Source of the DNA: Terriglobia bacterium
GTDB taxonomy: Bacteria > Acidobacteriota > Terriglobia > Bryobacterales > Bryobacteraceae
Assembly (NCBI GenBank): GCA_025363475.1
Contig: JANYDS010000067.1
Location: forward strand, 1 to 64,000
Length of the DNA: 64,000 nucleotides
Direction of reading: 5' to 3'
The notes beneath the pieces were generated by a model, which searched no databases, was not told the origin of the DNA, and was given only the letters and a program-made list of their open reading frames with translations. Positions 1 to 64,000 of this stretch are shown here, piece after piece. Position 1 is the stretch's first letter, and every line of letters starts with the position of its first letter. Position numbers and translations under genes: made by a program.

Positions 1-343
1 AGTTAAGCGCGAGGGGGCCAGTCTTCGGGAGTTGGGGCGGACTTAGGGCGTTACGATTCGTCTGGTGGACCTCGGAACGGCTTGCGCTGAATATCTAAGA
101 CAAGACCTCCGTGACCTATCGTGCCGCCGTATTGAGGCCGATGAAATTTGGGCCTTCTGTTAAGCGAAGGATAAGAATCTGCCAATGGATAAGGCGGGGC
201 AGTTCGGATATGGCAGCGTGTGGACGTGGACCGCGATTGAGGACATCATCGCGTTGCTGGAAGAACGGGAATCGCGGATAATAGAGGAAGAACGGACCGC
301 CAAATTGCGCCGGGCATATGCAAACTTTGGGCCGGTAGCGTAA
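1..343 (+). pseudogene. IS1-like transposase remnant, internally deleted
   Basis: One reading frame (codons starting at 2) carries recognisable pieces of an IS1-family transposase. There is an N-terminal helix-turn-helix-like stretch, then RLLVDLG (about 59-79), then CRRIEADEIWAFC around 121-160, then GQFGYGSVWTW around 200-230. The frame is broken by TAG at 44-46 and TAA at 161-163. After VWTWTAI the expected catalytic core is missing. The frame continues directly into EDIIALLEERE, which resembles the C-terminal tail of the same family, and stops at 341-343. An internal deletion joining head and tail is the simplest reading. The left end lies outside the window, so terminal inverted repeats cannot be checked. 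Non-functional. Confidence 0.72.
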
Positions 344-475
344 AAAGTGAGGGATCGGGAAATTAAATCATCTTCACATTCAAATTGAGCCACTACCAAA
401 AATAGCAGGGGCTTGCGTCCGGTCGTTTCAGGTGATAGCATCCCTCGCATTCTCTTCCCCGTTGCAGGAGGTTCC

Positions 476-3400
476 ATGCGTCACCTGATCTTAGCCGCCG
501 CACTTGGTATTTTGGCCTGTCCTGCTTTTGCGCAAACGTCCGGTGAAATTACCGGCGAAGTCAAGGATCAATCCGGCGCGATTGCTCCCGGAGTGCCGGT
601 TACGGCTCTTAACACTGACACCAATGCTTCGCGAACCACACGCACCAATGGGTCGGGAATATACAGTTTTCCGTCGCTCAACCCCGGTAAATATACGTTG
701 AAGGTTGAAGCGCCTGGCTTTCAAACCAGTTTTCGAACTGGAATTGAGCTCCAGGTGCAACAGACCGCGCGAATCGATATCACCCTGGCCGTTGGACAGG
801 CCTCACAGACGGTGGAAGTCAGCGCTTCAGGAGTAATGCTGACCACGGAAAGTGCCTCTGTCGGCACAGTAATTCAAGAAAAAAGTATTACTGACCTCCC
901 ATTAAATGGAAGAAACTTTCTGCAGCTGGTCGCGCTCAGCCCCAACGTATCTTATGGCTTCGCAGCACCATCGATTGCGTCAGGACGGCAGGGCGGTGAT
1001 CGCGTAAATCAGAATATTTCGATTGCCGGAATGCGCGGCACCATGAATAACTACACACTCGACGGGGTCTCCGACACGGATGTGAATTTCAATCTGTACA
1101 TCCTGCTGCCCTCCGTTGATGCTTTGCAGGAGTTCAAGGTGCAAAGCGGCATCTACCCGGCAGAGTTTGGCCGCGAGGCAGGTCAGATTAACGTTTCCAC
1201 CAAATCAGGAACGAACCAGTATCACGGCACGGTTTTCGAATTTCTGCGCAACAGCGCGCTGGACGCGATTCCTTACGATTTTGCAGGCACCCATCCCAAA
1301 AAGTCGCCGTTCCGCTGGAATCAGTATGGGTTTACTTTGTCCGGCCCGGTCTCGATACCAAAGCTGTTCAATGGCAAAGACCGTTTGTTCTTCATGTCGA
1401 ACATGGAAGGCTTCAAGAGCAGGCGGACCGATCAGGCAGCCTATACCGTGCCGCCGGATGCCTGGAGGACGGGCGATTTCTCATCGTTCAGCACTCTGCT
1501 CTTCAATCCTTATACGCGTGTGAAAGCCGCCAACGGGACCTCGACGGCACAGCTGTTTCCGGGCAACATCATTCCGCCCAGTCTGATTGACCCGATTTCG
1601 GTGAAACTTTATGCGTTCCTGCCGTCGGCGAATCTGAATACGGCAACCGTGAATAATAACCTTCAGTTGCCGCAAAAAACATCTGTCGACAAGATCCAGT
1701 TCACGCAGCGCATCGATTTTGCGGAGAGCGCCAGTTCGCAGTGGTTTGGCCGGTACAGCTGGACGGATGAAGATGGAGTTACGCCCTCGCTGCCACTGAG
1801 TGGTCAAAGTCTGCTTACCAATTCAAAGCAGTACATGCTTTCCAACACGCGAGTGCTTTCGCCGAGCAAAGTGAATGAGTTCCGGTTCGGACATACTGCT
1901 ATTTTTAACGCCATCGCACAGGAACTGAGCGGCACCCGGAATGTCGTAAGTGAACTCGGTCTGCCCTTTTCAACGGATGATCCTCTGAGCTGGGGTATTC
2001 CTGCTGTTTCTCTCGCCACCGGTGGTTTGAGTGGGTTTGGCAACAATACAAACGGTCCCTTTGTCATCAGAGACAAAATTATTCAGGCAACTGACAACTT
2101 CAGCTGGATTCACGGCAAGCACTCGCTGCGGTTCGGCGGCGAATTCCGCTACGACCAGTACAATCAGGCCGGCAACCAGTACACACGCAGCCAGTTGCAG
2201 TTCAACGGTCAGTTTACGGCGAATCCTTCAAATGGTGTCGGCGGTACGGCTGCAGCCGACTTCCTTATGGGCACTCCCTTCCGCACGGACCTTGCCGTTA
2301 CCATCGCCAAAGGGGACCTGCGGGCGAAGAGTTTTTCCCTGTATCTGGACGATACTTATAAGCTGTCCCGCAACATCACAGTTACTCTCGGCCTGCGCTG
2401 GGAAGTGATTCCACCCTGGACCGATGTCGGGGGAACAGCCACCAATTTCCAGTTCAGGGAATCCCTGCCGAATGAAGCCAATGTCGCGCAGAACCGCCAC
2501 CCCGTGTTTGTCCGCACGGGCAACGGGGATTTCTACGAAGGTGTGAACATCCGCTACACGTATCCAACCGGCATCCAGACAGCGCGTGATGGCCGCCTCG
2601 GTGATGCCCTGGTGAACACCGACTGGAAAAATTTTGCGCCCCGGTTTGGAATCGCGTATAGTCCGTCTCCAAACTGGTCATTCCGCACCGGCTTTGGAAT
2701 TTTCTATTCACAGGAGACAGCCAATTCGAAATTTGATCTCAATCGCGGCCTCTCCGGCCGGGTAACTCAGAATACCGATTCCACCGGCCTGCCCACTGTT
2801 ACCTACAAGAATTTTTTCAATCCCGCAATTCTGCCGGTACAACTCACTCCGGGGCTGCTCTGGGCTGTGGCTTCTGACATCCATACACCCTATTCCATGA
2901 TGTACCTGTTCAACATCCAGCGCATGCTGGGTAACAGCACGACGTTCGAAACCGGTTACACGGGTGTACTCCACCGCCATCTGCAGAACCAGATCAACGC
3001 AGCTGCCGGGCTTCCGGGGATCACTGCCGCTGCTTTGCGCTCACCGTATCCCGAGTTTGCTGCGGGTGGAATTGAGCTCACCCAGGGCTGGGGAACAGGC
3101 AGTTACAATTCTTTGAGCGCGAAGCTGAGCCAGCGGTTCAAATCCGGCCTCACAACTTTGGTCGCGTACACGTGGTCAAAGGCACTGGATGACGGAAGCG
3201 CGATTCGCGGAACCCTCGGCGATCAGTATCCCGAAAACAACCGGTGTATCCGGGAATGCGAATGGGGACCCTCTGGTTTCAATACTCCGCACCGTCTGGT
3301 GACATCGGTGATCTATGAATTGCCGTTCGGGAAAGGCAAGCCGTTCCTGAACCATCTGCGATTTGTGAACGGTTTCGTTTCCGGCTGGCAGCTGAGCACC

Positions 3401-3862
3401 ATTTTTACGGCGCAAAGCGGTCGCCCCTTGTATCCAACCGCGGGCTGGGACGCTGCCGGCCAGGTGGTGCAGCCAAACTCCAACCGCTTCAATGCGACCG
3501 GAAAGTACCCGTATGCGGCGAACCCCAACCAGAGTCAATGGTTTGATACCACGGCTTTCACAAACGTGACTGCCGGAAATTACGGCACAGCGGGCCGCAA
3601 TTCACTCATCGGCCCATCTACATGGAATGCCGATATTTCGGTTGTGAAGAACGTACACATCACCGAAAAGCAGAGCCTCCAGATCAGGTTCGAAACGTTC
3701 AACACCATGAACCACGTGGCGCTGGGCAGCCCAATCACAAACTGGGGAAACAGCACGCAGACGCCAGCCGCCAATTTCGGAAAGATTCAGGATACGGCGA
3801 CAACCCGTGGTACTGCGAATGATATGCGTCAGATACAGGCGGGCTTGAAGTATTCCTTCTAA
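476..3862 (+). CDS. Oar-like TonB-dependent receptor with carboxypeptidase regulatory domain
   Basis: Predicted outer-membrane protein of 1128 residues. The ATG at 476 is chosen because a good ribosome site (caggagg, 466-472) precedes it and a clean signal peptide follows (MRHLILAAALGILACPAFA). Residues about 24-105 form a carboxypeptidase-D regulatory-like beta-sandwich (GEITGEVKDQSGA through GFQTS). A plug-like region follows (LPLNGRNFLQL, YTLDGVSDTD, EFGREAGQINVSTKSGTN), then a long beta-barrel ending in the aromatic KYSF terminus expected for outer-membrane insertion. This architecture is typical of the large Oar families of Acidobacteriota, usually supposed to take up large substrates or act in adhesion. 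The substrate is unknown. No clear TonB box was seen. Confidence 0.9.
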   Translation: MRHLILAAALGILACPAFAQTSGEITGEVKDQSGAIAPGVPVTALNTDTNASRTTRTNGSGIYSFPSLNPGKYTLKVEAPGFQTSFRTGIELQVQQTARIDITLAVGQASQTVEVSASGVMLTTESASVGTVIQEKSITDLPLNGRNFLQLVALSPNVSYGFAAPSIASGRQGGDRVNQNISIAGMRGTMNNYTLDGVSDTDVNFNLYILLPSVDALQEFKVQSGIYPAEFGREAGQINVSTKSGTNQYHGTVFEFLRNSALDAIPYDFAGTHPKKSPFRWNQYGFTLSGPVSIPKLFNGKDRLFFMSNMEGFKSRRTDQAAYTVPPDAWRTGDFSSFSTLLFNPYTRVKAANGTSTAQLFPGNIIPPSLIDPISVKLYAFLPSANLNTATVNNNLQLPQKTSVDKIQFTQRIDFAESASSQWFGRYSWTDEDGVTPSLPLSGQSLLTNSKQYMLSNTRVLSPSKVNEFRFGHTAIFNAIAQELSGTRNVVSELGLPFSTDDPLSWGIPAVSLATGGLSGFGNNTNGPFVIRDKIIQATDNFSWIHGKHSLRFGGEFRYDQYNQAGNQYTRSQLQFNGQFTANPSNGVGGTAAADFLMGTPFRTDLAVTIAKGDLRAKSFSLYLDDTYKLSRNITVTLGLRWEVIPPWTDVGGTATNFQFRESLPNEANVAQNRHPVFVRTGNGDFYEGVNIRYTYPTGIQTARDGRLGDALVNTDWKNFAPRFGIAYSPSPNWSFRTGFGIFYSQETANSKFDLNRGLSGRVTQNTDSTGLPTVTYKNFFNPAILPVQLTPGLLWAVASDIHTPYSMMYLFNIQRMLGNSTTFETGYTGVLHRHLQNQINAAAGLPGITAAALRSPYPEFAAGGIELTQGWGTGSYNSLSAKLSQRFKSGLTTLVAYTWSKALDDGSAIRGTLGDQYPENNRCIRECEWGPSGFNTPHRLVTSVIYELPFGKGKPFLNHLRFVNGFVSGWQLSTIFTAQSGRPLYPTAGWDAAGQVVQPNSNRFNATGKYPYAANPNQSQWFDTTAFTNVTAGNYGTAGRNSLIGPSTWNADISVVKNVHITEKQSLQIRFETFNTMNHVALGSPITNWGNSTQTPAANFGKIQDTATTRGTANDMRQIQAGLKYSF

Positions 3863-3933
3863 ATCCGTGCCAAATCCGTGGCGAAATCTGGGCCATTCCG
3901 TGACGCCGCAGACCTTTTCCAGACGGCGGCACC

Positions 3934-4458
3934 CTACCTCAAAAATGCTAATCTCGGCAAACTCCAGGAATGCCGATCATGCGACCCCATCGCACCTGAT
4001 GCCCGGGCAACATCGTTAATGATGGTCCACGCCACCACCCCCAGCAAAAGCGCCACCCCAATCCATTTCCGAACGCCCGGACCCCGCTTTCGCTCCAGCC
4101 GAATATTCACCACCGGCGCACGACGGTGAAACTGGCTTCGTTCTGTCAATTCGCCGATCCGGCCCGCAGGGAACTCAATCACCCGGCTCACCCGCGGCAA
4201 CACCACCCCGTCCCGCCATTCCAGTTCACCTGTCAGGTGAACAATCAATAAAAGGTCTTCCGCCTCCGCAACCTCTCCCAAAAAACGGCGCGGCACGCAA
4301 ATATCCTCGCCCGACTCCCCGTTCGTCACCACAATTTCATTCCAGGACGCGCGGCGATAAAGCCAGCTGTTGTCTTCAATATTCAGAATCGGCGGATTAA
4401 ACGAAAATCGACGCCCGGTCAAATGCTCCAGCAGTGCGGGCAATGGCGCGTTCGGCAT
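3934..4458 (-). CDS. Hypothetical protein with C-terminal membrane segment
   Basis: A 174-residue protein, not recognised as a named family. The N-terminal ~125 residues are soluble and beta-rich in character (RRFSFNPPILNIEDNSWLYRR, DICVPRRFLGEVAEAEDLLLIVHLTGELEW). A basic segment follows (RLERKRGPGVRKW), then one hydrophobic helix at about 131-152 (WIGVALLLGVVAWTIINDV). The positive-inside rule would place the N-terminus in the cytoplasm. It is divergent from the glycosyltransferase at 4434-5549, and the two 5' ends overlap by about 25 bases, so one of the two starts is probably further downstream. It converges on the Oar-like gene with a 71-base gap holding three imperfect copies of an 11-mer (aaatccgtgcc). 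Confidence 0.6.
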   Translation of the reverse strand: MPNAPLPALLEHLTGRRFSFNPPILNIEDNSWLYRRASWNEIVVTNGESGEDICVPRRFLGEVAEAEDLLLIVHLTGELEWRDGVVLPRVSRVIEFPAGRIGELTERSQFHRRAPVVNIRLERKRGPGVRKWIGVALLLGVVAWTIINDVARASGAMGSHDRHSWSLPRLAFLR

Positions 4459-5549
4459 CCTGTCTCATAGTAACGGCTTGGTATGCTACTTCCCAGTTGG
4501 CCAACCTCAACTCGCCCCTGCCAGTGGTTCTGATTCCGGCTTTCAGGCCCGAACCCGTTCTTCCGGCACTCGTCCGCGACTTGCTCGCATCAGGCTCCAT
4601 CGCGGCCGTCGTAATTGTTGACGATGGCAGCGGTCCCGCTTACACTTCCATCTTTTCCCAGCTCCGCGAAACCCCCGGCGTCCAGTTGCTCCACCATACG
4701 GTCAACCTCGGCAAAGGCGCTGCCCTCAAGACCGGTCTCAACCATTTCGCCTGCACATTTCCCGCCAGCATCTCAGCCATTACCGCCGATGCCGACGGCC
4801 AGCACACCGCAACCGACATCATCGCCGTCGCCCGCGTCGCCGCCCAAAAGCCCGATACGCTGATCCTGGGAGCGCGTCAGTTCGATGGTTCCGTGCCAGC
4901 CCGCAGCAAGTTCGGCAATACTCTCACCCGCTACATCATGCGCGCCGTTACCGGGCAGCGCATCTCCGACACACAAACAGGCCTTCGCAGCATCCCGCGC
5001 ACCTTCGTCGCGGATCTCTTGCTCTCTCCCGCCGCCGGTTACGATTTTGAACTCGACATGCTGGTCCGTTGCAAACACGCCGATATTGAAATCGAGCAGG
5101 TTCCCATCGCCACTGTTTACATTGACGGCAACCGGTCTTCGCATTTCAATCCGCTGCTGGATTCCATGCGGATCTACTTCGTCCTGGTCCGCTTTGCCGC
5201 GTCATCGCTGATCACTGCCGTTATCGACAACCTGGTTTTTATCGCAATCCTGCGGCTGTCATCGAAACTGATCGTCAGCCTGGTCGCGGCCCGTCTCGTC
5301 GCCGGGACCTTCAACTACTACGCCAACAAACGCGGTGTCTTCCATTCCCGCTCCCTCAACTGGATGACCGCTCTTCCCAAATTCTGGGCAGTCGTTCTGG
5401 TCTCCGGCACTCTGAGTTATCTGCTCATTCAGAACTTCATCGCCTACGCCGGAATGAGTATTGTCGGAGCCAAAGTGCTGGCCGAAACCATCATGTTCTT
5501 CTTCAGTTTTGTAGTCTTGCGGGATTTCGTCTTCTACCAGCGTGCCTGA
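4434..5549 (+). CDS. GT2 glycosyltransferase fused to GtrA membrane domain
   Basis: 371 residues in two modules. Residues about 29-220 are a family-2 GT-A glycosyltransferase of the dolichyl/polyprenyl-phosphate sugar synthase type, with VVLIPAFRPE, VIVDDGSG and the metal-binding DADGQH (about 119-124), and NLGKGAALKTG. Residues about 240-371 are a GtrA-type four-helix membrane domain (ITAVIDNLVFIAIL, NYYANKRGVF, FVVLRDFVFY). Such proteins transfer a sugar from a nucleotide donor to a polyprenyl phosphate and help present it across the membrane. The start is uncertain: GTG 4434 and ATG 4443 lie inside the divergent gene, and TTG 4497 just before the first beta strand is a plausible alternative. 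It is convergent with, and 1 base from, a second GtrA-containing gene. Confidence 0.87.
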   Translation: MRAMARSASCLIVTAWYATSQLANLNSPLPVVLIPAFRPEPVLPALVRDLLASGSIAAVVIVDDGSGPAYTSIFSQLRETPGVQLLHHTVNLGKGAALKTGLNHFACTFPASISAITADADGQHTATDIIAVARVAAQKPDTLILGARQFDGSVPARSKFGNTLTRYIMRAVTGQRISDTQTGLRSIPRTFVADLLLSPAAGYDFELDMLVRCKHADIEIEQVPIATVYIDGNRSSHFNPLLDSMRIYFVLVRFAASSLITAVIDNLVFIAILRLSSKLIVSLVAARLVAGTFNYYANKRGVFHSRSLNWMTALPKFWAVVLVSGTLSYLLIQNFIAYAGMSIVGAKVLAETIMFFFSFVVLRDFVFYQRA

Positions 5550-5550
5550 T

Positions 5551-8313
5551 TTAAAAGACTTCGAGAGCATCAATGTCGATGTTGTAATCGGTCGCCGCCG
5601 CAGACTTGTTCCTGGTCACACGGATTTCAATTTCATGCAGCCCCGGCCCCAGTCCCGTGAAGTCTGTATGGGCCTGCCACTCGATCTCCTTGCCGTACAG
5701 GTCAATCACCGCGACTTGTCTTCCATCGACAATAACCGCCGCTATCCCGCGGTTAAACGCCTTTGTATACATATATCTGAAGCCGGTTCCATCAATGGTT
5801 ACCTGAACCGAGGCTCCGGGAACATTTGTGTACGCGATCGTACTCCCGAACGTCTCCGGAAATTTCGTTTCACGGACCCAGTCTTTGAGCAGAGCAATCC
5901 GCGGATCGATGTCATCAACCCTGCCGCGCGCTACTGCAAGTACCCGTTCACAGTCAGGTCGCAGCTTCACCGCCTCCCAGGTCTTTGCCGTGAACTCGGG
6001 CTCCCCGCAGGCTTTCAGCATTCTCATGACCGTCTCGGGGCGATCCTCCCGGTTCTTCTCGATAATCAATTGCGCCACCTTCTCCTGCCGGAAGAAACGG
6101 AAAACCTCCACCGGACGCTGCAGCGCAGCCACGTGTTTCAGGAACGCGTAATCATGCCATTGAACGGCATGCACCGGTGCCAGAACTCCCGCAATCTGGG
6201 ACGAATCAACCAGCACCACAGGTTCCGTCTGGTCCACTCCGTTCACGAACTGAATCACTTCTCGTATCGGGCCGCCCACGTGCACATAAAGCTGGCGGCC
6301 TTTCTCTGTGAAAAGCGGCGACGCATAGAAATCGCGGTTGTACCAGTCCGCCGAAGGTAGAAACCAGATATTGCCGAAACACGCAATCACCGCAGCCACC
6401 AACGCGGTTTGGAAAAACCGGCCTTGCCGCTCCCTAAGCCAGCCCAGCACCGGCGCGATCCCCAGCGTTAGCAGCGGCATCAGAAAGTAAAAATAGCGGG
6501 CATTCGATTGGGTCGCCGCAATAATCACGGCACTGATCAGGCTGATCGCAATCACAGACCAGCTGCGAAACGAACGCACAGCGACCAATCCCGCCAGCAT
6601 GAGCGGCAGAAACAGGAAATACTGGAAGCCGAAAGAGCCGGCCTGGCCCTCATAGTAGTGACCCGTTTCAAACGTCAGCTGGTAAGGCGTTCGCCAGTTC
6701 AATGGCTGGTTATAGCGCACGTCCCGGATGTCATCGTCCACCAGTGCGGATTTGAAGGGTCCGGTCTGAAACGGGAAGAAGGGATTGCCGGTGAGCTTCC
6801 ACGCCTTCGCATACGGGAACGAACCTGTGACCAGAACGATGGCGCAAACGGCCAGCGCCAAGGCAGGGGAACGCTTTGTGCGTCCCCTCCAAAAATCGAT
6901 TATGAGAATGGCGAAACCGATCAGACCAGCCGTCAGCGCGCCCAGTTTCAGCGCCATCGCAGTGCCCAGCAGTGTGGCGGCCAGCAGCAGATAGCGCATG
7001 GCGCGGGTTTCGTGGAAACGCCAAACTGCCACCACCGCGCCCAGCACCGTGAATGCCACCGAATTTTCTACAAACAGCGATCCGGTCGCAAGGTAGACCA
7101 TCGGCGTCGAGACAAACAGCGCCGCCAGCAGTGCGGCCACAGATTCCGGCACAAACGACCGGGCCGTCCGAAACAGCAGCAACGCCACGCCGCAAAGCAT
7201 CGCGAAGTTCAACAGCCGCGCCGCGTATTCGCCCCCGGATGCGTAAACCGCGGCGAAGCCCAGATCACCCCCCATCGGCATTAGCGCCCAGATGAATTGA
7301 TGAAAGTCGATGCTGAAAAAATGGTGCCGCGCGATATCGGCAGGGATCGCCAGATGCATCGCCAGCCCGTCTGTGCTGATCTCCGGTTTGAGAACAACCA
7401 GCCAGTTCGCCACCACCAGAAATGCCAGCAGCGCAAAAGCCCAAAAGGTCGTCAGCGAAGGCGTGCGTTCAGTCGGCAGCAGCAGCCGCAGCCATTCCAT
7501 CGCCAGGCGCTTCGTCTGCCGGTATCCCGCGAGCACCGGCAGCGCCATCGCCGCCAAATGCGTCCCCGCATAGTGGACCGGCATATACAAAGTGAGGTAC
7601 ATGCCCGCAATCCAGATCGCCGTCCCGGCCAGAAACGCCAGCGGCCCTTCCGTGTCTTCTCCAAAAACCAGACGGCCCAGCACCGTGCATGAAAACACGT
7701 ACAACAGCACCGTTCCCACCGGAGCCGTGCCCACCGCGTACACCGAACAGGCAAGGACCGCAGTCAGAACCGCCGTCCGAAAATACCGCCGTGCTACGAA
7801 ACCAAACGCGACACTGACGCCACTACAGACCAGCGCAAACAGCACGAAACGATGCTGACCCACAGGATCCCAGACAAATTGCGTCAGAAGCTCAGTCGAG
7901 CGAAACCCAAACGCTTCCACAGCCGCAGGAATCAGCAGCAGCGGCCAAAGCACCCAGGCCCAAACGCCGCCGCCGCGAACTGGCCCCGGCGTTGCTGCCT
8001 GCGACGGCTTAGCTATAGCGATCGCCGCCAGCAAAAGCAGCCCTTCGAAAACGAGCTTGGCCGTAGGCACACGCACATGGGTAACCGCAGTCACGATGCG
8101 GATGCCCAGATACGTAATCGGCATACCTGCAATCAACAGCGTGAGGAACTTCGGCTGCGGTTTGAAAAACCGGCTGCGCGCCGCAAAATAGTGGAAAGCC
8201 ATCGCGACAGCGCGTCCCGCAATCTGGCCGTCAAAAATGCTGCCCGTCAGCCGCCACACAATGTAAAAAATCGCGCAGTCCAACAGCACTGTCAGCAGGG
8301 ATAGGCTAGTCAC
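5551..8313 (-). CDS. GtrA-domain / GT-C (family 39-like) polytopic glycosyltransferase
   Basis: A 920-residue membrane protein with a GTG start. Residues 1-~105 resemble GtrA (VLLDCAIFYIVWRLTG, AFHYFAARSRFF). A long multi-helix region follows whose first lumenal loop, around STDGLAMHLAIPADIA, has the acidic residue expected of GT-C enzymes that use lipid-linked sugars (ArnT/PMT/GT39 group). Helices run to about residue 690. The C-terminal ~110 residues form a predicted beta-sandwich of the carbohydrate-binding kind (FRYMYTKAFNRGIAAVIVDG, GLGPGLHEIEIRV). It probably takes a sugar from a polyprenyl-phosphate carrier and adds it to a periplasmic acceptor. Convergent neighbour 4434-5549 could supply that carrier-linked sugar. 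The acceptor is not known. Confidence 0.75.
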   Translation of the reverse strand: MTSLSLLTVLLDCAIFYIVWRLTGSIFDGQIAGRAVAMAFHYFAARSRFFKPQPKFLTLLIAGMPITYLGIRIVTAVTHVRVPTAKLVFEGLLLLAAIAIAKPSQAATPGPVRGGGVWAWVLWPLLLIPAAVEAFGFRSTELLTQFVWDPVGQHRFVLFALVCSGVSVAFGFVARRYFRTAVLTAVLACSVYAVGTAPVGTVLLYVFSCTVLGRLVFGEDTEGPLAFLAGTAIWIAGMYLTLYMPVHYAGTHLAAMALPVLAGYRQTKRLAMEWLRLLLPTERTPSLTTFWAFALLAFLVVANWLVVLKPEISTDGLAMHLAIPADIARHHFFSIDFHQFIWALMPMGGDLGFAAVYASGGEYAARLLNFAMLCGVALLLFRTARSFVPESVAALLAALFVSTPMVYLATGSLFVENSVAFTVLGAVVAVWRFHETRAMRYLLLAATLLGTAMALKLGALTAGLIGFAILIIDFWRGRTKRSPALALAVCAIVLVTGSFPYAKAWKLTGNPFFPFQTGPFKSALVDDDIRDVRYNQPLNWRTPYQLTFETGHYYEGQAGSFGFQYFLFLPLMLAGLVAVRSFRSWSVIAISLISAVIIAATQSNARYFYFLMPLLTLGIAPVLGWLRERQGRFFQTALVAAVIACFGNIWFLPSADWYNRDFYASPLFTEKGRQLYVHVGGPIREVIQFVNGVDQTEPVVLVDSSQIAGVLAPVHAVQWHDYAFLKHVAALQRPVEVFRFFRQEKVAQLIIEKNREDRPETVMRMLKACGEPEFTAKTWEAVKLRPDCERVLAVARGRVDDIDPRIALLKDWVRETKFPETFGSTIAYTNVPGASVQVTIDGTGFRYMYTKAFNRGIAAVIVDGRQVAVIDLYGKEIEWQAHTDFTGLGPGLHEIEIRVTRNKSAAATDYNIDIDALEVF

Positions 8314-8394
8314 GTGCCTTCGATTCTATCGTTTACGAAACCACAACAACTGATCTGCCGGGATGTGCCATAATCGGTTCAAATTTCACTGCCG

Positions 8395-9624
8395 ATGAAG
8401 CCAGCGCTCACCACCGCATTTTGTTTGTCCCTGGCTCTGGTTCCAGCCCAATCCCAAACCACCGGGACCACACCGCCCGGAGGAGCCACCACACCTCCCG
8501 CAACCGGAGGCCGCATCCCCGGGACAACCACCGTCCCGAATCAAACGCAGCAGCGCACCAACCCGGAAAACTCCATGCCCATCTTCATCTCGGGCAAGGT
8601 GACAATGGCTGACGGCTCTCCCCTGCCACACGGCGTAATCATTAAAAGTATTTGTCTCAACAGCCAGCGCACCGTCGCGTCTACCGACTCCAAAGGCTAT
8701 TTTAATTTTGACTGGAATCACGTCACCAGTAGTTTGCCGGACGCATCAGACCAGTTCGAACCCAGCGGCCGACAGCGCAATGACCCGTTCGGCAGTTCAG
8801 GCGGTTCCGGCGGCTTTGGCAACATGAACGGTGGTTCGGGTTCTTCCGGTTCCGGAGGCTCCATGATGGGCTGCGAACTCCGCGCCGAGGCGGGCGGTTT
8901 CCGCTCCGATTCTCTCACTCTCGATAACCACCGCGGCTTTGACAATCCGGACATCGGCACCATCGTCCTCTACCGTACGGCCGGTATCGAAGGTACATCA
9001 GTAAGTGCAACGTCTCTGAATGCGCCCAAAGATGCGCGCAAGGCTTACGAAAAAGGCACGCAGGCGTTGCGCAAGGGCAAGCCGGCTGACGCGCAGCTGG
9101 CACTTGAGAAAGCAGTTGAACTTTACCCGAAATATGCCAATGCCTGGCTTGAACTGGGCCGTTCCCGCTTAGCGCAGAAATCCCTGGAGACAGCCGCCCA
9201 GGCGTTTCTGAACGCCGTTGATGCCGATCCGAAGCTGGTTCGGGCCCATGCGGAACTGGGCATGATGGCGGCCCGGCAGAGCAGCTGGGAAGAGGCGACA
9301 AAGTACCTTGATATAGCCCTCAAGCTCGATCCGCTCAGCTTTCCCCAACTCTGGTATCCCGACGCCGTGGCCCATTTCAATCTGAAGAATCTGGATATGG
9401 CGGAAAAGAGTGTACACTCCGCAATCCAGCACGATCCGCAGAACAAGAACCCTCAGGCTCATCATCTTCTGGGTGCGATCCTCGCGCAGAAGAACGATCT
9501 TCCCGGTGCCGCCGTCGCTCTGCAGGCATACATGAAACTGGCTCCGGCTGCGTCCGATATCTCGCTGGTAAAAAATCAGCTGGCCGAAATTCAGAATGCC
9601 CAGTCCGCCAAAAAACAGCCCTGA
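8395..9624 (+). CDS. Secreted TPR-repeat protein with N-terminal regulatory-like domain
   Basis: 409 residues. Signal peptide at 1-20 (MKPALTTAFCLSLALVPAQS), then a Pro/Gly/Thr-rich linker. A small carboxypeptidase-regulatory-like beta domain follows (FISGKVTMADGSPLPHG, STDSKGYFNFDW), then a Gly/Ser-rich low-complexity stretch (about 125-160). From about residue 200 tetratricopeptide repeats run to the C-terminus (KAYEKGTQALRKGKPADAQLALEKAVELYP, ANAWLELGRSRLAQ). It is probably a periplasmic or outer-membrane-associated scaffold; the binding partner is unknown. It is divergent from the GT-C gene across an 80-base spacer with a possible -10-like cataat near 8369. No strong ribosome site is visible. 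Confidence 0.8.
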   Translation: MKPALTTAFCLSLALVPAQSQTTGTTPPGGATTPPATGGRIPGTTTVPNQTQQRTNPENSMPIFISGKVTMADGSPLPHGVIIKSICLNSQRTVASTDSKGYFNFDWNHVTSSLPDASDQFEPSGRQRNDPFGSSGGSGGFGNMNGGSGSSGSGGSMMGCELRAEAGGFRSDSLTLDNHRGFDNPDIGTIVLYRTAGIEGTSVSATSLNAPKDARKAYEKGTQALRKGKPADAQLALEKAVELYPKYANAWLELGRSRLAQKSLETAAQAFLNAVDADPKLVRAHAELGMMAARQSSWEEATKYLDIALKLDPLSFPQLWYPDAVAHFNLKNLDMAEKSVHSAIQHDPQNKNPQAHHLLGAILAQKNDLPGAAVALQAYMKLAPAASDISLVKNQLAEIQNAQSAKKQP

Positions 9625-9676
9625 GCGTGAGGTAATCCCGCCGCTGCAACGCGTTTGACATAGTGGAAGGAGCCAC

Positions 9677-9913
9677 ATGAAAAGCAAACCCCGCCTCAAA
9701 CTGGAACCTGTCGCCCTGCCTGAAATCGTTGCGCCGGAAATTATGGAGAGTGCGAAACGCTCAATGGTTGACGCCGGGGTCAGGCCGCTCTTGAAATGCG
9801 TCGTCTGTTCAGGCGAAGCCACACCAGGAGCAGAACAACTCTGCTGGGTTTGTCGCCGGCTGAAGATCAGCGCCTGGCGCGAAGTGGACCAGCAGGCCCA
9901 AGTCCAGGAATAA
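9677..9913 (+). CDS. Small zinc-ribbon-like protein, unknown function
   Basis: 78 residues preceded by a good ribosome site (ggaaggag, 9665-9672). The C-terminal half has two CxxC knuckles, CVVC and CWVC, 13 residues apart (LLKCVVCSGEATPGAEQLCWVCRRLK), a probable zinc ribbon. The N-terminal half is Pro/Glu-rich with no recognised domain. It lies alone between the TPR gene and the c-di-GMP genes, on the same strand as both. I do not recognise the family. A regulatory or nucleic-acid-binding role is possible but unsupported. Confidence 0.65.
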   Translation: MKSKPRLKLEPVALPEIVAPEIMESAKRSMVDAGVRPLLKCVVCSGEATPGAEQLCWVCRRLKISAWREVDQQAQVQE

Positions 9914-10003
9914 CCACCGGTCGCGTTCAGCGGCGGCCCTACAGTAACTCCCTCGAAGTACCGATAGATCTCACAGGACGCGCCAGCTGCGCGAATCGAG
10001 CCT

Positions 10004-10191
10004 GTGACTCATACTGACTATCCCCCTTCGCCTTCCGTTCTTCATGCCGAAGAATGCCTCGATGCAGTCTTGCGCCTGGAAGCAGCGCTGCTGCAGTCGC
10101 GGGCGGAAACCGCGAATCTCGAAAAGGCGAATTCCCGGCTGATCGTTTTTTGTCCACGGCCTCTGACGTGTTGTAGGAAACCGACACCAAC
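10004..10191 (+). pseudogene. Broken N-terminal (PAS) segment of the following GGDEF-EAL gene
   Basis: From GTG 10004 a frame encodes a short helical leader (LRLEAALLQSRAETANLEKANSRL). It then leaves frame at a run of six T (10146-10151). Adding one T would restore STASDVL in line with STAADFV of the paralogue at 11988. In that restored frame a TAG sits at 10174-10176, exactly where the paralogue has the Trp of WETD. The flanking residues (ETDTNMR versus ETDDQMR) then match. Two lesions about 25 bases apart thus separate this piece from the rest of the gene. Either the gene is decaying or the assembly has errors here. Confidence 0.7.
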
Positions 10192-11991
10192 ATGCGGATG
10201 ATCAGCGGCCAGCGTGTCGTGAAATCAGAGAAAACAGCTGCTCTGAAAACTGCTGAAAAGGCTGTCCATACTGCATTTCAGGGTAAGTCCACGCTCGAAG
10301 CACTGGGGCGGGACCCTGCAACGGACCCCGGTATGGCGGCCTGGTGTACAGCGGTACAGGCACGCCAGCCTTACCGTGGTTTTGAATATTCATTGAGTTT
10401 GCCCGACGGCGGTACCGTGTGGATGGAATCGAACGGGAACCCCGTGTTTGCGGAGTCAGGCGAATTCACCGACTATCGCGGCACTTCGAGAAATGTGACC
10501 CGCCGCAAAGAAGACGAAGCGATGATTACCTTCCTGGCCCGGCACGACGCGCTCACGGGTTTGCCCAATCGGATCCTGTTTCGGGAGCGCATCGCGAGCG
10601 CAATTGACGCGTGCGGGCAGGGAAACGGGATTGCGGTGTTCTGCCTCGACCCTGACCGCTTCAAGGGAGTCAATGACACACTGGGCCATTCGGTTGGTGA
10701 CGCCCTGCTGCGCACAGCTGCGGACCGTCTGCGCGAATGCATCCGCGGTGTAGATACGGTGGCACGCCTTGGTGGTGATGAATTCGTTGTGGTCCAGACA
10801 GGCGTCGAAAAACCAGAAGAAGTGTCCGCCCTGGCTCGCCGCATATCGAGGGCGCTCTCTATGGCCTCCATTCTGGAAGGCCACCACGTCAGTATCGGCA
10901 CCACGATCGGGATTGCCCTGTATCCGCAGGACGGGACAACTCCCGAGGAACTTCTGCGCCACGCCGACATCGCCCTGTATCGGGCCAAGTTGTCTGACCC
11001 CGGCTCATGGTGCTTCTTTGAGCAGCAAATGGGCCAGCAGGTGGAATCGCGCCGGGAACTGGAATCGGGCCTGCGCCTCGCGCTCGCTCGCCAGGAGTTT
11101 GATCTCTTCTATCAGCCGCTCTATAACGTAGAATCGCGCCAGGTAATTGCCGTTGAGGCGCTGATTCGCTGGAGACATCCGCAGAAGGGTTTGATTCCGC
11201 CCGACGATTTCATTCCGATTGCTGAGGAAACGGGTCTGATTGTCCCGATCGGCGAATGGGTCATCCGGACTGCCTGTGCCGCCGCCGCCACATGGCCGCA
11301 GCACGTAAGCGTGGCGGTCAATATTTCCCCTGCGCAGTTCAAAAGCCGGAATTTGACTTCGGTCACACGTGAGGCGCTCAAGGCGGCTGGCCTGCCCGGC
11401 AGCCGTCTGGAAATTGAAATTACAGAGGCTGTCCTCATGCTCAACAGCGACGCCACGCTGCGCGTGCTCCACGAATTGCGCGCACTGGGCGCGCGTATCT
11501 CGATGGATGATTTCGGCACCGGCTATTCGTCCCTGAGCTATCTGCGCAGTTTTCCCTTCGACAAGATCAAGATTGACCGGTCTTTCAGCCGGGACCTGAC
11601 AGGAACCAGCGGAGCCGCGGCAATTGTTCGCGCCATCTCCGGCCTGGGGAACAGCCTGCATTTGACTACTACTGCGGAAGGCGTGGAAACGGATGAACAG
11701 TTTGCCATTCTGGCGGCGGAGGGCTGTACGGAAGTGCAGGGCTTCCTCTTCAGCCGTCCCGTGCCGGTGGAAGAACTGATGCCGCTGCTGCAGGCATCGG
11801 CGGATGCCAAATGCGGACCGGATGCCGCTCAGAAAGACCTCCTTTCCCGATTCTCCTGGGTGACGGCAAGCATGGTACCTGAAGGCATGGCACCTGAGGG
11901 CGTAGCCCCACAAATGTCCCACCAGAACCAATACGGGTTCTGTAAATGTCACATGCCCAAATGCCGAACTTACTTTCAGGTGACCCTGTGA
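10192..11991 (+). CDS. PAS-GGDEF-EAL protein, N-terminally disrupted
   Basis: The readable part is 599 residues from ATG 10192, which has no good ribosome site; the ancestral gene began near 10004. After a partial PAS region (FEYSLSLPDG, YRGTSRNVTRRKED) comes a GGDEF domain with an intact LGGDEF and an upstream RGVD product-inhibition (I-site) motif five residues before GG. The EAL domain is complete in its key residues: VEALIRWRHP, NISPAQF, EITEAVLM, DDFGTGYSSL, KIDRSF, TAEGVET, VQGFLF. It should therefore synthesise and/or hydrolyse c-di-GMP if expressed. The C-terminus holds a small repeat (MVPEG, MAPEG). Its stop TGA (11989-11991) overlaps the next gene's GTG. Confidence 0.82.
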   Translation: MRMISGQRVVKSEKTAALKTAEKAVHTAFQGKSTLEALGRDPATDPGMAAWCTAVQARQPYRGFEYSLSLPDGGTVWMESNGNPVFAESGEFTDYRGTSRNVTRRKEDEAMITFLARHDALTGLPNRILFRERIASAIDACGQGNGIAVFCLDPDRFKGVNDTLGHSVGDALLRTAADRLRECIRGVDTVARLGGDEFVVVQTGVEKPEEVSALARRISRALSMASILEGHHVSIGTTIGIALYPQDGTTPEELLRHADIALYRAKLSDPGSWCFFEQQMGQQVESRRELESGLRLALARQEFDLFYQPLYNVESRQVIAVEALIRWRHPQKGLIPPDDFIPIAEETGLIVPIGEWVIRTACAAAATWPQHVSVAVNISPAQFKSRNLTSVTREALKAAGLPGSRLEIEITEAVLMLNSDATLRVLHELRALGARISMDDFGTGYSSLSYLRSFPFDKIKIDRSFSRDLTGTSGAAAIVRAISGLGNSLHLTTTAEGVETDEQFAILAAEGCTEVQGFLFSRPVPVEELMPLLQASADAKCGPDAAQKDLLSRFSWVTASMVPEGMAPEGVAPQMSHQNQYGFCKCHMPKCRTYFQVTL

Positions 11992-13853
11992 ACAAATCTC
12001 TGACGGACGCCCTCAAAGCTGTTCGCAATCCGGCGAATGCGTCGTACGACTGGGAACGTATCGCGCTGGAACTGGAAACCCACTGCCGCCGCCTTCTGGA
12101 TGTCGCCTCCACAGCAGCGGACTTCGTCTGGGAAACCGACGACCAAATGAGGCTGACGGGCGGCATGCCACTGGCAGTCAGCTCTGGCCTCGGCAGGACA
12201 CAGGCATATATCGGGAAGACCACCACCGAACTGCTGGGCCGCGACGCTGGTTCTGACCCGGTATTTGCCGCCCATCTCGACGACATTGCGGAGCGTCGTC
12301 CTTTCCGTGAATTTGAATACTCGACAGCCCTGCCTGACGGTTCGGTTGCCTGGAGCGAGTCGAATGGCAATCCCGTCTTCGGTGAAGACGGCAGCTTTCT
12401 CGGTTTCCGTGGCACCTGCCGGAATATCTCGAAACGCAAAGAGAACGAAATGCTGATTGCCCGCATGGCGAATCACGATAGCCTCACGGATCTTCCCAAC
12501 CGCGTTTACTTTCGCCAGTGCCTCAATGAAGCGTTGCACCGCGCCCGACCGGGTGAGACGATTTCGGTTCTGTGTCTGGATCTGGATCGTTTCAAACTCG
12601 TGAATGACGTTTTGGGACATGATACCGGCGATCGTCTTCTCAAGCTGGTCGCCGAGCGGTTGCGCGACGTTTTGGGCGGAGGCGCTATAGTCGCTCGCCT
12701 CGGCAGCGATGAGTTCGCAATTCTTGCCGAACGCCTTTCCGGTCCTGCCCAGGTCTCCCTGCTGGCCGAAGAGATTATCGATCTGATTGGCATTCCGTAT
12801 GATCTCGATGGTCACGAAATGGCAATCACCTGTTCGGCCGGAATCGCGCTCGCTTCCTCCGACCGACAGACTGCGGATGAATTGATGAAGCATGCGGACA
12901 TCGCTTTGGGCCATGCAAAATCAGGGTGCGCGGGTTCGTGGACTTTTTTCGACCCGGCGATGGCCTCCAGCCTGGTGGCCAAACAACAACTGGAACTGGA
13001 TCTGCGGGTGGCGCTTGACAAATATCAGTTCGAACTCATGTATCAGCCTTTGTACAACATCGGGTCCCGTGAAATCACAGCCTTCGAAGCGCTGATTCGG
13101 TGGCGACACCCGATTCGCGGCTTGGTTGGCCCCGACGAATTCATCCCCCTCGCGGAGCAAAACGGACTGATTATTCCGATAGGCGAATGGGTGGTCCGGC
13201 AGGCTTGCGCGGAAGCTGCAAAATGGCCGAGGGGAGTCAATATCGCCGTAAATCTTTCGCCAGCCCAGTTCAAAAGCCGAAACCTGGTAAGCGCAGTGCG
13301 CCACGCGCTTGATGCTTCGGGCTTGCAGGGGGCAAGGCTTGAGCTTGAGATTACAGAAGCGGTACTGATGCTGAACAGTGAAGCCACGCTTGCGGTGCTC
13401 CACGAATTCCGCGACGCCGGCGTCCGCATTTCCATGGACGATTTCGGCACCGGTTATTCGTCCCTCAATTACCTGCGCAGCTTTCCCTTCGACAAAATCA
13501 AGATCGACCGCTCGTTTATCAGCGACCTCACCGAAACGACAGGTGCCAGCGCCATCATTCGCGCGATTGCGGGCCTCGGAGCCAGCATGAGTTTGATCAC
13601 AACCGCCGAAGGCGTCGAAACCTGCGAACAGCTTTCAATCGTGCGGGCAGCAGGTTGTACTGAAGTGCAGGGCTACTTGTTCAGCAAACCAGTACCGCCA
13701 TCCGAAATACCGGCCCTGCTGACCCGGTCATCCGATTCGGCAATGGCAGAAAGCGACTTCTTCTCACGCTTTCCGTGGAAGTACACCGTATCACCGCAAT
13801 TAATCAGGTCATGCGCGCCGGCCGAGACCCCGCTTGACAGCCTGCTCATATAG
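11988..13853 (+). CDS. PAS-GGDEF(degenerate)-EAL protein, tandem paralogue
   Basis: 621 residues from GTG 11988, chosen because aggtga (11979-11984) is well placed and the start overlaps the upstream stop as GTGA; ATG 11946 is in frame but lacks a ribosome site. A PAS domain (ADFVWETDDQMRL to FRGTCRNISKRKE) is followed by a GGDEF domain whose signature is GSDEF and which lacks the RxxD I-site (GGGAIVARLGSDEF). The EAL domain has all catalytic motifs (FEALIRWRHP, ITEAVLM, DDFGTGYSSL, KIDRSF, TTAEGVET). The likely net activity is c-di-GMP phosphodiesterase, with the degenerate GGDEF possibly sensing GTP. It overlaps tail-to-tail with the next minus-strand gene by 45 bases. Confidence 0.88.
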   Translation: MNKSLTDALKAVRNPANASYDWERIALELETHCRRLLDVASTAADFVWETDDQMRLTGGMPLAVSSGLGRTQAYIGKTTTELLGRDAGSDPVFAAHLDDIAERRPFREFEYSTALPDGSVAWSESNGNPVFGEDGSFLGFRGTCRNISKRKENEMLIARMANHDSLTDLPNRVYFRQCLNEALHRARPGETISVLCLDLDRFKLVNDVLGHDTGDRLLKLVAERLRDVLGGGAIVARLGSDEFAILAERLSGPAQVSLLAEEIIDLIGIPYDLDGHEMAITCSAGIALASSDRQTADELMKHADIALGHAKSGCAGSWTFFDPAMASSLVAKQQLELDLRVALDKYQFELMYQPLYNIGSREITAFEALIRWRHPIRGLVGPDEFIPLAEQNGLIIPIGEWVVRQACAEAAKWPRGVNIAVNLSPAQFKSRNLVSAVRHALDASGLQGARLELEITEAVLMLNSEATLAVLHEFRDAGVRISMDDFGTGYSSLNYLRSFPFDKIKIDRSFISDLTETTGASAIIRAIAGLGASMSLITTAEGVETCEQLSIVRAAGCTEVQGYLFSKPVPPSEIPALLTRSSDSAMAESDFFSRFPWKYTVSPQLIRSCAPAETPLDSLLI

Positions 13854-14759
13854 ATAGCCCGCGACTGCAATGTCTTCCACTGCCAGTCCGTTCGACTTAA
13901 ACACGGTTACCTCGTCGGCATTCATACGCCCCGGAATCTTGCCGGAAACAATAGCGGAAAGCTCTACGCCCGCAAAAGCATCGGCTGGGGCCTCCAGCAG
14001 AGGAAGCATCAGGTCGCCGGATTCCATCTTTGCCCCCTCAATGGAATCAACCGCCACAATGCTGGCCCGCCCATAGATCAAGTCCGCAGGAAGTTCACGC
14101 CGGTCCGCCCAGTTGGAACCGCTTCCATTGACATGGGTTCCGGGGGCAAGCCATGCGGTTTCTAAAACCGGTTCACGGGAACTGGTCGCAGTCACCACCA
14201 CATCAACGCCTTCAACACATTCGCGCGCCGAATCAACCGCCCTGACGTTCAAGCCAAACTTCTCGGCACAATGCCGCGCGAAGGCCTCGCGACGGTCTTT
14301 CTTACGGCTCCAAACTCTGACTTCACGCAACTGTCGCACCGCGGCGATGGCGGCCAGCTGTGTTTCCGCCTGAAAGCCGCTGCCAATAATGCCCGCCGTC
14401 GCGGCGTCTTCCCTTGCCATAAACTTCGTCGCCACACCGCTGGCAGCGCCGGTACGAAGCTGCCCCAGGTGATTGGCTTCAATAGTCGCCAGCGGCACCC
14501 CGTCTTCCGACCGGTAAAGCAGCACTTCAAAATGCGCACCTGATGTTGGGTTCGTCGAATAGACCTTGATGCCAAAATATTCCACCATCCCCGCAGCCAT
14601 ATAGTGCAGCACGGAGCCAGTGGGCAGCACCACTCTGCGTCGCGGATGATTGACTGCAGTGCCGTTCGCGAGGCTGCGGAATGCGCCCTCCACCAGTTCC
14701 ACTGCCTTCGCCATGGTCAGCGTGGCCAGGACGTCCTGCTCGGAAAGATACAGCTTCAT
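13809..14759 (-). CDS. Ornithine cyclodeaminase / mu-crystallin family protein
   Basis: 316 residues, the usual length of this NAD(P)-dependent family. N-terminal substrate part: LSEQDVLATLTMAKAVELVEGAFRSLANG, HPRRRVVLP, GIKVYSTNP, EANHLGQLRTGAASGVATKFM. The Rossmann part has GIIGSGFQAETQLAAI and VTATSSREPVL, then GSNWADRRELPADLI. The family includes ornithine cyclodeaminase, alanine dehydrogenase and ketimine reductases; the exact substrate cannot be told from sequence. It begins 16 bases after the ABC-F stop, so the two are probably cotranscribed. Its 3' end overlaps that of the EAL gene. Confidence 0.88.
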   Translation of the reverse strand: MKLYLSEQDVLATLTMAKAVELVEGAFRSLANGTAVNHPRRRVVLPTGSVLHYMAAGMVEYFGIKVYSTNPTSGAHFEVLLYRSEDGVPLATIEANHLGQLRTGAASGVATKFMAREDAATAGIIGSGFQAETQLAAIAAVRQLREVRVWSRKKDRREAFARHCAEKFGLNVRAVDSARECVEGVDVVVTATSSREPVLETAWLAPGTHVNGSGSNWADRRELPADLIYGRASIVAVDSIEGAKMESGDLMLPLLEAPADAFAGVELSAIVSGKIPGRMNADEVTVFKSNGLAVEDIAVAGYLYEQAVKRGLGRRA

Positions 14760-14775
14760 TTTGCGTTTACCTCAA

Positions 14776-16722
14776 TCAGCGATTGGCTTCAATGGTCTCT
14801 GAAACTTCTTCCCACTCGGCGAGCAGATTTTTCATGTCATTCCGCCGCGATTCCAGAAGTTCAGCAATGTCGATACTCTGCTGTGCGCTCTGATACTGCG
14901 ACAGGCCCTGCTCAAAATCAGCAATTTCCACTTCGAGACGCGTGATTTCGTCTTCGATCCCGTGCTGCCGGTCTTTCATCTGCTTCAGCTTAAGGGGATT
15001 CAGACGACGCTGTTTATCATCCTTCACCACCGGCGTTTCGGCGGCAGCTGCGCCTACCAGCTGCGATGTCTTTGCCGAGGGCGCAGCACCCGCTTTCGGT
15101 GTTACCGCGAGTTCACCGCCCCCCTCTTTGCGCCACAAATAATCTTCGTAATTGCCAGGAAACGCGTGTACCTGGCCATCGGCCACTTCAATCACCCGCG
15201 TGGCGAGTTTGTCGATGAAGTAACGATCATGCGAAACAAAAACAACGGTCCCGCTGAATTCCTGCAACGCGGTCAGCAGTACATCCTTGGCCCGCATATC
15301 AAGGTGATTGGTCGGTTCATCAAGCAGCAGGAAATTGCCGGGCATCATCAGCATTCGGGCCAGCGCATAGCGGTTGCGTTCACCGCCTGAAAGCACGCCA
15401 ATCTTCTTGAATACATCGTCTTCCCCGAACAAAAAACAGCCCAGGATGCTGCGCAGTTCCGTATTGGAAGCGCGCGGGGCCACCCGGCCCAGATCGTCCA
15501 GAATAGTGGACTCAGTATCGAGAACCTTATACTGATCCTGCGCAAAATAATCCGCCTCGACGTTATAGCCGAGTATGTACTCACCCTCAGTGAGCGGATC
15601 TTCGCCCGACATCAGCCGGATCAGGGTAGATTTACCCGCTCCGTTGATGCCTACAAGTGCCACACGGTCGCCGCGTTCGATGTTAAACGCAGCGCCTTCA
15701 AACACAGTCTTCGCGCCATAGCGTTTAGCAACGTTGCGAAACTCGGCAACAATTCTGCCGCTCGGTTTCGGTTGGGGAAAGCGAAAGTGAATGGTCTTTT
15801 CGTCCGGAGGTACTTCGATACGTTCAATCTTGTCCAGCTCTTTAATCCGGCTCTGCACCTGTTTGGCCTTGGTGGCCTGTGCGCGAAAGCGGTTGATGAA
15901 GGCTTCGAGCGCTTCAATCCTAAGCCGCTGATTCGCGTATGCCGCAACCAGTTGCGCCCGTCGTTCGCCCTTCTGCTGCTCGTATTTGGAATAGCCGCCG
16001 GTGTAGAACCAGACACGTTTGTTCCAGATTTCGGCAATTTTGGTCACCGTCACATCCAGAAAAAAACGATCATGCGAAATCAGAATAAACGCGTTCGGAT
16101 AAGAAGCAAGATAAGTCTCCAGCCAGTTGCGCGCTTCAAGGTCCAGATGGTTGGTGGGTTCGTCGAGCAACAGCAGGTTGGGTTCTTCGAGTAGTAGTTT
16201 CGCCAGTGCGATACGCATCTGCCAGCCGCCGGAAAACTCTTCTACACGTTTGGTCCAGTCTTCGCGCCGGAACCCGAGGCCGGTGAGGACTGACCCGACA
16301 CGGGATTCAATGTTGTAACCGTCCCGCGCGGTGAATTCCGACTGCACGTGGTGGTAGCGTTCAGAAACCTGACTGTATTCCTGGGTGGAATGATCAAGCT
16401 CCGACATCCGCCGGGCCAGATCCTGCTGTTCAATTTCGAGAGCGTGGATTTCGGCAAAGACAGCCATACACTCGTCAAAAACAGAGCGTCCGGTGAGGGT
16501 AATGCCGTCCTGCGGCAGGTAGCCCGCGCGGATGCCTTTGCTGCCGGAGAGCGAGCCGTAATCGAGGCCTTCAATGCCCGCCAGCGCCTTGAGCAGAGTG
16601 GACTTGCCCGTGCCGTTGCCGCCCACAATGCCGATGTGGTCTTTCGGCGTGATGAGCCAGTTTAGTTCTTCAAAAAGGATTTTTGGGCCGAAACGCTTTC
16701 CGGCACCGGTCAGTTGAATCAT
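14776..16722 (-). CDS. ABC-F family ATPase (translation factor type)
   Basis: 648 residues with two ATP-binding cassettes and no membrane segments. Cassette 1: GGNGTGKSTLLKAL, signature FSGGWQMRIALAKLLL, Walker B LLLLDEPTNHLDL. Between the cassettes is the ABC-F linker helix pair (about 235-300, rich in Lys/Arg/Gln). Cassette 2: GINGAGKSTLIRLM, signature LSGGERNRYALARML, LLLDEPTNHLDM. The C-terminal ~80 residues are a coiled coil (LKLKQMKDRQHGIEDEITRLEVEI) as in Uup/YheS-type members. ABC-F proteins act on ribosomes to relieve stalling or protect against antibiotics; which role applies here is not evident. It follows a CPBP protease gene after a 34-base gap. Confidence 0.93.
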   Translation of the reverse strand: MIQLTGAGKRFGPKILFEELNWLITPKDHIGIVGGNGTGKSTLLKALAGIEGLDYGSLSGSKGIRAGYLPQDGITLTGRSVFDECMAVFAEIHALEIEQQDLARRMSELDHSTQEYSQVSERYHHVQSEFTARDGYNIESRVGSVLTGLGFRREDWTKRVEEFSGGWQMRIALAKLLLEEPNLLLLDEPTNHLDLEARNWLETYLASYPNAFILISHDRFFLDVTVTKIAEIWNKRVWFYTGGYSKYEQQKGERRAQLVAAYANQRLRIEALEAFINRFRAQATKAKQVQSRIKELDKIERIEVPPDEKTIHFRFPQPKPSGRIVAEFRNVAKRYGAKTVFEGAAFNIERGDRVALVGINGAGKSTLIRLMSGEDPLTEGEYILGYNVEADYFAQDQYKVLDTESTILDDLGRVAPRASNTELRSILGCFLFGEDDVFKKIGVLSGGERNRYALARMLMMPGNFLLLDEPTNHLDMRAKDVLLTALQEFSGTVVFVSHDRYFIDKLATRVIEVADGQVHAFPGNYEDYLWRKEGGGELAVTPKAGAAPSAKTSQLVGAAAAETPVVKDDKQRRLNPLKLKQMKDRQHGIEDEITRLEVEIADFEQGLSQYQSAQQSIDIAELLESRRNDMKNLLAEWEEVSETIEANR

Positions 16723-16756
16723 TGAGTAGGAAATTGATCAGGAAACGGCGAGGCTT

Positions 16757-17413
16757 TTAGAGCCAGTACTGCCATTGTCCCGCAAGCACCACGTAAGCGG
16801 CCAGAACGCCGTTCGTGACGGCATGGGCTATGATGCAATCCCAGAGGTTCCGCGTCCGCACCATCCACCAGTTGAAGATGATTCCGGTAGCCAGGCCGAC
16901 GTCCCAGAATGAGCCGTGTTCTGACGCGAACAGCAGCGCCGTGAGCCAGAACGCGGCGGGGACATAAGTTCCCAAAGCGACCCGCTGAAAATCATTTCCG
17001 TCAATGATCCAGCGCATCAGCCAGCCGCGCCAGAACAACTCTTCCAGCACCGGGACTGCAATCACGCTGATGGCGATACGGACCAGCAGAAACCACGGGT
17101 CGTTCTTCGCGGCGGGGGGCGTATTGCCAACCGGATGGCCCACGATTCCGTTGTCGAACAGGAAGGTGTGATGCCAGCCGGGGAAAAGATAATCCGGCCC
17201 CACCCAGATCAGGAAAACCGCGACTCCGATACCGATGCTAAGGAATGGTTTTGACGGGCCGCCTTTGAGCAGGGGCAGGGAAACGGCGAGGATGGCAGCT
17301 CCTGGCAAAACGAAACGAACCCAGGCTGGTAATGCGACCACTGACTGCAGGGCCAGCACAGCCATAAAAACTGCAAACGGGAGAATCCACGGAATTGCGG
17401 GGTGTTTGCGCAA
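16757..17413 (-). CDS. CPBP family intramembrane glutamic protease (CAAX-like)
   Basis: 218 residues with about six to seven hydrophobic helices. The catalytic signature is VLEELFWRGWLMRW (EExxxR, around residue 125). A second-motif equivalent is FASEHGSFWDVGL, and the third is CIIAHAVTNGVL. It resembles the CAAX-protease-related subgroup often found near exosortase systems, but no exosortase is present here. The gene sits 10 bases after vapC and 34 bases before the ABC-F gene on the same strand. The substrate is unknown. Confidence 0.85.
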   Translation of the reverse strand: MRKHPAIPWILPFAVFMAVLALQSVVALPAWVRFVLPGAAILAVSLPLLKGGPSKPFLSIGIGVAVFLIWVGPDYLFPGWHHTFLFDNGIVGHPVGNTPPAAKNDPWFLLVRIAISVIAVPVLEELFWRGWLMRWIIDGNDFQRVALGTYVPAAFWLTALLFASEHGSFWDVGLATGIIFNWWMVRTRNLWDCIIAHAVTNGVLAAYVVLAGQWQYWL

Positions 17414-17423
17414 GGATACAGGC

Positions 17424-17852
17424 TCAGTTGGTGAGAAACGGGTTCACAATGCGGACACCGCGAATGGTAGTGCCGTGCTGCATATCTTCAGTGTAGAGAA
17501 CAGAACAGCCCGCTTCGGCGGCGGCGGCGAGGATCAGCGAATCGTACCAGGCTACTTTGTGCCGGCTGAAAATACCCAGCGCCTCACTGTACAGGCCAAG
17601 GGACGAAGGAACGATGAAGAGGGGCCGGAATGCCTTGGCGATGTGCCACTCAGCCTGTTCCAGCGACAACGGCGTGGCGAATTTCCGCAGGGCAACGTTC
17701 AAAAATTCCTGAATCACCTGATAGCTGATGACGCCTGTACTGTTTTGGATGGCACGGGCGATTAGCTGTTGTGCGGTACGAGATTTTACGCCGCTTTCAG
17801 AATCCGCCGCGTAGACAAACATATTGGTGTCGATAAATGATTTATCGTTCAT
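17424..17852 (-). CDS. vapC: VapC-like PIN-domain ribonuclease toxin
   Basis: 142 residues, the normal size for a VapC toxin. PIN-domain acidic residues are visible: FIDTNMFVYA (first Asp), the conserved Glu in QVIQEFLNVAL, AWYDSLILAAA (third acidic site), and LYTEDMQHG near the C-terminus. The enzyme is expected to be a Mg-dependent endoribonuclease inhibited by the upstream-encoded antitoxin. Its start overlaps the antitoxin's 3' end by 11 bases, the usual antitoxin-first arrangement. Confidence 0.9.
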   Translation of the reverse strand: MNDKSFIDTNMFVYAADSESGVKSRTAQQLIARAIQNSTGVISYQVIQEFLNVALRKFATPLSLEQAEWHIAKAFRPLFIVPSSLGLYSEALGIFSRHKVAWYDSLILAAAAEAGCSVLYTEDMQHGTTIRGVRIVNPFLTN

Positions 17853-18072
17853 TCATTTCATCGCGGGTGAACGTCCTCCCGGTGCGGACCCCCGACCGGT
17901 GAATCTGTTCCATCGCGGCCAGAAACTCACGCGCACGCAAACTACCACTGTTCGCAGTGAAATCGGTAAGCCACTCGCGAAACGCCTGATTCAGGGTCTT
18001 GTTTTGAGACCGGGCGACGTCACGCGCCTGGTCGATGAGCGAATCTTCGGCACTGAGGGTTACGTTTCGCAT
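17842..18072 (-). CDS. vapB: VapB-like antitoxin
   Basis: 76 residues. The N-terminal MRNVTLSAEDSLIDQARDVARSQNKTLNQAFREWLTDF portion is a ribbon-helix-helix type DNA-binding fold. The C-terminal part, ending RTGRTFTRDEMNER, is basic/flexible and would wrap the PIN toxin. Paired with vapC by an 11-base overlap. Two perfect GTGTACAC palindromes lie 9-32 bases upstream of the start codon and are the likely autoregulatory operator. Confidence 0.85.
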   Translation of the reverse strand: MRNVTLSAEDSLIDQARDVARSQNKTLNQAFREWLTDFTANSGSLRAREFLAAMEQIHRSGVRTGRTFTRDEMNER

Positions 18073-18081
18073 ACGAGTCCA

Positions 18082-18104
18082 GTGTACACTGTTTTCGTGT
18101 ACAC
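18082..18104. promoter_or_regulatory. Double GTGTACAC palindrome, candidate VapB operator
   Basis: GTGTACAC occurs at 18082-18089 and again at 18097-18104, centre-to-centre 15 bases, separated by tgttttc. Each copy is a perfect palindrome. The pair lies just upstream of vapB (start 18072) and about 60 bases upstream of the divergent secreted-protein gene at 18165. Paired short palindromes are typical of ribbon-helix-helix antitoxin autorepression. Because the spacer is divergent, the same sites could affect the 18165 gene. Confidence 0.65.
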
Positions 18105-18164
18105 TGCCGAGCGTCAGTACTGTTGGTGAAACCTTTTCTCTGCGCGGTGCGACAATAGAACGAG

Positions 18165-19265
18165 ATGCGGTTTGCCTTCGTAAGAGTCCTGATCATGAGC
18201 TGCGTTTGTACGGTAGCGGGACTCGCGCAGCAGACTTTGTCAGTTGACAAGCTTGTAGAATTCGTCACATCCTCCGTCAAACAGAAAATGCAGGACAAGG
18301 AAGTCGCCCAGTTCCTGACCGGAATCAAGGTCTCGGACCGCCTCTCGCCGCGGACGATAGAAGACCTCCAGGGCAAGGGAGCCGGTCCGAAAACAGTTAT
18401 AGCGTTGAACCACCTGGCTGAGTTGTCAGCCGCACTGCCTCTGCCGGTGGCAAAACTGCCCCCGACGCCACCTAAGCCCATCCCCGCGCCGCCCTATGAG
18501 GACCAGTACAAAGTCCTGGGCGAAATGCGCAGCTACGCGCTCAATTATTCCAAATCCCTCCCCGATTTTCTCTGTCTCCAGGTTACGCGCCGCTATATGG
18601 ACAGGCACTTTGTGCCCGGCCAGGAAGGGTCATGGTCGCCGGTGGATCGTGTGGCGGCCAAGCTTACCTATTTCGGGCAGGAAGAAAAGTACGAACTGCT
18701 CAGTTCGAACGATAATTCTCTGATTGGCAAGAGTTACGAATCAGTGGGCGGGGCACTTTCCACCGGTGAATTTGGAAGCGTGTTGCGGCAGATTTTTGAC
18801 CCGCAAAGTGCCGCTGAATTCCACTGGGAACGCTGGGGAACACTGCGCGGGCATCTCTCCCATGTCTACACGTACCGGATTGACAAAGCTCACTCGCAGG
18901 AAACCATCGATTACAACCACCAGCAACAGGTCACGCCTGGCTACCACGGCTTGATCTTTGCCCAGAAGGGTTCCAATGTAATCCTCCGTGTAACGGTGGA
19001 GCCCGACATCCCTGAGAGTTTTCCGATTCAGGAAGTCCACGAAACCATTGATTACGACAACACCGAAATCAGCGGGCAGAGGTTTATGCTGCCGGTCTCG
19101 GCAGAGGTTATCATGCGTTCAGACCGCATCGCTAACCGTAATGAAATTGAATTCCGCGCGTACCGCAAGTACTCGGCCGACACGTCCATTAAATTCGACG
19201 ATGTGGACGAAGAGCCTGCTGAGAGCAAGCAGCCTGACAGTAAAAAAGACGACTTAAAGAAATGA
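18165..19265 (+). CDS. Secreted protein, Acidobacteriota-type, unknown function
   Basis: 366 residues. Signal peptide about 1-21 (MRFAFVRVLIMSCVCTVAGLAQQ). A helical segment (about 25-90) is followed by a Pro-rich linker (PTPPKPIPAPP). A globular beta-rich domain from about 110 to 340 includes SLPDFLCLQVTRRYMD and the paired VHETIDYDNTEISGQRFMLPVSAEVIM. The C-terminus is charged (EEPAESKQPDSKKDDLKK). It resembles a widespread but uncharacterised family of secreted Acidobacteriota proteins, as judged from memory of the motif style and not from any search. Its TGA overlaps the next gene's ATG (ATGA), so the two are translationally coupled. Confidence 0.7.
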   Translation: MRFAFVRVLIMSCVCTVAGLAQQTLSVDKLVEFVTSSVKQKMQDKEVAQFLTGIKVSDRLSPRTIEDLQGKGAGPKTVIALNHLAELSAALPLPVAKLPPTPPKPIPAPPYEDQYKVLGEMRSYALNYSKSLPDFLCLQVTRRYMDRHFVPGQEGSWSPVDRVAAKLTYFGQEEKYELLSSNDNSLIGKSYESVGGALSTGEFGSVLRQIFDPQSAAEFHWERWGTLRGHLSHVYTYRIDKAHSQETIDYNHQQQVTPGYHGLIFAQKGSNVILRVTVEPDIPESFPIQEVHETIDYDNTEISGQRFMLPVSAEVIMRSDRIANRNEIEFRAYRKYSADTSIKFDDVDEEPAESKQPDSKKDDLKK

Positions 19266-19552
19266 TCCGCGCAGTCAAAGCATTCGTTCTGCTGGTGGCT
19301 TTGGCTGCCATGCTTGGCGTTGCTACTGTGTCCGCCTCACCCGCGCACTGGCAGGAAGATTCGGCTGCGCCAGGCCGCTGTGAACTCTGCATCACGGCGG
19401 CTCACCTAGCCGCCTATGAAACGCCGCCAGTACTACTGCTGCCGGCTCCTGAAATCAGCGGACGGTCGGCTCAGCCGCTGGTTTTTTTCTGCTATCTACC
19501 GGTATCTTTAGACTGCTTCTGTTCCCGCGGCCCCCCTGCCTTGTTTCTGTAA
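19262..19552 (+). CDS. Small exported Cys-containing protein (DUF2946-like)
   Basis: 96 residues, start overlapping the preceding stop by four bases. An N-terminal hydrophobic signal or anchor (VKAFVLLVALAAMLGVATVSA) is followed by a CELC motif, a Pro-rich middle and a Cys/Phe-rich tail. The layout recalls small DUF2946-type membrane proteins found near copper- or heme-linked TonB receptors, but the resemblance is weak. It precedes a TonB-receptor-like gene by 66 bases. Confidence 0.5.
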   Translation: MIRAVKAFVLLVALAAMLGVATVSASPAHWQEDSAAPGRCELCITAAHLAAYETPPVLLLPAPEISGRSAQPLVFFCYLPVSLDCFCSRGPPALFL

Positions 19553-19618
19553 ACGGCGCTTTTTAACCGGGCCTTCGAAATTTGGGCCAGCCAGTTGCAC
19601 GAACTTTAAAGAGGGAAC

Positions 19619-22129
19619 ATGACGCGCATTTCCAACGGCTTAATTGCCCTTTCCTGCATTGCTTTTGCCACCATGCCAGGTATCAACCAGGCGCAGGCTC
19701 AGGGCATCGGGAATTCAGGTACGATTACCGGCACCGTTAAAGATCCCAGCGGGGCCGTGGTCAAGGGTGCCACAGTAGAGATTCAAAACAAAGTTACTGG
19801 TTACGACAAGACGGCGACGACAGATGAAACCGGGACCTTTAAGTTCCTGGGTGTACCGCAGAACTCTTATCACTCAGTGGTTGCAGCACCGGGTTTCCAG
19901 TCACATATAGAAGATGTGGATGTACGTACGGCGGTACCGGTAACCCTTACAATTGCTCTGACTCTCGGTTTATCGGAAACAAGCGTCGATGTCCATGCAG
20001 ACACCGATCTTTTGGAATCAGTTGCCACCGCGCACGTGGATGTTGATTCATCCCAGTTCGAGAAACTGCCCAACAGCTCCATAGCCTCAGGCCTCAATTC
20101 GGTGATCGCGCATTCAGCGCCCGGAATCGTGGAAGATTCCAACGGCTTCATTCATCCGCAGGGTGATCACGCACAGACGCAGTTTGTATTTGACAACCAG
20201 CCGATCACAGATCAGCAGAGCAAACAGTTTTCGACATCGATGCCGGAAAATGCCATTGCTTCCGTGGAAGTGATCACGGGCGCACCGCCTGCCGAATATG
20301 GCGAAAAAACCAGCCTTGTGATCAACGCGATTACCAAGAGCGGGCTCGGGGTGGACAAGAGCTTTGGGAGTATGACTTCCAACTACGGATCATTCGGCAC
20401 TGCCGCTGGCAGCGTCACTTTTGGCCATGGTGGCAAGCATTGGGGAGAATTTGTTTCGGCCAACACAGTGCGTTCAGGGCGCTATCTTGATCCCCCTGAG
20501 TTCGCGTCCATCCACAACGTTGGTAATAACGAAACGCTGTTCAATCGCGTAGATTTTCAGCCTAATGAACGGGATACCTTTCATCTGAATTTGTTTCTGG
20601 CGCGGGCATGGTTTCAGACTCCGAATACTTACGAGCAGCAGGCTGCCGGCCAGGACCAGCGCGAGCGGATTCTGAGTTACAACATCGCGCCAAGCTGGGT
20701 ACGTGTTCTGAATGCGAATTCAACGATTGCCGTGAATCCATACTTCCGTCAGGATCAGGTTCGATACCATCCGAGCCGTAATCCGCTGGCCGATCAGCCC
20801 GCGTCCGTGAGCCAGAGCCGCCGCTTGACCAACACTGGCGTCAAAGCCGATTATTCATACTCAAACAAATACAACAATTTCAAAGCGGGCACGCAGTTGC
20901 AGCATACCTTCCTCAGTGAGAGGTTCTCATTGGGAATCACAGACCCGAACTTTGTGGCAGACAGCGAATCGCCGGGCCTTGCACCTTTTGACCTGACCCG
21001 CGGTGGAAAGTTCTTCCGTTTCTCAGACCATACCGACATCAAACAATATGCTTTTTATATTCAGGACAGCCTGACCGTAAAAGGACTCAACATTCAGGCT
21101 GGCCTTCGTGGCGATGTGTATCGCGGCCTGGTGGGTGGACAGGCGCTTGAACCTCGCCTGGGAGCTTCCTATCTCTACAAGCCGACCGGTACTGTGGTTC
21201 GGATTTCCTATTCAAGGTTTTACGAAACCCCTTATAACGAAGGCTTGCTGGTTTCGAGCAGCACTGGCACCGGGGGCCTTGCCACCAACGTCTTCGGTGC
21301 GTTCGCGGCAAAACCTTTGAGCCCCGGCACGCGCAATCAATACAACGTGGGCATGCAGCAGAGTCTGGGCAGGCACATAGTGGCTGACGTCGGCTATTTC
21401 TGGAAATACACGACCAACGGCTACGATTTCGATACCCTGTTCAACACCCCGATCGCATTTCCGATCGAGTGGCGCAAGAGCAAGATTGACGGTGCAGCGG
21501 CGCGGATCGTGCTGACTGAGATCAAAGGTATCAGCGCTTACACGGTTCTGGGCCACACGCGGGCTCGGTTCTTTGGGCCGGAAAATGGCGGACTGGTGTT
21601 TAACTCACCGTTGAATACGGCGGTCTTCCGCATTGATCATGACCAGGCACTGGAACAGACCACCAACGTCCGCTATCAGAAAAAGAAGAACGGGCCGTGG
21701 GCGTCCTTCACCTGGAAATACGACAGTGGAGGAGTGGTGGGCAGGGTTCCCGATCTGGACAGCGCTTATGGCCTGACCGGCGACCAGCAGGCTGCCATCG
21801 GCTTCCATTGTGGTCCGGTATTTGCCAGCTTAGGCACCCCCATCACCTCCTGCCCGGGTGGCAACGCTTCAGCCCTTCGCGTGGTGATTCCCGCGGCTGG
21901 CACGCAGAATGACGACTCCAACCCTTCGCGCGTGGCACCGCGCCATATGTTTGATCTGGCGGTGGGCGATGACAACCTGTTCCACACAGACCGGGTTCGT
22001 TACCGGTTGCAGTTGACGGCGATCAACCTCACCAACAAGGAAGGGCTGTATAACTTCCTGTCAACGTTCAGCGGAACCCACTTTGTCAGTCCGCGGTCTT
22101 ATACCGCGGAGTTCGGAATCGTCTGGTAA
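19619..22129 (+). CDS. TonB-dependent receptor-like protein with carboxypeptidase regulatory domain
   Basis: 836 residues. A good ribosome site (agaggg, 19610-19615) precedes the ATG. Signal peptide about 1-28. A carboxypeptidase-D regulatory-like domain spans about 33-115 (GTITGTVKDPSGAVVKGATVEI, TDETGTFKFLGVP). A plug-like region (FVFDNQPITDQQSK, ASVEVITGAPPAEYGEKTSLVINAITKSG) leads to a beta-barrel ending in YTAEFGIVW with terminal aromatic Trp. It is about 300 residues shorter than the Oar-like protein at the left of the window. The ligand is unknown. It converges on the epimerase gene with a 13-base gap. Confidence 0.87.
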   Translation: MTRISNGLIALSCIAFATMPGINQAQAQGIGNSGTITGTVKDPSGAVVKGATVEIQNKVTGYDKTATTDETGTFKFLGVPQNSYHSVVAAPGFQSHIEDVDVRTAVPVTLTIALTLGLSETSVDVHADTDLLESVATAHVDVDSSQFEKLPNSSIASGLNSVIAHSAPGIVEDSNGFIHPQGDHAQTQFVFDNQPITDQQSKQFSTSMPENAIASVEVITGAPPAEYGEKTSLVINAITKSGLGVDKSFGSMTSNYGSFGTAAGSVTFGHGGKHWGEFVSANTVRSGRYLDPPEFASIHNVGNNETLFNRVDFQPNERDTFHLNLFLARAWFQTPNTYEQQAAGQDQRERILSYNIAPSWVRVLNANSTIAVNPYFRQDQVRYHPSRNPLADQPASVSQSRRLTNTGVKADYSYSNKYNNFKAGTQLQHTFLSERFSLGITDPNFVADSESPGLAPFDLTRGGKFFRFSDHTDIKQYAFYIQDSLTVKGLNIQAGLRGDVYRGLVGGQALEPRLGASYLYKPTGTVVRISYSRFYETPYNEGLLVSSSTGTGGLATNVFGAFAAKPLSPGTRNQYNVGMQQSLGRHIVADVGYFWKYTTNGYDFDTLFNTPIAFPIEWRKSKIDGAAARIVLTEIKGISAYTVLGHTRARFFGPENGGLVFNSPLNTAVFRIDHDQALEQTTNVRYQKKKNGPWASFTWKYDSGGVVGRVPDLDSAYGLTGDQQAAIGFHCGPVFASLGTPITSCPGGNASALRVVIPAAGTQNDDSNPSRVAPRHMFDLAVGDDNLFHTDRVRYRLQLTAINLTNKEGLYNFLSTFSGTHFVSPRSYTAEFGIVW

Positions 22130-22142
22130 CAGGCTTCGAAGC

Positions 22143-23123
22143 TCAGGCGGAGGCTGCGGTTTTACGCGCAGCTTCCACCTGTTGCGAAATCCAGGAGTAA
22201 GTCGCCGCAACTCCGTCAATCAACGGTTTCGACGGTGACCAGTTCAGCTTTTCCCGAATCAGATGGTTGTCGGAATTGCGCCCGCGCACACCCAGTGGAC
22301 CAGGAATATGCTTCAGGCTGACTTTCTTGCCCGCCACTTCCATAATGATTTCGGCCAGGCGATTGATGGTGACCATTTCTTCAGAACCAACGTTCACCGG
22401 ACCAGTGAAATCAGAATCCATCAGACGGCGCACGCCCTCCACGCATTCATCGATATAGAGGAAGGAACGGGTCTGTTTGCCATCGCCCCAGATTTCGATT
22501 TCTCCGCCTTCGGGAGTTTCAGCAATCTTGCGGCACAGTGCTGCGGGAGACTTTTCCCGGCCACCCTGCCAGGTACCCTGCGGTCCGAAGATGTTGTGGA
22601 AGCGGGCCACGCGCACGGGAACTTTGTGGTTGCGCATAAACGCCCCGTATAAACGTTCACTGAACAATTTCTCCCAGCCATATTCGCTGTCCGGCGCGGC
22701 CGGGTAGGCGGATTCTTCCGAGCACTTCGGGTTATCCGGATCGAGCTGGTTGTATTCGGGATAGATGCAGGCTGAGGAAGAATAGAAGAACCGCTTCACC
22801 CCCGCGGCCACGCCGAAATGCAACGTATTCAGGTTGATGGTGGCGGAATTGTGCATCACATCCGCATCATGTTCACCGGTGAAAATGTAGCCCGCGCCGC
22901 CCATATCAGCGGCCAGCTGGTAGACGTCATCGATCCCGGCAACGGCTTGTTTCGTCACTTCCGGGTCACATAAATTGCCCAGAATGAACTCGTCGGTGGT
23001 AGGCGTGGCAAATTCATGCTCTTTAATATCGACGCCCCGAACCCAGTGTCCTTCGTCCTTCAGGCGCTTTACCAGGTGACCGCCGATGAACCCTCCGGCA
23101 CCGTTGACTAGTATTTTTTTCAT
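22143..23123 (-). CDS. GDP-mannose 3,5-epimerase-like NAD-dependent epimerase
   Basis: 326 residues from ATG 23123 (a TTG two codons earlier is also in frame). Extended SDR: NAD-binding GAGGFIGGHL, catalytic Tyr/Lys in EYGWEK. Several stretches are strikingly like plant GDP-mannose 3,5-epimerase: SSACIYPEYNQL with the catalytic Cys, RFHNIFGPQGTWQGGREKSPAA, GDGKQTRSFLYIDECVEGV, and IPGPLGVRGRNSDN. Family knowledge: the enzyme converts GDP-D-mannose to GDP-L-galactose/gulose. No L-galactose pathway partner is present nearby. It is divergent from the Nramp gene. Confidence 0.88.
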   Translation of the reverse strand: MKKILVNGAGGFIGGHLVKRLKDEGHWVRGVDIKEHEFATPTTDEFILGNLCDPEVTKQAVAGIDDVYQLAADMGGAGYIFTGEHDADVMHNSATINLNTLHFGVAAGVKRFFYSSSACIYPEYNQLDPDNPKCSEESAYPAAPDSEYGWEKLFSERLYGAFMRNHKVPVRVARFHNIFGPQGTWQGGREKSPAALCRKIAETPEGGEIEIWGDGKQTRSFLYIDECVEGVRRLMDSDFTGPVNVGSEEMVTINRLAEIIMEVAGKKVSLKHIPGPLGVRGRNSDNHLIREKLNWSPSKPLIDGVAATYSWISQQVEAARKTAASA

Positions 23124-23203
23124 CTCCAAGCATTATAAAACCACCCTGTTTCTCCGCCGTTCCGGCTGAACCCGACACGTGCATCACGGTACATTGAGAG
23201 AGA

Positions 23204-25102
23204 GTGAAGCACGCTGGCATGGAAGAAACGCGTTCGCTGTCAGAGGTTCACGACAGCGTTCCCACCGACCACCTTTCCTTGTGGCGCCGCGTCTTTGCCT
23301 TCTCCGGCCCCGCCTATCTGGTCAGCGTGGGTTACATGGACCCCGGCAACTGGGCTTCAGATCTGGATGGTGGTGCGCATTTCGGCTACCGTTTGCTGTG
23401 GGTGCTGGTCATGTCGAATGCCATGGCCATCATTTTGCAAACTCTGTGTACTCGGCTTGGCATTGTCACGGGACGGGATCTGGCGCAGGCTTGCCGCGAG
23501 AGTTATCCCCGGCCAGTAAATATCGCGCTCTGGTTCCTTTGCGAGATTGCCATTGTGGCCTGCGATCTGGCGGAAGTGCTGGGCGCGGCGATTGCCCTCA
23601 ATCTGCTTTTCCACATCCCGCTGCTGGTGGCGGTGGCGATAACTTCTCTCGATACCCTGCTGGTGTTGTGGTTCCACAAGCTGGGCATTCGCTACCTGGA
23701 AGCTTTTATTCTCGCCCTGATCGCAGTGATTGCTGTCTGCTTTGTGGGCGAATTGTATATGGCGAAACCGGAGTTGTCGGGCGTGGTGGCAGGGCTGGTC
23801 CCGTGGATCGATAGCCGCAGTCTCTACACAGCTATTGCAATGCTGGGCGCGACAGTGATGCCGCACAATCTGTACCTTCATTCCGCGCTGGTGCAGACGC
23901 GCCATATCGGCAAGAGCGAAGCGGAAAAACGCACCGCCTGCAAATGGAATCTGCTCGATAGCGTAGTGGCGCTGAACGGCGCGTTGTTTATCAATGGCGC
24001 GATTCTGGTGCTCGCCGCTGCCGTGTTTTACAGGGCGCACAAGGAAGTTACTGAGATCCAGCAGGCCTACCTGCTGCTGGCTCCACTGATGGGAACCATC
24101 CTGGCGGCGAAGCTTTTCGGCGTGGCACTTTTTGCGGCTGGTCAATCTTCCACTCTGACCGGAACGCTGGCAGGCCAGATCATTATGGAAGGTTTCCTCG
24201 ATATCCGCGTGCGTCCCTGGCTGCGGCGTCTGGTGACACGGATGCTGGCAATTGTTCCCGCGTTCATCGTAATCTGGCTCGCCGGCAGCAGCGGAACCTT
24301 CAAACTTCTGCTGCTCAGTCAGGTGGTACTCAATCTGCAACTGCCCTTCGCCATCATGCCGTTGATACAGTTCACCAGCGACAAGCGGCGCATGGGTCCG
24401 TTTGCCAGCGGCTGGAAACTCCGGCTGGCGGGCTGGGCCACGGCGCTCATCGTATTGGGTTTGAATCTCTGGCTGGCCGGACAAACCATCGCTGACTGGG
24501 CGCGCGGTTCAGGCGAATGGGCACCGCTGGTTTGGGTGGCGTCAATTCTGGTCTGCGGAGCGCTGCTGGGGCTTCTGCTCTGGATTACGGTACAGCCTTA
24601 CCGTGGTGCCGCGTCAAGGAAGGCTACGCTGGGCCTCGAACCAAAATCAGCCGAACAACGGGCACGTGAACTGATCACAGCACCCCAATACCGCCGGATT
24701 CTGGTTCCGCTCGATCACTCGAATCTTGACTTGATCGCGCTGGGGCATGCCTCGGCGCTGGCGTCGCGCAACCATGGCCGCATCTTCCTGCTGCATGTGG
24801 AAGAGGGTGTGACCAGTCAGGTATATGGGTCTGATTCATCCACGGCGGAAGTGGAAGCGGGCCGGGAGTATTTGGACCAGCTGGTGGCGTCGCTGGGGCA
24901 AATGGATCTTGATGTGGAAACCGCGATTCGGCACGGGTCTAATCCACGCAAGGAAATCGTTCGCTATGCCCGGGAAATTTCACCGGATCTGCTGGTGATG
25001 GGAGCCCACGGTCACGGCGGGATTAAGGATTTGATCTTTGGGAACACCATCAATCCGGTGCGACATCAGCTCAATATTCCTATACTTGTAGTTAGGAGCT
25101 AG
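23204..25102 (+). CDS. Nramp divalent-metal transporter with C-terminal UspA domain
   Basis: 632 residues. Residues about 25-450 form an Nramp (MntH-like) transporter with the metal-site motifs GYMDPGNW in helix 1 and TVMPHNLYLHSAL in helix 6. Residues about 485-632 are a universal-stress-protein domain (RRILVPLDHSNLD, LLHVEE) with an ATP-binding-type GAHGHGG...GNT motif near the C-terminus. The import substrate is most likely Mn2+ or Fe2+. The cytoplasmic UspA tail may gate transport by nucleotide, which is inference. GTG 23204 sits directly behind gagaga; ATG 23219 is an alternative start. The stop is immediately followed by an inverted-repeat element. Confidence 0.92.
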   Translation: MKHAGMEETRSLSEVHDSVPTDHLSLWRRVFAFSGPAYLVSVGYMDPGNWASDLDGGAHFGYRLLWVLVMSNAMAIILQTLCTRLGIVTGRDLAQACRESYPRPVNIALWFLCEIAIVACDLAEVLGAAIALNLLFHIPLLVAVAITSLDTLLVLWFHKLGIRYLEAFILALIAVIAVCFVGELYMAKPELSGVVAGLVPWIDSRSLYTAIAMLGATVMPHNLYLHSALVQTRHIGKSEAEKRTACKWNLLDSVVALNGALFINGAILVLAAAVFYRAHKEVTEIQQAYLLLAPLMGTILAAKLFGVALFAAGQSSTLTGTLAGQIIMEGFLDIRVRPWLRRLVTRMLAIVPAFIVIWLAGSSGTFKLLLLSQVVLNLQLPFAIMPLIQFTSDKRRMGPFASGWKLRLAGWATALIVLGLNLWLAGQTIADWARGSGEWAPLVWVASILVCGALLGLLLWITVQPYRGAASRKATLGLEPKSAEQRARELITAPQYRRILVPLDHSNLDLIALGHASALASRNHGRIFLLHVEEGVTSQVYGSDSSTAEVEAGREYLDQLVASLGQMDLDVETAIRHGSNPRKEIVRYAREISPDLLVMGAHGHGGIKDLIFGNTINPVRHQLNIPILVVRS

Positions 25103-25133
25103 TGGGACACAGTGTCCCAAGAGCGTGTCCCAC
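25102..25133. repeat. Nested palindromic element after the Nramp gene
   Basis: GTGGGACAC (25102-25110) is matched by GTGTCCCAC (25125-25133), a perfect 9-base inverted repeat. Inside it, GGGACAC and GTGTCCC (25104-25118) form an alternative hairpin around one base. The two structures are mutually exclusive. The element starts in the Nramp stop codon. No T-run follows, so it is not a classical terminator. A dispersed palindromic repeat or an mRNA-stabilising structure is possible. Confidence 0.55.
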
Positions 25134-25224
25134 GGGAACGGCTGATTCCGCTTTAATTGACCTAACTATACTGAAATCAGCGCGGCAATTAGGAATTCCA
25201 CGTGCTTTTCCACAGGTAGCAAAC

Positions 25225-25761
25225 ATGTCTCGTTTCGCCACAATGCTCGCTGCCTTGCTCGCTGTTTGCATTTCGGCATCGGCCGTTACGCTTCAGCAGC
25301 TCAGCACAGATGAGATGACACAGAACGCCACGGCAATTGTCCGGGCGCGCGTCACTGGCACCTCGGCGAGCCTGACCGGTTCCACCATCTACACACATTA
25401 CAAATTGCAGGTGAGTGAGACCTGGAAAGGTGCTGCGACCGGTGATGTTGTATTGCCGGGCGGGGTGGCGGGTGGCTACAGGCAGACTTTTCCTGGTGTT
25501 CCGCAATTGAAAACGGGTTCGGAATATGTGCTTTTTCTGTGGACTTCAGCGCGGGGCGTCACGCATATACTGGGAATGACTCAGGGGATGCTGAATGTCA
25601 CAGCCCAATCTGATGGCGCGATGCAGGTGGGCAGGCCGCTAATTGGTGAAGCGATTCACGATGCCGCAGGTCGCCCGGTACAGGACCATGCGCTGCAGAT
25701 GAGCCTGCTCGATCTGAAGACACGGGTCCGGCAAATCGTCAGTCAGGGCGGGCTTAAGTGA
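25225..25761 (+). CDS. Secreted protein of unknown function, operon leader
   Basis: 178 residues from ATG 25225, picked because caggtag lies upstream and a signal peptide follows (MSRFATMLAALLAVCISASA); the frame is open further upstream but without secretion signal. The mature part is a small beta-rich domain (ATAIVRARVTGTSAS, YKLQVSETWKGAATGDVVLPGG, TGSEYVLFLWTSARG) typical of secreted partners encoded beside matrixin-like proteases in Acidobacteriota. It is first in a run of six same-strand genes. Its stop TGA overlaps the next gene's GTG. Confidence 0.7.
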   Translation: MSRFATMLAALLAVCISASAVTLQQLSTDEMTQNATAIVRARVTGTSASLTGSTIYTHYKLQVSETWKGAATGDVVLPGGVAGGYRQTFPGVPQLKTGSEYVLFLWTSARGVTHILGMTQGMLNVTAQSDGAMQVGRPLIGEAIHDAAGRPVQDHALQMSLLDLKTRVRQIVSQGGLK

Positions 25762-28298
25762 AAAAAATCCTGTTATCAACTTCTCTGGCTGGAATACTGG
25801 CGCTGCTGGTTTCTCCGGCGCAGGGTTACTATCACTTCGTTCACTACCTTAACGGTTCGAGTGCTGTGGAGAAATTTGACCTGACCGCGCTGCCCGGCCG
25901 GACGGTCACGTTTCTGGTTTCCGGTAACGGCCCCGCGGTTTATTCGAAAACTGACAGCTATGCCTCCGTCATCAGTCAGATCCGGCAAGCTGCGGCGATT
26001 TGGAATGGCGTAGCGTCTTCAGATCTTCGTGTTGCTTTTGGCGGTTTGGCGAGTACTCCGATCCTGCAAAATACACCGGGAGGGGATGTCGTCTTTGACG
26101 ATCTGCCTCCTGGTGTGGAAGGGTTTGGCGGACCAACTTCGAAGGCAGATGCCGCCGTGGCGGGTGATTTTTCGCGGTATGTGCCGATTGTGCGGTCTGT
26201 CATTCACCTGAACCGCAATCTGGTGCTGGCACCAGGCCCCAGCTACAACCAGAGTTTTCTGCTGACGACCTTACATGAGATGGGCCATGCACTGGGCCTG
26301 CAGCATACGTTCACAGCGAGCGCGATGTCGCAGGACACAATCCGGGCGACTACTCTTGCGCGGCCTCTCGACAATGACGATATCGCGGGAATCTCCGCGC
26401 TCTATCCCGCAGTGAGTTTCCGCAAGACGGGGACGATTGCCGGCAGGATCAGCAGTGCCAGTGGCGGGGTGCATCTGGCTTCGGTCGTTGCCATTCGCGC
26501 CGGAGCGGGCGCCATCAGCGCCTTTACTAAACCGGATGGCACGTACCGGATGGAGGGCGTTCCGCCGGGACAATATGCTGTTTATGTTCATTCCCTGCCG
26601 CCTGACGCCAATGTGATTGAACCTGTTGACGGTAACGGGAATCCAGTGGCGGCCTCGGGCGCGGTAAATTCCGTGTTCTATCCGGGCACCACCGATTTCA
26701 GTCAGGCGACGCAAGTCAAGGTGGTTGTCGGCCAGACCACAGAAAGTATCAATATTGGCGTGACTGCCCGCACCAGTGTGCCGGTTTATGACGGGCAGAT
26801 TTTCGGCTACCTTGCAAATAATACTGTTGCCAACCGGCCTGCTCCCGTGTTGATTTCTTCCGCCACTACTGCTGTCGCCGCGTCAGTTACCGGTCTGGGG
26901 TCGAACGGAAATTCACCCGGCCTGGCAATTCAAATACCTGGGGGCGCGGTTTCGATCGTTCCGAACGGAATTGTGCCGTCACTTTCCGGCGGGTTCACTT
27001 ACGTTTACCTCTATTTGAAGACGGCGGCGGATGCGCAGCCGGGTCCGCAGCATGTCATTTTCAATACTCCAGGCTATATGTATGTTCTGCCGTCAGCAAT
27101 GTATCTGACTGCGGCGCTGCCACCTTCGGTCGCAGATCAGATTCAAAATGCTGATGGCACCGTGACGGTTACCGGAACCGGTTTCATCACCGGCACGAAA
27201 CTATATTTTGATTCTCTCCCTGGCGTTGTACTTTCGGTTAATAAAGACGGAAACAGCGCGGTAGTGACACCCCCGGCGGGTTCCGCCGGCCAGGTCGCCA
27301 CGCTCATTGCCTACAATCCGGATGGTCAGAATTCCCAGCTGTGGAAGCCGGTGAACGCAGTCTCCTGGTCGTATGGTGATTTACCCATACCGGCCATTGT
27401 TTCTGTGAGTCCTTCGTCCCTGCCTGCGGGCGCGGAAGCGGTTGTCGATATCGTCACTGCAAACCTCGCGCTGACTCAGGGCGCAGGTCTGGGCTTCGGC
27501 TCCAGCGATATTCTGGTCCGCAGCCTTACGGTGCTTTCGCCGACGCATCTGCGGGCGAACATTGCGGTTGCTTCCAATGCTTCGCTTTCGAACCCCGACA
27601 TCACGATTGCAGCAGGCTTCGCTATCGCCTCGGCACCGGCCAGTTTCCAGATAACACCCGCAGTGGAAAATCTGCCGGCAGCAGTCCCCGTGCTCATCAA
27701 TATCAATGCCGACCAGGGCATTACGGGCGCATTCCCTGGCGCTACCGTTGCGCTGTACGGCAAGGGTCTGAATCAGCAAAACCTCACTACCGCCACGGTT
27801 ACCTTCGGCGGACATGCTGCGGTGGTTTCTTTCTGGTCTTCCGGACAATTGATTCTGCAAATTCCACTGGACGTGACGCCCGGTCCGGCGGTGCTGGTAC
27901 TGAATAATGGCTGGTTGAATTCATTTCCGGTTGATGTGTTGATTGACCCGGCACCAGCTGGTTACTACGGTGTTCAGTTCTCGAACGGCGATTACGTCAC
28001 TCCAGCGCACGCCGCACAGCCGGGTGACAGCCTGATCGCGACCATGAGCGGCTTTGCGCCGGATGGCGACAAGGTGACTCTCGACCGTGTGCGGGTGAGT
28101 CTGGGCGGGGTGTCGTTCGCACCGCTCAGTATCCAGCAGGCGGGTCCGGCCTGGCAGGTTACTTTCACCATTCCGGCTGGCGTGCCTGCGGGCGCAACTG
28201 ACCGCCTGATCCTGTACCGCGACGGCTTAAGCAGCGTGGTGGCGACGATACCGGTGGTTGGGTCCATTGTTGCGTCCGACGTCATACCCGCTCCCTGA
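25758..28298 (+). CDS. Secreted matrixin-like zinc metalloprotease with TIG/IPT domains
   Basis: 846 residues, GTG start in a GTGA overlap with the preceding stop. Signal peptide about 1-23. Residues about 25-215 are an M10-like catalytic domain with HEMGHALGLQHT, the HExxHxxGxxH metzincin motif, and a downstream Met (ASAMSQDT). A carboxypeptidase-regulatory-like domain follows (about 220-330: GTIAGRISSASGG, TYRMEGVPPGQYAVYV). From about 350 onward are several TIG/IPT-like beta-sandwich modules (VSVSPSSLPAGAE, GATVALYGKGLNQ). It is likely exported and cell-surface associated. The substrate is unknown. Confidence 0.85.
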   Translation: MKKILLSTSLAGILALLVSPAQGYYHFVHYLNGSSAVEKFDLTALPGRTVTFLVSGNGPAVYSKTDSYASVISQIRQAAAIWNGVASSDLRVAFGGLASTPILQNTPGGDVVFDDLPPGVEGFGGPTSKADAAVAGDFSRYVPIVRSVIHLNRNLVLAPGPSYNQSFLLTTLHEMGHALGLQHTFTASAMSQDTIRATTLARPLDNDDIAGISALYPAVSFRKTGTIAGRISSASGGVHLASVVAIRAGAGAISAFTKPDGTYRMEGVPPGQYAVYVHSLPPDANVIEPVDGNGNPVAASGAVNSVFYPGTTDFSQATQVKVVVGQTTESINIGVTARTSVPVYDGQIFGYLANNTVANRPAPVLISSATTAVAASVTGLGSNGNSPGLAIQIPGGAVSIVPNGIVPSLSGGFTYVYLYLKTAADAQPGPQHVIFNTPGYMYVLPSAMYLTAALPPSVADQIQNADGTVTVTGTGFITGTKLYFDSLPGVVLSVNKDGNSAVVTPPAGSAGQVATLIAYNPDGQNSQLWKPVNAVSWSYGDLPIPAIVSVSPSSLPAGAEAVVDIVTANLALTQGAGLGFGSSDILVRSLTVLSPTHLRANIAVASNASLSNPDITIAAGFAIASAPASFQITPAVENLPAAVPVLININADQGITGAFPGATVALYGKGLNQQNLTTATVTFGGHAAVVSFWSSGQLILQIPLDVTPGPAVLVLNNGWLNSFPVDVLIDPAPAGYYGVQFSNGDYVTPAHAAQPGDSLIATMSGFAPDGDKVTLDRVRVSLGGVSFAPLSIQQAGPAWQVTFTIPAGVPAGATDRLILYRDGLSSVVATIPVVGSIVASDVIPAP

Positions 28299-28303
28299 CT
28301 TTC

Positions 28304-29437
28304 ATGGCTGATCCTGTACTGCAGTGGGCAAAACGCCATCAGCCTGCCACCATCCGCCTGATCCGCGAACTGGTGGAAGTGGAATCTCCCAGCGATTCGC
28401 CCCAGGCTGTTGACCGCTGTCTGCAGTGCCTGGCCGACCATCTGACTCCGCTCGGAATTGTTCGCAAAACGGACGCCAGCCTCGTTTGTTCTTTTCGCCT
28501 GGAGGGTCAGCAGCGTGATCGCGGACAAGTCCTCACGCTCGGCCATGCGGATACGGTTTGGCCCCTCGGAACACTCCGCCACATGAAGTTCCGTCGCTCG
28601 GAGGGCCGGCTTTGGGGCCCGGGTGTGCTCGATATGAAGGCGGGTCTGGTGTTTTTCATCAGCGCCATGCAGGCCTTGCGGGAACTGGAAATTCCTGTGC
28701 CACATGATGTTGTGTTAATGATCACGCCCGATGAGGAAACGGGCAGTCGCAGGTCGCGCGCGGCCATTGAAAGCATGGCGAAGTTGAGCAAAGCGGTGCT
28801 GGTGCTGGAACCTGGTACGGGTCTCGAAGGTAAAGCCAAGACAGCGCGCAAAGGCATAGGCGATTACCACCTTAAAGTGCGCGGCGTGGCATCTCATGCG
28901 GGGGTGGATTTTGAGAAGGGTGCCAGCGCTGTGCTGGAACTGGCCCGCCAGCTGGAAGTAATTGCAGGCTTCACTGACCCCGCAACGGGCGTTACCGTGA
29001 ACCCTGGCGTTATCTCCGGCGGCACACGCTCAAACGTCATCGCTGCGGAAGCTGCGGCTCACATCGATATCCGCACGCCGCGTAAAAAAGATGCGGTCCT
29101 TCTGGAAAAAAAGTTTCGTGCACTCAAACCTTTTGACAAGCGCTGCACGCTGGAATTGTCCGGCGGCTTGAACCGGCCACCGATGGAGCGCAGTAAAGGC
29201 GGCGCGGCGTTGTTTCAGACTGCGCGCACGCAGGCGGTTACTCTCGGTATCGAGCTGGAAGAGTCAGCCACCGGCGGCGGTTCGGACGGCAATTTCACGG
29301 CGGCACTGGGAATCCCTACGCTGGATGGCATAGGGGCTGTGGGCGAAGGGGCTCACGCGGCGAATGAAAGTATTCTCATTGACCGCATTGCAGACCGGGT
29401 GGCCCTTCTCGCGAAGCTCACATCCGCGATATTGTAG
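28304..29437 (+). CDS. M20 family metallopeptidase (glutamate carboxypeptidase-like)
   Basis: 377 residues without a signal peptide, length normal for M20A/CPG2-type enzymes. Zinc-binding and catalytic residues are visible: LGHADTVWP (His), VLDMKAG (bridging Asp), PDEETGS (Glu pair), LEPGTG and GEGAHAANE (C-terminal His). The dimerisation lid is present (KGIGDYHLKVRGVASHAG). It cleaves a C-terminal acidic residue or an acyl-amino acid in related enzymes. It begins 5 bases after the protease gene stop with no obvious ribosome site, so coupling to upstream translation is likely. Confidence 0.9.
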   Translation: MADPVLQWAKRHQPATIRLIRELVEVESPSDSPQAVDRCLQCLADHLTPLGIVRKTDASLVCSFRLEGQQRDRGQVLTLGHADTVWPLGTLRHMKFRRSEGRLWGPGVLDMKAGLVFFISAMQALRELEIPVPHDVVLMITPDEETGSRRSRAAIESMAKLSKAVLVLEPGTGLEGKAKTARKGIGDYHLKVRGVASHAGVDFEKGASAVLELARQLEVIAGFTDPATGVTVNPGVISGGTRSNVIAAEAAAHIDIRTPRKKDAVLLEKKFRALKPFDKRCTLELSGGLNRPPMERSKGGAALFQTARTQAVTLGIELEESATGGGSDGNFTAALGIPTLDGIGAVGEGAHAANESILIDRIADRVALLAKLTSAIL

Positions 29438-29442
29438 TTCTC

Positions 29443-29865
29443 ATGAAACTCTCCCATCTGGTTTCCTTCGCGTGCGGCGCCCTGCTCATGCTGGGTGTCG
29501 GTTCCCTGACTCAATCGCGGGCTCAGGCGCCCGGCCATGTTTATGAACTGCGGATGTATCACACCAATGACGGCAAACTCGACGGCCTTATCGCCCGGTT
29601 CCGCGATCATACGGTGGATATTTTTAACCGTCACAACATGAAGAGCGTCGGTTACTGGGTGCCGCAGGACGCGCCTAATGCCGGCAATCTGCTGATCTAC
29701 GTCCTGGAGCATCCGAATCGTGCGGAAGCGGATAAGAACTGGGCGGCGTTTAATTCGGATCCGGAGTGGCAAAAGGTCCGCGCCGCTTCCGAAGTGAACG
29801 GCGCACTGATTAATAAGATTGACCGCTATTTCATGAATCCCACTGATTTTTCGGCGATGAAGTAG
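29443..29865 (+). CDS. NIPSNAP family secreted protein
   Basis: 140 residues. Signal peptide about 1-28 (HLVSFACGALLMLGVGSL then RAQA). A ferredoxin-like NIPSNAP domain spans about 33-138: VYELRMYHTNDGKLDGLIARFRDHTVDIFNRHNMKSVGYW, LLIYVLEHPNRAEADKNWAAF, DPEWQKV. NIPSNAP domains are small stress-responsive or ligand-binding dimeric folds with no settled activity. The gene lies 5 bases after the M20 gene and 3 bases before the DUF1684 gene. Confidence 0.88.
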   Translation: MKLSHLVSFACGALLMLGVGSLTQSRAQAPGHVYELRMYHTNDGKLDGLIARFRDHTVDIFNRHNMKSVGYWVPQDAPNAGNLLIYVLEHPNRAEADKNWAAFNSDPEWQKVRAASEVNGALINKIDRYFMNPTDFSAMK

Positions 29866-29868
29866 GCC

Positions 29869-30708
29869 ATGCGCCCACTCCTGTGGCTTGCGGTCACATT
29901 GCTGGCCAGTGCGTCCCCTGTTGCATATCAGGCGGAACAGGAAAGCTGGCGGGCGGATTACGAACGGCGGCTGAAAGCACCAGACGGCTGGCTTGCCGTG
30001 GCAGGTCTGTACTGGCTGCACGACGGCGCAAACAAAATGGGGTCTGACCCCTTTTCTGACGTCGTCCTGCCCGGACGGTTGCCCAAGTTTGCGGGCACAT
30101 TACTTCTGGATAAGGGCAAGGTCGTGTTTGACCGCGTTTCTCCGCCGTCAAAACATGAACTGAAACCCGATACCAGCGGGCATCCGGATGTGGTGCAGTT
30201 GGGTGATGCGACCTTCACCATTATCGAAAGGGGAGGGAAGACCGGGCTGCGTCTGCGCGATCCCGAAGCCGAGACCCGGCGCAAGTTTACCGGCTGCACC
30301 TGGTACCCTCCCGCTGAAGCCTGGAAGGTGAAAGCAAAATGGGTTGCCTATGCCAAACCTCGCACCATCCGGATCACCAACATCCTGGGCATGACCGACG
30401 AAGAACCCTCGCCTGGTTATGCCGAATTTACGGTGAAGGGAAAAACGCTGCGCCTCGAACCCGTCACCGAAGACAATCAGTTATTTTTCATGTTCAAAGA
30501 TGGCACCAGCGGCAAAGGGACTTACGGGGCGGGCCGGTTTGTCTACGCGGCTATGCCGAAAGGCGATTCGGTGGAAATCGATTTTAACCATGCGCACAAT
30601 CCGCCTTGCGCATTTACTGCTTTTGCGACTTGTCCGCTGCCGCCCAAACAGAACACTCTTGCCGTGTCGGTCGAAGCCGGCGAGAAAAACTACGGTCATC
30701 ATCAATGA
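29869..30708 (+). CDS. DUF1684 domain secreted protein
   Basis: 279 residues. Signal-like N-terminus ([19 protein letters not shown]). Family motifs: [21 protein letters not shown], the central RIRITN-like strand ([10 protein letters not shown]), and the C-terminal [19 protein letters not shown] with the invariant Cys pair, then AGEKNYG. DUF1684 proteins are common in Acidobacteriota and Bacteroidota; their biochemical role is not known. The stop overlaps the maf start by four bases (ATGA). Confidence 0.88.
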
Positions 30709-31268
30709 AGCTGGTTCTGGCTTCACGTTCGCCCCGGCGGGCCGAACTGTTGATGGCGGCAGGGTTTGATTTTACGGTGAGGGTGGCAGATGTGGATGAA
30801 ACTCCGCATGATGGCGAAGCGCCCATTGATTACGTAGCGCGCCTGGCCCGTGAAAAGGCGTGTGCGATTGCCGCGACCAAAGAAGAAATCGTCCTCGCCG
30901 CCGATACCACCGTAGTGCTCGACGGACAAATTCTCGGCAAGCCCGAAGACGCGCCAGATGCAACCCGAATGCTCAGCGCCCTCTCCGGCCGCAGGCATGA
31001 AGTGATGACCGGGATTTGCCTCAAACAAGGTGACCGCGTGGCTTCTGAAGTAGCCATAACGGCAGTCTGGTTTACTTCCCTTACCCCGACGGAAATTGAA
31101 ACTTACGTGGCCTCGCAGGAACCTTTGGATAAAGCCGGCGCTTACGGAATTCAGGGCCTGGCATCACGGTTTATCGAGAGGATTGAAGGTTCCTACAGCA
31201 ACGTGGTCGGCCTGCCCGTGGCCCTGGTATATCAACACCTGCGAGCTATCGGCGTGGTTCGTTCGTAA
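30705..31268 (+). CDS. maf: Maf-like nucleotide pyrophosphatase
   Basis: 187 residues from ATG 30705, overlapping the upstream stop. Motifs of Maf/YceF/Yhd[13 protein letters not shown] at the N-terminus, [42 protein letters not shown], and [30 protein letters not shown]. The family hydrolyses non-canonical or canonical nucleoside triphosphates (dTTP/UTP-type in YhdE) and has been linked to septum inhibition. It is the last gene of the operon. Its 3' end overlaps the convergent cytochrome gene by 23 bases. Confidence 0.95.
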
Positions 31269-31677
31269 TCCGGATCTGGTTCAGCACTTCCAGCCGCGTA
31301 CTGAGTTCCGTCTTTCCCGCGGGAAAATTGTTGAAATAAAGCACGAACGCCACTACATCGGCCACCTGCTGGCGGTTTAAGGTGCCCGGTTTCGTAAGCG
31401 GCATGGTGACCCGAACGCGATCGAACAGCGTGCCCACCGTTTCGCCGTACCAGCCCGTCAGGAAACGATCACCCGCCAGTGGACGTGTTTCCCCACCGCC
31501 CGTGAGCGCCCGTTCATGGCATTCCGTACAGATTTCCGCATACACCGTGCGCCCCCGCGCTACCTGACCGGGTGTAAATACACCGTCCCATACAGAGACG
31601 CTGGTCTGCGCCGGAAGCGCCGCCGGCATGAAAGCTCCAAAGAGCAGGGACGCAAGGAATTTGTTTTTGAAGATCAC
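31246..31677 (-). CDS. Small secreted monohaem cytochrome c
   Basis: 143 residues. Signal peptide about 1-23 ([17 protein letters not shown]). One haem-binding CTECH motif near residue 52 in [17 protein letters not shown], with a probable axial Met in VTMPLTKPG. It closely parallels the protein encoded just upstream in layout (VWDGVFT versus [18 protein letters not shown] versus FNGFPEGKTEL), so the pair arose by tandem duplication. A periplasmic electron carrier is likely; redox partners were not found nearby. Confidence 0.87.
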
Positions 31678-31688
31678 GGGTTTCGTCC

Positions 31689-32177
31689 TCAGTGCCGGTG
31701 CGATTCAAAACGGATCTGCCGCAGCTCTCCCGGTTTGGGGCTGAGTTCAGTTTTGCCCTCGGGAAAGCCATTAAACCACAGAATCATCGCCACCAGGTCC
31801 GCTGCCTCCTGTCGGGTAATTTGCCGGGGTTTGCTCATCCGCAATCTGCCGGGCGGATTGGCCGACATATTGATATAAATCTTGTCAAATAAATCTATGA
31901 GCGGCAGGCCTTCCCAGTCAGACGTGAATTCGTTAGTCGTCAGAATGTGATTTTCGTAGGCGGCCAAATCGCGGCCATGGCACTCTGAACACTGATCGGC
32001 ATACACCGCGCGAGCGCGCTCCGCTTGTTGCACGGTGTAGACACCGTCAAGAATGGTGTAGCCGCCATCGAGCGTTGGTTTCCCGGTCTGCGCACTCAGT
32101 GCAAGGGCCAGAAGGAGCGCCGTAACAAAGGCCACTCCGGCTGCTGTTTTCCCCGTATTGATGGTGGTCGTTGCCAT
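31689..32177 (-). CDS. Small secreted monohaem cytochrome c, tandem paralogue
   Basis: 162 residues. N-terminal hydrophobic export helix (AAGVAFVTALLLALALSA). A single CSECH haem motif in ARAVYADQCSECHGRDL. Candidate axial Met in INMSANPPGRLRMSKP. The C-terminal WFNGFPEGKTELSPKPGELRQIRF part matches the downstream paralogue. First gene of a two-gene minus-strand operon (11-base gap). It is divergent from the BNR propeller gene across a 146-base spacer that shows no convincing sigma-70 promoter. Confidence 0.87.
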   Translation of the reverse strand: MATTTINTGKTAAGVAFVTALLLALALSAQTGKPTLDGGYTILDGVYTVQQAERARAVYADQCSECHGRDLAAYENHILTTNEFTSDWEGLPLIDLFDKIYINMSANPPGRLRMSKPRQITRQEAADLVAMILWFNGFPEGKTELSPKPGELRQIRFESHRH

Positions 32178-32323
32178 TTCTAAATCTGAACAACAGTCTA
32201 TCCTGATCCCGCTGACAACACATCAGACCGTTTGTGTTTGGGGCCCGCGGGGAGTTTGGCCTATCTAACGGATGCTAAAGGGCAATTCTTGTGCGAAACT
32301 GAAGATTAGTATTCCCTGTTTTC

Positions 32324-34273
32324 ATGAAGAGTAGCCTACAAGTCGTGTTCGCAGTCATGGTGGTTTTTTGTGCCGCCAGTCCACGGGCGTATGCAGACTG
32401 GCGGGCCACGGGGCCCTTCGGTGGTGATGCGGCCGTAGTTCGCGTGTTACCGGCGGCGCCGAATCACGTTGTGGCTGCTGCGCGGAACGGCTTAGTCTTT
32501 ACCTCGGCCAACGGCGGCGCTTCATGGTCAAATCTGCCCTTCCCCGGTCAATTTACCGGCGTATTGCATGCCCTTGAGGTTGACCCCCGTGCAGCCGGTA
32601 CGTGGTATGCCGGCATGGAGGGGGAACACGCCTGGTCCTCAGGTATATACAAAACGACTGATGCGGGCCGCACCTGGAAATTTCTGCAGCAAATGACCGG
32701 CAAGGCCGTTTGGTCACTGGCCCTGCTGCCCTCCGATGGCAATGTGATCGCAGCCGGAACCGCGGATGGTGTATACGAAACCACCGATGGCGGCAGCAAC
32801 TGGAAGCTGATCTCTCCTCCCGGCAATCAGGAATTGCGGCCCGTAGTCTCCCTGGCTTTTCACCCTGCAGATAAGGGAATTCTTTACGCAGGGACCACTC
32901 ATCTGCCTTGGCGTACCGGCGATGGCGGCGCAACCTGGCAATCGATTCATTCCGGAATGATGGACGATTCCGACGTTTTCAGCATCGCGATCAATGCAAG
33001 GCAGCCTGATCTGGTCTACGCCAGCGCCTGTAGCGGCGTCTATCATAGTTCCAACAGCGCGGCGCTCTGGAGCAAGCTGCCTACGCCTGCCGGGGCTTTT
33101 CGCACCCATTTCGTCGCGATTGATCCCCATCAGGACCAGACAATTTTTGCAGGGACCACAGCAGGGCTCCTCCGCTCTGAGGACAACGGCAGGAACTGGC
33201 GCGAGGTGAGTGCGCTCTCCGTAACTTCCATTTCATTCGATCAGTCGGTTGCCGGTCGCGTGTTTTTTGCCTCGCCCACCGGCGGGCTGCTGGTGAGTAT
33301 GGACGCAGGCAGAACGCTTCGCGAAACCAACGTCGGTTTCACCAACAGGAATTTCACCGCTCTCGATGGAAGCGGCGGAACAGTCTATGCCAATACCGTG
33401 TATGAACCCGGTTCCGGTGGCGTCTACCGCACCGATGACATGGGCCTGCGCTGGCGACGTCCAGGAACCGAGTCTTCCTCCAGCCCGGAGATCCTGATGA
33501 TGTCGGCTGTTCCCGGCGATCCCTCACACATTTTTGCGGCCGGCTACCACAATTTGTTTAAATCAGGCGATGGTGGCAAGACCTGGATGGCACAAAAAGC
33601 CCCCGCCACAGACTCCAGAGTCACTTCGCTCCTTGCATTGGCCCCTGACGTGCTTCTAGCTGGCACGGATCAGAATTTGTACAAAGGCCAAAGTTCCGAT
33701 AGAAATAAAGAAATCGTCTGGACGGCAGTTGGTCCAGCCGGGGGTTTGGACGGCGGCATGGGTGGCGTCCGGTCATTGCAACGCTCAGGAAACGGCACAG
33801 TGGCGGTATTAACGGCTCACGGAGCATTAGTCAGTTCGGATGCGGGCGGCAGCTGGCAGACTTGTGTTTCGCCCGCTCCTTCATCCGTTTGGTACGGTTT
33901 GGCCTTGGATGCAGAAACACCAGCCCGGAAAGAATTTACTGCGCTCGCTGCAACCTCCACCGGTCTTTTCCGTTCAACGGACGGCTGCCGTTCGTGGACC
34001 AGTTCCGGTCATGGCCTCAAGCCGGAGACAATCGGGCTGGTGCTGTTTCATCCAACCCGCCCCGGTATCGCGTACGCCTCTCAGGGGGGCCGTGTCTACC
34101 GTTCCACCGATGCAGGCTTGGAATGGTTACCCCTCGACGATCAGGAAGCCGAACTGTGGCCTTCCGCCCTTCTTGTTTTGCCTTCCGCGCCGGAAAGATT
34201 GTTCGCCCTCTTCCCCCGACGCGGAATATTTTCTAAATTAGTAGAGGAACCCCTGCCCGCAACGGCACACTGA
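32324..34273 (+). CDS. Secreted Ycf48/BNR-repeat beta-propeller protein
   Basis: 649 residues. Signal peptide about 1-24 (VVFAVMVVFCAASPRAYA). At least eight Asp-box/BNR-type repeats follow: TSANGGASWSNL, TTDAGRTWKFL, TTDGGSNWKLI, TGDGGATWQSI, SEDNGRNWREV, SMDAGRTLRET, SGDGGKTWMAQ, SSDAGGSWQTC, STDAGLEWLPL. Such propellers resemble Ycf48 and VPS10/sortilin domains and act in protein assembly or glycan binding; no catalytic residues can be assigned. The gene ends 42 bases before the OmpA-like start. Confidence 0.85.
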   Translation: MKSSLQVVFAVMVVFCAASPRAYADWRATGPFGGDAAVVRVLPAAPNHVVAAARNGLVFTSANGGASWSNLPFPGQFTGVLHALEVDPRAAGTWYAGMEGEHAWSSGIYKTTDAGRTWKFLQQMTGKAVWSLALLPSDGNVIAAGTADGVYETTDGGSNWKLISPPGNQELRPVVSLAFHPADKGILYAGTTHLPWRTGDGGATWQSIHSGMMDDSDVFSIAINARQPDLVYASACSGVYHSSNSAALWSKLPTPAGAFRTHFVAIDPHQDQTIFAGTTAGLLRSEDNGRNWREVSALSVTSISFDQSVAGRVFFASPTGGLLVSMDAGRTLRETNVGFTNRNFTALDGSGGTVYANTVYEPGSGGVYRTDDMGLRWRRPGTESSSSPEILMMSAVPGDPSHIFAAGYHNLFKSGDGGKTWMAQKAPATDSRVTSLLALAPDVLLAGTDQNLYKGQSSDRNKEIVWTAVGPAGGLDGGMGGVRSLQRSGNGTVAVLTAHGALVSSDAGGSWQTCVSPAPSSVWYGLALDAETPARKEFTALAATSTGLFRSTDGCRSWTSSGHGLKPETIGLVLFHPTRPGIAYASQGGRVYRSTDAGLEWLPLDDQEAELWPSALLVLPSAPERLFALFPRRGIFSKLVEEPLPATAH

Positions 34274-34315
34274 CGCATAATGGAAGCTTCAACAAACGAA
34301 AGAGGAAAGAGATTT

Positions 34316-36154
34316 ATGAATAGCAAACCGAACTTGAAACGGTGGCTGCACAGTGGCGCTTTTCTGGCTGCGGTGTTTGCCTGCGGCACGGCTAGCCCGG
34401 CCCTCGCGCAAAATAGTGCGCAGGGCTTGGCGGAAGGCACCTATTCGAGCTGGAACATCAGCCCGTTTTTTGGTACCCAGTGGTTCCAGTTCGCCCAGGG
34501 CAAAACCATCCGTCCCCTTACATTTGATCCCGGAATTACTTTTGGCGTACGCGTCAGCGAAGATCTTTCACGCTATTTCGGTCTGGAAGAAGGCGCTGCC
34601 ATGGGTTTCAACCGCGCCAACTTTAAGCCCTACGGTTTGCCGCTGGGCAACGTGGCGACTTTGCCGTCGCAGAACTATCAGCTCTCAACCCTTGGCGTTC
34701 TCAACTTCCGGCCCCGTGACAAAAACGTCCGGCCGTTTATCGTTCTCGGACCCGGAGTGACCTGGTATTCAGTCCCGACCCTCTACAATTTCAAACTTCC
34801 TCCCGGCGCAATACTGCCTTCCAATGAACCGCAGACGAAGGTAACCCCCGCGCTGATCTACGGCATCGGTCTGAAATACAACCTGACTCGCCGCATCGGC
34901 TTCCGTTATGACCTGCGCGGCATGTGGACGGAACAGCCGCATTTCGGCCTGCCTTCGGCCCCGAACGGGAGCGGCTCGATCTATGTTCCCAAAAAAGGCT
35001 CAGCGAGCGCGATCGAATTCACCACGGGCCTTGTGATCCGTTTGGGTATGCACGATCCGGCTCCGCCCCCGCCGCCGCCTCCTCCGCCCCCGCCGCCTCC
35101 TCCGGCACCGCTGGCCAATGTGATGGTTTCGGCAATCACAGGTTCGCATGATGTTTGCCCTGGCGACAACCTCACGCTGCGCGTCACTGCCAGCGGCTGG
35201 CTCCCGGAACAGACTCCCACCTACCAGTGGATGGTCAACGACCGCCCTGTCGCCGGTGCCAACTCGAATTCCTTCGTGGTTCCCACGGCGGATGGTTCGG
35301 GTGCCCGCTCAGTTAAGGTTATGGTCAGCGCTCCGCAGAGCACAAAGACTTCGGAAGCCGTCAATTTCAACATCAAGGCACTGACTCCTCCGACGATCCG
35401 CTTCGCGGTTTCTCCCTCCACAATCGCTTACGGCGACAAGCTGCCTCTGGCGGCCACTGCCACCGGCTCTGACTGCGGCGGTCCGGCGCAGATCCGTTAC
35501 ACGGCCAGCGAAGGTTCCATCTCAGGCACCACCTACGATTCGAGCGGTGTCAGCTTCGACATGAACAACCGGCTGCGTCAGCAGTCCAAACTTGTTACGC
35601 TGACCGCCACTGCGACGGATGCGAAAAACCAGACGGCGCGCGCCACGGCGCCGGTCACGGTGACTCTCACCCCGCAGGCGAAGCGCTTTGACGACATCGT
35701 CTTCCAGACCAACAGCAGCCGCGTCAACAATTGCGGCAAACGTATTCTGCTGGAAGAACTGACGCCGATTCTGCGCAATGACCCGAACGCCAAGGTCATC
35801 CTGATCGGTCACTACGACAACAACGAACGCAAGTCGGCGAAGCTTGACGACAACCGCGTTCTGAACGCCGCTGCCATCCTCAGTGCGGGCAAGGGCATCT
35901 GCCCGCAGCTCGACCTGAGCCGCATCTTCGTTAACTCGGCCGGCACTGAACAGGCTGCCGAAACCCGGCCCGCCCTGTGCGGTTCCTCGGTCACAGAGCG
36001 CTCCGGCGCTGCAATGAAAGATTCAGACAAGCGCGCACAGTTCCGCCGCGTGGAAATCTGGGTCGTTCCCGGCGGGGCAGAAATGCCTGCCGGCACCAGC
36101 GGGTTCAAAACTGCGCCACAGAAAGAAACCATGGCGCTGGCTTGCCCGAAATAA
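34316..36154 (+). CDS. Outer-membrane beta-barrel protein with Ig-like and OmpA C-terminal domains
   Basis: 612 residues from ATG 34316 with aggaaagag upstream. Signal peptide ends near SPALAQ (about 30). A beta-barrel-like domain (about 35-240) is followed by an uninterrupted run of about a dozen prolines. Two Ig-like segments (about 260-450: PGDNLTLRVTASG, PTYQWMVNDRP) precede an OmpA-like peptidoglycan-binding domain (DDIVFQTNSSRVN, KVILIGHYDNNERKSAKLDDNRVLNAAAIL, FRRVEIWV). It probably links the outer membrane to the cell wall. A strong terminator follows. The very proline-rich linker is a low-complexity region that could mis-assemble. Confidence 0.87.
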   Translation: MNSKPNLKRWLHSGAFLAAVFACGTASPALAQNSAQGLAEGTYSSWNISPFFGTQWFQFAQGKTIRPLTFDPGITFGVRVSEDLSRYFGLEEGAAMGFNRANFKPYGLPLGNVATLPSQNYQLSTLGVLNFRPRDKNVRPFIVLGPGVTWYSVPTLYNFKLPPGAILPSNEPQTKVTPALIYGIGLKYNLTRRIGFRYDLRGMWTEQPHFGLPSAPNGSGSIYVPKKGSASAIEFTTGLVIRLGMHDPAPPPPPPPPPPPPPPAPLANVMVSAITGSHDVCPGDNLTLRVTASGWLPEQTPTYQWMVNDRPVAGANSNSFVVPTADGSGARSVKVMVSAPQSTKTSEAVNFNIKALTPPTIRFAVSPSTIAYGDKLPLAATATGSDCGGPAQIRYTASEGSISGTTYDSSGVSFDMNNRLRQQSKLVTLTATATDAKNQTARATAPVTVTLTPQAKRFDDIVFQTNSSRVNNCGKRILLEELTPILRNDPNAKVILIGHYDNNERKSAKLDDNRVLNAAAILSAGKGICPQLDLSRIFVNSAGTEQAAETRPALCGSSVTERSGAAMKDSDKRAQFRRVEIWVVPGGAEMPAGTSGFKTAPQKETMALACPK

Positions 36155-36194
36155 CCTGCTGCCTGTAAGCTGGGCAGTTGATCACTGTAAACGT

Positions 36195-36228
36195 AGAGGC
36201 TGGCCGGATTTCGATCCGGCCAGCCTCT
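36195..36228 (+). terminator. Strong intrinsic terminator of the OmpA-like gene
   Basis: AGAGGCTGGCCGGA (36195-36208) pairs perfectly with TCCGGCCAGCCTCT (36215-36228) around a 6-base loop. TT and then gccg follow. A stem of 14-15 base pairs, 41 bases after the stop codon, makes this the clearest terminator hairpin in the window. Confidence 0.85.
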
Positions 36229-36408
36229 TTGCCGTTAAGGCTACCCGGATTCGCACTGATTCGCCTGCTGGTGGGAGGAATTTGTAATACCGACCTTGAA
36301 TTGCAGCGCGGTTATTACGACTTTTCCGCTATTCCAGGCCACGAGTTTGTCGGTGAGGTTGTTGAGGCTGATTCGGCTGAGCTGATCGGCAAACGGGTTG
36401 TGGGTGAG
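36229..36408 (+). pseudogene. Zinc-type alcohol dehydrogenase fragment, truncated
   Basis: Just after the terminator a frame encodes PLRLPGFALIRLLVGGICNTDLE, then LQRGYYDF, IPGHEFVGEVVEAD and LIGKRVVGE. This is the N-terminal GroES-like part of a medium-chain zinc dehydrogenase, including the catalytic Cys (GICNTD) and the His of PGHEF. It lacks a start codon of its own and stops matching at about 36408, where the structural-zinc region should begin. The frame then runs through unrelated residues to a stop at 36430-36432 inside the MazEF promoter. The remaining ~270 residues are absent on the far side of MazEF. Confidence 0.75.
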
Positions 36409-36421
36409 CACGACCGATGGC

Positions 36422-36439
36422 GTATATACTAGTTAATAC
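36422..36439. promoter_or_regulatory. Imperfect palindrome, candidate MazE operator/promoter
   Basis: GTATATACTAGTTAATAC is an 18-base imperfect palindrome centred on ACTAGT, 13 bases upstream of the mazE start, in the only AT-rich patch nearby. It contains -10-like hexamers (tatact, taatac). MazE-type antitoxins with the SpoVT/AbrB fold commonly repress their own promoter from such sites. The ribosome site agcagga lies at 36442-36448. Confidence 0.5.
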
Positions 36440-36452
36440 ATAGCAGGAATCA

Positions 36453-36707
36453 ATGCCAAAAACAGCAAACCTTACAGTGCAACGCTGGGGCAACAGCCTC
36501 GCAGTCCGTATTCCTGCCTCGGTTGCCAGATCTGCGGGCTTTAAATTAGGTCAGCCTGTCGAGATTCTGGCGCAGGATTCCTCGGTGCTCGTAACGGTCG
36601 CAGGGGAACCCCGGTTATCGCTGACACAAAAACTGGCTCAGTTCGACCCTGAACTGCACAGAGGCGAAGCCATGGCGACCATTCCTGTTGGTATCGAGAT
36701 AGTCTGA
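36453..36707 (+). CDS. mazE: MazE-like antitoxin (AbrB/SpoVT fold)
   Basis: 84 residues. The N-terminal swapped-hairpin DNA-binding fold is clear: LTVQRWGNSLAVRIPASVARSAGFKLGQPVEI. The acidic C-terminal tail (LTQKLAQFDPELHRGEAMA) would bind and block the toxin. Its stop and the toxin start overlap by one base (TGATG). Acquired between a dehydrogenase stub and the serine hydrolase gene. Confidence 0.92.
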   Translation: MPKTANLTVQRWGNSLAVRIPASVARSAGFKLGQPVEILAQDSSVLVTVAGEPRLSLTQKLAQFDPELHRGEAMATIPVGIEIV

Positions 36708-37072
36708 TGGCGAGCAACGCGGCGTGGATACCAGAACGGCAGGACATGATATGGATTGACTGCAATCCTCAGGCCGGACGCGAAATGAAGGATATCCATC
36801 CCCTGCTCGTACTCTCCCCTCGAGCTTTCAACGAACGGACTGGCATTGTGATTGGTTTGCCCATGACGACCGCTGTGTTCAACGAGACCAATCCATTTGC
36901 AATCAAACTAATCGGGCCGGGCCGAAAAAAAGCCTATATTCTCGGCCACCAGCCTAAATCATTCGACTGGCGTGCCCGCGCGGCAAGGCCGCACCCATGG
37001 AAGCAGGTTTCTGGCGATATCTTTGACCGTGCGTGTGAAATCCTCAATCAGATCATTGTTATCGGAAAATGA
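36707..37072 (+). CDS. mazF: MazF-like endoribonuclease toxin
   Basis: 121 residues, PemK/MazF fold: WIPERQDMIWIDCNPQAGREMKDIHPLLVLSPRAFNERTGIVIGLPMTT includes the usual beta-barrel core with the Gly/Arg and Thr active-site region. FAIKLIGPGRKKAYILGHQPKSFDWRAR follows. It is expected to cut mRNA at a short sequence motif and to be neutralised by MazE. Translationally coupled to mazE. Ends 15 bases before the convergent serine hydrolase. Confidence 0.92.
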   Translation: MASNAAWIPERQDMIWIDCNPQAGREMKDIHPLLVLSPRAFNERTGIVIGLPMTTAVFNETNPFAIKLIGPGRKKAYILGHQPKSFDWRARAARPHPWKQVSGDIFDRACEILNQIIVIGK

Positions 37073-37087
37073 CGGTAGCGTGGATCG

Positions 37088-38347
37088 CTATTCCAAAGCC
37101 TGATAAGCCATCCGCTGGAACTGTTGCGCGGCATTCGTATTCGGCGGCAGAATGTTGATGAAGAAAATCCCGAACATATGTTCTTTCGGGTCAATCCAGA
37201 AACTGGTTCCCGCCGCGCCACCCCACCAGTACGATCCCGCTGAAGCCGGTTCGCCCGACTTGCCCACACTCGGATTAATCGCAAACGTCAAACCGAAACC
37301 CGCATACCCCGGCAGCGTACCACCGATATGCGGCATCCCGTCCAGCGTTTCCGTGTGCATCATCTCCACCGACTTCGGACTCAAAATCCGTACGCCATCC
37401 AGTTGCCCGTTGCTCAGCAGCATCTGGTAAAACCGGGCGTAATCGTCAAGCGTGGAAGTCAGCCCCGCACCACCCAGCAGCAGGTTCGGCTTCTTCTTGA
37501 AACTATCCTGCGCAGGCGCTTTGGAAACTTCAACGCCCTTCGCGCCCTCACCCCGTTTGGGCGAATAGAGCGTCGTGAGCCGGTTCCATTTATCCTCGCT
37601 CACAAAGAACGACGTGTCTTTCATTCCTAGCGGTTTGAAGATTTTCTCTTCAAAGTATTTATCCAAAGTGGTCCCTGAAAGAACTTCCACCAGCCGGCCC
37701 AGCACGTCAATCGAATACCCGTAGCGGAATGCCGTACCAGGCTGTTCATTCAGCGGAACACTGGCCAGACGTTTCGTGGCTTCCGCCAGATCGAAATTCA
37801 CCAGCGGAGCCCCGCCCAGCATTTCCACCTTCTTGTAAACGTTCTCACCCTTCTCATCTTTCGGGCCGGCATAGTCAAGGCCGGTCGTGTGGCGGAAAAG
37901 GTCTTTCACCAGAATCGGATGATCCAGCGGCACCGTGTAGAAGGTGCGCTTGCCGGTTGAATCCGTGCCCTCTTTGCCCACAGTCGTCTTCGCGAATTCG
38001 GGCAGATACTTCGACAGCGGGTCGTTCATTGAGAACAAGCCATCCTCATACAACGTCATCGCCGCAACGCCGGTGACGGCCTTCGTCATCGAATACATGC
38101 GCACGATAGTATCCGGTTTGTAATCGCCCCACGCGCCGCGAAAAACGATCTTGCCATTGCGCGAAATCAGCCCCGAAGCGCCTGCCAGATCGCCGGCTTC
38201 AACATGTTTTGCCATCACGCCGTTAATTCGGTTCAGCCGCGTTGCGGACATGCCGTTCTGTTCCGGGGCCGCTGACGGCAAACTCGCGGAGAAGCCTGCT
38301 GTCAGAGCAAGCAAAGAAATAACTGAAAGAGGGACGATCTTTTTCAT
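37088..38347 (-). CDS. Serine hydrolase of the beta-lactamase/DD-peptidase (class C) family
   Basis: 419 residues with signal peptide about 1-22. Active-site motifs: SMTK (SxxK) in RMYSMTKAVTGVAAM, the second-motif Tyr in FRYGYSIDVLG (YxS/N type), and a C-terminal motif near YWWGGAAGTSFWIDP where HxG or KTG would be. It belongs to the broad EstB/LACTB-like group, which includes esterases, peptidases and few true beta-lactamases; resistance activity should not be assumed. It is divergent from the M20 gene at 38434. Confidence 0.9.
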   Translation of the reverse strand: MKKIVPLSVISLLALTAGFSASLPSAAPEQNGMSATRLNRINGVMAKHVEAGDLAGASGLISRNGKIVFRGAWGDYKPDTIVRMYSMTKAVTGVAAMTLYEDGLFSMNDPLSKYLPEFAKTTVGKEGTDSTGKRTFYTVPLDHPILVKDLFRHTTGLDYAGPKDEKGENVYKKVEMLGGAPLVNFDLAEATKRLASVPLNEQPGTAFRYGYSIDVLGRLVEVLSGTTLDKYFEEKIFKPLGMKDTSFFVSEDKWNRLTTLYSPKRGEGAKGVEVSKAPAQDSFKKKPNLLLGGAGLTSTLDDYARFYQMLLSNGQLDGVRILSPKSVEMMHTETLDGMPHIGGTLPGYAGFGLTFAINPSVGKSGEPASAGSYWWGGAAGTSFWIDPKEHMFGIFFINILPPNTNAAQQFQRMAYQALE

Positions 38348-38386
38348 GGTCCCAGAATTGTATCAAACATTCCAACCGCTACACGG

Positions 38387-38409
38387 GCTTTCTATATCAA
38401 GCTTTCTAT
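38387..38409. repeat. Direct repeat in a divergent promoter region
   Basis: GCTTTCTAT occurs at 38387-38395 and again at 38401-38409, a 14-base period, in the 86-base spacer between the divergent serine hydrolase and M20 peptidase genes. A regulator-binding pair is possible. Nothing else supports this. Confidence 0.3.
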
Positions 38410-38433
38410 CTGGATGCCGCGTTAGACTAAGCC

Positions 38434-39831
38434 ATGCGAAAACGCGTCCTGCTGACCGCCCTCTGCACCGTCCTCCCGTGCCTCGCGCAAACTCCTGACT
38501 GGTCCAAAGTCAACGCGGAGGCTATGAAACATTTCCAGGCGCTCGTGCGCATCGATTCGACAGACCCTCCCGGCAACGAAACCAAAGTCGTCGAATACGT
38601 AAAACAGGTACTCGAAGCCGAAGGTATTCCCGCCGTTCTGGTCTCGCAGGATCCGGCTCGTGCCAACCTCATCGCCCGTCTGAAAGGCAATGGCTCCAAG
38701 AGGCCGCTGCTCATCATGGGTCATAGCGATACGGTCAAGGTCGATCCAGCCAAATGGACTTTTCCACCCTTCAGCGCCACCCGCGATGGTGGTTACGTGT
38801 ACGGTCGCGGCACGCTTGATGACAAACCGGATCTCATGGCCGCCATGATGACCATGATCCTGCTCAAACGCTCGCACGTCCCGCTCGACCGTGACGTTAT
38901 CTTCGTTTCGGAATCCGGCGAAGAAGCGTCCACCGGCCCGGGCATTGAGTATCTGGTGAAGGAGCACTGGAGCGAAATCGACGCCGAAATCTGTCTTGCT
39001 GAAGGCGGTGGCGTGCGCCGTCAGGACGGCAAACCGTTCTACGCCACGGTCCAGACCACAGAGAAGCAGCCCAAAGGTGCGCGACTCGTCGTGAAAGGCC
39101 CCGCCGGCCATGGTTCCCGCCCGCTCCGCACCAACGCCATTCTGCACCTCACCCGCGCCATCGAAAAGGTTGCCATGTGGGACCCGCCCATGCGCTTTAA
39201 CGACACCACCCGCAACTATTTTGAAAAGCTGGCCAACCTGAGCAGCCCCGATATCGCCGCCCGGTATAAGGGTTTGTTTGACCCTCAGAAAGCCCAGTCC
39301 ATCCGCGACTATCTGGCTGAGAATGAACCGGGAACCTACACCCTGCTCCACACTTCTATCTCGCCGAACATCATCCGCGCGGGCTACCAGATCAATGTGA
39401 TCCCCTCGGAAGCCGAAGCCACGCTGGATATTCGTGCGTTCCCCGGCGAGGACATCACAGCGTTCTATGAACAGATGAAGAAGGTGATTAACGATCCCGC
39501 CGTGGAAATCATCCCGGAGACGGCCAACCAGCGCCCGGGCGGCCCGCCTTCCCGCATCGATAACGATGCCTACCACGCCATCGAGAACACCTTTAAGAAA
39601 GTTTACGGAGTACCGACCCTGCCCACCATGAGTTCCGGCGCTACGGACATGGCTTTCCTGCGCGCCAAAGGCGTTCAATGCTACGGAATCGGTGCTATGT
39701 CAGACGCTGAGGATGCGTCGAAAGGCTTCGGCGCACATAGCGACCAGGAACGCATCCTTGAGGAAGCGGTTTACAAACACGTGGAATTCTTTTGGGAGGC
39801 GGTGATAGCAATCGCCGGGTCGGCAAGATAG
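38434..39831 (+). CDS. Secreted M20 family peptidase
   Basis: 465 residues with a short signal peptide (MRKRVLLTALCTVLPCLAQ). Metal ligands: MGHSDTVKVDP (His), GRGTLDDKPD (bridging Asp), SESGEEASTGPG (Glu pair), and C-terminal FGAHSDQERI (His). The dimerisation domain is intact (GARLVVKGPAGHGSRPL). It belongs to the ArgE/DapE/ACY1/CPG2 group. Being exported, it more likely trims peptides or N-acyl amino acids outside the cytoplasm than makes arginine or lysine. Confidence 0.92.
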   Translation: MRKRVLLTALCTVLPCLAQTPDWSKVNAEAMKHFQALVRIDSTDPPGNETKVVEYVKQVLEAEGIPAVLVSQDPARANLIARLKGNGSKRPLLIMGHSDTVKVDPAKWTFPPFSATRDGGYVYGRGTLDDKPDLMAAMMTMILLKRSHVPLDRDVIFVSESGEEASTGPGIEYLVKEHWSEIDAEICLAEGGGVRRQDGKPFYATVQTTEKQPKGARLVVKGPAGHGSRPLRTNAILHLTRAIEKVAMWDPPMRFNDTTRNYFEKLANLSSPDIAARYKGLFDPQKAQSIRDYLAENEPGTYTLLHTSISPNIIRAGYQINVIPSEAEATLDIRAFPGEDITAFYEQMKKVINDPAVEIIPETANQRPGGPPSRIDNDAYHAIENTFKKVYGVPTLPTMSSGATDMAFLRAKGVQCYGIGAMSDAEDASKGFGAHSDQERILEEAVYKHVEFFWEAVIAIAGSAR

Positions 39832-39908
39832 TTCACCCTCCAAAAGTGTGCTAATTTGATGTTGAGGAGGCCAGCGGGTGCTTACCGCCAGCCCCCTTCG
39901 GCGAAAGA

Positions 39909-40079
39909 TCAGAACCGGAAATCGATTTTGAGCTTGAGCCGCCGCAGCCTCAGTATCAGGCAGACGAGCAACATCAGAAGAATCATAATTAGATCCCCAT
40001 TTTTACTCCGGTAGATTTGCAGACCCTGCTCTTGTGTAGCGTTTTTTTTTGCATTTACGGAGTCCGGAAGCTCCTGCAA
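39909..40079 (-). other. Possible small membrane peptide in a 410-base gene-poor stretch
   Basis: The region 39832-40241 has no convincing gene. The only notable frame runs on the minus strand from TTG 40079 to the stop at 39909-39911: 56 residues, hydrophilic first, then a single hydrophobic helix (LIMILLMLLVCLILRL) and a basic tail (RRLKLKIDFRF). An internal ATG just before the helix is another start. There is no clear ribosome site. It may be a real single-span peptide or the tail of a lost gene. The rest of the stretch shows nothing I can assign. Confidence 0.22.
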
Positions 40080-40241
40080 GACAGTGCCTCTACAAACCGC
40101 GAAGTAGAATTCGCAGATTAACGCAATCGCGCCGCTTTGCCCATTCCCCCGCGTTCGTCCGGGACATATTCACCGGACAAACACGAGCCATTTGTTTGGC
40201 CTAATTTGGCCTTGTGATAGCCTGTTCGGAATACCAACTCT

Positions 40242-42952
40242 ATGTTCTCTGCAAAAGGCCCGTTAATGGTCCGAGTAATTGCATTTGCACTGCTTGCACA
40301 GGCGGCTCTGCTCGCTGTATCCGTCACGGTTACGGTGAAAGACCCCAGTGGTGGATTGATTTCGAACCCGGAGATTCTGGTTCAGCCCGCCCCCCGGCAA
40401 CAGGACGGCGGAATGCTCGATCTGGCTCTCGGCAAGTAGAGACTGACCATCCGGAAACAAGGCTTCCAGACGCAGGTCCAGCAGCTTGAGGTTGCTCCCG
40501 ACACCCCGGTGACAGTGGCGGTTGAACTGCGTCTTGAAGTTCAGCAGACCTCCGCCGAAGTGAGCGGAAAAGTGTCCCGCTTCGCTAACTCTGACCCCGA
40601 CTATGTCGCGCTGCGTTCGGGCGTGCCGGGTGGTGTATTTCACGTCGAAAACCTGGAAATCAAGCGCGACGCCGGCAGATTTGTGTTTGAATCCGGCGAC
40701 TTTAGTTTTCTGCCGCCCGTGATTGGCCGAACAATCAAGGGTATATTTACGGGCAATGGCTGGTTTCATCTGACGCCCCGAATCCCGCTCGAAGTGGAGC
40801 AACTGAAAAAAATCACCGGCACCACGGAAATCGACGAAACGTTTCGCTTTGTGGTGCTTTGTTTCACTGACGGTTCTGATGGCGAAATTGTCAGCGCGGC
40901 GAAACGCGGCAGCAGCCCGGCGGCGCCGCCTGCCGCATTGGCTGCGTTTCAGGAATTCCGGCAGCGTGCGTGACGGCGCAGTGATGATCCGCGCAGTTTC
41001 CTCGAAGCCATTCTCGGCTCCGAACACTTCGCCAATATCGACGCCGATCTGCTGGCGGAACTCTACACCCCCCAGCGGCGATCATTTTCCGCCTTCATCC
41101 ATGGGGTAAAGCACGCTGACCTTCATTTTACCCTGAGCGAGTCGGGTGCGATGCCGCAATTGCTCTCACCCGAGGAAGTGGCGGTGGTGAACCACGATCC
41201 AGGGGGTGAGCAGGAGGGGATCTGGTACCTCAGTCACGCGTTGCCGGAGTGGGAAAAGGGAACTGCATCTTCATCGGAAAACCGGCCCTGGGTAGAGGCC
41301 AAACATTACCCCATCGAGCTGGGTATTGCCTCGAATGAACATCTGGGGGCCACCTGTCTGGTGCGCATGAAAGTTGTGGTGGAAGGCACACGCGTCATCA
41401 AGTTTGGTTTGCTGCCCGCCCTTCGTGTGATGAAGGTGAAGCAGAGCGGTCAGGAGATTCCTTTTATTCAGCAAGGGCGTAAGGAAGATGGGTCGTTCTA
41501 TGCCATTTTGCCCGCGCCAGCCAGTGCCGGCAGCGAGGTGGAACTGACGATCGATTACGAAGGTGACAAGGTGATTGAGGAGGAGGGCGACGGCAGTTTC
41601 GCCGTGGCGGCTCGGTCCAGCTGGAATCCAAGCCTCAACAGCTTCGCGGACCGGGCGACCTTTGATCTGACGTTCCGCATCCCGAAGAAATACTCACTCG
41701 TGAGTGTCGGTAAGCTGGACCGCGCAGGACGGAGCAGGACCATGCGGTGTCCCATTGGGTCTCTCAAATCCCGCTCGCTGTGGCCGGGTTCAATTACGGA
41801 GACTTCAAAAAGATATCGAAGCACGACAGCGAGAAGGGTTACGGCGTTGAGGTATGGGCCACACAGGATGTTCCCGGCTATCTGCAGGCCGCAGCGCGGG
41901 CAATGGCCCTGACACCCAGCTCGGTGGCGCAGAATACGCTGGTCGACGCGCAGAATTCAATCCGTGTGTTCGAGCACTGGTTCGGGAAGGTTCCCTATGG
42001 GCGCATCGCCATTACGCAGCAGCCGCAGTTTAATTTTGGACAGTCATGGCCGTCACTGGTCTACCTTCCGGTGAGCGCGTTTCTCGACTCTACCCAGCGG
42101 TGGCTGTTGATGGGAACGTCCGCTTTCAACTTTGCCAATTTCGTGGATGAACTGACGCCACATGAGGTGGCCCACCAGTGGTGGGGCCATGCCGTCGGCT
42201 GGGCGAGCTATCACGATCAGTGGCTTTCGGAAGGGTTTGCGGATTATTCGGCGGCGCTGTTTCTTTCAATCCACAGGGCAGCAGGCTGAGTTTGAGAAGT
42301 ACATTGAGCGGCAATGGAAGCGCGTCACAGAGAAAAATCCGTTTGGCATCCGGCCGGCAGAGGCAGGGCCACTGTGGATGGGGTTAAGGCTGAATACGTT
42401 CCGGTCCCCGCGCGCCTATACCGATGTCGTATATGCCAAGGGCGGGTTTGCGTTGCATATGCTGCGCGGTCTGAGGTGGGACAAAGATACGCACGACCAG
42501 AGCCTTATCGACATGATGCACGATTTTGTGCAAAGCAGCTTTAACCAGAACGCCTCCACGGAGGTGTTTCGCGCGGTGGTAGAGAAACACATGAAGCCGG
42601 GTATGGATCTGGGTGGTGACCATACGATGTAGTGGTTTTTTGATCAGTGGGTCTATGGCACGGAACTGCCCAGGTACAAGCTGGAATATTCACTGCAGGC
42701 TGAAGGTCAGGGAAAATGTCTGTTGACGGGCAGGCTGACTCAGAGCGACGTCAGCCCGGGATTAGGGTTCCGCTTTATGCAGAGTTCGATGGCAAGCAGG
42801 TGACGCGGCTCGGTACCGTGGCCGTGACGGGGAGTCAGACCGGCGACGAGTTCAAAATTCACCTGCCGAAAAAGCCCCGGCACGTTGCCGTGAATTTGTA
42901 TCATGACGTGCTGGTCCTCAATACGGTGAACCAGGAGAAGCCTGCCCGTTGA
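40242..42952 (+). pseudogene. M1-family (gluzincin) aminopeptidase pseudogene
   Basis: About 900 codons remain readable across shifting frames. There is a signal peptide from ATG 40266, a carboxypeptidase-regulatory-like start (VTVKDPSGGLISNP), and a beta-rich M1 N-terminal domain. The catalytic region holds HEVAHQWWGH (His at 42161) and the third ligand in WLSEGFADYSAA. A C-terminal domain follows. Lesions: TAG 40437-40439, TGA 40971-40973, a frameshift near 41740, another near 42265 in a T-rich run, TAG 42630-42632, and a frameshift near 42760. The TGA could come from CGA and the last TAG from CAG by C-to-T change. Ending with EKPAR. With so many lesions the product cannot be active. Confidence 0.9.
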
Positions 42953-42971
42953 ACGCGCCGGGCGTTCAACG
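42947..42971. terminator. Hairpin between convergent genes
   Basis: CGTTGAACGC (42947-42956) pairs perfectly with GCGTTCAACG (42962-42971) around a 5-base loop. It overlaps the stop codon of the M1 pseudogene and lies 15 bases from the end of the phosphate-transporter gene on the other strand. No long T-run on either side, so termination efficiency is uncertain. A bidirectional terminator is the likeliest role. Confidence 0.6.
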
Positions 42972-42985
42972 TTGCACTACGAGCC

Positions 42986-43987
42986 TCAGGCTGCCGGAAC
43001 GAAGAAACGGATTGAGAAATATACCAGCGCGGCCACAATCGCTGCAGCCGGAATCGTCAGAATCCAGGCCGTAACAATACTGCTGGCCACATTCCATCGG
43101 ACTGCCCGCGTCCGCTGAATCGAACCAACACCCGCAATGGCCCCGGCAATCGCATGGGTGCTCGAAACCGGCAAGCCCAGATAGGTCGCAAACAGAATGG
43201 AAATAGCCGCGCCCGTTTCCGCACAAAAACCACTCCGCGGCTTCAAGCGGGTCAAACGCGTCCCCATCGTGTGTACAATGCGCCAGCCGCCGCTCATCGT
43301 ACCCAAACCAATGGCCGCGCTCGAAGCCAGAATCACCCAGGTTGGTACGGCAAAGTTCTTCTGAAACCCGCCTGCAACCAGCAGTGCCGTGATAATTCCC
43401 ATCGTCTTCTGTGCATCATTCGTGCCATGGGCACAACTAAACAGTGCGGCGGAGAGCAGCTGATACCGCCGGAAATGTTTATCCATGTGCTGCGGAGACC
43501 GGTGGCGGAACAGCCAGTAGACAGCCACCATCAACAGATACGCCATCACCAGCCCGATCACCGGCGACAGCACAATAAACAACAGCGTGGCAGGCCATTT
43601 ACCCACTACCAGCCCGGCAAAACCTGCCTTGGCAAAGGCGGCACCCGCATAGCCCCCAATCAGCGCGTGGGATGAACTGGTAGGCAGCCCCAGATACCAG
43701 GTCAGCAAATCCCAGATAATCGCGCCCAGCAGGCCCGAAAGCACCAGCCATGGCGTAACCACTTCCAGATTTACAAAGCCTTTGCCAATGGTGGCTGCCA
43801 CTCCTGTACCCAGCAGAAATGCAGCGAAAAAATTGAACATCGCGGCCCAGAAAACCGCCACGCCGGGCGACAAAACCCGCGTTGCTACCACCGTTGCAAT
43901 GGAATTGGCGGCATCGTGAAAACCATTGATGTAATCGAAAACGAGGGCTACAAAAATGATAAAGACCGCGAGGCCGAACATGCTCAT
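42986..43987 (-). CDS. pit: Pit-type inorganic phosphate transporter
   Basis: 333 residues, about ten hydrophobic helices in the inverted-repeat PiT fold. Signature repeats: FDYINGFHDAANSIATVVATRVLSP near the N-terminus and CAHGTNDAQKTMGIITALL in the second half, plus GLPTSSSHALIGGYAGAA and GLPVSSTHAIAGAIAGVG. It should bring in phosphate (or metal-phosphate) with protons. The gene follows its DUF47 partner after 11 bases, the standard bacterial pairing. Confidence 0.93.
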   Translation of the reverse strand: MSMFGLAVFIIFVALVFDYINGFHDAANSIATVVATRVLSPGVAVFWAAMFNFFAAFLLGTGVAATIGKGFVNLEVVTPWLVLSGLLGAIIWDLLTWYLGLPTSSSHALIGGYAGAAFAKAGFAGLVVGKWPATLLFIVLSPVIGLVMAYLLMVAVYWLFRHRSPQHMDKHFRRYQLLSAALFSCAHGTNDAQKTMGIITALLVAGGFQKNFAVPTWVILASSAAIGLGTMSGGWRIVHTMGTRLTRLKPRSGFCAETGAAISILFATYLGLPVSSTHAIAGAIAGVGSIQRTRAVRWNVASSIVTAWILTIPAAAIVAALVYFSIRFFVPAA

Positions 43988-43998
43988 AGGGAGGGGAA

Positions 43999-44613
43999 TC
44001 AGCTGTTCTTAACTGCGACGTTCTGAATTACATCTGCCACATCTTCACAACGATCAGTCGTCATTTCAAGGCACTCGCAGATTTCCTTCTGCTTGATCAG
44101 TTCAACCGGATCCGGCTGCGACAAAAACAGCTCGGCCAGCATGTTGCGCTCAATTTTGTCCGCCTGGTTTTCGAGGCGGTTGACTTCAATACAATGCTCC
44201 AGAACCGGCTTCTTGTGGCGCATCGCACTCACCGCTTTCGATATAGCGGTACAGGATTGATCCACAACTTCCGCCAGTTCCGCAATCGCCGCCGGAATCG
44301 GATCCAGCCGGTACGCCACAATGCGGAACGTCACGTCATCAATGCCATCCAGCACGTCATCCAGCTTCGTCGCCAGCATCTGGATATCTTCCGGATCGAA
44401 GGGGGTAATGAAAGTTGATCTCAGACGATGGAAAATATCGTGGATGACATGGTCGCCCTGGTCTTCCAGTTCCGCCATCTCCTCGGCGATGTCCGAAACG
44501 CCCGGATAGCCCGAATGCAGACCCTTTTGCAGCAGCTTCGAGGCCTTGCAGAGAATGTTCGCGTGCTTTTCGAAAAGCTCAAAAAACTTTTCGTCTTTCG
44601 GTAACAGATTCAT
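43999..44613 (-). CDS. DUF47 (PhoU-like) partner of the phosphate transporter
   Basis: 204 residues from ATG 44613, where MNLLPKDEKFFELFEKHANILCKASKLL starts the family; the frame is open 21 codons further upstream but those residues do not fit. It is all-helical, with PhoU-type E/DxxxD-like metal-binding motifs (DQGDHVIHDIFHRL, LDDVLDGIDDVTFRI). DUF47 proteins are thought to regulate low-affinity PiT transporters. First gene of the two-gene operon; the 281-base spacer to smc holds the divergent promoters. Confidence 0.9.
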   Translation of the reverse strand: MNLLPKDEKFFELFEKHANILCKASKLLQKGLHSGYPGVSDIAEEMAELEDQGDHVIHDIFHRLRSTFITPFDPEDIQMLATKLDDVLDGIDDVTFRIVAYRLDPIPAAIAELAEVVDQSCTAISKAVSAMRHKKPVLEHCIEVNRLENQADKIERNMLAELFLSQPDPVELIKQKEICECLEMTTDRCEDVADVIQNVAVKNS

Positions 44614-44862
44614 ATGATCAGATTGCAGTGCCCAAACCAGATTACCTTGACCTTGTACCTGCCGTCCTGAAATCAACGATTGCGAAGCTTTAGACTACCG
44701 ACCCATTATGAATATTTGATTGCAGCAGGGTCACAGTTCCGGTATTTCCCGGTGTCCGTTTTTCCACTGGCATACAACATCTTGTGGAACACCTGAGGAA
44801 AACACATCCTGGAGTGTTCGTGCTACTTTACTTTGCCCGAAATCGCGGTTAGTATGGTGACG

Positions 44863-44881
44863 CTGCCCTCCCAAAGGGCAG
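44863..44881 (+). promoter_or_regulatory. Hairpin abutting the smc ribosome-binding site
   Basis: CTGCCCT (44863-44869) pairs with AGGGCAG (44875-44881) around cccaa. The strong Shine-Dalgarno aggagg starts at 44880, so the last stem base pairs overlap its first bases. It could moderate smc translation or stabilise the 5' end of the message. Only the structure is visible, no ligand site. Confidence 0.45.
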
Positions 44882-44894
44882 GAGGTGTCACTCT

Positions 44895-47800
44895 ATGCTA
44901 AAACTCCGCAAAGTCGAACTCCAGGGCTTCAAATCCTTCTGTGACCGCACCGAACTCCGCTTCAATGGCGGGGGAATCGCGGCTGTAGTCGGCCCCAACG
45001 GCTGCGGCAAGTCGAATCTGAGCGATGCCATCAGCTGGGTGCTCGGCGAACAATCCGCCAAATCCCTCCGCGGCGGACGCATGGAAGATGTCATCTTTGC
45101 CGGCACCAAAGCCCGCAAGCCCGTTGGCATGGCGTCAGTCACCATGGTGCTGGTTGACCCCGTGGCGCAGCACGCGCCCCCGCCCGTAACCATCGATGGG
45201 GAAGACTCCCCTGAAGCCGCCAAGGTGAGGGAAATCGCCCACTCTTCCAAAGCCGGTGAAATTACCATCACCCGCCGCCTGTATCGTTCCGGTGAAAGCG
45301 AATACCTGATTGACGGCCGCCAGGCCCGCCTCCGCGACATCCAGGACATTTTCATGGGTTCCGGCCTCGGCCCGGAAAGCTACGCCATCATCGAGCAGGG
45401 TCGCATCGGCCAGATCCTGTCATCCAAACCGCAGGACCGCCGCGCAGTCATTGAAGAAGCCGCCGGCATCACCAAATATAAGAGCCGCCGCCGCCTCGCC
45501 GAAGCCAAACTCGAAAGTTCCAAGCAAAACCTTGCCCGTGTCTTTGACATCCTCGAAGAAGTCACCCGCCAGGTCAATTCGCTCAAGCGCCAGGCCGCCA
45601 AAGCCAAGCGTTACGGCGAACTCAAGGGCGAGTTGGAAACCCAGCTCCGTACCGTGCTCGCCGGCCGCCACCGTACCCTGAGTGATGAAGCGACCAAAGC
45701 AGCCGCCGCGCTTGAAATCGCTTCTGCGGAACTCAAGGATTCAACAGTACAGGCTCAGGATAAAGATACCGAACGCCAGCGCGCCCAGGAAATTTTCTAT
45801 GCGCTCGAAGCCCAGTTGACTGAGGCACGCAAACAGCAGGCTGACCTGAATGTTGAGAACACGCGCAGTAAAGGTCGCCTCGAAGCCCACGTCCGGGAAG
45901 CCCGCGACATTGAACAGCGCATGTCCGGAGCGGAGCAGGAAACCACCAGCCTCGAAGCCCGTTTGCAGCAGAACGAAACTGAACGCACCGCGTTGGCTCA
46001 AAGCGTCGCAGCTCTCGAAACAGAGATGAGCGAAGTCCGCGCCGGTTTGCTCGAAAAGAATCAAACCCGCGACGGCATTCAGCTCCGTGTGCGTGAAGCC
46101 GAACGCGTCATTGAAGCTTCCCGTTCCCAGATCCTCCGTCTGTTGGGCGAAGCGTCCACCGTTCGCAATCAGATTGCCCAGGCCGATACTTACCTTGCCG
46201 GCATTGAACGCGAACGCACCCGGGTTCAGAGGGATGAAGAGACTTCCGGTGCCGAAATCGCCCGCCTCACCGGCGTCAGAGAGCAGCTCGTACAGCGCAT
46301 CGCCGAACGTCAGGCGGAACTGCAGACAGTGATCGCCGCGCGTCGCCAGACCGAAGAGGGGCTGGTGACTTCCCGTCGCTCAGCTTCCGAGCTTCGCCAG
46401 CAAATCGATCAGCTTCGTGCCGAGGCGTCGCGTCTGCGCGCCAAACGTGAATCGGTTGAGAATATCCTTTCGCACCACAGCTACACCACCGAATCCACGC
46501 GCAAACTGCTCACTGCTCTTGAAAACGGCCGCGCCGGTCAGTTTCGGCCTGAAGGTGTCCTCGCGGATTTCGTCGAAGTGGACCCCGCTTGGGAACGCGC
46601 CTCGGAAGAGTTCCTGCATGATGAACTCGAATACGTCGTGGTACAGAACTGGGATCAGGCGGAGCGCAGTATGACGTTGCTCCGCAGCGAACTGGAAGGT
46701 CGCGCGACTTTCCTTGTAGAAGGTGTTGTTGAAGGTGCTGCCGAGCCTGTCGCAACCGTCGAACCCGGCCTGCCGCGTCTCACAGATTTTATCAAGTTCA
46801 CCAACGGACTCTCCGGCCAGACCCGCAACCTGTTGCCGCGCCTCACCGCCTGCCATCTTGCCGAATCCAGTGATCAGGCACGCGCCATGGCTGACGCATA
46901 TCCTGACCGTTACTTCCTGCTCTCTGACGGCCAGTGCTACAACGGCCGCATGTTGACCGGCGGCAAAAAGAAATCCAGCGGCCCGCTGGTTTTGAAGCGC
47001 GAAATGCGTGAATACGAGCGCTTGCTGGTCGATCAGGAATCTGCCCTCGCCGCCCGTACGGCAGAGCAGGAAGCCCTGCAGCGCCAGTCGCAGGCGCTGG
47101 AAACTGAACTGGAACGCCTCCGTCAGTCTCAGCAGACTTCGGAAAAAGACGCTGTTTCGCTGGACCATGAACAGCGCCGCGCCAATGAAGAATTCAGCCG
47201 AGCCAACTCCCGCGCCGGTATCGCCAAACAGGAACTGGAACGGCTGAAGCGCGAAGAAGAACGCGCCCACCAGAACCGCGCCCAGAACATGACCCTGGCT
47301 GAGCAGAAAGATGCCGACCGCGTGTCGCGTGAAGAGGCTCTTGAAGCCCTGCGTGACCAGCTGGAAGGTGCTCAGGCCGAAGCCCAGCGGATCGGGGAAG
47401 ATCATTCCGTCCTCCGCGCCAAGCTTGCCGCTGTCGAAGAGCGGCACCGTGGCGAACGGGCTGCGTATGGGCGGCTCGAAAACCAGTTCCGTGAGATGTC
47501 GAACCGTCGCCAGCAGCTGACTTCTGAGGTACAGCGCTGGGGCGAAAATCGCTCTCGTATTCTCAACGAAAATATTGAACTCGATCAGAAAATTACACTC
47601 ATTGCAGAGCAGCTGACCGCTACTGAACGCTCAGTGCTCGAACTGTCGGAACAGGATGCTCGGCAGCGTGCGGCACTCTCCTCAAATGATGAAATCCTGC
47701 GTGAACTCCGTGTACGGATTGAAGCGGGTCACGCGCGCCGTTCAGAAATCGAGATTGAATATACGCGCCGCCAGTCGGAACTGCAGTTCCTTGATGAAAC

Positions 47801-48524
47801 CAGCCGCAAGGAATTGAATATCGCGGTGGCTGAACTCGAACTGCCGGAAGATACTTCACCCGAAGTGCTGCAGGCGGCGGAACTTTCGTATCAGGAAACG
47901 AAGACGAAAATCGAAAACCTGGGTGCCGTGAACCCCACCGCGTGGGATGAATTCCAGGAAGCCCAGCAGCGTCATGATTTCCTTACGGCGCAAAGGCAGG
48001 ATCTGCTCGATTCCATCCGCGATACCGAGCGCGCGATCCAGGAAATCGACGAATATTCCAAGGTTCGTTTCACAGAAGCGTTCCGCGCCATCAATGAGAA
48101 TTTCAAACAGGCGTTTCAGACCCTGTTCGGAGGCGGGGCCGGAGAGATGCAGCTTACGGATGAAACCAACATCAATGACAGCGGCATCGATATTATCGCT
48201 TCACCTCCTGGCAAGAAGCTGCAGAATGTCCTGCTGCTTTCAGGTGGAGAGAAAGCCCTCACGGCCCTCTCGTTGCTGATGGCCATTTTCAAATACCAGC
48301 CGAGCCCTTTCTGTGTGCTGGACGAAGTGGACGCCCCGCTTGATGAAGCGAATATCGGTCGCCTGACCCGTCTGCTGACGGAAATGGCAATTGATACGCA
48401 GTTCATTATCATCACGCATTCAAAGAAGACGATGGAATCGGCCCAGTCGATGTATGGCGTGACCATGCAGGAAGCTGGCGTGTCCAAGCTGGTGAGTGTG
48501 AAATTCCACCATCAGGCTGCGTGA
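44895..48524 (+). CDS. smc: Chromosome segregation protein SMC
   Basis: 1209 residues, full length for bacterial SMC. N-terminal ATPase half: KVELQGFKSFCDRTEL, Walker A GPNGCGKSNLSDAISWVLGEQS. A long coiled coil occupies about 170-500 and 690-1030. The hinge lies about 520-665 (GVLADFVEVDPAWERASEEFL, LLSDGQCYNGRMLTGG). C-terminal half: signature LLSGGEKALTALSLLMAIF, Walker B PFCVLDEVDAPLDEAN and IITHSKKTME. It would act with ScpA/ScpB, not encoded here, in chromosome compaction. Strong ribosome site aggaggtg. The coiled-coil region gives long open antisense frames that are not genes. Confidence 0.98.
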   Translation: MLKLRKVELQGFKSFCDRTELRFNGGGIAAVVGPNGCGKSNLSDAISWVLGEQSAKSLRGGRMEDVIFAGTKARKPVGMASVTMVLVDPVAQHAPPPVTIDGEDSPEAAKVREIAHSSKAGEITITRRLYRSGESEYLIDGRQARLRDIQDIFMGSGLGPESYAIIEQGRIGQILSSKPQDRRAVIEEAAGITKYKSRRRLAEAKLESSKQNLARVFDILEEVTRQVNSLKRQAAKAKRYGELKGELETQLRTVLAGRHRTLSDEATKAAAALEIASAELKDSTVQAQDKDTERQRAQEIFYALEAQLTEARKQQADLNVENTRSKGRLEAHVREARDIEQRMSGAEQETTSLEARLQQNETERTALAQSVAALETEMSEVRAGLLEKNQTRDGIQLRVREAERVIEASRSQILRLLGEASTVRNQIAQADTYLAGIERERTRVQRDEETSGAEIARLTGVREQLVQRIAERQAELQTVIAARRQTEEGLVTSRRSASELRQQIDQLRAEASRLRAKRESVENILSHHSYTTESTRKLLTALENGRAGQFRPEGVLADFVEVDPAWERASEEFLHDELEYVVVQNWDQAERSMTLLRSELEGRATFLVEGVVEGAAEPVATVEPGLPRLTDFIKFTNGLSGQTRNLLPRLTACHLAESSDQARAMADAYPDRYFLLSDGQCYNGRMLTGGKKKSSGPLVLKREMREYERLLVDQESALAARTAEQEALQRQSQALETELERLRQSQQTSEKDAVSLDHEQRRANEEFSRANSRAGIAKQELERLKREEERAHQNRAQNMTLAEQKDADRVSREEALEALRDQLEGAQAEAQRIGEDHSVLRAKLAAVEERHRGERAAYGRLENQFREMSNRRQQLTSEVQRWGENRSRILNENIELDQKITLIAEQLTATERSVLELSEQDARQRAALSSNDEILRELRVRIEAGHARRSEIEIEYTRRQSELQFLDETSRKELNIAVAELELPEDTSPEVLQAAELSYQETKTKIENLGAVNPTAWDEFQEAQQRHDFLTAQRQDLLDSIRDTERAIQEIDEYSKVRFTEAFRAINENFKQAFQTLFGGGAGEMQLTDETNINDSGIDIIASPPGKKLQNVLLLSGGEKALTALSLLMAIFKYQPSPFCVLDEVDAPLDEANIGRLTRLLTEMAIDTQFIIITHSKKTMESAQSMYGVTMQEAGVSKLVSVKFHHQAA

Positions 48525-48632
48525 AGCTTGAGTAGCTCCCGGAACAGAGACTCCTGGACAAGCGGACGGCAAGCGTTTCATGATCGCCACGACAGCTGCC
48601 TCTGCCCGCCCACCGGAGCTTACGCGTGTCTG

Positions 48633-48989
48633 TCAGCGAGTCTTTGCAGCGGGCGCCGGAAAGGCGTCAACCCCTATGACTTCACCGGCTTTGACCACTT
48701 CGACCGCCTGCCGTATAGCCTCGAAGGCGGGCTGGAACGATCCAATCTTATTGTCCGGAACGCGGGCTACTACAACCCCAAGACCGAATTTGGCGAGCTT
48801 TTGCTGGTTTTTCAGATTTCCGTCAATCGTCAACATCAGGTCGAAGCTTTCCTGCGCCCGGCGAACCAATGGGCCGTCTTTGAGGCCTTCCCATCCCATC
48901 TGGCTCACGGTTCGGACGAAATGCTCCCCAAATGCTGCACGCACCCCTGCATTCACGCATTTATCCAGCAGAATGCGGATTATACGCAC
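48633..48989 (-). CDS. DUF5615 PIN-like toxin candidate
   Basis: 118 residues. ILLDKCVNAGVRAAF carries the first acidic position of a PIN/Mut7-C-like fold. The middle has VRRAQESFDLMLTIDGNL (second acidic Asp) and LAKFGLGVVVARVPDNK. The start overlaps the upstream DUF433 gene by 10 bases. DUF433/DUF5615 pairs are regarded as toxin-antitoxin-like. RNase activity is inferred from the fold only. The 108 bases between this gene and smc show nothing recognisable. Confidence 0.78.
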   Translation of the reverse strand: MRIIRILLDKCVNAGVRAAFGEHFVRTVSQMGWEGLKDGPLVRRAQESFDLMLTIDGNLKNQQKLAKFGLGVVVARVPDNKIGSFQPAFEAIRQAVEVVKAGEVIGVDAFPAPAAKTR

Positions 48990-49210
48990 GCCAACAAGTG
49001 CTCTTTGGCAAGTTCTAGAAACTGAATCGCCTGTTTGCGCGAAACTGGGGGGAACCCCTCAAGGAATTGATCCAGCGTGGCATTACCTTCGAAATGATCG
49101 ATCAGCGCCTGTACCGGCACACGTGTCCCCGTGAAGCACGGAACGCCGCTCATCCGTTCCGGGTCTGACCATACGATCTCGTGCAGCAGTGCCTCTTGAT
49201 CGACCGTCAT
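48980..49210 (-). CDS. DUF433 antitoxin candidate
   Basis: 76 residues with the DUF433 winged-helix-like signature: IVWSDPERMSGVPCFTGTRVPVQALIDHFEGNATLDQFLEGFPPVSRKQAIQFL. It likely binds both its promoter and the adjacent PIN-like protein. First gene of the pair. The 240-base spacer up to the kinase pseudogene shows no second convincing gene. Confidence 0.85.
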   Translation of the reverse strand: MTVDQEALLHEIVWSDPERMSGVPCFTGTRVPVQALIDHFEGNATLDQFLEGFPPVSRKQAIQFLELAKEHLLACV

Positions 49211-49450
49211 ACTTTCCCTGAATATATCGCAATCAAGGCCCGGACCCGACCCGGCGCGTTTTCGGCGCTATTTCCTAAGCAGCGCAAGGACATCCAGTTC
49301 TGCACCACGTTTCGCGGCGTACGGGAGCCTTTGAAGGATTGGCCTGGCACTCGCAGTTGGCGAATGCGGCGTCCCGGTCTCCGGCGCATCCCTTCACCCC
49401 GCCAGCCATCTCACTGTCTTATATTTGATTGAAGCCCTAACGGGACCCAC

Positions 49451-50418
49451 ATGGACATTAAGCCCGGCGACAAACTCGGCCGCTACCAAGTCCTTTCGCC
49501 TGTCGGCGAAGGCGGGATGGGTGAAGTATGGAAGGCGCGCGACACCCAACTGGACCGCGATGTGGCGGTGAAGGTTTCGAAGGCAGCGTTTACCGCACGG
49601 TTTGAACGGGAAGCGCGGGCCATCGCGGCATTCAATCATCCGAATATCTGCCAGGTTCACGATGTGAGTCCGAACTATATCGTGATGGAACTGATCGAAG
49701 GGGTTCCGCTCACGGGTCCGATGCCCGTGGAAAAAGCCGTCTCGTATGCCGGTCTGATTCTTGATGCTCTTGACGCGGCGCGCCACAAGGGTTTCGCGCA
49801 TCGCGATCTGAAGCCTGCCAACATTCTAGTAACGAAACAAGGTCTGAAGCTGCTCGATTTCGGACTGGCGAAAAAAACAGTTGGGCTGGGGGATGACGAC
49901 AGAACTCTCGGCGCAGTGAGCATCTCCGGGCAGGCAAGCCCGAGAGTTTCCTGCAAACTCCGGCGGACGAGCGCCAGGCAACCTTTTCCCCCGACGGTCG
50001 CTGGCTGGCCTATGCGTCGGACGAGTCGGGCAAGTATGAGGTGTATGTGCGGGCCGTTTCCGCAAAGAGCTCTCCAGACAATGGAGGAAAGTGGCAGGTC
50101 TCGAACGCGAGTGGCATGCAGCCGGTCTGGTCGGGCAATGGGCATGAACTGTTCTTCAGGGCCGGCGAAAACGGGGTTATGGTAACCACGTACTCCGCGA
50201 ACGGGGATTTGTTTGTCCCGGAAAAGCCGCGCGCATGGTCCGGCCGGCAACTGGCGAACATTGGAGCGATTGCCAGCTTCGATCTCGCGCCGGACGGCAG
50301 GCGTATCGCTGCGATCATGCCGGTGGAAAAGCCAGAAGATCAGCAGCCGCAGAGTTACATGACCTTTCTCCTGAACTTCGCCGACGAACTGCAGCGCAAA
50401 GCGCCTGTGGGGAAATAG
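49451..50418 (+). pseudogene. Serine/threonine kinase-PD40 gene with internal deletion
   Basis: The N-terminal 155 or so codons are a Hanks-type kinase: GRYQVLSPVGEGGMGEVW (Gly loop), VAVKV (Lys), HRDLKPANILV (catalytic loop), LLDFGLAKK (DFG). After AVSISGQ at about 49930 the activation segment and C-lobe are missing. A different frame begins: GKPESFLQTPADERQATFSPDGRWLAYASDESGKYEVYVR and onward to the stop at 50418. That is the end of a WD40-like PD40/TolB propeller as found in full-length acidobacterial kinases of about 850-900 residues. The deletion removed the middle and put the two parts out of frame. A truncated protein of 244 residues could still be made but would lack the C-lobe. Confidence 0.8.
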
Positions 50419-50505
50419 ACAGCGCATCGTTCGTTCACGTATTGGATGAAGGTTTCAGACGCACATCGCGCCGGGGACCTGCAGGCAAGGCAGCAGAACC
50501 GTGGC

Positions 50506-50546
50506 GCACGCACTCGTGCGTGCCGCGTCGAGACTCATCTCGACGC
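50506..50546. repeat. Two-hairpin palindromic element (REP-like), copy 1
   Basis: Hairpin A: GCACGCAC (50506-50513), 2-base loop, GTGCGTGC (50516-50523). Hairpin B: GCGTCGAGA (50525-50533), loop ctca, TCTCGACGC (50538-50546). Both stems are perfect. The unit opens with gtggc and sits in the 182-base gap between the kinase pseudogene and a convergent secreted-protein gene; the rest of that gap holds nothing I can assign. The architecture (GTGGC, short-loop hairpin, GCC, second hairpin) is shared with the element at 53800-53847 read on the minus strand. Confidence 0.7.
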
Positions 50547-50600
50547 CTGTACATGTTTGTGAGAAAATCCGTCGGTACCCGGTCGTCACGCGAGCCAGAG

Positions 50601-51515
50601 TCAGTGGGCCGGGGCTTCCTTCGCTTCCGCCGCCTTCTTCGCGCTGGATTGCACCTCCGCGATGTTGGCCGTGTCCCGCTCTCCCTCATTGCAGACGTAT
50701 TCCAGAATGTCCGTATCAGGCAGAAGATTCTCCCGGATCTTCACCGTCACAGGCTTAGTCAGCGCCTCCGGATCGTCCACCGTAATCTCCAAGTCCATGT
50801 GCCCGAAATCGATGCGGGTAAACCGCTCCTGAAAGCGGATTTTTTCGCTGTGCAGGTGGCCGCCAGGCAGACCCTGTTTGTCGTTGTAGCCGTTCGAGTC
50901 AACAACCAGCGTGTCACCGTCCCAGTGACCGGCCGAATACCCGAGCCATGACGAGAACGGGTCCTCTGGCAGCGCGCGTCCGTCGAGATGAATCCAGCGG
51001 AAGTTGCCGTCCATCTCGTAATAGATTCCGAGCTCTTTAGCCGTCTGCATCACCTTAAACGGGCGAATATTGAAGTACTTGGCCGGCATTGCGTAGGGCA
51101 GACAGTGTAGCGTCGAATAACGTTCGTTGACGCCTGACTGCCTTACTTTCGCCTCATGCGCCCTCCACTCGGGCCGGATCGGTTCCTCACCGCGCTTGTA
51201 GTCGATGAACAGGTTGAGGAAATACTTGTTCATGTCCCTGATGTCGTCGCCTGCGGTCGCTTGCGGTCCATTGGCTTGAGCCGCACCGTAGAGGCGTTCG
51301 ATCTCGCCGGGCGCTGAATGCTCCACGGCCCACACGCCCGAAAGGTCGGGGTGTCCGTCGGAGGTGCGCGGTGTCCTGGCGATCAGGTCCGGCTTGCCAC
51401 CCTTCATCGGGGTGTCCTTCTCGTGATAAAACAGCCACTGGGCGTTGGCACTCGTCAGAGAACCGGCCAGCAGCAGGACCAGCGGCAATGATGGAAAGCG
51501 CATCCTGTTCTTCAT
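50601..51515 (-). CDS. Secreted protein of unknown function
   Basis: 304 residues. Signal peptide about 1-26 (FPSLPLVLLLAGSLTSANAQ). The mature part begins with a PRTSDGHPDLSGVWAVE motif common in a large family of exported Acidobacteriota and gammaproteobacterial proteins. IRPFKVMQTAKELGIYYEMDGNFRWIHLDGR, GHWDGDTLVVDSNGYND and HSEKIRFQERFTR follow, the family's recurring blocks. The function is not known. The C-terminus is Ala/Lys-rich. Divergent from the helicase gene. Confidence 0.75.
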   Translation of the reverse strand: MKNRMRFPSLPLVLLLAGSLTSANAQWLFYHEKDTPMKGGKPDLIARTPRTSDGHPDLSGVWAVEHSAPGEIERLYGAAQANGPQATAGDDIRDMNKYFLNLFIDYKRGEEPIRPEWRAHEAKVRQSGVNERYSTLHCLPYAMPAKYFNIRPFKVMQTAKELGIYYEMDGNFRWIHLDGRALPEDPFSSWLGYSAGHWDGDTLVVDSNGYNDKQGLPGGHLHSEKIRFQERFTRIDFGHMDLEITVDDPEALTKPVTVKIRENLLPDTDILEYVCNEGERDTANIAEVQSSAKKAAEAKEAPAH

Positions 51516-51686
51516 GCTCTGCCCGGCAGTCTATCATTCGCCGTGCGCCCTTGTCTTGCCTTGATCCGCAAGATCAAGACGTCATGAGCGTAATCTGAGA
51601 ACACTGCTATCCTGAAAGGTGTCAACGTTCAGGTTTCTTGTTTTGCCGGGTGCTCCTCTGCCGGCTGGAAGAACTGAACACAATCA

Positions 51687-52940
51687 ATGAAGCATTTCAC
51701 GGAACTCAATCTTTGCTCCGCATTGCGGAACAACCTCGCTAAAAACGAATTCGTCACGCCAACTCCCGTCCAGGCGCAGGCCATCCCGCCACTCATGGAA
51801 GGGCGCGACGTGGTCGCTACGGCGCAAACCGGCACTGGCAAAACTCTGGCGTTCGCAATTCCTGTCATTGAGGCTCTGGCCGCCGTGCCCCGCAGCAAAG
51901 TCATCAAGGTCCTGATCCTCAGCCCTACCCGCGACCTGGCCATCCAGATTGATGGAGCATTCCGGCAACTCGCCGAAGGCATGCACATTCGCACTGTCGT
52001 TGTTGTGGGCGGTTTAAGCGAGGCCAACCAGCTGCGCGATATCAAGGCCGGGGCCGAAGTGGTAATCGCTACTCCCGGACGGCTCTGCGACTATCTGGAC
52101 CGGCGCCTGATCGATCTCTCGCGTGCCGGAACCGTGGTTCTAGACGAGGCTGACCGCATGCTCGATATGGGCTTCCTGCCGTCTCTTCAAACCATCCTGC
52201 AGAAGCTTCCGGCCAAACGGCAGACCATGCTGTTCTCTGCCACCATCGAACGATCAGTAGCTCACCTTGTAGCCAGTTACGTGCACGAGCCGGTGCGGGT
52301 CGCGGTTGAAGCCTCCACGGAAACGGCCAGCCAAATAGATCTGTTCTGCTACGAAGTGCAGCAAGGCTCCAAGTTTGACCTTCTGGTTCATCTGCTGAAG
52401 CAGGAGACTGGTTCTTTCCTCGTTTTCGTGAGCAGGAAAGAAGGTGCCGACAGGCTCTCTAAATTTCTGGAGCGCGTCAGGTACAAAGTTGCGTGCATCC
52501 ACGGCGACCGGTCGCAGAGCCAGCGTAACGAAGCGTTGCAGGGTTTCAAAGACGGCGTTTACCGGGTACTTGTCGCTACCGATGTCGCCGCCCGCGGCAT
52601 TCACGTGGATGACATCGCCCACGTGGTGAACTACGATTTACCGCAGGAAGCGGAAAACTTCATTCACCGTGTGGGGCGCACGGGCAGGGCAGGCTCTCGT
52701 GGCGCTTCCTGGACTTTCGTCACCCCGCTCGAACGCTCAGATGTGCGCGGTTATGAGAGTGTACTGGGGATTCAGGTGCAATATCGCGAACTGCCAGCCC
52801 TGCCGCGGCCGATCGGGCTTGTGACTGATGTTGACGCATTTCTGGCTTCCGGCGGTACCAGTGAGCCAGCCGCCGTCGCCCCGAAGACCACATTTACCAG
52901 AAGTTTTTCCAGTGGCCGCCGCCGACCCGGTCGCCGCTGA
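51687..52940 (+). CDS. DEAD-box RNA helicase (RhlE-like)
   Basis: 417 residues with all core motifs in order: Q motif (FVTPTPVQAQAIP), I AQTGTGKT, Ia PTRDLA, II DEAD (VLDEADRMLDMGF), III SAT (FSATIE), IV FLVFVSRK, V ATDVAARGIHVDDI, VI HRVGRTGRAG. The short basic C-terminus (SFSSGRRRPGRR) suits RNA binding. Likely roles are ribosome assembly, RNA decay or cold adaptation. It converges on the LPMO-like gene with an 18-base gap. Confidence 0.95.
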   Translation: MKHFTELNLCSALRNNLAKNEFVTPTPVQAQAIPPLMEGRDVVATAQTGTGKTLAFAIPVIEALAAVPRSKVIKVLILSPTRDLAIQIDGAFRQLAEGMHIRTVVVVGGLSEANQLRDIKAGAEVVIATPGRLCDYLDRRLIDLSRAGTVVLDEADRMLDMGFLPSLQTILQKLPAKRQTMLFSATIERSVAHLVASYVHEPVRVAVEASTETASQIDLFCYEVQQGSKFDLLVHLLKQETGSFLVFVSRKEGADRLSKFLERVRYKVACIHGDRSQSQRNEALQGFKDGVYRVLVATDVAARGIHVDDIAHVVNYDLPQEAENFIHRVGRTGRAGSRGASWTFVTPLERSDVRGYESVLGIQVQYRELPALPRPIGLVTDVDAFLASGGTSEPAAVAPKTTFTRSFSSGRRRPGRR

Positions 52941-52958
52941 GTTTGCCGGTTCGATAAG

Positions 52959-53612
52959 CTACTTGGCCGCAGGCCAGCGGCTGTCGATCGGCTTTGCCGG
53001 ATCCGGAGTGATCTCAAGAACCGAGCAGTGATGGTACGAATACCCGCCAGGAACGTTGTATGGATGATCCGCCATGAACTGGACAACCTGCAGCGTGCAT
53101 TTGGGGCAATTGATATTAGGGATCTCGAGGTCAGTCTCCCAGATCATTGGCGCCTTCGGATCGACACGCTTCGACGCCGGTTCACCCGGTTTCGGATAGT
53201 GCGGGAACAGGCCGTCAATCAGCACCGGGATCTGGGGCGGGCTCTGAATTTGCGCCCACGATGAGTACGGGCCCCTCTCCGTCCACTTCTCAGCGGTGAC
53301 CGGATCGGGCGGAAGATCGGTGCGTGAATTCACTGCCAGCGCCACGCGGTAATGACCCGAGTGGAAGATCGTTTCCTGAATCTTCAAGTGAAACTTCGAT
53401 CCGCCGGTGATTTTGGTGGAGGCGTTCGTCAGGAACTTTGCATTTTCCCCATTCGTGTCCGGCAGGCCACATGGTCCGGCTTTCTGTGGATCACCCAAGT
53501 CGTTCGTCTTGACCCATTCTGCAGGCTCCATCAACTTAAAGTGGGCGAAGACAGCGAGGGGCAAAGCCATGAGCCCCACCACAAGAGCGAGCGGACGAAG
53601 CGCGATGTTCAT
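52959..53612 (-). CDS. SCE4755-type polysaccharide monooxygenase-like secreted protein
   Basis: 217 residues. The signal peptide (ALRPLALVVGLMALPLAVFA) ends so that the mature protein starts with His (A|HFKLMEP), as required for the N-terminal copper ligand of lytic polysaccharide monooxygenases. A second His candidate is in IFHSGHYRVAL. CPKC and two further Cys could form disulphides. PGGYSYHHCSVLEI near the C-terminus is characteristic of the family. Copper binding is inferred; the substrate is unknown. Family naming rests on recall of SCE4755-like motifs. The 269 bases to modB hold hairpin elements described separately. Confidence 0.78.
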   Translation of the reverse strand: MNIALRPLALVVGLMALPLAVFAHFKLMEPAEWVKTNDLGDPQKAGPCGLPDTNGENAKFLTNASTKITGGSKFHLKIQETIFHSGHYRVALAVNSRTDLPPDPVTAEKWTERGPYSSWAQIQSPPQIPVLIDGLFPHYPKPGEPASKRVDPKAPMIWETDLEIPNINCPKCTLQVVQFMADHPYNVPGGYSYHHCSVLEITPDPAKPIDSRWPAAK

Positions 53613-53799
53613 TGAAGATCTCCTTTTAAATCGAGCCCTGGCATCGATTGATCACTACTACTCTAATGCGCGGGCCAGCCGAATTCATCCACCAGCGCAT
53701 CGCCGACATCACAGACATGCCAAAAATTTACAGGTAACCACGTTAGATTATCCCTATCGGCCCACGCGGCCCTTAACTAACTGTGTTCGGGGGAAGCGC

Positions 53800-53847
53800 G
53801 GCTCGGGACAGTTCATCCCGAGCCGTGGGCATAAGCCTGCTTATGCC
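53800..53847. repeat. Two-hairpin palindromic element (REP-like), copy 2
   Basis: Hairpin B-type: GGCTCGGGA (53800-53808), 7-base loop, TCCCGAGCC (53816-53824). Hairpin A-type: GGCATAAGC (53828-53836), 2-base loop, GCTTATGCC (53839-53847). Read on the minus strand it begins gtggc, then the short-loop hairpin, then the longer-loop hairpin, the same order as the element at 50506-50546. The stem sequences differ, so structure and not sequence is conserved. It lies 38 bases upstream of modB. Confidence 0.7.
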
Positions 53848-53852
53848 ACAAT

Positions 53853-53877
53853 GAAAAACCGCCCCGGATGGTTTTTC
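53853..53877 (+). terminator. Terminator- or attenuator-like hairpin before modB
   Basis: GAAAAACC (53853-53860) pairs perfectly with GGTTTTTC (53870-53877) around a 9-base GC-rich loop. It ends four bases before the GTG/ATG start choices of modB. It could end transcripts entering from upstream or mask the modB ribosome site. There is no sign of the known molybdenum-cofactor riboswitch. Confidence 0.45.
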
Positions 53878-53884
53878 AAAGGTG

Positions 53885-54550
53885 ATGCAAATCGACTGGT
53901 TTCCGCTCTGGCTCAGCCTTGAAGTAGCGACTCTTGCGACCCTGATTTCCCTTGTCGCCGGCATCTGGCTCGCGTGGCTGCTCTCCCACAAAGACTTCGC
54001 AGGAAAAAACGTCCTCGACGCCATTACAACCCTCCCGCTGGCACTCCCGCCCACCGTACTCGGTTACTACCTGCTCGTAGTCATCGGTCGCACCAGCTGG
54101 CTGGGCGGCGCCTGGGAAGCCATCACCGGCTCACCCCTCGTCTTTACGTGGAAAGCCGCCGTAATCGCATCCACTCTCCACGCGGTGCCACTCCTCGTCA
54201 AATCAACACGCGCTGCGCTCGAAAATGTCGATCAATCCTATGAACGCGCCGCCCGCAGCCTGGGCGCTTCCGAATGGCGACTCTTTTGGCGCATCAGCAT
54301 CCCGCTCGCCCGACGCCCCATCGCCGCCGCCACAGCCCTCGCTTTCGCCCGCTCCCTCGGCGATTTCGGTGCCACGCTCATGATCGCCGGTGACATCCCC
54401 GGTCGCACCCAAACCGCCGCGATTGCGATCTACGACGCGGTGGAGTCCGGCAACACTATACTGGCCCGAACTCTGGTAATCGTGATCTCGATTCTCACCG
54501 CAGCCATCGTCTGGCTGTCCAACTGGCTGGAGGAGCGCAGAGCCCGGTGA
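53885..54550 (+). CDS. modB: Molybdate ABC transporter permease ModB
   Basis: 221 residues from ATG 53885 (a GTG directly before it is also possible). Five to six transmembrane helices; EAA-type loop for contact with the ATPase: YERAARSLGASEWRLFWRISIPLARRPIAAATALAFARSLGDFGATLMIAGDIPG. The FGATLMIAG stretch is typical of ModB. It forms the membrane channel for molybdate/tungstate. modC follows after 13 bases. No modA-like binding protein is encoded in the window on either side. Confidence 0.92.
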   Translation: MQIDWFPLWLSLEVATLATLISLVAGIWLAWLLSHKDFAGKNVLDAITTLPLALPPTVLGYYLLVVIGRTSWLGGAWEAITGSPLVFTWKAAVIASTLHAVPLLVKSTRAALENVDQSYERAARSLGASEWRLFWRISIPLARRPIAAATALAFARSLGDFGATLMIAGDIPGRTQTAAIAIYDAVESGNTILARTLVIVISILTAAIVWLSNWLEERRAR

Positions 54551-54563
54551 TCGAAGCCAATAA

Positions 54564-55652
54564 ATGATTGAAGCAAATATCAGCAAACGCTTCCCTGCGG
54601 GCCCGGAATCAGCTGGCTTTCACCTGCAAATCGAATTCGAGGCGGCCCCCGGAGTCACCGCGCTTTACGGCCCCAGCGGCTCCGGCAAAACGCTCACTCT
54701 GGATACCCTCGCCGGTTTCGTCAAACCCGGTTCCGGCCGCATCCTGTTGAATGACCGCATTCTGTTTGATGGCGCATCAGGCGTCCACCTTCCCCCGCAG
54801 ACCCGTTCCTGTGGCTACGTATTCCAGAACTACGCTCTTTTTCCGCACATGACCCTGCGGGAAAATCTGGCCTTCGCCGCCCACGAAGTCCCGCGCCTCG
54901 AACGCCACCGCCGCATCGCCGAACAGCTCGACCGCTTCAAGCTCACCAGCATGGCCGGCCGCTATCCCCACGAACTCTCGGGTGGCCAGAAACAGCGTGG
55001 TTCCATCGCCCGCGCCCTCATCGCCGAGCCGCGCATGATTCTGCTCGATGAACCCGCCCGCGGTATGGACTCCACACTCCGCGCCGATCTTCACCTGCTG
55101 ATCCACGAACTCCGCCAGACCCTCAAACTTCCCATACTCCTTGTCACGCATGATGCCGAAGAATGCTTCGCCCTGGCTGACCGGGTATTGGTCTATGACG
55201 CGGGCCGGATCATTCACCGCGGTACCCCGGCCGAACTTCTGCAGAACCCCGGCAGTGCTGCCGTGGCGCAATTGCTGGGCGGCTTCAATCTCTTCGAAGC
55301 CGACGTTGTGGCCCTCGACCCTGGCCGCCAAACCAGCCGCGTGCGTTTCCTCGGTGACGAAATCGCAGGCCCGCACCTCCGTGGTTGTTTTAAGGGGGAT
55401 CGCATCGCGCTCTGCATCCGGCCCGAAGAGCTCCGCGTGGCAGATCGTCCTGGTGACAACCGCATCCGCCGGCCCCTCCTCCGTACGGTCGAAAGGCCGC
55501 AGTCTGTCCGCGCCGATTTCGGCACAGGCCTCATTGTCGATGTCCCCAGAGACACGTGGCAGATGCTCGAACCCGCCGCTGCGCAAACCGGCTGGTGGGT
55601 AGAGGTTCCATCGGCCTCTCTGCGACAAATTACCCGACAATTGGCGTCATAA
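54564..55652 (+). CDS. modC: Molybdate ABC transporter ATP-binding protein ModC
   Basis: 362 residues. Walker A GPSGSGKTLTL, Q-loop YVFQNYALFPHMTL, signature LSGGQKQRGSIARALI, Walker B MILLDEPARGMD, H-loop LLVTHDAEEC. The C-terminal ~120 residues (about 240-362) are a TOBE/MOP-like regulatory domain (GDRIALCIRPEELRVA). It energises ModB. The D-loop reads GMD where ALD is usual; this is a mild variation. Last gene of the modBC pair. Confidence 0.92.
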   Translation: MIEANISKRFPAGPESAGFHLQIEFEAAPGVTALYGPSGSGKTLTLDTLAGFVKPGSGRILLNDRILFDGASGVHLPPQTRSCGYVFQNYALFPHMTLRENLAFAAHEVPRLERHRRIAEQLDRFKLTSMAGRYPHELSGGQKQRGSIARALIAEPRMILLDEPARGMDSTLRADLHLLIHELRQTLKLPILLVTHDAEECFALADRVLVYDAGRIIHRGTPAELLQNPGSAAVAQLLGGFNLFEADVVALDPGRQTSRVRFLGDEIAGPHLRGCFKGDRIALCIRPEELRVADRPGDNRIRRPLLRTVERPQSVRADFGTGLIVDVPRDTWQMLEPAAAQTGWWVEVPSASLRQITRQLAS

Positions 55653-55698
55653 ATTTTTCTGATCGCACCCGCACCGCTGACTGGTTTAAACTCCCACT

Positions 55699-57318
55699 AT
55701 GTGGAAATGCCTTGCCTTGCTCACAATTGCCTCCTGCGCCGCCGCTCCGTTTGCTGTCGCTCAGAATAAGATGTCTCCAGAGAAAGAAGCTTCCATCAAG
55801 GCTGACCTGAACGGCCAGATTGACGCGATGAAGAAACAGGCGCAAGTCATGGTCGACAGCGTCTTCAGCTTCGGCGAACTCGGTTTCCAGGAGTTTGAAA
55901 CCACAAAATATCTGACAGGAATCCTCGAAAAAGAAGGTTTCAAAATTGAACGCGGCGTCGCGGGCATCCCTACCGCATTCGTTGCCACGTGGGGTGAAGG
56001 CAAGCCGGTCATCTCACTCGGGTCCGATATCGACGATATCCCGCAGGCCTCGCAAAAGCCCGGCGTTGCTTATCACGCGCCCATGATTGAAGGTGCTCCC
56101 GGACACGGCGAAGGCCACAACTCAGGCATGCCGCTCAACATCGTCGCCGCCCTGGCCGTCAAAAAGATCATGGAGCGCGAGCATCTCAAAGGCACCATTC
56201 AGCTTTGGCCCGGTGTGGCCGAAGAAGACCTCGGCACCAAAGCCTATTACGTGCGGGCCGGCCTGTTCAAAAACGTGGACGTTGTCCTTTTCACCCACGT
56301 CGGCGCCAACCTGAACGTCAGCTCTGGCCCCACCAACAGCAACGGCATGATTTCCATTGAATACACGTTCAAAGGCGAGAGCGCCCACGCTGCCAGTGCG
56401 CCTTGGAGAGGTCGAAGCGCCCTCGATGCAGTTGAACTGATGGATGCCGGCTGGAACTTCCGCCGCGAGCACCTCAGACCCGCCACACGTGTTCACTACG
56501 TCATCACCAACGGCGGTGACCAGCCCAACGTCGTTCCGCCCAACGCCACCGTCTGGTATTACCTGCGCGAGGCAGACTACGACCACATCATGAACCTCTG
56601 GAAAATCGCCGACAACATGGCACAGGCCGCCTCTCTGATGACGGATACAACATGGACGTCACGCGTGCTCGGCAGTGCCTGGCCGGGGCACTTCAATGTA
56701 CCCATCGCCGCAGACATGTACGAGAACATCAAGAAAGTGGGTCTGCCCACCTGGTCGGATGATGACCAGAAGCTCGCTAAAGCTCTTCAGAAAGAATTGA
56801 AAGTTCCCGAGCGTGGCCTTGCCATGAAGGTAGCCGAATTGCGTCAGCCCCGTCCAGTCGCGGCAGATGACGGCAGTGATGGCGGTGGCGGTAACGGTCC
56901 CGCCGGTGGTGGATCCGATGACATCGGAGACGTTTCCTGGGCAGTCCCGACCGTGACTCTGAACTATCCCTCCAACATTCCCGGCGGACCCGGCCACAAC
57001 TGGGCCAACGGCATCTCCATGGCCACGCCCATCGCCCACAAAGGCGTGGTCGCCGGGGCCAAGGTTCAGGCCCTGACGATGCTCGATATCCTGTTCCATC
57101 CCGAACTCGTCCAGAAAGCGTGGGATTACTACAACAACGTCCAGACGAAGGATCAGAAATACATCAATCTGCTCCGTCCCGACGATAAACCCGCCATCTG
57201 GCTCAATCAAAAGACGATGGAACAATACCGCCCGGCCATGAAGGCGCTCTATTTCGATTCCGCGAAGTTCGATAACTACCTGGAACAACTTGGCATCCAG
57301 TACCCGACAGTTCGTTAG
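55699..57318 (+). CDS. Secreted AbgB-like amidohydrolase (M20D)
   Basis: 539 residues with signal peptide about 1-21. M20D metal site: EGAPGHGEGHNSGMPLN, the catalytic Glu in WPGVAEEDLG, LFTHVGANL, and lid FKGESAHAASAPWRGRSALDAV. The C-terminal GGSDDIGDVSWAVPTVTL and IPGGPGHNWANGISMATPIAHKG match p-aminobenzoyl-glutamate hydrolase subunit B-like proteins. An Asp/Gly-rich insertion (about 388-406) precedes it. AbgB itself is cytoplasmic; this exported relative probably hydrolyses other acyl-amino acids. Confidence 0.88.
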   Translation: MWKCLALLTIASCAAAPFAVAQNKMSPEKEASIKADLNGQIDAMKKQAQVMVDSVFSFGELGFQEFETTKYLTGILEKEGFKIERGVAGIPTAFVATWGEGKPVISLGSDIDDIPQASQKPGVAYHAPMIEGAPGHGEGHNSGMPLNIVAALAVKKIMEREHLKGTIQLWPGVAEEDLGTKAYYVRAGLFKNVDVVLFTHVGANLNVSSGPTNSNGMISIEYTFKGESAHAASAPWRGRSALDAVELMDAGWNFRREHLRPATRVHYVITNGGDQPNVVPPNATVWYYLREADYDHIMNLWKIADNMAQAASLMTDTTWTSRVLGSAWPGHFNVPIAADMYENIKKVGLPTWSDDDQKLAKALQKELKVPERGLAMKVAELRQPRPVAADDGSDGGGGNGPAGGGSDDIGDVSWAVPTVTLNYPSNIPGGPGHNWANGISMATPIAHKGVVAGAKVQALTMLDILFHPELVQKAWDYYNNVQTKDQKYINLLRPDDKPAIWLNQKTMEQYRPAMKALYFDSAKFDNYLEQLGIQYPTVR

Positions 57319-57370
57319 CGCCACCCCCTGTACGCGTTTATTTCTACCCGGCGTCTAAACTGGTAGCTTG

Positions 57371-58030
57371 ATGCTCAGCCTGGCAGCCCTGGTCGTTTTT
57401 TCTGGTTTCTTCGGCCAGGGTACAGATAGTATCGATTTCGACAAATTCGGCACGGGGAAAATGCCCCCGTCGTGGTCCGTGGTCGCCACTCATCCCGGAA
57501 CCGCGCCGCAGTGGGAGGTCATCCCTGAAAAATCCGCTCCCAGCCGTAAAAACGTTTTCGCCCAGGTCTCCCCGGCTGGACGCGATTCCGACTCCCATCT
57601 GGCACTCTACGACAAAATGCTTTGCCGCGAGGGCGACCTCAGCGTAAAGTTCAGGATTGAGAGCGGGCGTCAGAACAAAGCTGCCGGAATCGTCTGGCGC
57701 TATCAGGATTCCGGCAATTACTATCTGCTACAGTTCAGTGCCGAACACCGCAATATTGCCCTGTTCCACGTGGAAAACGGTCAGGCACGGGCCATCCCGG
57801 TCATGGCCGGAAAAACGCAGATGACAGCCGTTCCGCACGACATCCGCGAAGACCAGTGGTATGTGGTTAAGGTGAATTACCGGGGTTCTAAAGTCCGCGT
57901 TTCCTTCGGTAACCGTCTGCTGTTTGAGGCTGTCGACACCGCGATTCAGCGCTCAGGCAAAACCGGTCTTTGGACCAGAGCAGGCACTATTGCACTGTTT
58001 GACGATTTCCGTCTCGACAAGAAAAGCTAA
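57371..58030 (+). CDS. Secreted LamG/DUF1080-like beta-sandwich protein
   Basis: 219 residues from ATG 57371 (TTG 57368 just ahead is in frame). Short signal-like N-terminus (LSLAALVVFSGFFG). The rest is a concanavalin-like jelly roll: FDKFGTGKMPPSWSVV, DGDLSVKF-like strand (EGDLSVKFRIESG), AAGIVWRYQDSGNYYLLQF, GLWTRAGTIALFDDFRL. DUF1080-type domains bind or cleave glycans; no catalytic residues can be assigned here. The stop codon lies inside a 4 x 10-base tandem repeat. Confidence 0.75.
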   Translation: MLSLAALVVFSGFFGQGTDSIDFDKFGTGKMPPSWSVVATHPGTAPQWEVIPEKSAPSRKNVFAQVSPAGRDSDSHLALYDKMLCREGDLSVKFRIESGRQNKAAGIVWRYQDSGNYYLLQFSAEHRNIALFHVENGQARAIPVMAGKTQMTAVPHDIREDQWYVVKVNYRGSKVRVSFGNRLLFEAVDTAIQRSGKTGLWTRAGTIALFDDFRLDKKS

Positions 58031-58058
58031 GAGAAGCCAAAAAAAGCTAAGAAAAGCT
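58019..58058 (+). repeat. Four tandem copies of an A-rich 10-mer
   Basis: aagaaaagct, aagagaagcc, aaaaaaagct and aagaaaagct run head to tail, spanning the last codons and stop of the preceding gene. The 10-base period keeps the A-tracts on one face of the helix, which should bend DNA. It may simply be slippage. Confidence 0.65.
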
Positions 58059-58064
58059 GAACTG

Positions 58065-58081
58065 CGCGCCTGACAGGCGCG
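58065..58081 (+). terminator. Short GC hairpin, probable terminator
   Basis: CGCGCCT (58065-58071) pairs with AGGCGCG (58075-58081) around gac, followed by TT. It lies 35 bases past the stop of the jelly-roll gene and 28 bases before the next gene. Confidence 0.55.
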
Positions 58082-58108
58082 TTAGCATGATTGAGGGAGA
58101 CACTGAAC

Positions 58109-58993
58109 ATGCGGCAATTTGCGGTGATTACAGGAATTCTGGCACTGAGCAGCGGGGCCTTTGCGGCCGATCCGCAACTCATGAACCTGGTAATGCCCGG
58201 TGTTAAGGTGCTCGCCGGGGCGAATGTGACCAGCGCCCGGATCAGCCCGCTGGGGCAGTTCCTGCTCGTAAAGATTCAGGCAAGCGGCCAGTTGCAGCAA
58301 ATCACCGCAGCAACCGGAGTTGACCCGCTTCAGGATGTCACTGAAATTCTCGCAGCCACAACCGCCGATCCCGCAGCCCCCGGTGGCCTGGTCATGCTGC
58401 GCGGAACGTTCAAGGTGGATCAGATTCTGGCTCACATCCAGGCAGGGCAAGTCCAAATTCAGGGCGACGCAAAAATTGTAACCATCAAAGGCGAGAAGGA
58501 CAAACCAGCCATGGCACTGGCGTTCCTCGGTACATCCATTGCCTTGGCTGGTGATGCCATTTCTGTCAACGCAGCCATCGCAAGGAGCACGGGTGCCAAT
58601 GCGATTGACCCTAAACTGGCTGTACAGGTAAACGCGCTCGGTGCGGCAAACGATATCTGGGTAGTCAGCGCCGCTGGCGTATCGTCTCTGCTACCCGCCC
58701 CGGCGGGTGAAATGCTGAAGAACGTGCTGGGGATCAGCGGCGGCCTGAAGTTCGGAACACAAATTCAGGGTCAGGTGGAAATTGTAGCCGACACCGCGAA
58801 AAACGCCGAATCCCTGGGTGACGTTGCGCGCCTTGTAGTAAGTTTGGCCGCAATGAACCCGCCGAAGGAACCGCAGATGGTTCAGTTACTCGGCCTGCTT
58901 CAGACCCTGCAAATCACCACCAAAGGAACGGCCGTAGATCTGGCGCTGACCGTTCCCGAAACAAAATTTGAAGGCCTGTTAACGAAGAACTAA
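58109..58993 (+). CDS. Secreted protein of unknown function
   Basis: 294 residues from ATG 58109, preceded by gagggaga. Signal peptide about 1-20 ([16 protein letters not shown]). The mature protein is Ala/Val/Leu-rich with repeated alpha-beta character ([65 protein letters not shown]). It looks like a secreted acidobacterial family of which I know no function. It ends four bases into the recA 3' end on the opposite strand. Confidence 0.7.
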
Positions 58994-60090
58994 CGACCGC
59001 GAGGAACCACCGCCGGTGCCGCAGTCCGGGGACCCGGCGGTGGAGCTATCTGAGGACCAGTCTGTCCCGAAGCAGCCCCATTGGCATTCTCCATCTTAAT
59101 CAAACCCAGTGACTTCCGCAGTTCCGTATCAATGGCCAGCCGCATATCCGGATTGTCTTTCAAAAACTGCCGGGCATTTTCCCGGCCCTGACCAATCCGT
59201 TCCGTCTTGTAGCTAAACCACGAACCACTCTTCTCAATCACGTTCTGCGCCACGCCCAGATCAATCATTTCGCCTTCACGCGATATGCCCTCGCCGTACA
59301 CAATATCGAATTCAGCTTCGCGGAACGGTGAGGCCAGCTTGTTCTTCACCACTTTGACTTTGGTCCGGTTACCCACCACCGCATCGCCATCCTTAATCGC
59401 GGCAATGCGCCGGATATCAATACGGACGGACGAATAGAACTTCAGCGCACGGCCACCAGTAGTGGTTTCCGGACTCCCAAACATCACCCCAATCTTCTCG
59501 CGAATCTGGTTGATGAAAATAAGACAAGTCTTCGACTTCGAAACCGAACCAGTCAGTTTGCGCAGCGCCTGCGACATCAAACGCGCCTGCAAACCCATGT
59601 GCGAATCGCCCATCTCGCCATCCAGTTCCGCTTTCGGAACCAGCGCCGCCACCGAATCCACCACCAGGACGTCAATGGAACCGGAAGCAATCAGCGCGGC
59701 CGTAATTTCCAGCGCCTGTTCACCAAAGTCCGGCTGCGAAACGAGCAGGTTATCGACATCAACCCCCAGCTTGCGGGCATAAATCGGATCAAGGGCATGT
59801 TCCACATCAATGAACGCCGCCATGCCGCCCTTCTTCTGCGACTCAGCAATCACCTGCAAAGCAATCGTCGTCTTACCCGAAGATTCCGGTCCGTAGATCT
59901 CGCAGATGCGTCCGCGTGGAAAGCCGCCCGTGCCCAGAGCCGCGTCCAGAGCAATCGAACCCGTCGAGATCACCGACACAGGAACAATAGCGTCCTTTGC
60001 CCCTAACCGGAGAATGGACCCCTTCCCAAACTGCTTTTCAATCTGAGCGAGGGTTTGTTCCAGTGCTCGTGCGCGTTCTTTTTCATCCAT
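58990..60090 (-). CDS. recA: Recombinase RecA
   Basis: 366 residues. Walker [10 protein letters not shown], Walker B-type [10 protein letters not shown], loop L1/L2 region with [20 protein letters not shown] and [44 protein letters not shown]. The C-terminus is Pro/Ala/Gly-rich rather than acidic. Ribosome site ggagctgt. No GAAC-N4-GTTC style LexA box was seen upstream. The 78-base spacer to guaB contains only a weak 6-base hairpin over the guaB stop codon. Confidence 0.98.
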
Positions 60091-60168
60091 GAGACAGCTC
60101 CTTCAAGCGAAATCGCCATACGAACAAAAGGCGAAAGGTATGTTTTAAGAGTCTAGCAGAGAAAACTG

Positions 60169-61623
60169 CTATTCGATACGGTAATTTGGCGCTTCTTTTG
60201 TAATAATCACGTCGTGGACGTGACTTTCTTTCCAGCCAGCGGGTGAAACGCGGACGAAGCGGGCATCTTTCTGAAGATCGGCAATGGTGCGGCAACCGCA
60301 ATAGCCCATGCCAGACTTGAGGCCACCTACCAGCTGGTAGACGAGATCTGCAAGCGGGCCCTTGGAAGCGACGCGGCCCTCAATCCCTTCGGGGACCAGT
60401 TTCTGCGTCGGGTCAAGGGCGTAACGGTCAGTACTGCCGCCCGCCATGGCTCCGAGCGAACCCATACCACGATACGTCTTGAAGGTACGGCCCTGGTAAA
60501 GAATTGTCTCGCCGGGGCTTTCGTCGGTTCCGGCAAGGAGGCTGCCGATCATAACGCTGTCCGCCCCGGCGGCGATGGCCTTGGTGACGTCCCCGGAGAA
60601 CTTGATTCCGCCATCTGCGATGAGCGGAATATTGGCTGCACGCGCGGCTCTGCTGCATTCGCCAATAGCCGTCAATTGCGGGATTCCAGCACCCGAAACG
60701 ATGCGTGTAGTACAGATGGAGCCGGGCCCGATGCCCACCTTAACGCCATCCACACCGAGGCCTATCAGTTCCAGCGCAGCTTCATAAGTACCGATGTTGC
60801 CAACTATCAGCTGGACCTCTGGCAGGGCGTTTTTCACAGCCTTGACTGCGTCAATCACGCGGGTGCTGTGTGCATGGGCGGTATCGATCACGATGACGTC
60901 AACTTTTCTGCGTACCAGTTCATGGGCGCGTTCGAGGAAGTCGCCGGTGGCACCGATCGCCGCGCCGACCCGGAGGCGGCCCTGATCGTCTTTGCAGGCG
61001 CTGGGATACTTCAGCTTCTTTTGGATGTCTTTGACCGTGATAAGGCCTTTGAGGAAGTAGTGATCGTCAACCACGAGCAGCTTTTCCACGCGGTGGCGGT
61101 GCAGGATTTCCTCAGCTTCGTCAAGCGTTGTGCCCACGGGAACCGTGATCAGGTTGTCCTTGGTCATCACCTCTGAAATGGGCATGTCGAAACGCGATTC
61201 GAAACGCAGATCGCGGTTGGTGAGAATGCCCACCAGCTTGCCATCGCGGGTGACGGGAACGCCGGAAATGCGGTAGCGCTGCATCAGCGCCAGGGCATCG
61301 GCAATTTTCTTGTCGGGACTGATCGTGATGGGGTCAACGATCATGCCGCTTTCACTGCGTTTGACGCGGTCCACTTCCTCGCCCTGACGGTCGATTGTCA
61401 TGTTGCGGTGGATAAAACCCAACCCGCCCTGCTGCGCCAGCGCGATGGCCAGTTGCGCCTCGGTAACCGTATCCATAGCAGCGCTGACGATAGGGATATT
61501 GAGGCTGATGGTGCGGGTGAGCCTTGTTCGGCATTCCACCTCGGGCGCGATAACCTCACTGCGCGCGGGAACGAGAAGAACGTCGTCGAAGGTAAGGCCT
61601 TCGGGGATCTCGGTCTGAATCAT
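60169..61623 (-). CDS. guaB: Inosine-5'-monophosphate dehydrogenase
   Basis: 484 residues from ATG 61623 ([20 protein letters not shown]), the normal IMPDH start; the frame is open further upstream into the next gene but that is spurious. A CBS-domain pair sits at about 95-210 ([30 protein letters not shown]). The catalytic loop is [20 protein letters not shown] with the nucleophile Cys. [12 protein letters not shown] lies near the C-terminus. It oxidises IMP to XMP, the first step to GMP. 47 bases follow the fsr stop. Confidence 0.97.
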
Positions 61624-61670
61624 GGGGATGCCTTTCAGTGTAACGTGCGTCGTTTGCAGCAGTGGGTTCG

Positions 61671-62867
61671 CTATGCGGCTTTTTTCGATTCGAGATTGGG
61701 CAGGAATCCTGTGAGCAAACCGATCGCAGGCAGGAAAGCGCAGGCCTGGTAGACCCAGGCAATGCCGTTGGTGTCCGCTAATTTTCCCAAAGCCGCCGCG
61801 CCGAGGCCGCCCAGACCGAACGCGAAGCCGAAGAAGAGACCTGAGATCATGCCAACGCGGCCGGGCACCAGATCCTGCGCGTAGACCACGATGGCTGAGA
61901 AGGCGGAGGCCAGAGTCAGACCGATGATGACGGTGAGCACACTGGTCCAGAAGAGATTGGCGTGTGGCAGCGCGAGACTGAACGGGAGGACGCCCAGGAT
62001 GGAGCACCAGATCACGTATTTGCGACCGATACGGTCACCAACAGGACCGCCGATGATGGTACCGACAGCGACAGCGCCCAGGAAGATGAACAGGTGCATT
62101 TCCGCGCTTTGTACCGGCAGCTTGAACTTTTCGATGAGATAGAAAGTGTAGTAACTGCTGATGCTGGCGAGATACACAAACTTCGAGAACATCAAAGCAA
62201 TCAGGATGACCAGGGATAGAGCTACAGTGCGTCCGCTCAGTTCCGGATGCTTGTTAGCGGAAGCCTTGCGCGGCCCCACCAGAGCTTCGCGTTGTTTGTA
62301 CCAGCCACTGACCCGCGTTAGCAGAATGATTCCGAGCAGGGCGGCCAGGGTAAACCAGATGATGCTGTGCTGGCCGCCAGGCAGAACAATGAAGGCCGCA
62401 AGTAGCGGGCCGAGCGAGGAGCCGGCATTGCCGCCTACCTGAAAGACAGATTGCGCCATGCCATGCTGTCCGCCGGAAGCGAGACGCGCTACGCGGGATG
62501 ATTCCGGATGAAAGACTGCGGAGCCGATTCCAACGAATGCCGCTGCCACCAGAATCGACGGGAAACTGGCTGCCACGGACATGAGCGCGAGTCCGACCAG
62601 GGTGAACCCCATGCCGAAGGGAAGTGAGTAAGGCAAGGGTCGCTTGTCGGTGTAATGCCCGATGAGCGGCTGCAATAAAGATGCAGTCAACTGATAGGTC
62701 AGAGTGATGAGGCCGATCTTCGTGAAATCGAGATGATAGGACTCTTTGAGGATGGGATAGATCGCCGGAATCAGCGACTGGATCATGTCATTCAGCAGAT
62801 GCGAGAAACTGATCGCACCGAGGATGCTGAAGACCGTTCCTTCGCGTTGCCGGGTGGCTGCGGTCAT
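61671..62867 (-). CDS. fsr: MFS efflux transporter, fosmidomycin-resistance (Fsr) type
   Basis: 398 residues, twelve predicted helices. Fsr-group blocks: [76 protein letters not shown]. Proteins of this group export fosmidomycin or related compounds, or other small molecules; the natural substrate here is unknown. Its start overlaps the stop of the flavoprotein gene (ATGA at 62864-62867). Confidence 0.88.
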
Positions 62868-63781
62868 GCGAAGGCCTCGGCAATAAGTTCATATGAACGG
62901 CGGCGGGCGGCGTGGTCGTAGAGGATATTCACCAGGAACACTTCTTCTGCCCCATAGCTTTCAGCAACAGCTTGGACTGAGGCCCGAACTTTTTGCGGTG
63001 TCCCGGTGATGATCCGGCGTCCGGAAGGCAGCATGTTCAGCGGAGTGCCTTCGGCCTTCAGAAACTCTTCGGCGCGCTCAACGGCAGGGACCTGAATCGA
63101 ATGGCCGCGGAACAACATGGTCATCATCATACGGGCACTCAAGGCGAGACGGAAGGCTTCTTCATCCGTATCGGCGCAGATGGCCCAAACGGCAACACTC
63201 ATGCGTGTCAGGGAACGTTTGAAAGGCTGAACGATCTCAACGCCGTTGGGATTAATAAAATCGGCGAAGACATAAGGCAGGCCGAGTTCTGACGCCCACA
63301 CGACGCTATCGCCGGATGAACCGAGCAGTGATATTTCAGGTTCGTCTGGCAGCAGGCTGCGCAGTTCGTCGAGCTGGTCGCGGAAGTCATCGGGCATGGC
63401 CAGCCGCTTGTCTCGTTGTAAGGCAAAGGCGACTTTGGGCGAGGTGCCCGCGGCGCGTCCGATGCCGAGGTCAATGCGACCGGGATACAGGCCGGCCAGC
63501 ATACGGAAGTTCTCAGCCACTTTCAACGGACTGTAGTGCGGCAGCATAACGCCACCACTTCCGACGCGGATGTTGCGAGTCGCTGCTGCGATGGGGCCAA
63601 TGAGAACCTCAGGCGAGCAACAGGCAAGGGCTTTCGAGCCATGATGTTCTGCCACCCAGTAACGGTGGTAACCGAGGGAATCCGTCAGCTTCGCCAGATC
63701 GATGGAGTTGTGCAGCGCAGTTCCGGCGTTGCTCCCCTCGGGGATGGGCGACTGGTCGAGAACGCTGAGGCGGAGGGACAT
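62864..63781 (-). CDS. LLM-class flavin-dependent oxidoreductase
   Basis: 305 residues, single-component luciferase-like TIM barrel (MsnO8-type): LSVLDQSPIPEGS, DSLGYHRYWVAEHHG, VGSGGVMLPHYSPLKVAENFRML, RIDLGIGRA, and GTPQKVRASVQAVAESYGAEEV. It uses FMN or F420 in relatives; the substrate is unknown. Its ATG overlaps the stop of the acetyltransferase upstream (TAATG) and its stop overlaps the fsr start, so GNAT-LLM-fsr form one operon. Confidence 0.9.
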   Translation of the reverse strand: MSLRLSVLDQSPIPEGSNAGTALHNSIDLAKLTDSLGYHRYWVAEHHGSKALACCSPEVLIGPIAAATRNIRVGSGGVMLPHYSPLKVAENFRMLAGLYPGRIDLGIGRAAGTSPKVAFALQRDKRLAMPDDFRDQLDELRSLLPDEPEISLLGSSGDSVVWASELGLPYVFADFINPNGVEIVQPFKRSLTRMSVAVWAICADTDEEAFRLALSARMMMTMLFRGHSIQVPAVERAEEFLKAEGTPLNMLPSGRRIITGTPQKVRASVQAVAESYGAEEVFLVNILYDHAARRRSYELIAEAFA

Positions 63782-64000
63782 TAGTCTGGGTTTAACGGGC
63801 TTTTCTGGTGCCCGTGTTCGTCAAAATTCGCCGGGTCAAGCCAGCGTTCAAAGCGCACTTTGCAGTCAGGCCATTCGGAATCGAGCATGGAGAACCATGC
63901 TGTGTCGCGGTTCTGACCTTTGACGATCATGTGCTGCCGGAAGACACCTTCAAACGTAAATCCCAGCCGCAGGGCCGCGAGTTTGGAAGGCTCGTTCTTT
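63781..64000 (-). CDS. GNAT (RimJ/RimL-type) N-acetyltransferase, C-terminal part
   Basis: Only the last 72 residues are inside the window; the gene continues past the right edge. EPSKLAALRLGFTFEGVFRQHMIVKGQNRDTAWFSMLDSEWP is the acetyl-CoA-binding helix and last strands of a RimJ/RimL-type GNAT (N/S-x3-A-x2-LGF). Ends HGHQKSPLNPD. It probably acetylates a small molecule or a protein N-terminus. First visible gene of the operon with the flavoprotein and fsr. Confidence 0.85.
   Translation of the reverse strand, partial: KNEPSKLAALRLGFTFEGVFRQHMIVKGQNRDTAWFSMLDSEWPDCKVRFERWLDPANFDEHGHQKSPLNPD

Follow-up and report, generated by a model that had tools for sequence, protein, structure and literature searches.

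A two-hairpin REP, probably a leftover, and a neighbouring look-alike that is likely unrelated in the genome of a Terriglobia bacterium

Two hairpin-bearing elements, here called A and B, lie in the window, the 64,000-nucleotide stretch of DNA from a Terriglobia bacterium (Acidobacteriota) that was analysed. Element A occupies positions 50501-50546 of the plus strand, between a plus-strand frame ending at 50418 and a minus-strand gene ending at 50601. It opens with GTGGC (50501-50505), of which GTGG (50501-50504) is the tag, and continues with GCACGCAC-TC-GTGCGTGC (50506-50523), a single linker C and GCGTCGAGA-CTCA-TCTCGACGC (50525-50546). Taken literally, the first hairpin has 8 bp and a 2-base loop; judged from the aligned copies described below, 7 bp (50506-50512 with 50517-50523) and a CTCG loop (50513-50516) is the better reading. 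The second pairs 50525-50533 with 50538-50546 (9 bp) around the 4-base loop CTCA (50534-50537). The two hairpins thus stand in tandem, each with a CTCN loop, and A folds stably as RNA (z -2.9). Thirteen bases past A, a TGAGAA-type motif, TGAGAAAATCC (50560-50570, plus strand), is placed and formed like the motif that in relatives lies between the 5' REP and the start of the gene for a RAYT, a REP-associated transposase.

Element B, read on the minus strand, consists of GTGGC (53849-53845), GGCATAAGC-AG-GCTTATGCC (53847-53828), a 2-base linker and a second stem (53825-53799). On the forward coordinates these are two palindromes, one at 53799-53825 with 10-bp arms and a 7-base centre, which falls outside the A family, and one at 53828-53847 with 9-bp arms and a 2-base centre. 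B is followed by an ABC-transporter permease gene (53885-54550, plus strand; Pfam BPD_transp_1, E 2.1e-24), presumably modB. A promoter-like motif before this gene, TGCCACAAT (53844-53852, plus strand), includes GCCAC (53845-53849), the reverse complement of B's GTGGC. Three sites with a terminator-like stem and T run were found in 49500-54500, and neither A nor B coincides with any of them; because no T run follows either element, an intrinsic terminator, which the first-pass annotation had named as a refuting explanation, is ruled out for both. The window has no Rfam match at gathering scores.

Homologous copies in other genomes identify A as a genuine interspersed repeat. By blastn, copies occur in 6 of 41 genomes and are lacking in 14 of 19 genomes of the genus, and within the window's family at least 36 of the 101 genomes carry the A repeat. 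All 46 bases are identical in copies of two other genomes (G123, locus L281; G098, locus L280). The first-pass annotation had anticipated further copies in the same genome, and at least six clear ones were found there (150 of 3045 candidates scored). Elsewhere the repeat is far more abundant, with at least 147 copies in G005 (147 of 150 scored candidates match the A model), at least 150 each in G098 and G124, and 35 in G018. Inverted partners at up to about 150 bases were counted by eye at 9 of 30 A loci (L279-L308); in the window's own genome one such pair lies on contig C36 (1510+/1574-) and a weaker one on C50 (31942+/31997-). The expectation that copies would fall only between genes did not hold, since 25 of 37 lie inside open frames of at least 150 codons (687 of 740 random positions), which, in a test that is crude in GC-rich DNA, amounts to depletion rather than absence.

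The alignment of the family comprises exactly 46-base copies without N. Five of the 85 distinct cores were removed by hand as partial or shifted (in L057, L119, L052, L307 and L058), and with the window added the alignment has 81 rows, 80 of them distinct. Tag columns 1-4 are at least 90% conserved. Hairpin 1 is paired in 98.8% of cells, with changes on both sides in 5 of 7 pairs, and hairpin 2 in 98.3%, with such changes in 8 of 9, so that 13 of the 16 stem pairs show compensatory change. Covariation reached 0.356 against 0.125 in shuffled alignments (0/500) and at most 0.064 when the structure was slid; the rows are mutually related, and the shuffle counts are therefore not probabilities.

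A-type repeats flank 16 of 151 distinct RAYT loci, and 12 of these 16 are bracketed on both sides in inverted orientation; the proposed link to a Y1/REP-associated transposase is thereby borne out for A, through its relatives. In a tree of 94 of the 151 loci, from which L135, with A-type flanks, was omitted as its match was too short, 13 of 15 A-labelled rows fall inside one 16-row clade (SH-aLRT 94). The A label changes 5 times on this tree versus 14.2 times when shuffled (0/500). Two labelled rows lie outside the clade (L243 and L127), and three rows inside it are unlabelled (L184, L196 and L204). All ten genomes of the family with a RAYT in this clade are A-positive (P 1.3e-5), with at least three matches apiece. 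The proteins carry a Y1_Tnp domain (31.1 bits for the gene at L078, cut-off 23), and in their alignment VH and Y are invariant, with NHVH in six of seven rows and SRVH in L095. Their top NCBIfam match is REP_Tyr_transpos (NF047646); all four proteins compared reach 69.9-76.7 bits, short of the curated cut-off of 80, and the closest solved relative is TnpArep (4er8). An inverted repeat scoring at least 18 flanks 67 of 91 RAYT loci. At 7 of 17 loci of the A-associated clade, the frame crosses the 3' repeat and continues after a SACAT or SARAT end (read by eye), so the RAYT tail would be written by the enzyme's own substrate. The IS200-type transposases at L070, L071, L072, L075 and L076 were rejected as partners of A, the only trace being a 14-base match near L070.

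The window's own genome presents a different picture. Its RAYT-like genes, on contigs C63, C41 and C64, all fall outside the A-associated clade. A RAYT fragment on C88 is 56% identical over 43 residues to the RAYT of L212; it is nearer to the decayed gene on C64 (81% over 43 residues) and was rejected as a member of the clade. No A-type repeat was found in the available DNA around any of these four loci. As no cognate of the A-associated clade was found among the detected RAYT-like genes and fragments, A looks like a relic. TGAGA precedes 56 of 91 RAYT loci versus 3 of 89 control stretches, and it occurs within 40 bases downstream of 10 of 106 A-type copies. The TGAGAA motif at 50560, typical of RAYT 5' junctions, suggests that A formerly preceded a RAYT gene; since TGAGA is missing from 35 of the 91 loci, this step leans on a modest signal. 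Judging from sequence alone, A probably once served as the 5' REP of a RAYT gene that has since been deleted.

The first-pass annotation had placed A and B in one REP-like family in which structure is kept and sequence changes. We show that both pairs of hairpins exist, as it had described, although the 8-bp, 2-base-loop form is better replaced in A, and B's tag is partly paired, its stem including the GGC of GTGGC, unlike in A. A search for paired hairpins starting with GTGGC returned exactly two places, A and B, against none in each of four controls, a result to be read in the light of a test designed after the elements had been seen. In a mechanical search, adjacent perfect hairpins numbered 4 in 355,857 bases versus 3, 2, 3, 1 and 2 in five first-order Markov controls, with no clear excess over chance. 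Conservation of structure over changing sequence holds for A, through its covariation, and is not supported for A and B taken together. The model that scores A at 77 bits gives B, the second-best match in the window, 14.7 bits (E 0.13 for the window), which is at noise level, the runner-up away from the A locus reaching 12.9. The loops of B are not of the CTCN type, its GTGGC coincides with the motif of the next gene, and by blastn B matches only itself across 41 genomes. Self-complementarity is thus the sole evidence obtained for B as an element. Despite the shared GTGGC start and the two hairpins, we therefore consider it highly improbable that A and B are members of one family with a kept architecture and an unkept sequence.

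Among the 18 other genomes of the genus, 17 hold a strong orthologue of the permease gene that follows B. Of 18 orthologous upstream regions in the genus, 11, the window's own included, contain TGCCAAAAT or a near form, and 7 lack it. Sister-type REPs lie upstream of the same permease gene at two other loci (L259 and L260). The idea that B is a structure kept before the permease gene was discarded, its palindromes being absent, by eye, from the orthologous upstream regions displayed. That absence, together with the sister-type REPs, would fit a diverged or recent insertion from a repeat family that lies outside the sample and has no relation to A; we think this rather unlikely, as the 53828-53847 palindrome has no second copy in the genome at up to three mismatches and blastn finds nothing like B in the 40 other genomes. 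B is a pair of palindromes peculiar to this site, located where two genes diverge and overlapping the promoter-like motif; most likely it acts as an operator or leader structure of the permease operon. Overall, we assign a probability of about 0.85 to the reading that A is a REP left over in a genome without a detected matching RAYT and that B is unrelated to it and most likely serves the permease operon as operator or leader; of the family first proposed, just one half would then be real.

By analogy with published REP/RAYT work, A is a short non-autonomous mobile repeat. A RAYT, a single-strand HUH/Y1 enzyme, would grip the folded strand of A through the tag and hairpins, cut beside the folded repeat and then move or copy it. 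Recognition of this kind would require tag, loops and pairing to persist and leave the stem letters free to drift; across the A family, tag and loops are kept and stem letters vary with compensation. A could alternatively work where it stands, in RNA or DNA, by protecting transcript ends or by binding gyrase or another protein between convergent genes, its mobility being merely historical. The site between two converging gene ends and the stable RNA fold would suit such a role, and the accessible parts of the literature report comparable ones for REPs; the place is not fixed, as shown by the genus genomes without a copy, and no terminator-like T run is present, which leaves this explanation improbable. 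It is also unlikely that RAYTs from other clades, or gene conversion, dispersed the A-type repeats and that the association with a single clade is secondary. G005 and G018 hold many copies and no RAYT of the clade was detected in them, so another RAYT or process may spread A; the assemblies are incomplete. Copy-rich G005 has only sister-clade RAYTs (best identity 52%), and G128 and G093 hold copies without a RAYT match at E 1e-5. The 12 loci bracketed by inverted A and the clustering of the A label in the tree argue against such dispersal.

A belongs to the REP/RAYT kind already known, the two-hairpin REP being a variant feature. As far as the accessible text of the sources goes, published REP/RAYT (TnpA-REP) systems, REPtrons and REPINs (PMC2817692, PMC8266576, PMC6006769; see also PMC3116915) share several features with the A family: a palindrome with a GT(A/G)G tag at its foot, inverted pairs, a high copy number in some genomes, and a repeat that brackets a Y1/HUH gene and is particular to each RAYT clade. 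A differs from these REPs in its two tandem, like-looped hairpins and in its acidobacterial hosts, which are labelled as Bryobacterales. By motif rather than by tree, the associated RAYT resembles TnpA-Y1 subclass 2.4 or RAYT group 4 (motifs NHVH, WQ and YIxNNP in a protein of about 194 residues), whose repeats, in the accessible portion of the source, are long, double-foot or gene-inserted, unlike tandem hairpins (PMC6006769). The same portion describes, in Solibacter usitatus of the same phylum, about 600 hairpin copies beside class 3 TnpA-Y1 genes, with a CnGA foot and a YV[VI]xEQ motif versus GTGG and YIENNP in the A system (PMC6006769). TIRYT genes, tyrosine transposase genes of which some occur in Acidobacteria, have inverted-repeat flanks, some double palindromic and some repeated in the genome; in the part of the paper available, these repeats are called unrelated to GTAG-type REPs, with many GGGGWSAS, a comparison with A made by description only (PMC3733652). 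In a shallow survey of largely open-access REP/RAYT literature, we met no description of a two-hairpin A-type family. Our results extend REP/RAYT biology to common soil bacteria, with a REP of two-hairpin form, and A and B exemplify how neighbouring look-alike structures can be unrelated.

The many RAYT-repeat pairs also offer material on how a RAYT recognises its cognate REP, through comparison of loops, stems and proteins. We tentatively suggest, at somewhat less than even odds, that the enzyme reads the tag and the loops of two like-looped tandem hairpins and ignores the stem letters, loops and enzyme changing together. Among 25 two-hairpin REPs beside RAYTs, the loops within one REP share 5.4 matching bases versus 4.08 between REPs (0/5000 shuffles, kinship ignored), and in the CAATCCTG/CCTTTCAGG group the two loops are unlike. 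In the A alignment, ATC appears in loop 1 of 4 of the 81 rows, all from G018 and all with ATC in loop 2 as well, and in loop 2 alone in three further rows.

Both hairpin pairs are present in the window: element A (50501-50546, plus strand), a GTGG tag followed by two tandem hairpins with CTCN loops, and element B (53799-53849), two palindromes upstream of a permease gene. By themselves, neighbouring hairpins are nothing unusual (four in 355,857 bases versus one to three in each of five controls); two hairpins preceded by GTGGC occurred just at the A and B sites and in none of four controls, a test designed post hoc. It is comparison with other genomes that sets A and B apart. Elsewhere in the window, the longest perfect hairpin stem in the scan measures 15 bp and belongs to an inverted repeat at 36195-36228 whose centre is 4 bases long.

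Using blastn (query 50400-50620), A was matched in 6 of 41 genomes, its own included, and the matches beyond the self-match spanned ~50-67 bases around A. When more genomes were compared, 36 of 101 from the family carried A, and over its 46-base core the window copy is identical to copies in genomes G123 and G098. Across the A-family alignment (81 rows, 80 distinct), the tag, CTCN loops and pairing were kept, with 98.5% of cells paired and two-sided changes in 13 of 16 stem pairs. Covariation was 0.356 versus 0.125 when shuffled (0/500, a count that is not a probability because the rows are related), and slid versions did not exceed 0.064. Judged by these alignments, element A is a repeat. The first-pass annotation had proposed that structure is conserved and sequence is not; this is right within A's own family, since pairing is kept and stems covary around a constant tag and loops, with column identity nevertheless averaging 88%.

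We counted copies with a covariance model of the A family, scoring 150 first-look candidates per genome. The own genome holds at least six clear copies (E ≤ 3.4 × 10−5) and two weak ones among 150 of 3045 candidates scored, bearing out the expectation of further copies there. Copies numbered at least 150 each in G098 and G124, 147 in G005, 52 in G025, 35 in G018, 5 in G009 and 2 in G001, with none among the 150 candidates scored in each of G002 and G010. By eye, an inverted partner within ~150 bases, the arrangement of a REPIN (an inverted pair of short palindromic repeats, or REPs), was seen in 9 of 30 loci (L279-L308).

The annotation had also raised mobilization by a REP-associated Y1 transposase (RAYT), and for A an association with such genes was supported: in relatives, inverted A-type repeats bracket RAYT genes, mostly of one clade. 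RAYT relatives were drawn from species genomes (the best 80 of at least 407, among at least 587 pattern matches) and family genomes (71 of 101 with a match). A-type repeats flank 16 of 151 distinct RAYT loci, on both sides and inverted in 12; in G025, such repeats enclose a RAYT-type gene, the contig end falling inside the second. In a tree of 94 RAYT proteins, a single clade of 16 rows (SH-aLRT 94, quick method) gathers 13 of the 15 rows labelled A, plus three that lack the label; the outliers are L127, from Verrucomicrobia, and L243, which has repeats in non-inverted orientation. The label required 5 changes, compared with 14.2 under shuffling, and none of 500 shuffles went as low. In sister clades, the inverted repeats have different stems and loops. 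Where a locus had a good inverted repeat (67 loci), GTGG (40) or GTAG (10) stood near the outer end in 50, and 25 had tandem double hairpins, versus 2 of 198 control windows. REP_Tyr_transpos was the best NCBIfam match for all four scanned proteins, yet under its cut-off, and the best solved match to the RAYT profile was TnpArep 4er8. In 7 of 17 A-clade loci (L100, L186, L191, L194, L212, L219, L225), the RAYT frame traverses the 3' inverted repeat, giving SACAT (6) or SARAT (1); the repeat therefore encodes part of the protein's tail. In G124, a RAYT broken in two frames lies between inverted A-type repeats (contig C40, 32706-33255).

E. coli TnpA-REP binds single-stranded REP and cuts at an adjoining CT; one system uses the tag as an aid in cut choice, and two group 3 enzymes depend on loop bases, as described in PMC8266576. 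The A family probably fits this picture by analogy, its tag and loops being constant and its stems free to covary. The two hairpin loops of one REP were more alike than loops across REPs, although related loci inflate this test and one subgroup has loops that differ, and this resemblance suggests that the same protein surface would read both hairpins, perhaps via two protomers. Concerted loop change within the A family came from one genome.

All 10 family genomes with a clade-placed RAYT were A-positive (P = 1.3 × 10−5; only fetched RAYT loci were placed), and bracketing copies alone do not explain this because each has at least three A matches. Copies without a detected clade RAYT occur in the own genome, G001, G005, G009 and G018, where no full-length RAYT match exceeds 45-52% identity to a clade member; G128 and G093 had no RAYT match at E 1e-5, although A copies are present. 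The own genome does have Y1_Tnp matches: its RAYT-like genes on contigs C63, C41 and C64 fall elsewhere in the tree than the A clade, the C64 gene contains stops, and a fragment on C88 is 81% identical to it. No A-type repeat lies in the surrounding DNA examined at these four. TGAGA stands between the 5' repeat and the RAYT start in 56 of 91 loci versus 3 of 89 controls, and in the window TGAGAAAATCC is located 13 bases after A. Among A-type copies with enough sequence, 10 of 106 have TGAGA within 40 bases downstream: the window copy, those at RAYT or broken-RAYT loci (L106, L212, L194, L225, L191, and L078 and L299, assigned by hand), and L052 and L267. It is plausible from these sequences that A is a relic, once the upstream repeat of a since-deleted RAYT gene. 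A TGAGAA-like motif is common to RAYTs with differing repeats, and might serve as a promoter or a leader, or belong to the mobile unit. An apparently broken protein kinase gene (49451-50418, plus strand) stops shortly before A: its Pkinase match halts at profile position 149 of 263, the remainder lies in another frame, and that ORF (50041-50418) had no Pfam match.

The A system, compared at the sequence level, is a variant of known REP/RAYT systems: testable features of those systems (GTGG tag, compensated stems, inverted pairs, association with a RAYT) are found in relatives, whereas no cognate RAYT was detected in the own genome, and tandem hairpins and hosts set it apart from the published types compared. 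Relatives may have been glimpsed already, since two papers mention tyrosine transposase genes flanked by double palindromic TIRs, with Acidobacteria among the hosts (PMC3733652), and a hairpin-bulge-hairpin REP in subclass 2.2 (PMC6006769). Judged by motif, the RAYT proteins would fit subclass 2.4.

Element B, which had been grouped with A in one family, does not belong there on present comparisons: it had no match besides itself in 41 genomes, and scored 14.7 bits (E 0.13) against the A model, the runner-up away from the A locus reaching 12.9. It is located between a minus-strand gene (52959-53612) and the permease gene (53885-54550, plus strand), here labelled modB. We aligned 18 permease orthologues, own included (G005 had no strong orthologue); TGCCAAAAT or a near form, one with two mismatches, stands 21-41 bases before the start in 11 and is absent in 7. 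TGCCA[AC]AAT occurred 10 times versus 2 for the reversed pattern in a 355,857-base sample. The window form is TGCCACAAT (53844-53852), in which GCCAC is B's GTGGC read on the opposite strand. Two stretches of the B region strand fold strongly (z = −3.4 and −4.9), and B could act as an operator or a leader structure, or could be a private insertion. In G014 and G017 (L259 and L260), a sister-type REP (GTGGGGCAGCC...) lies upstream of the same modB-like gene. A third inverted repeat with 9-bp arms (53852-53878), immediately before the permease start, could mask the ribosome site.
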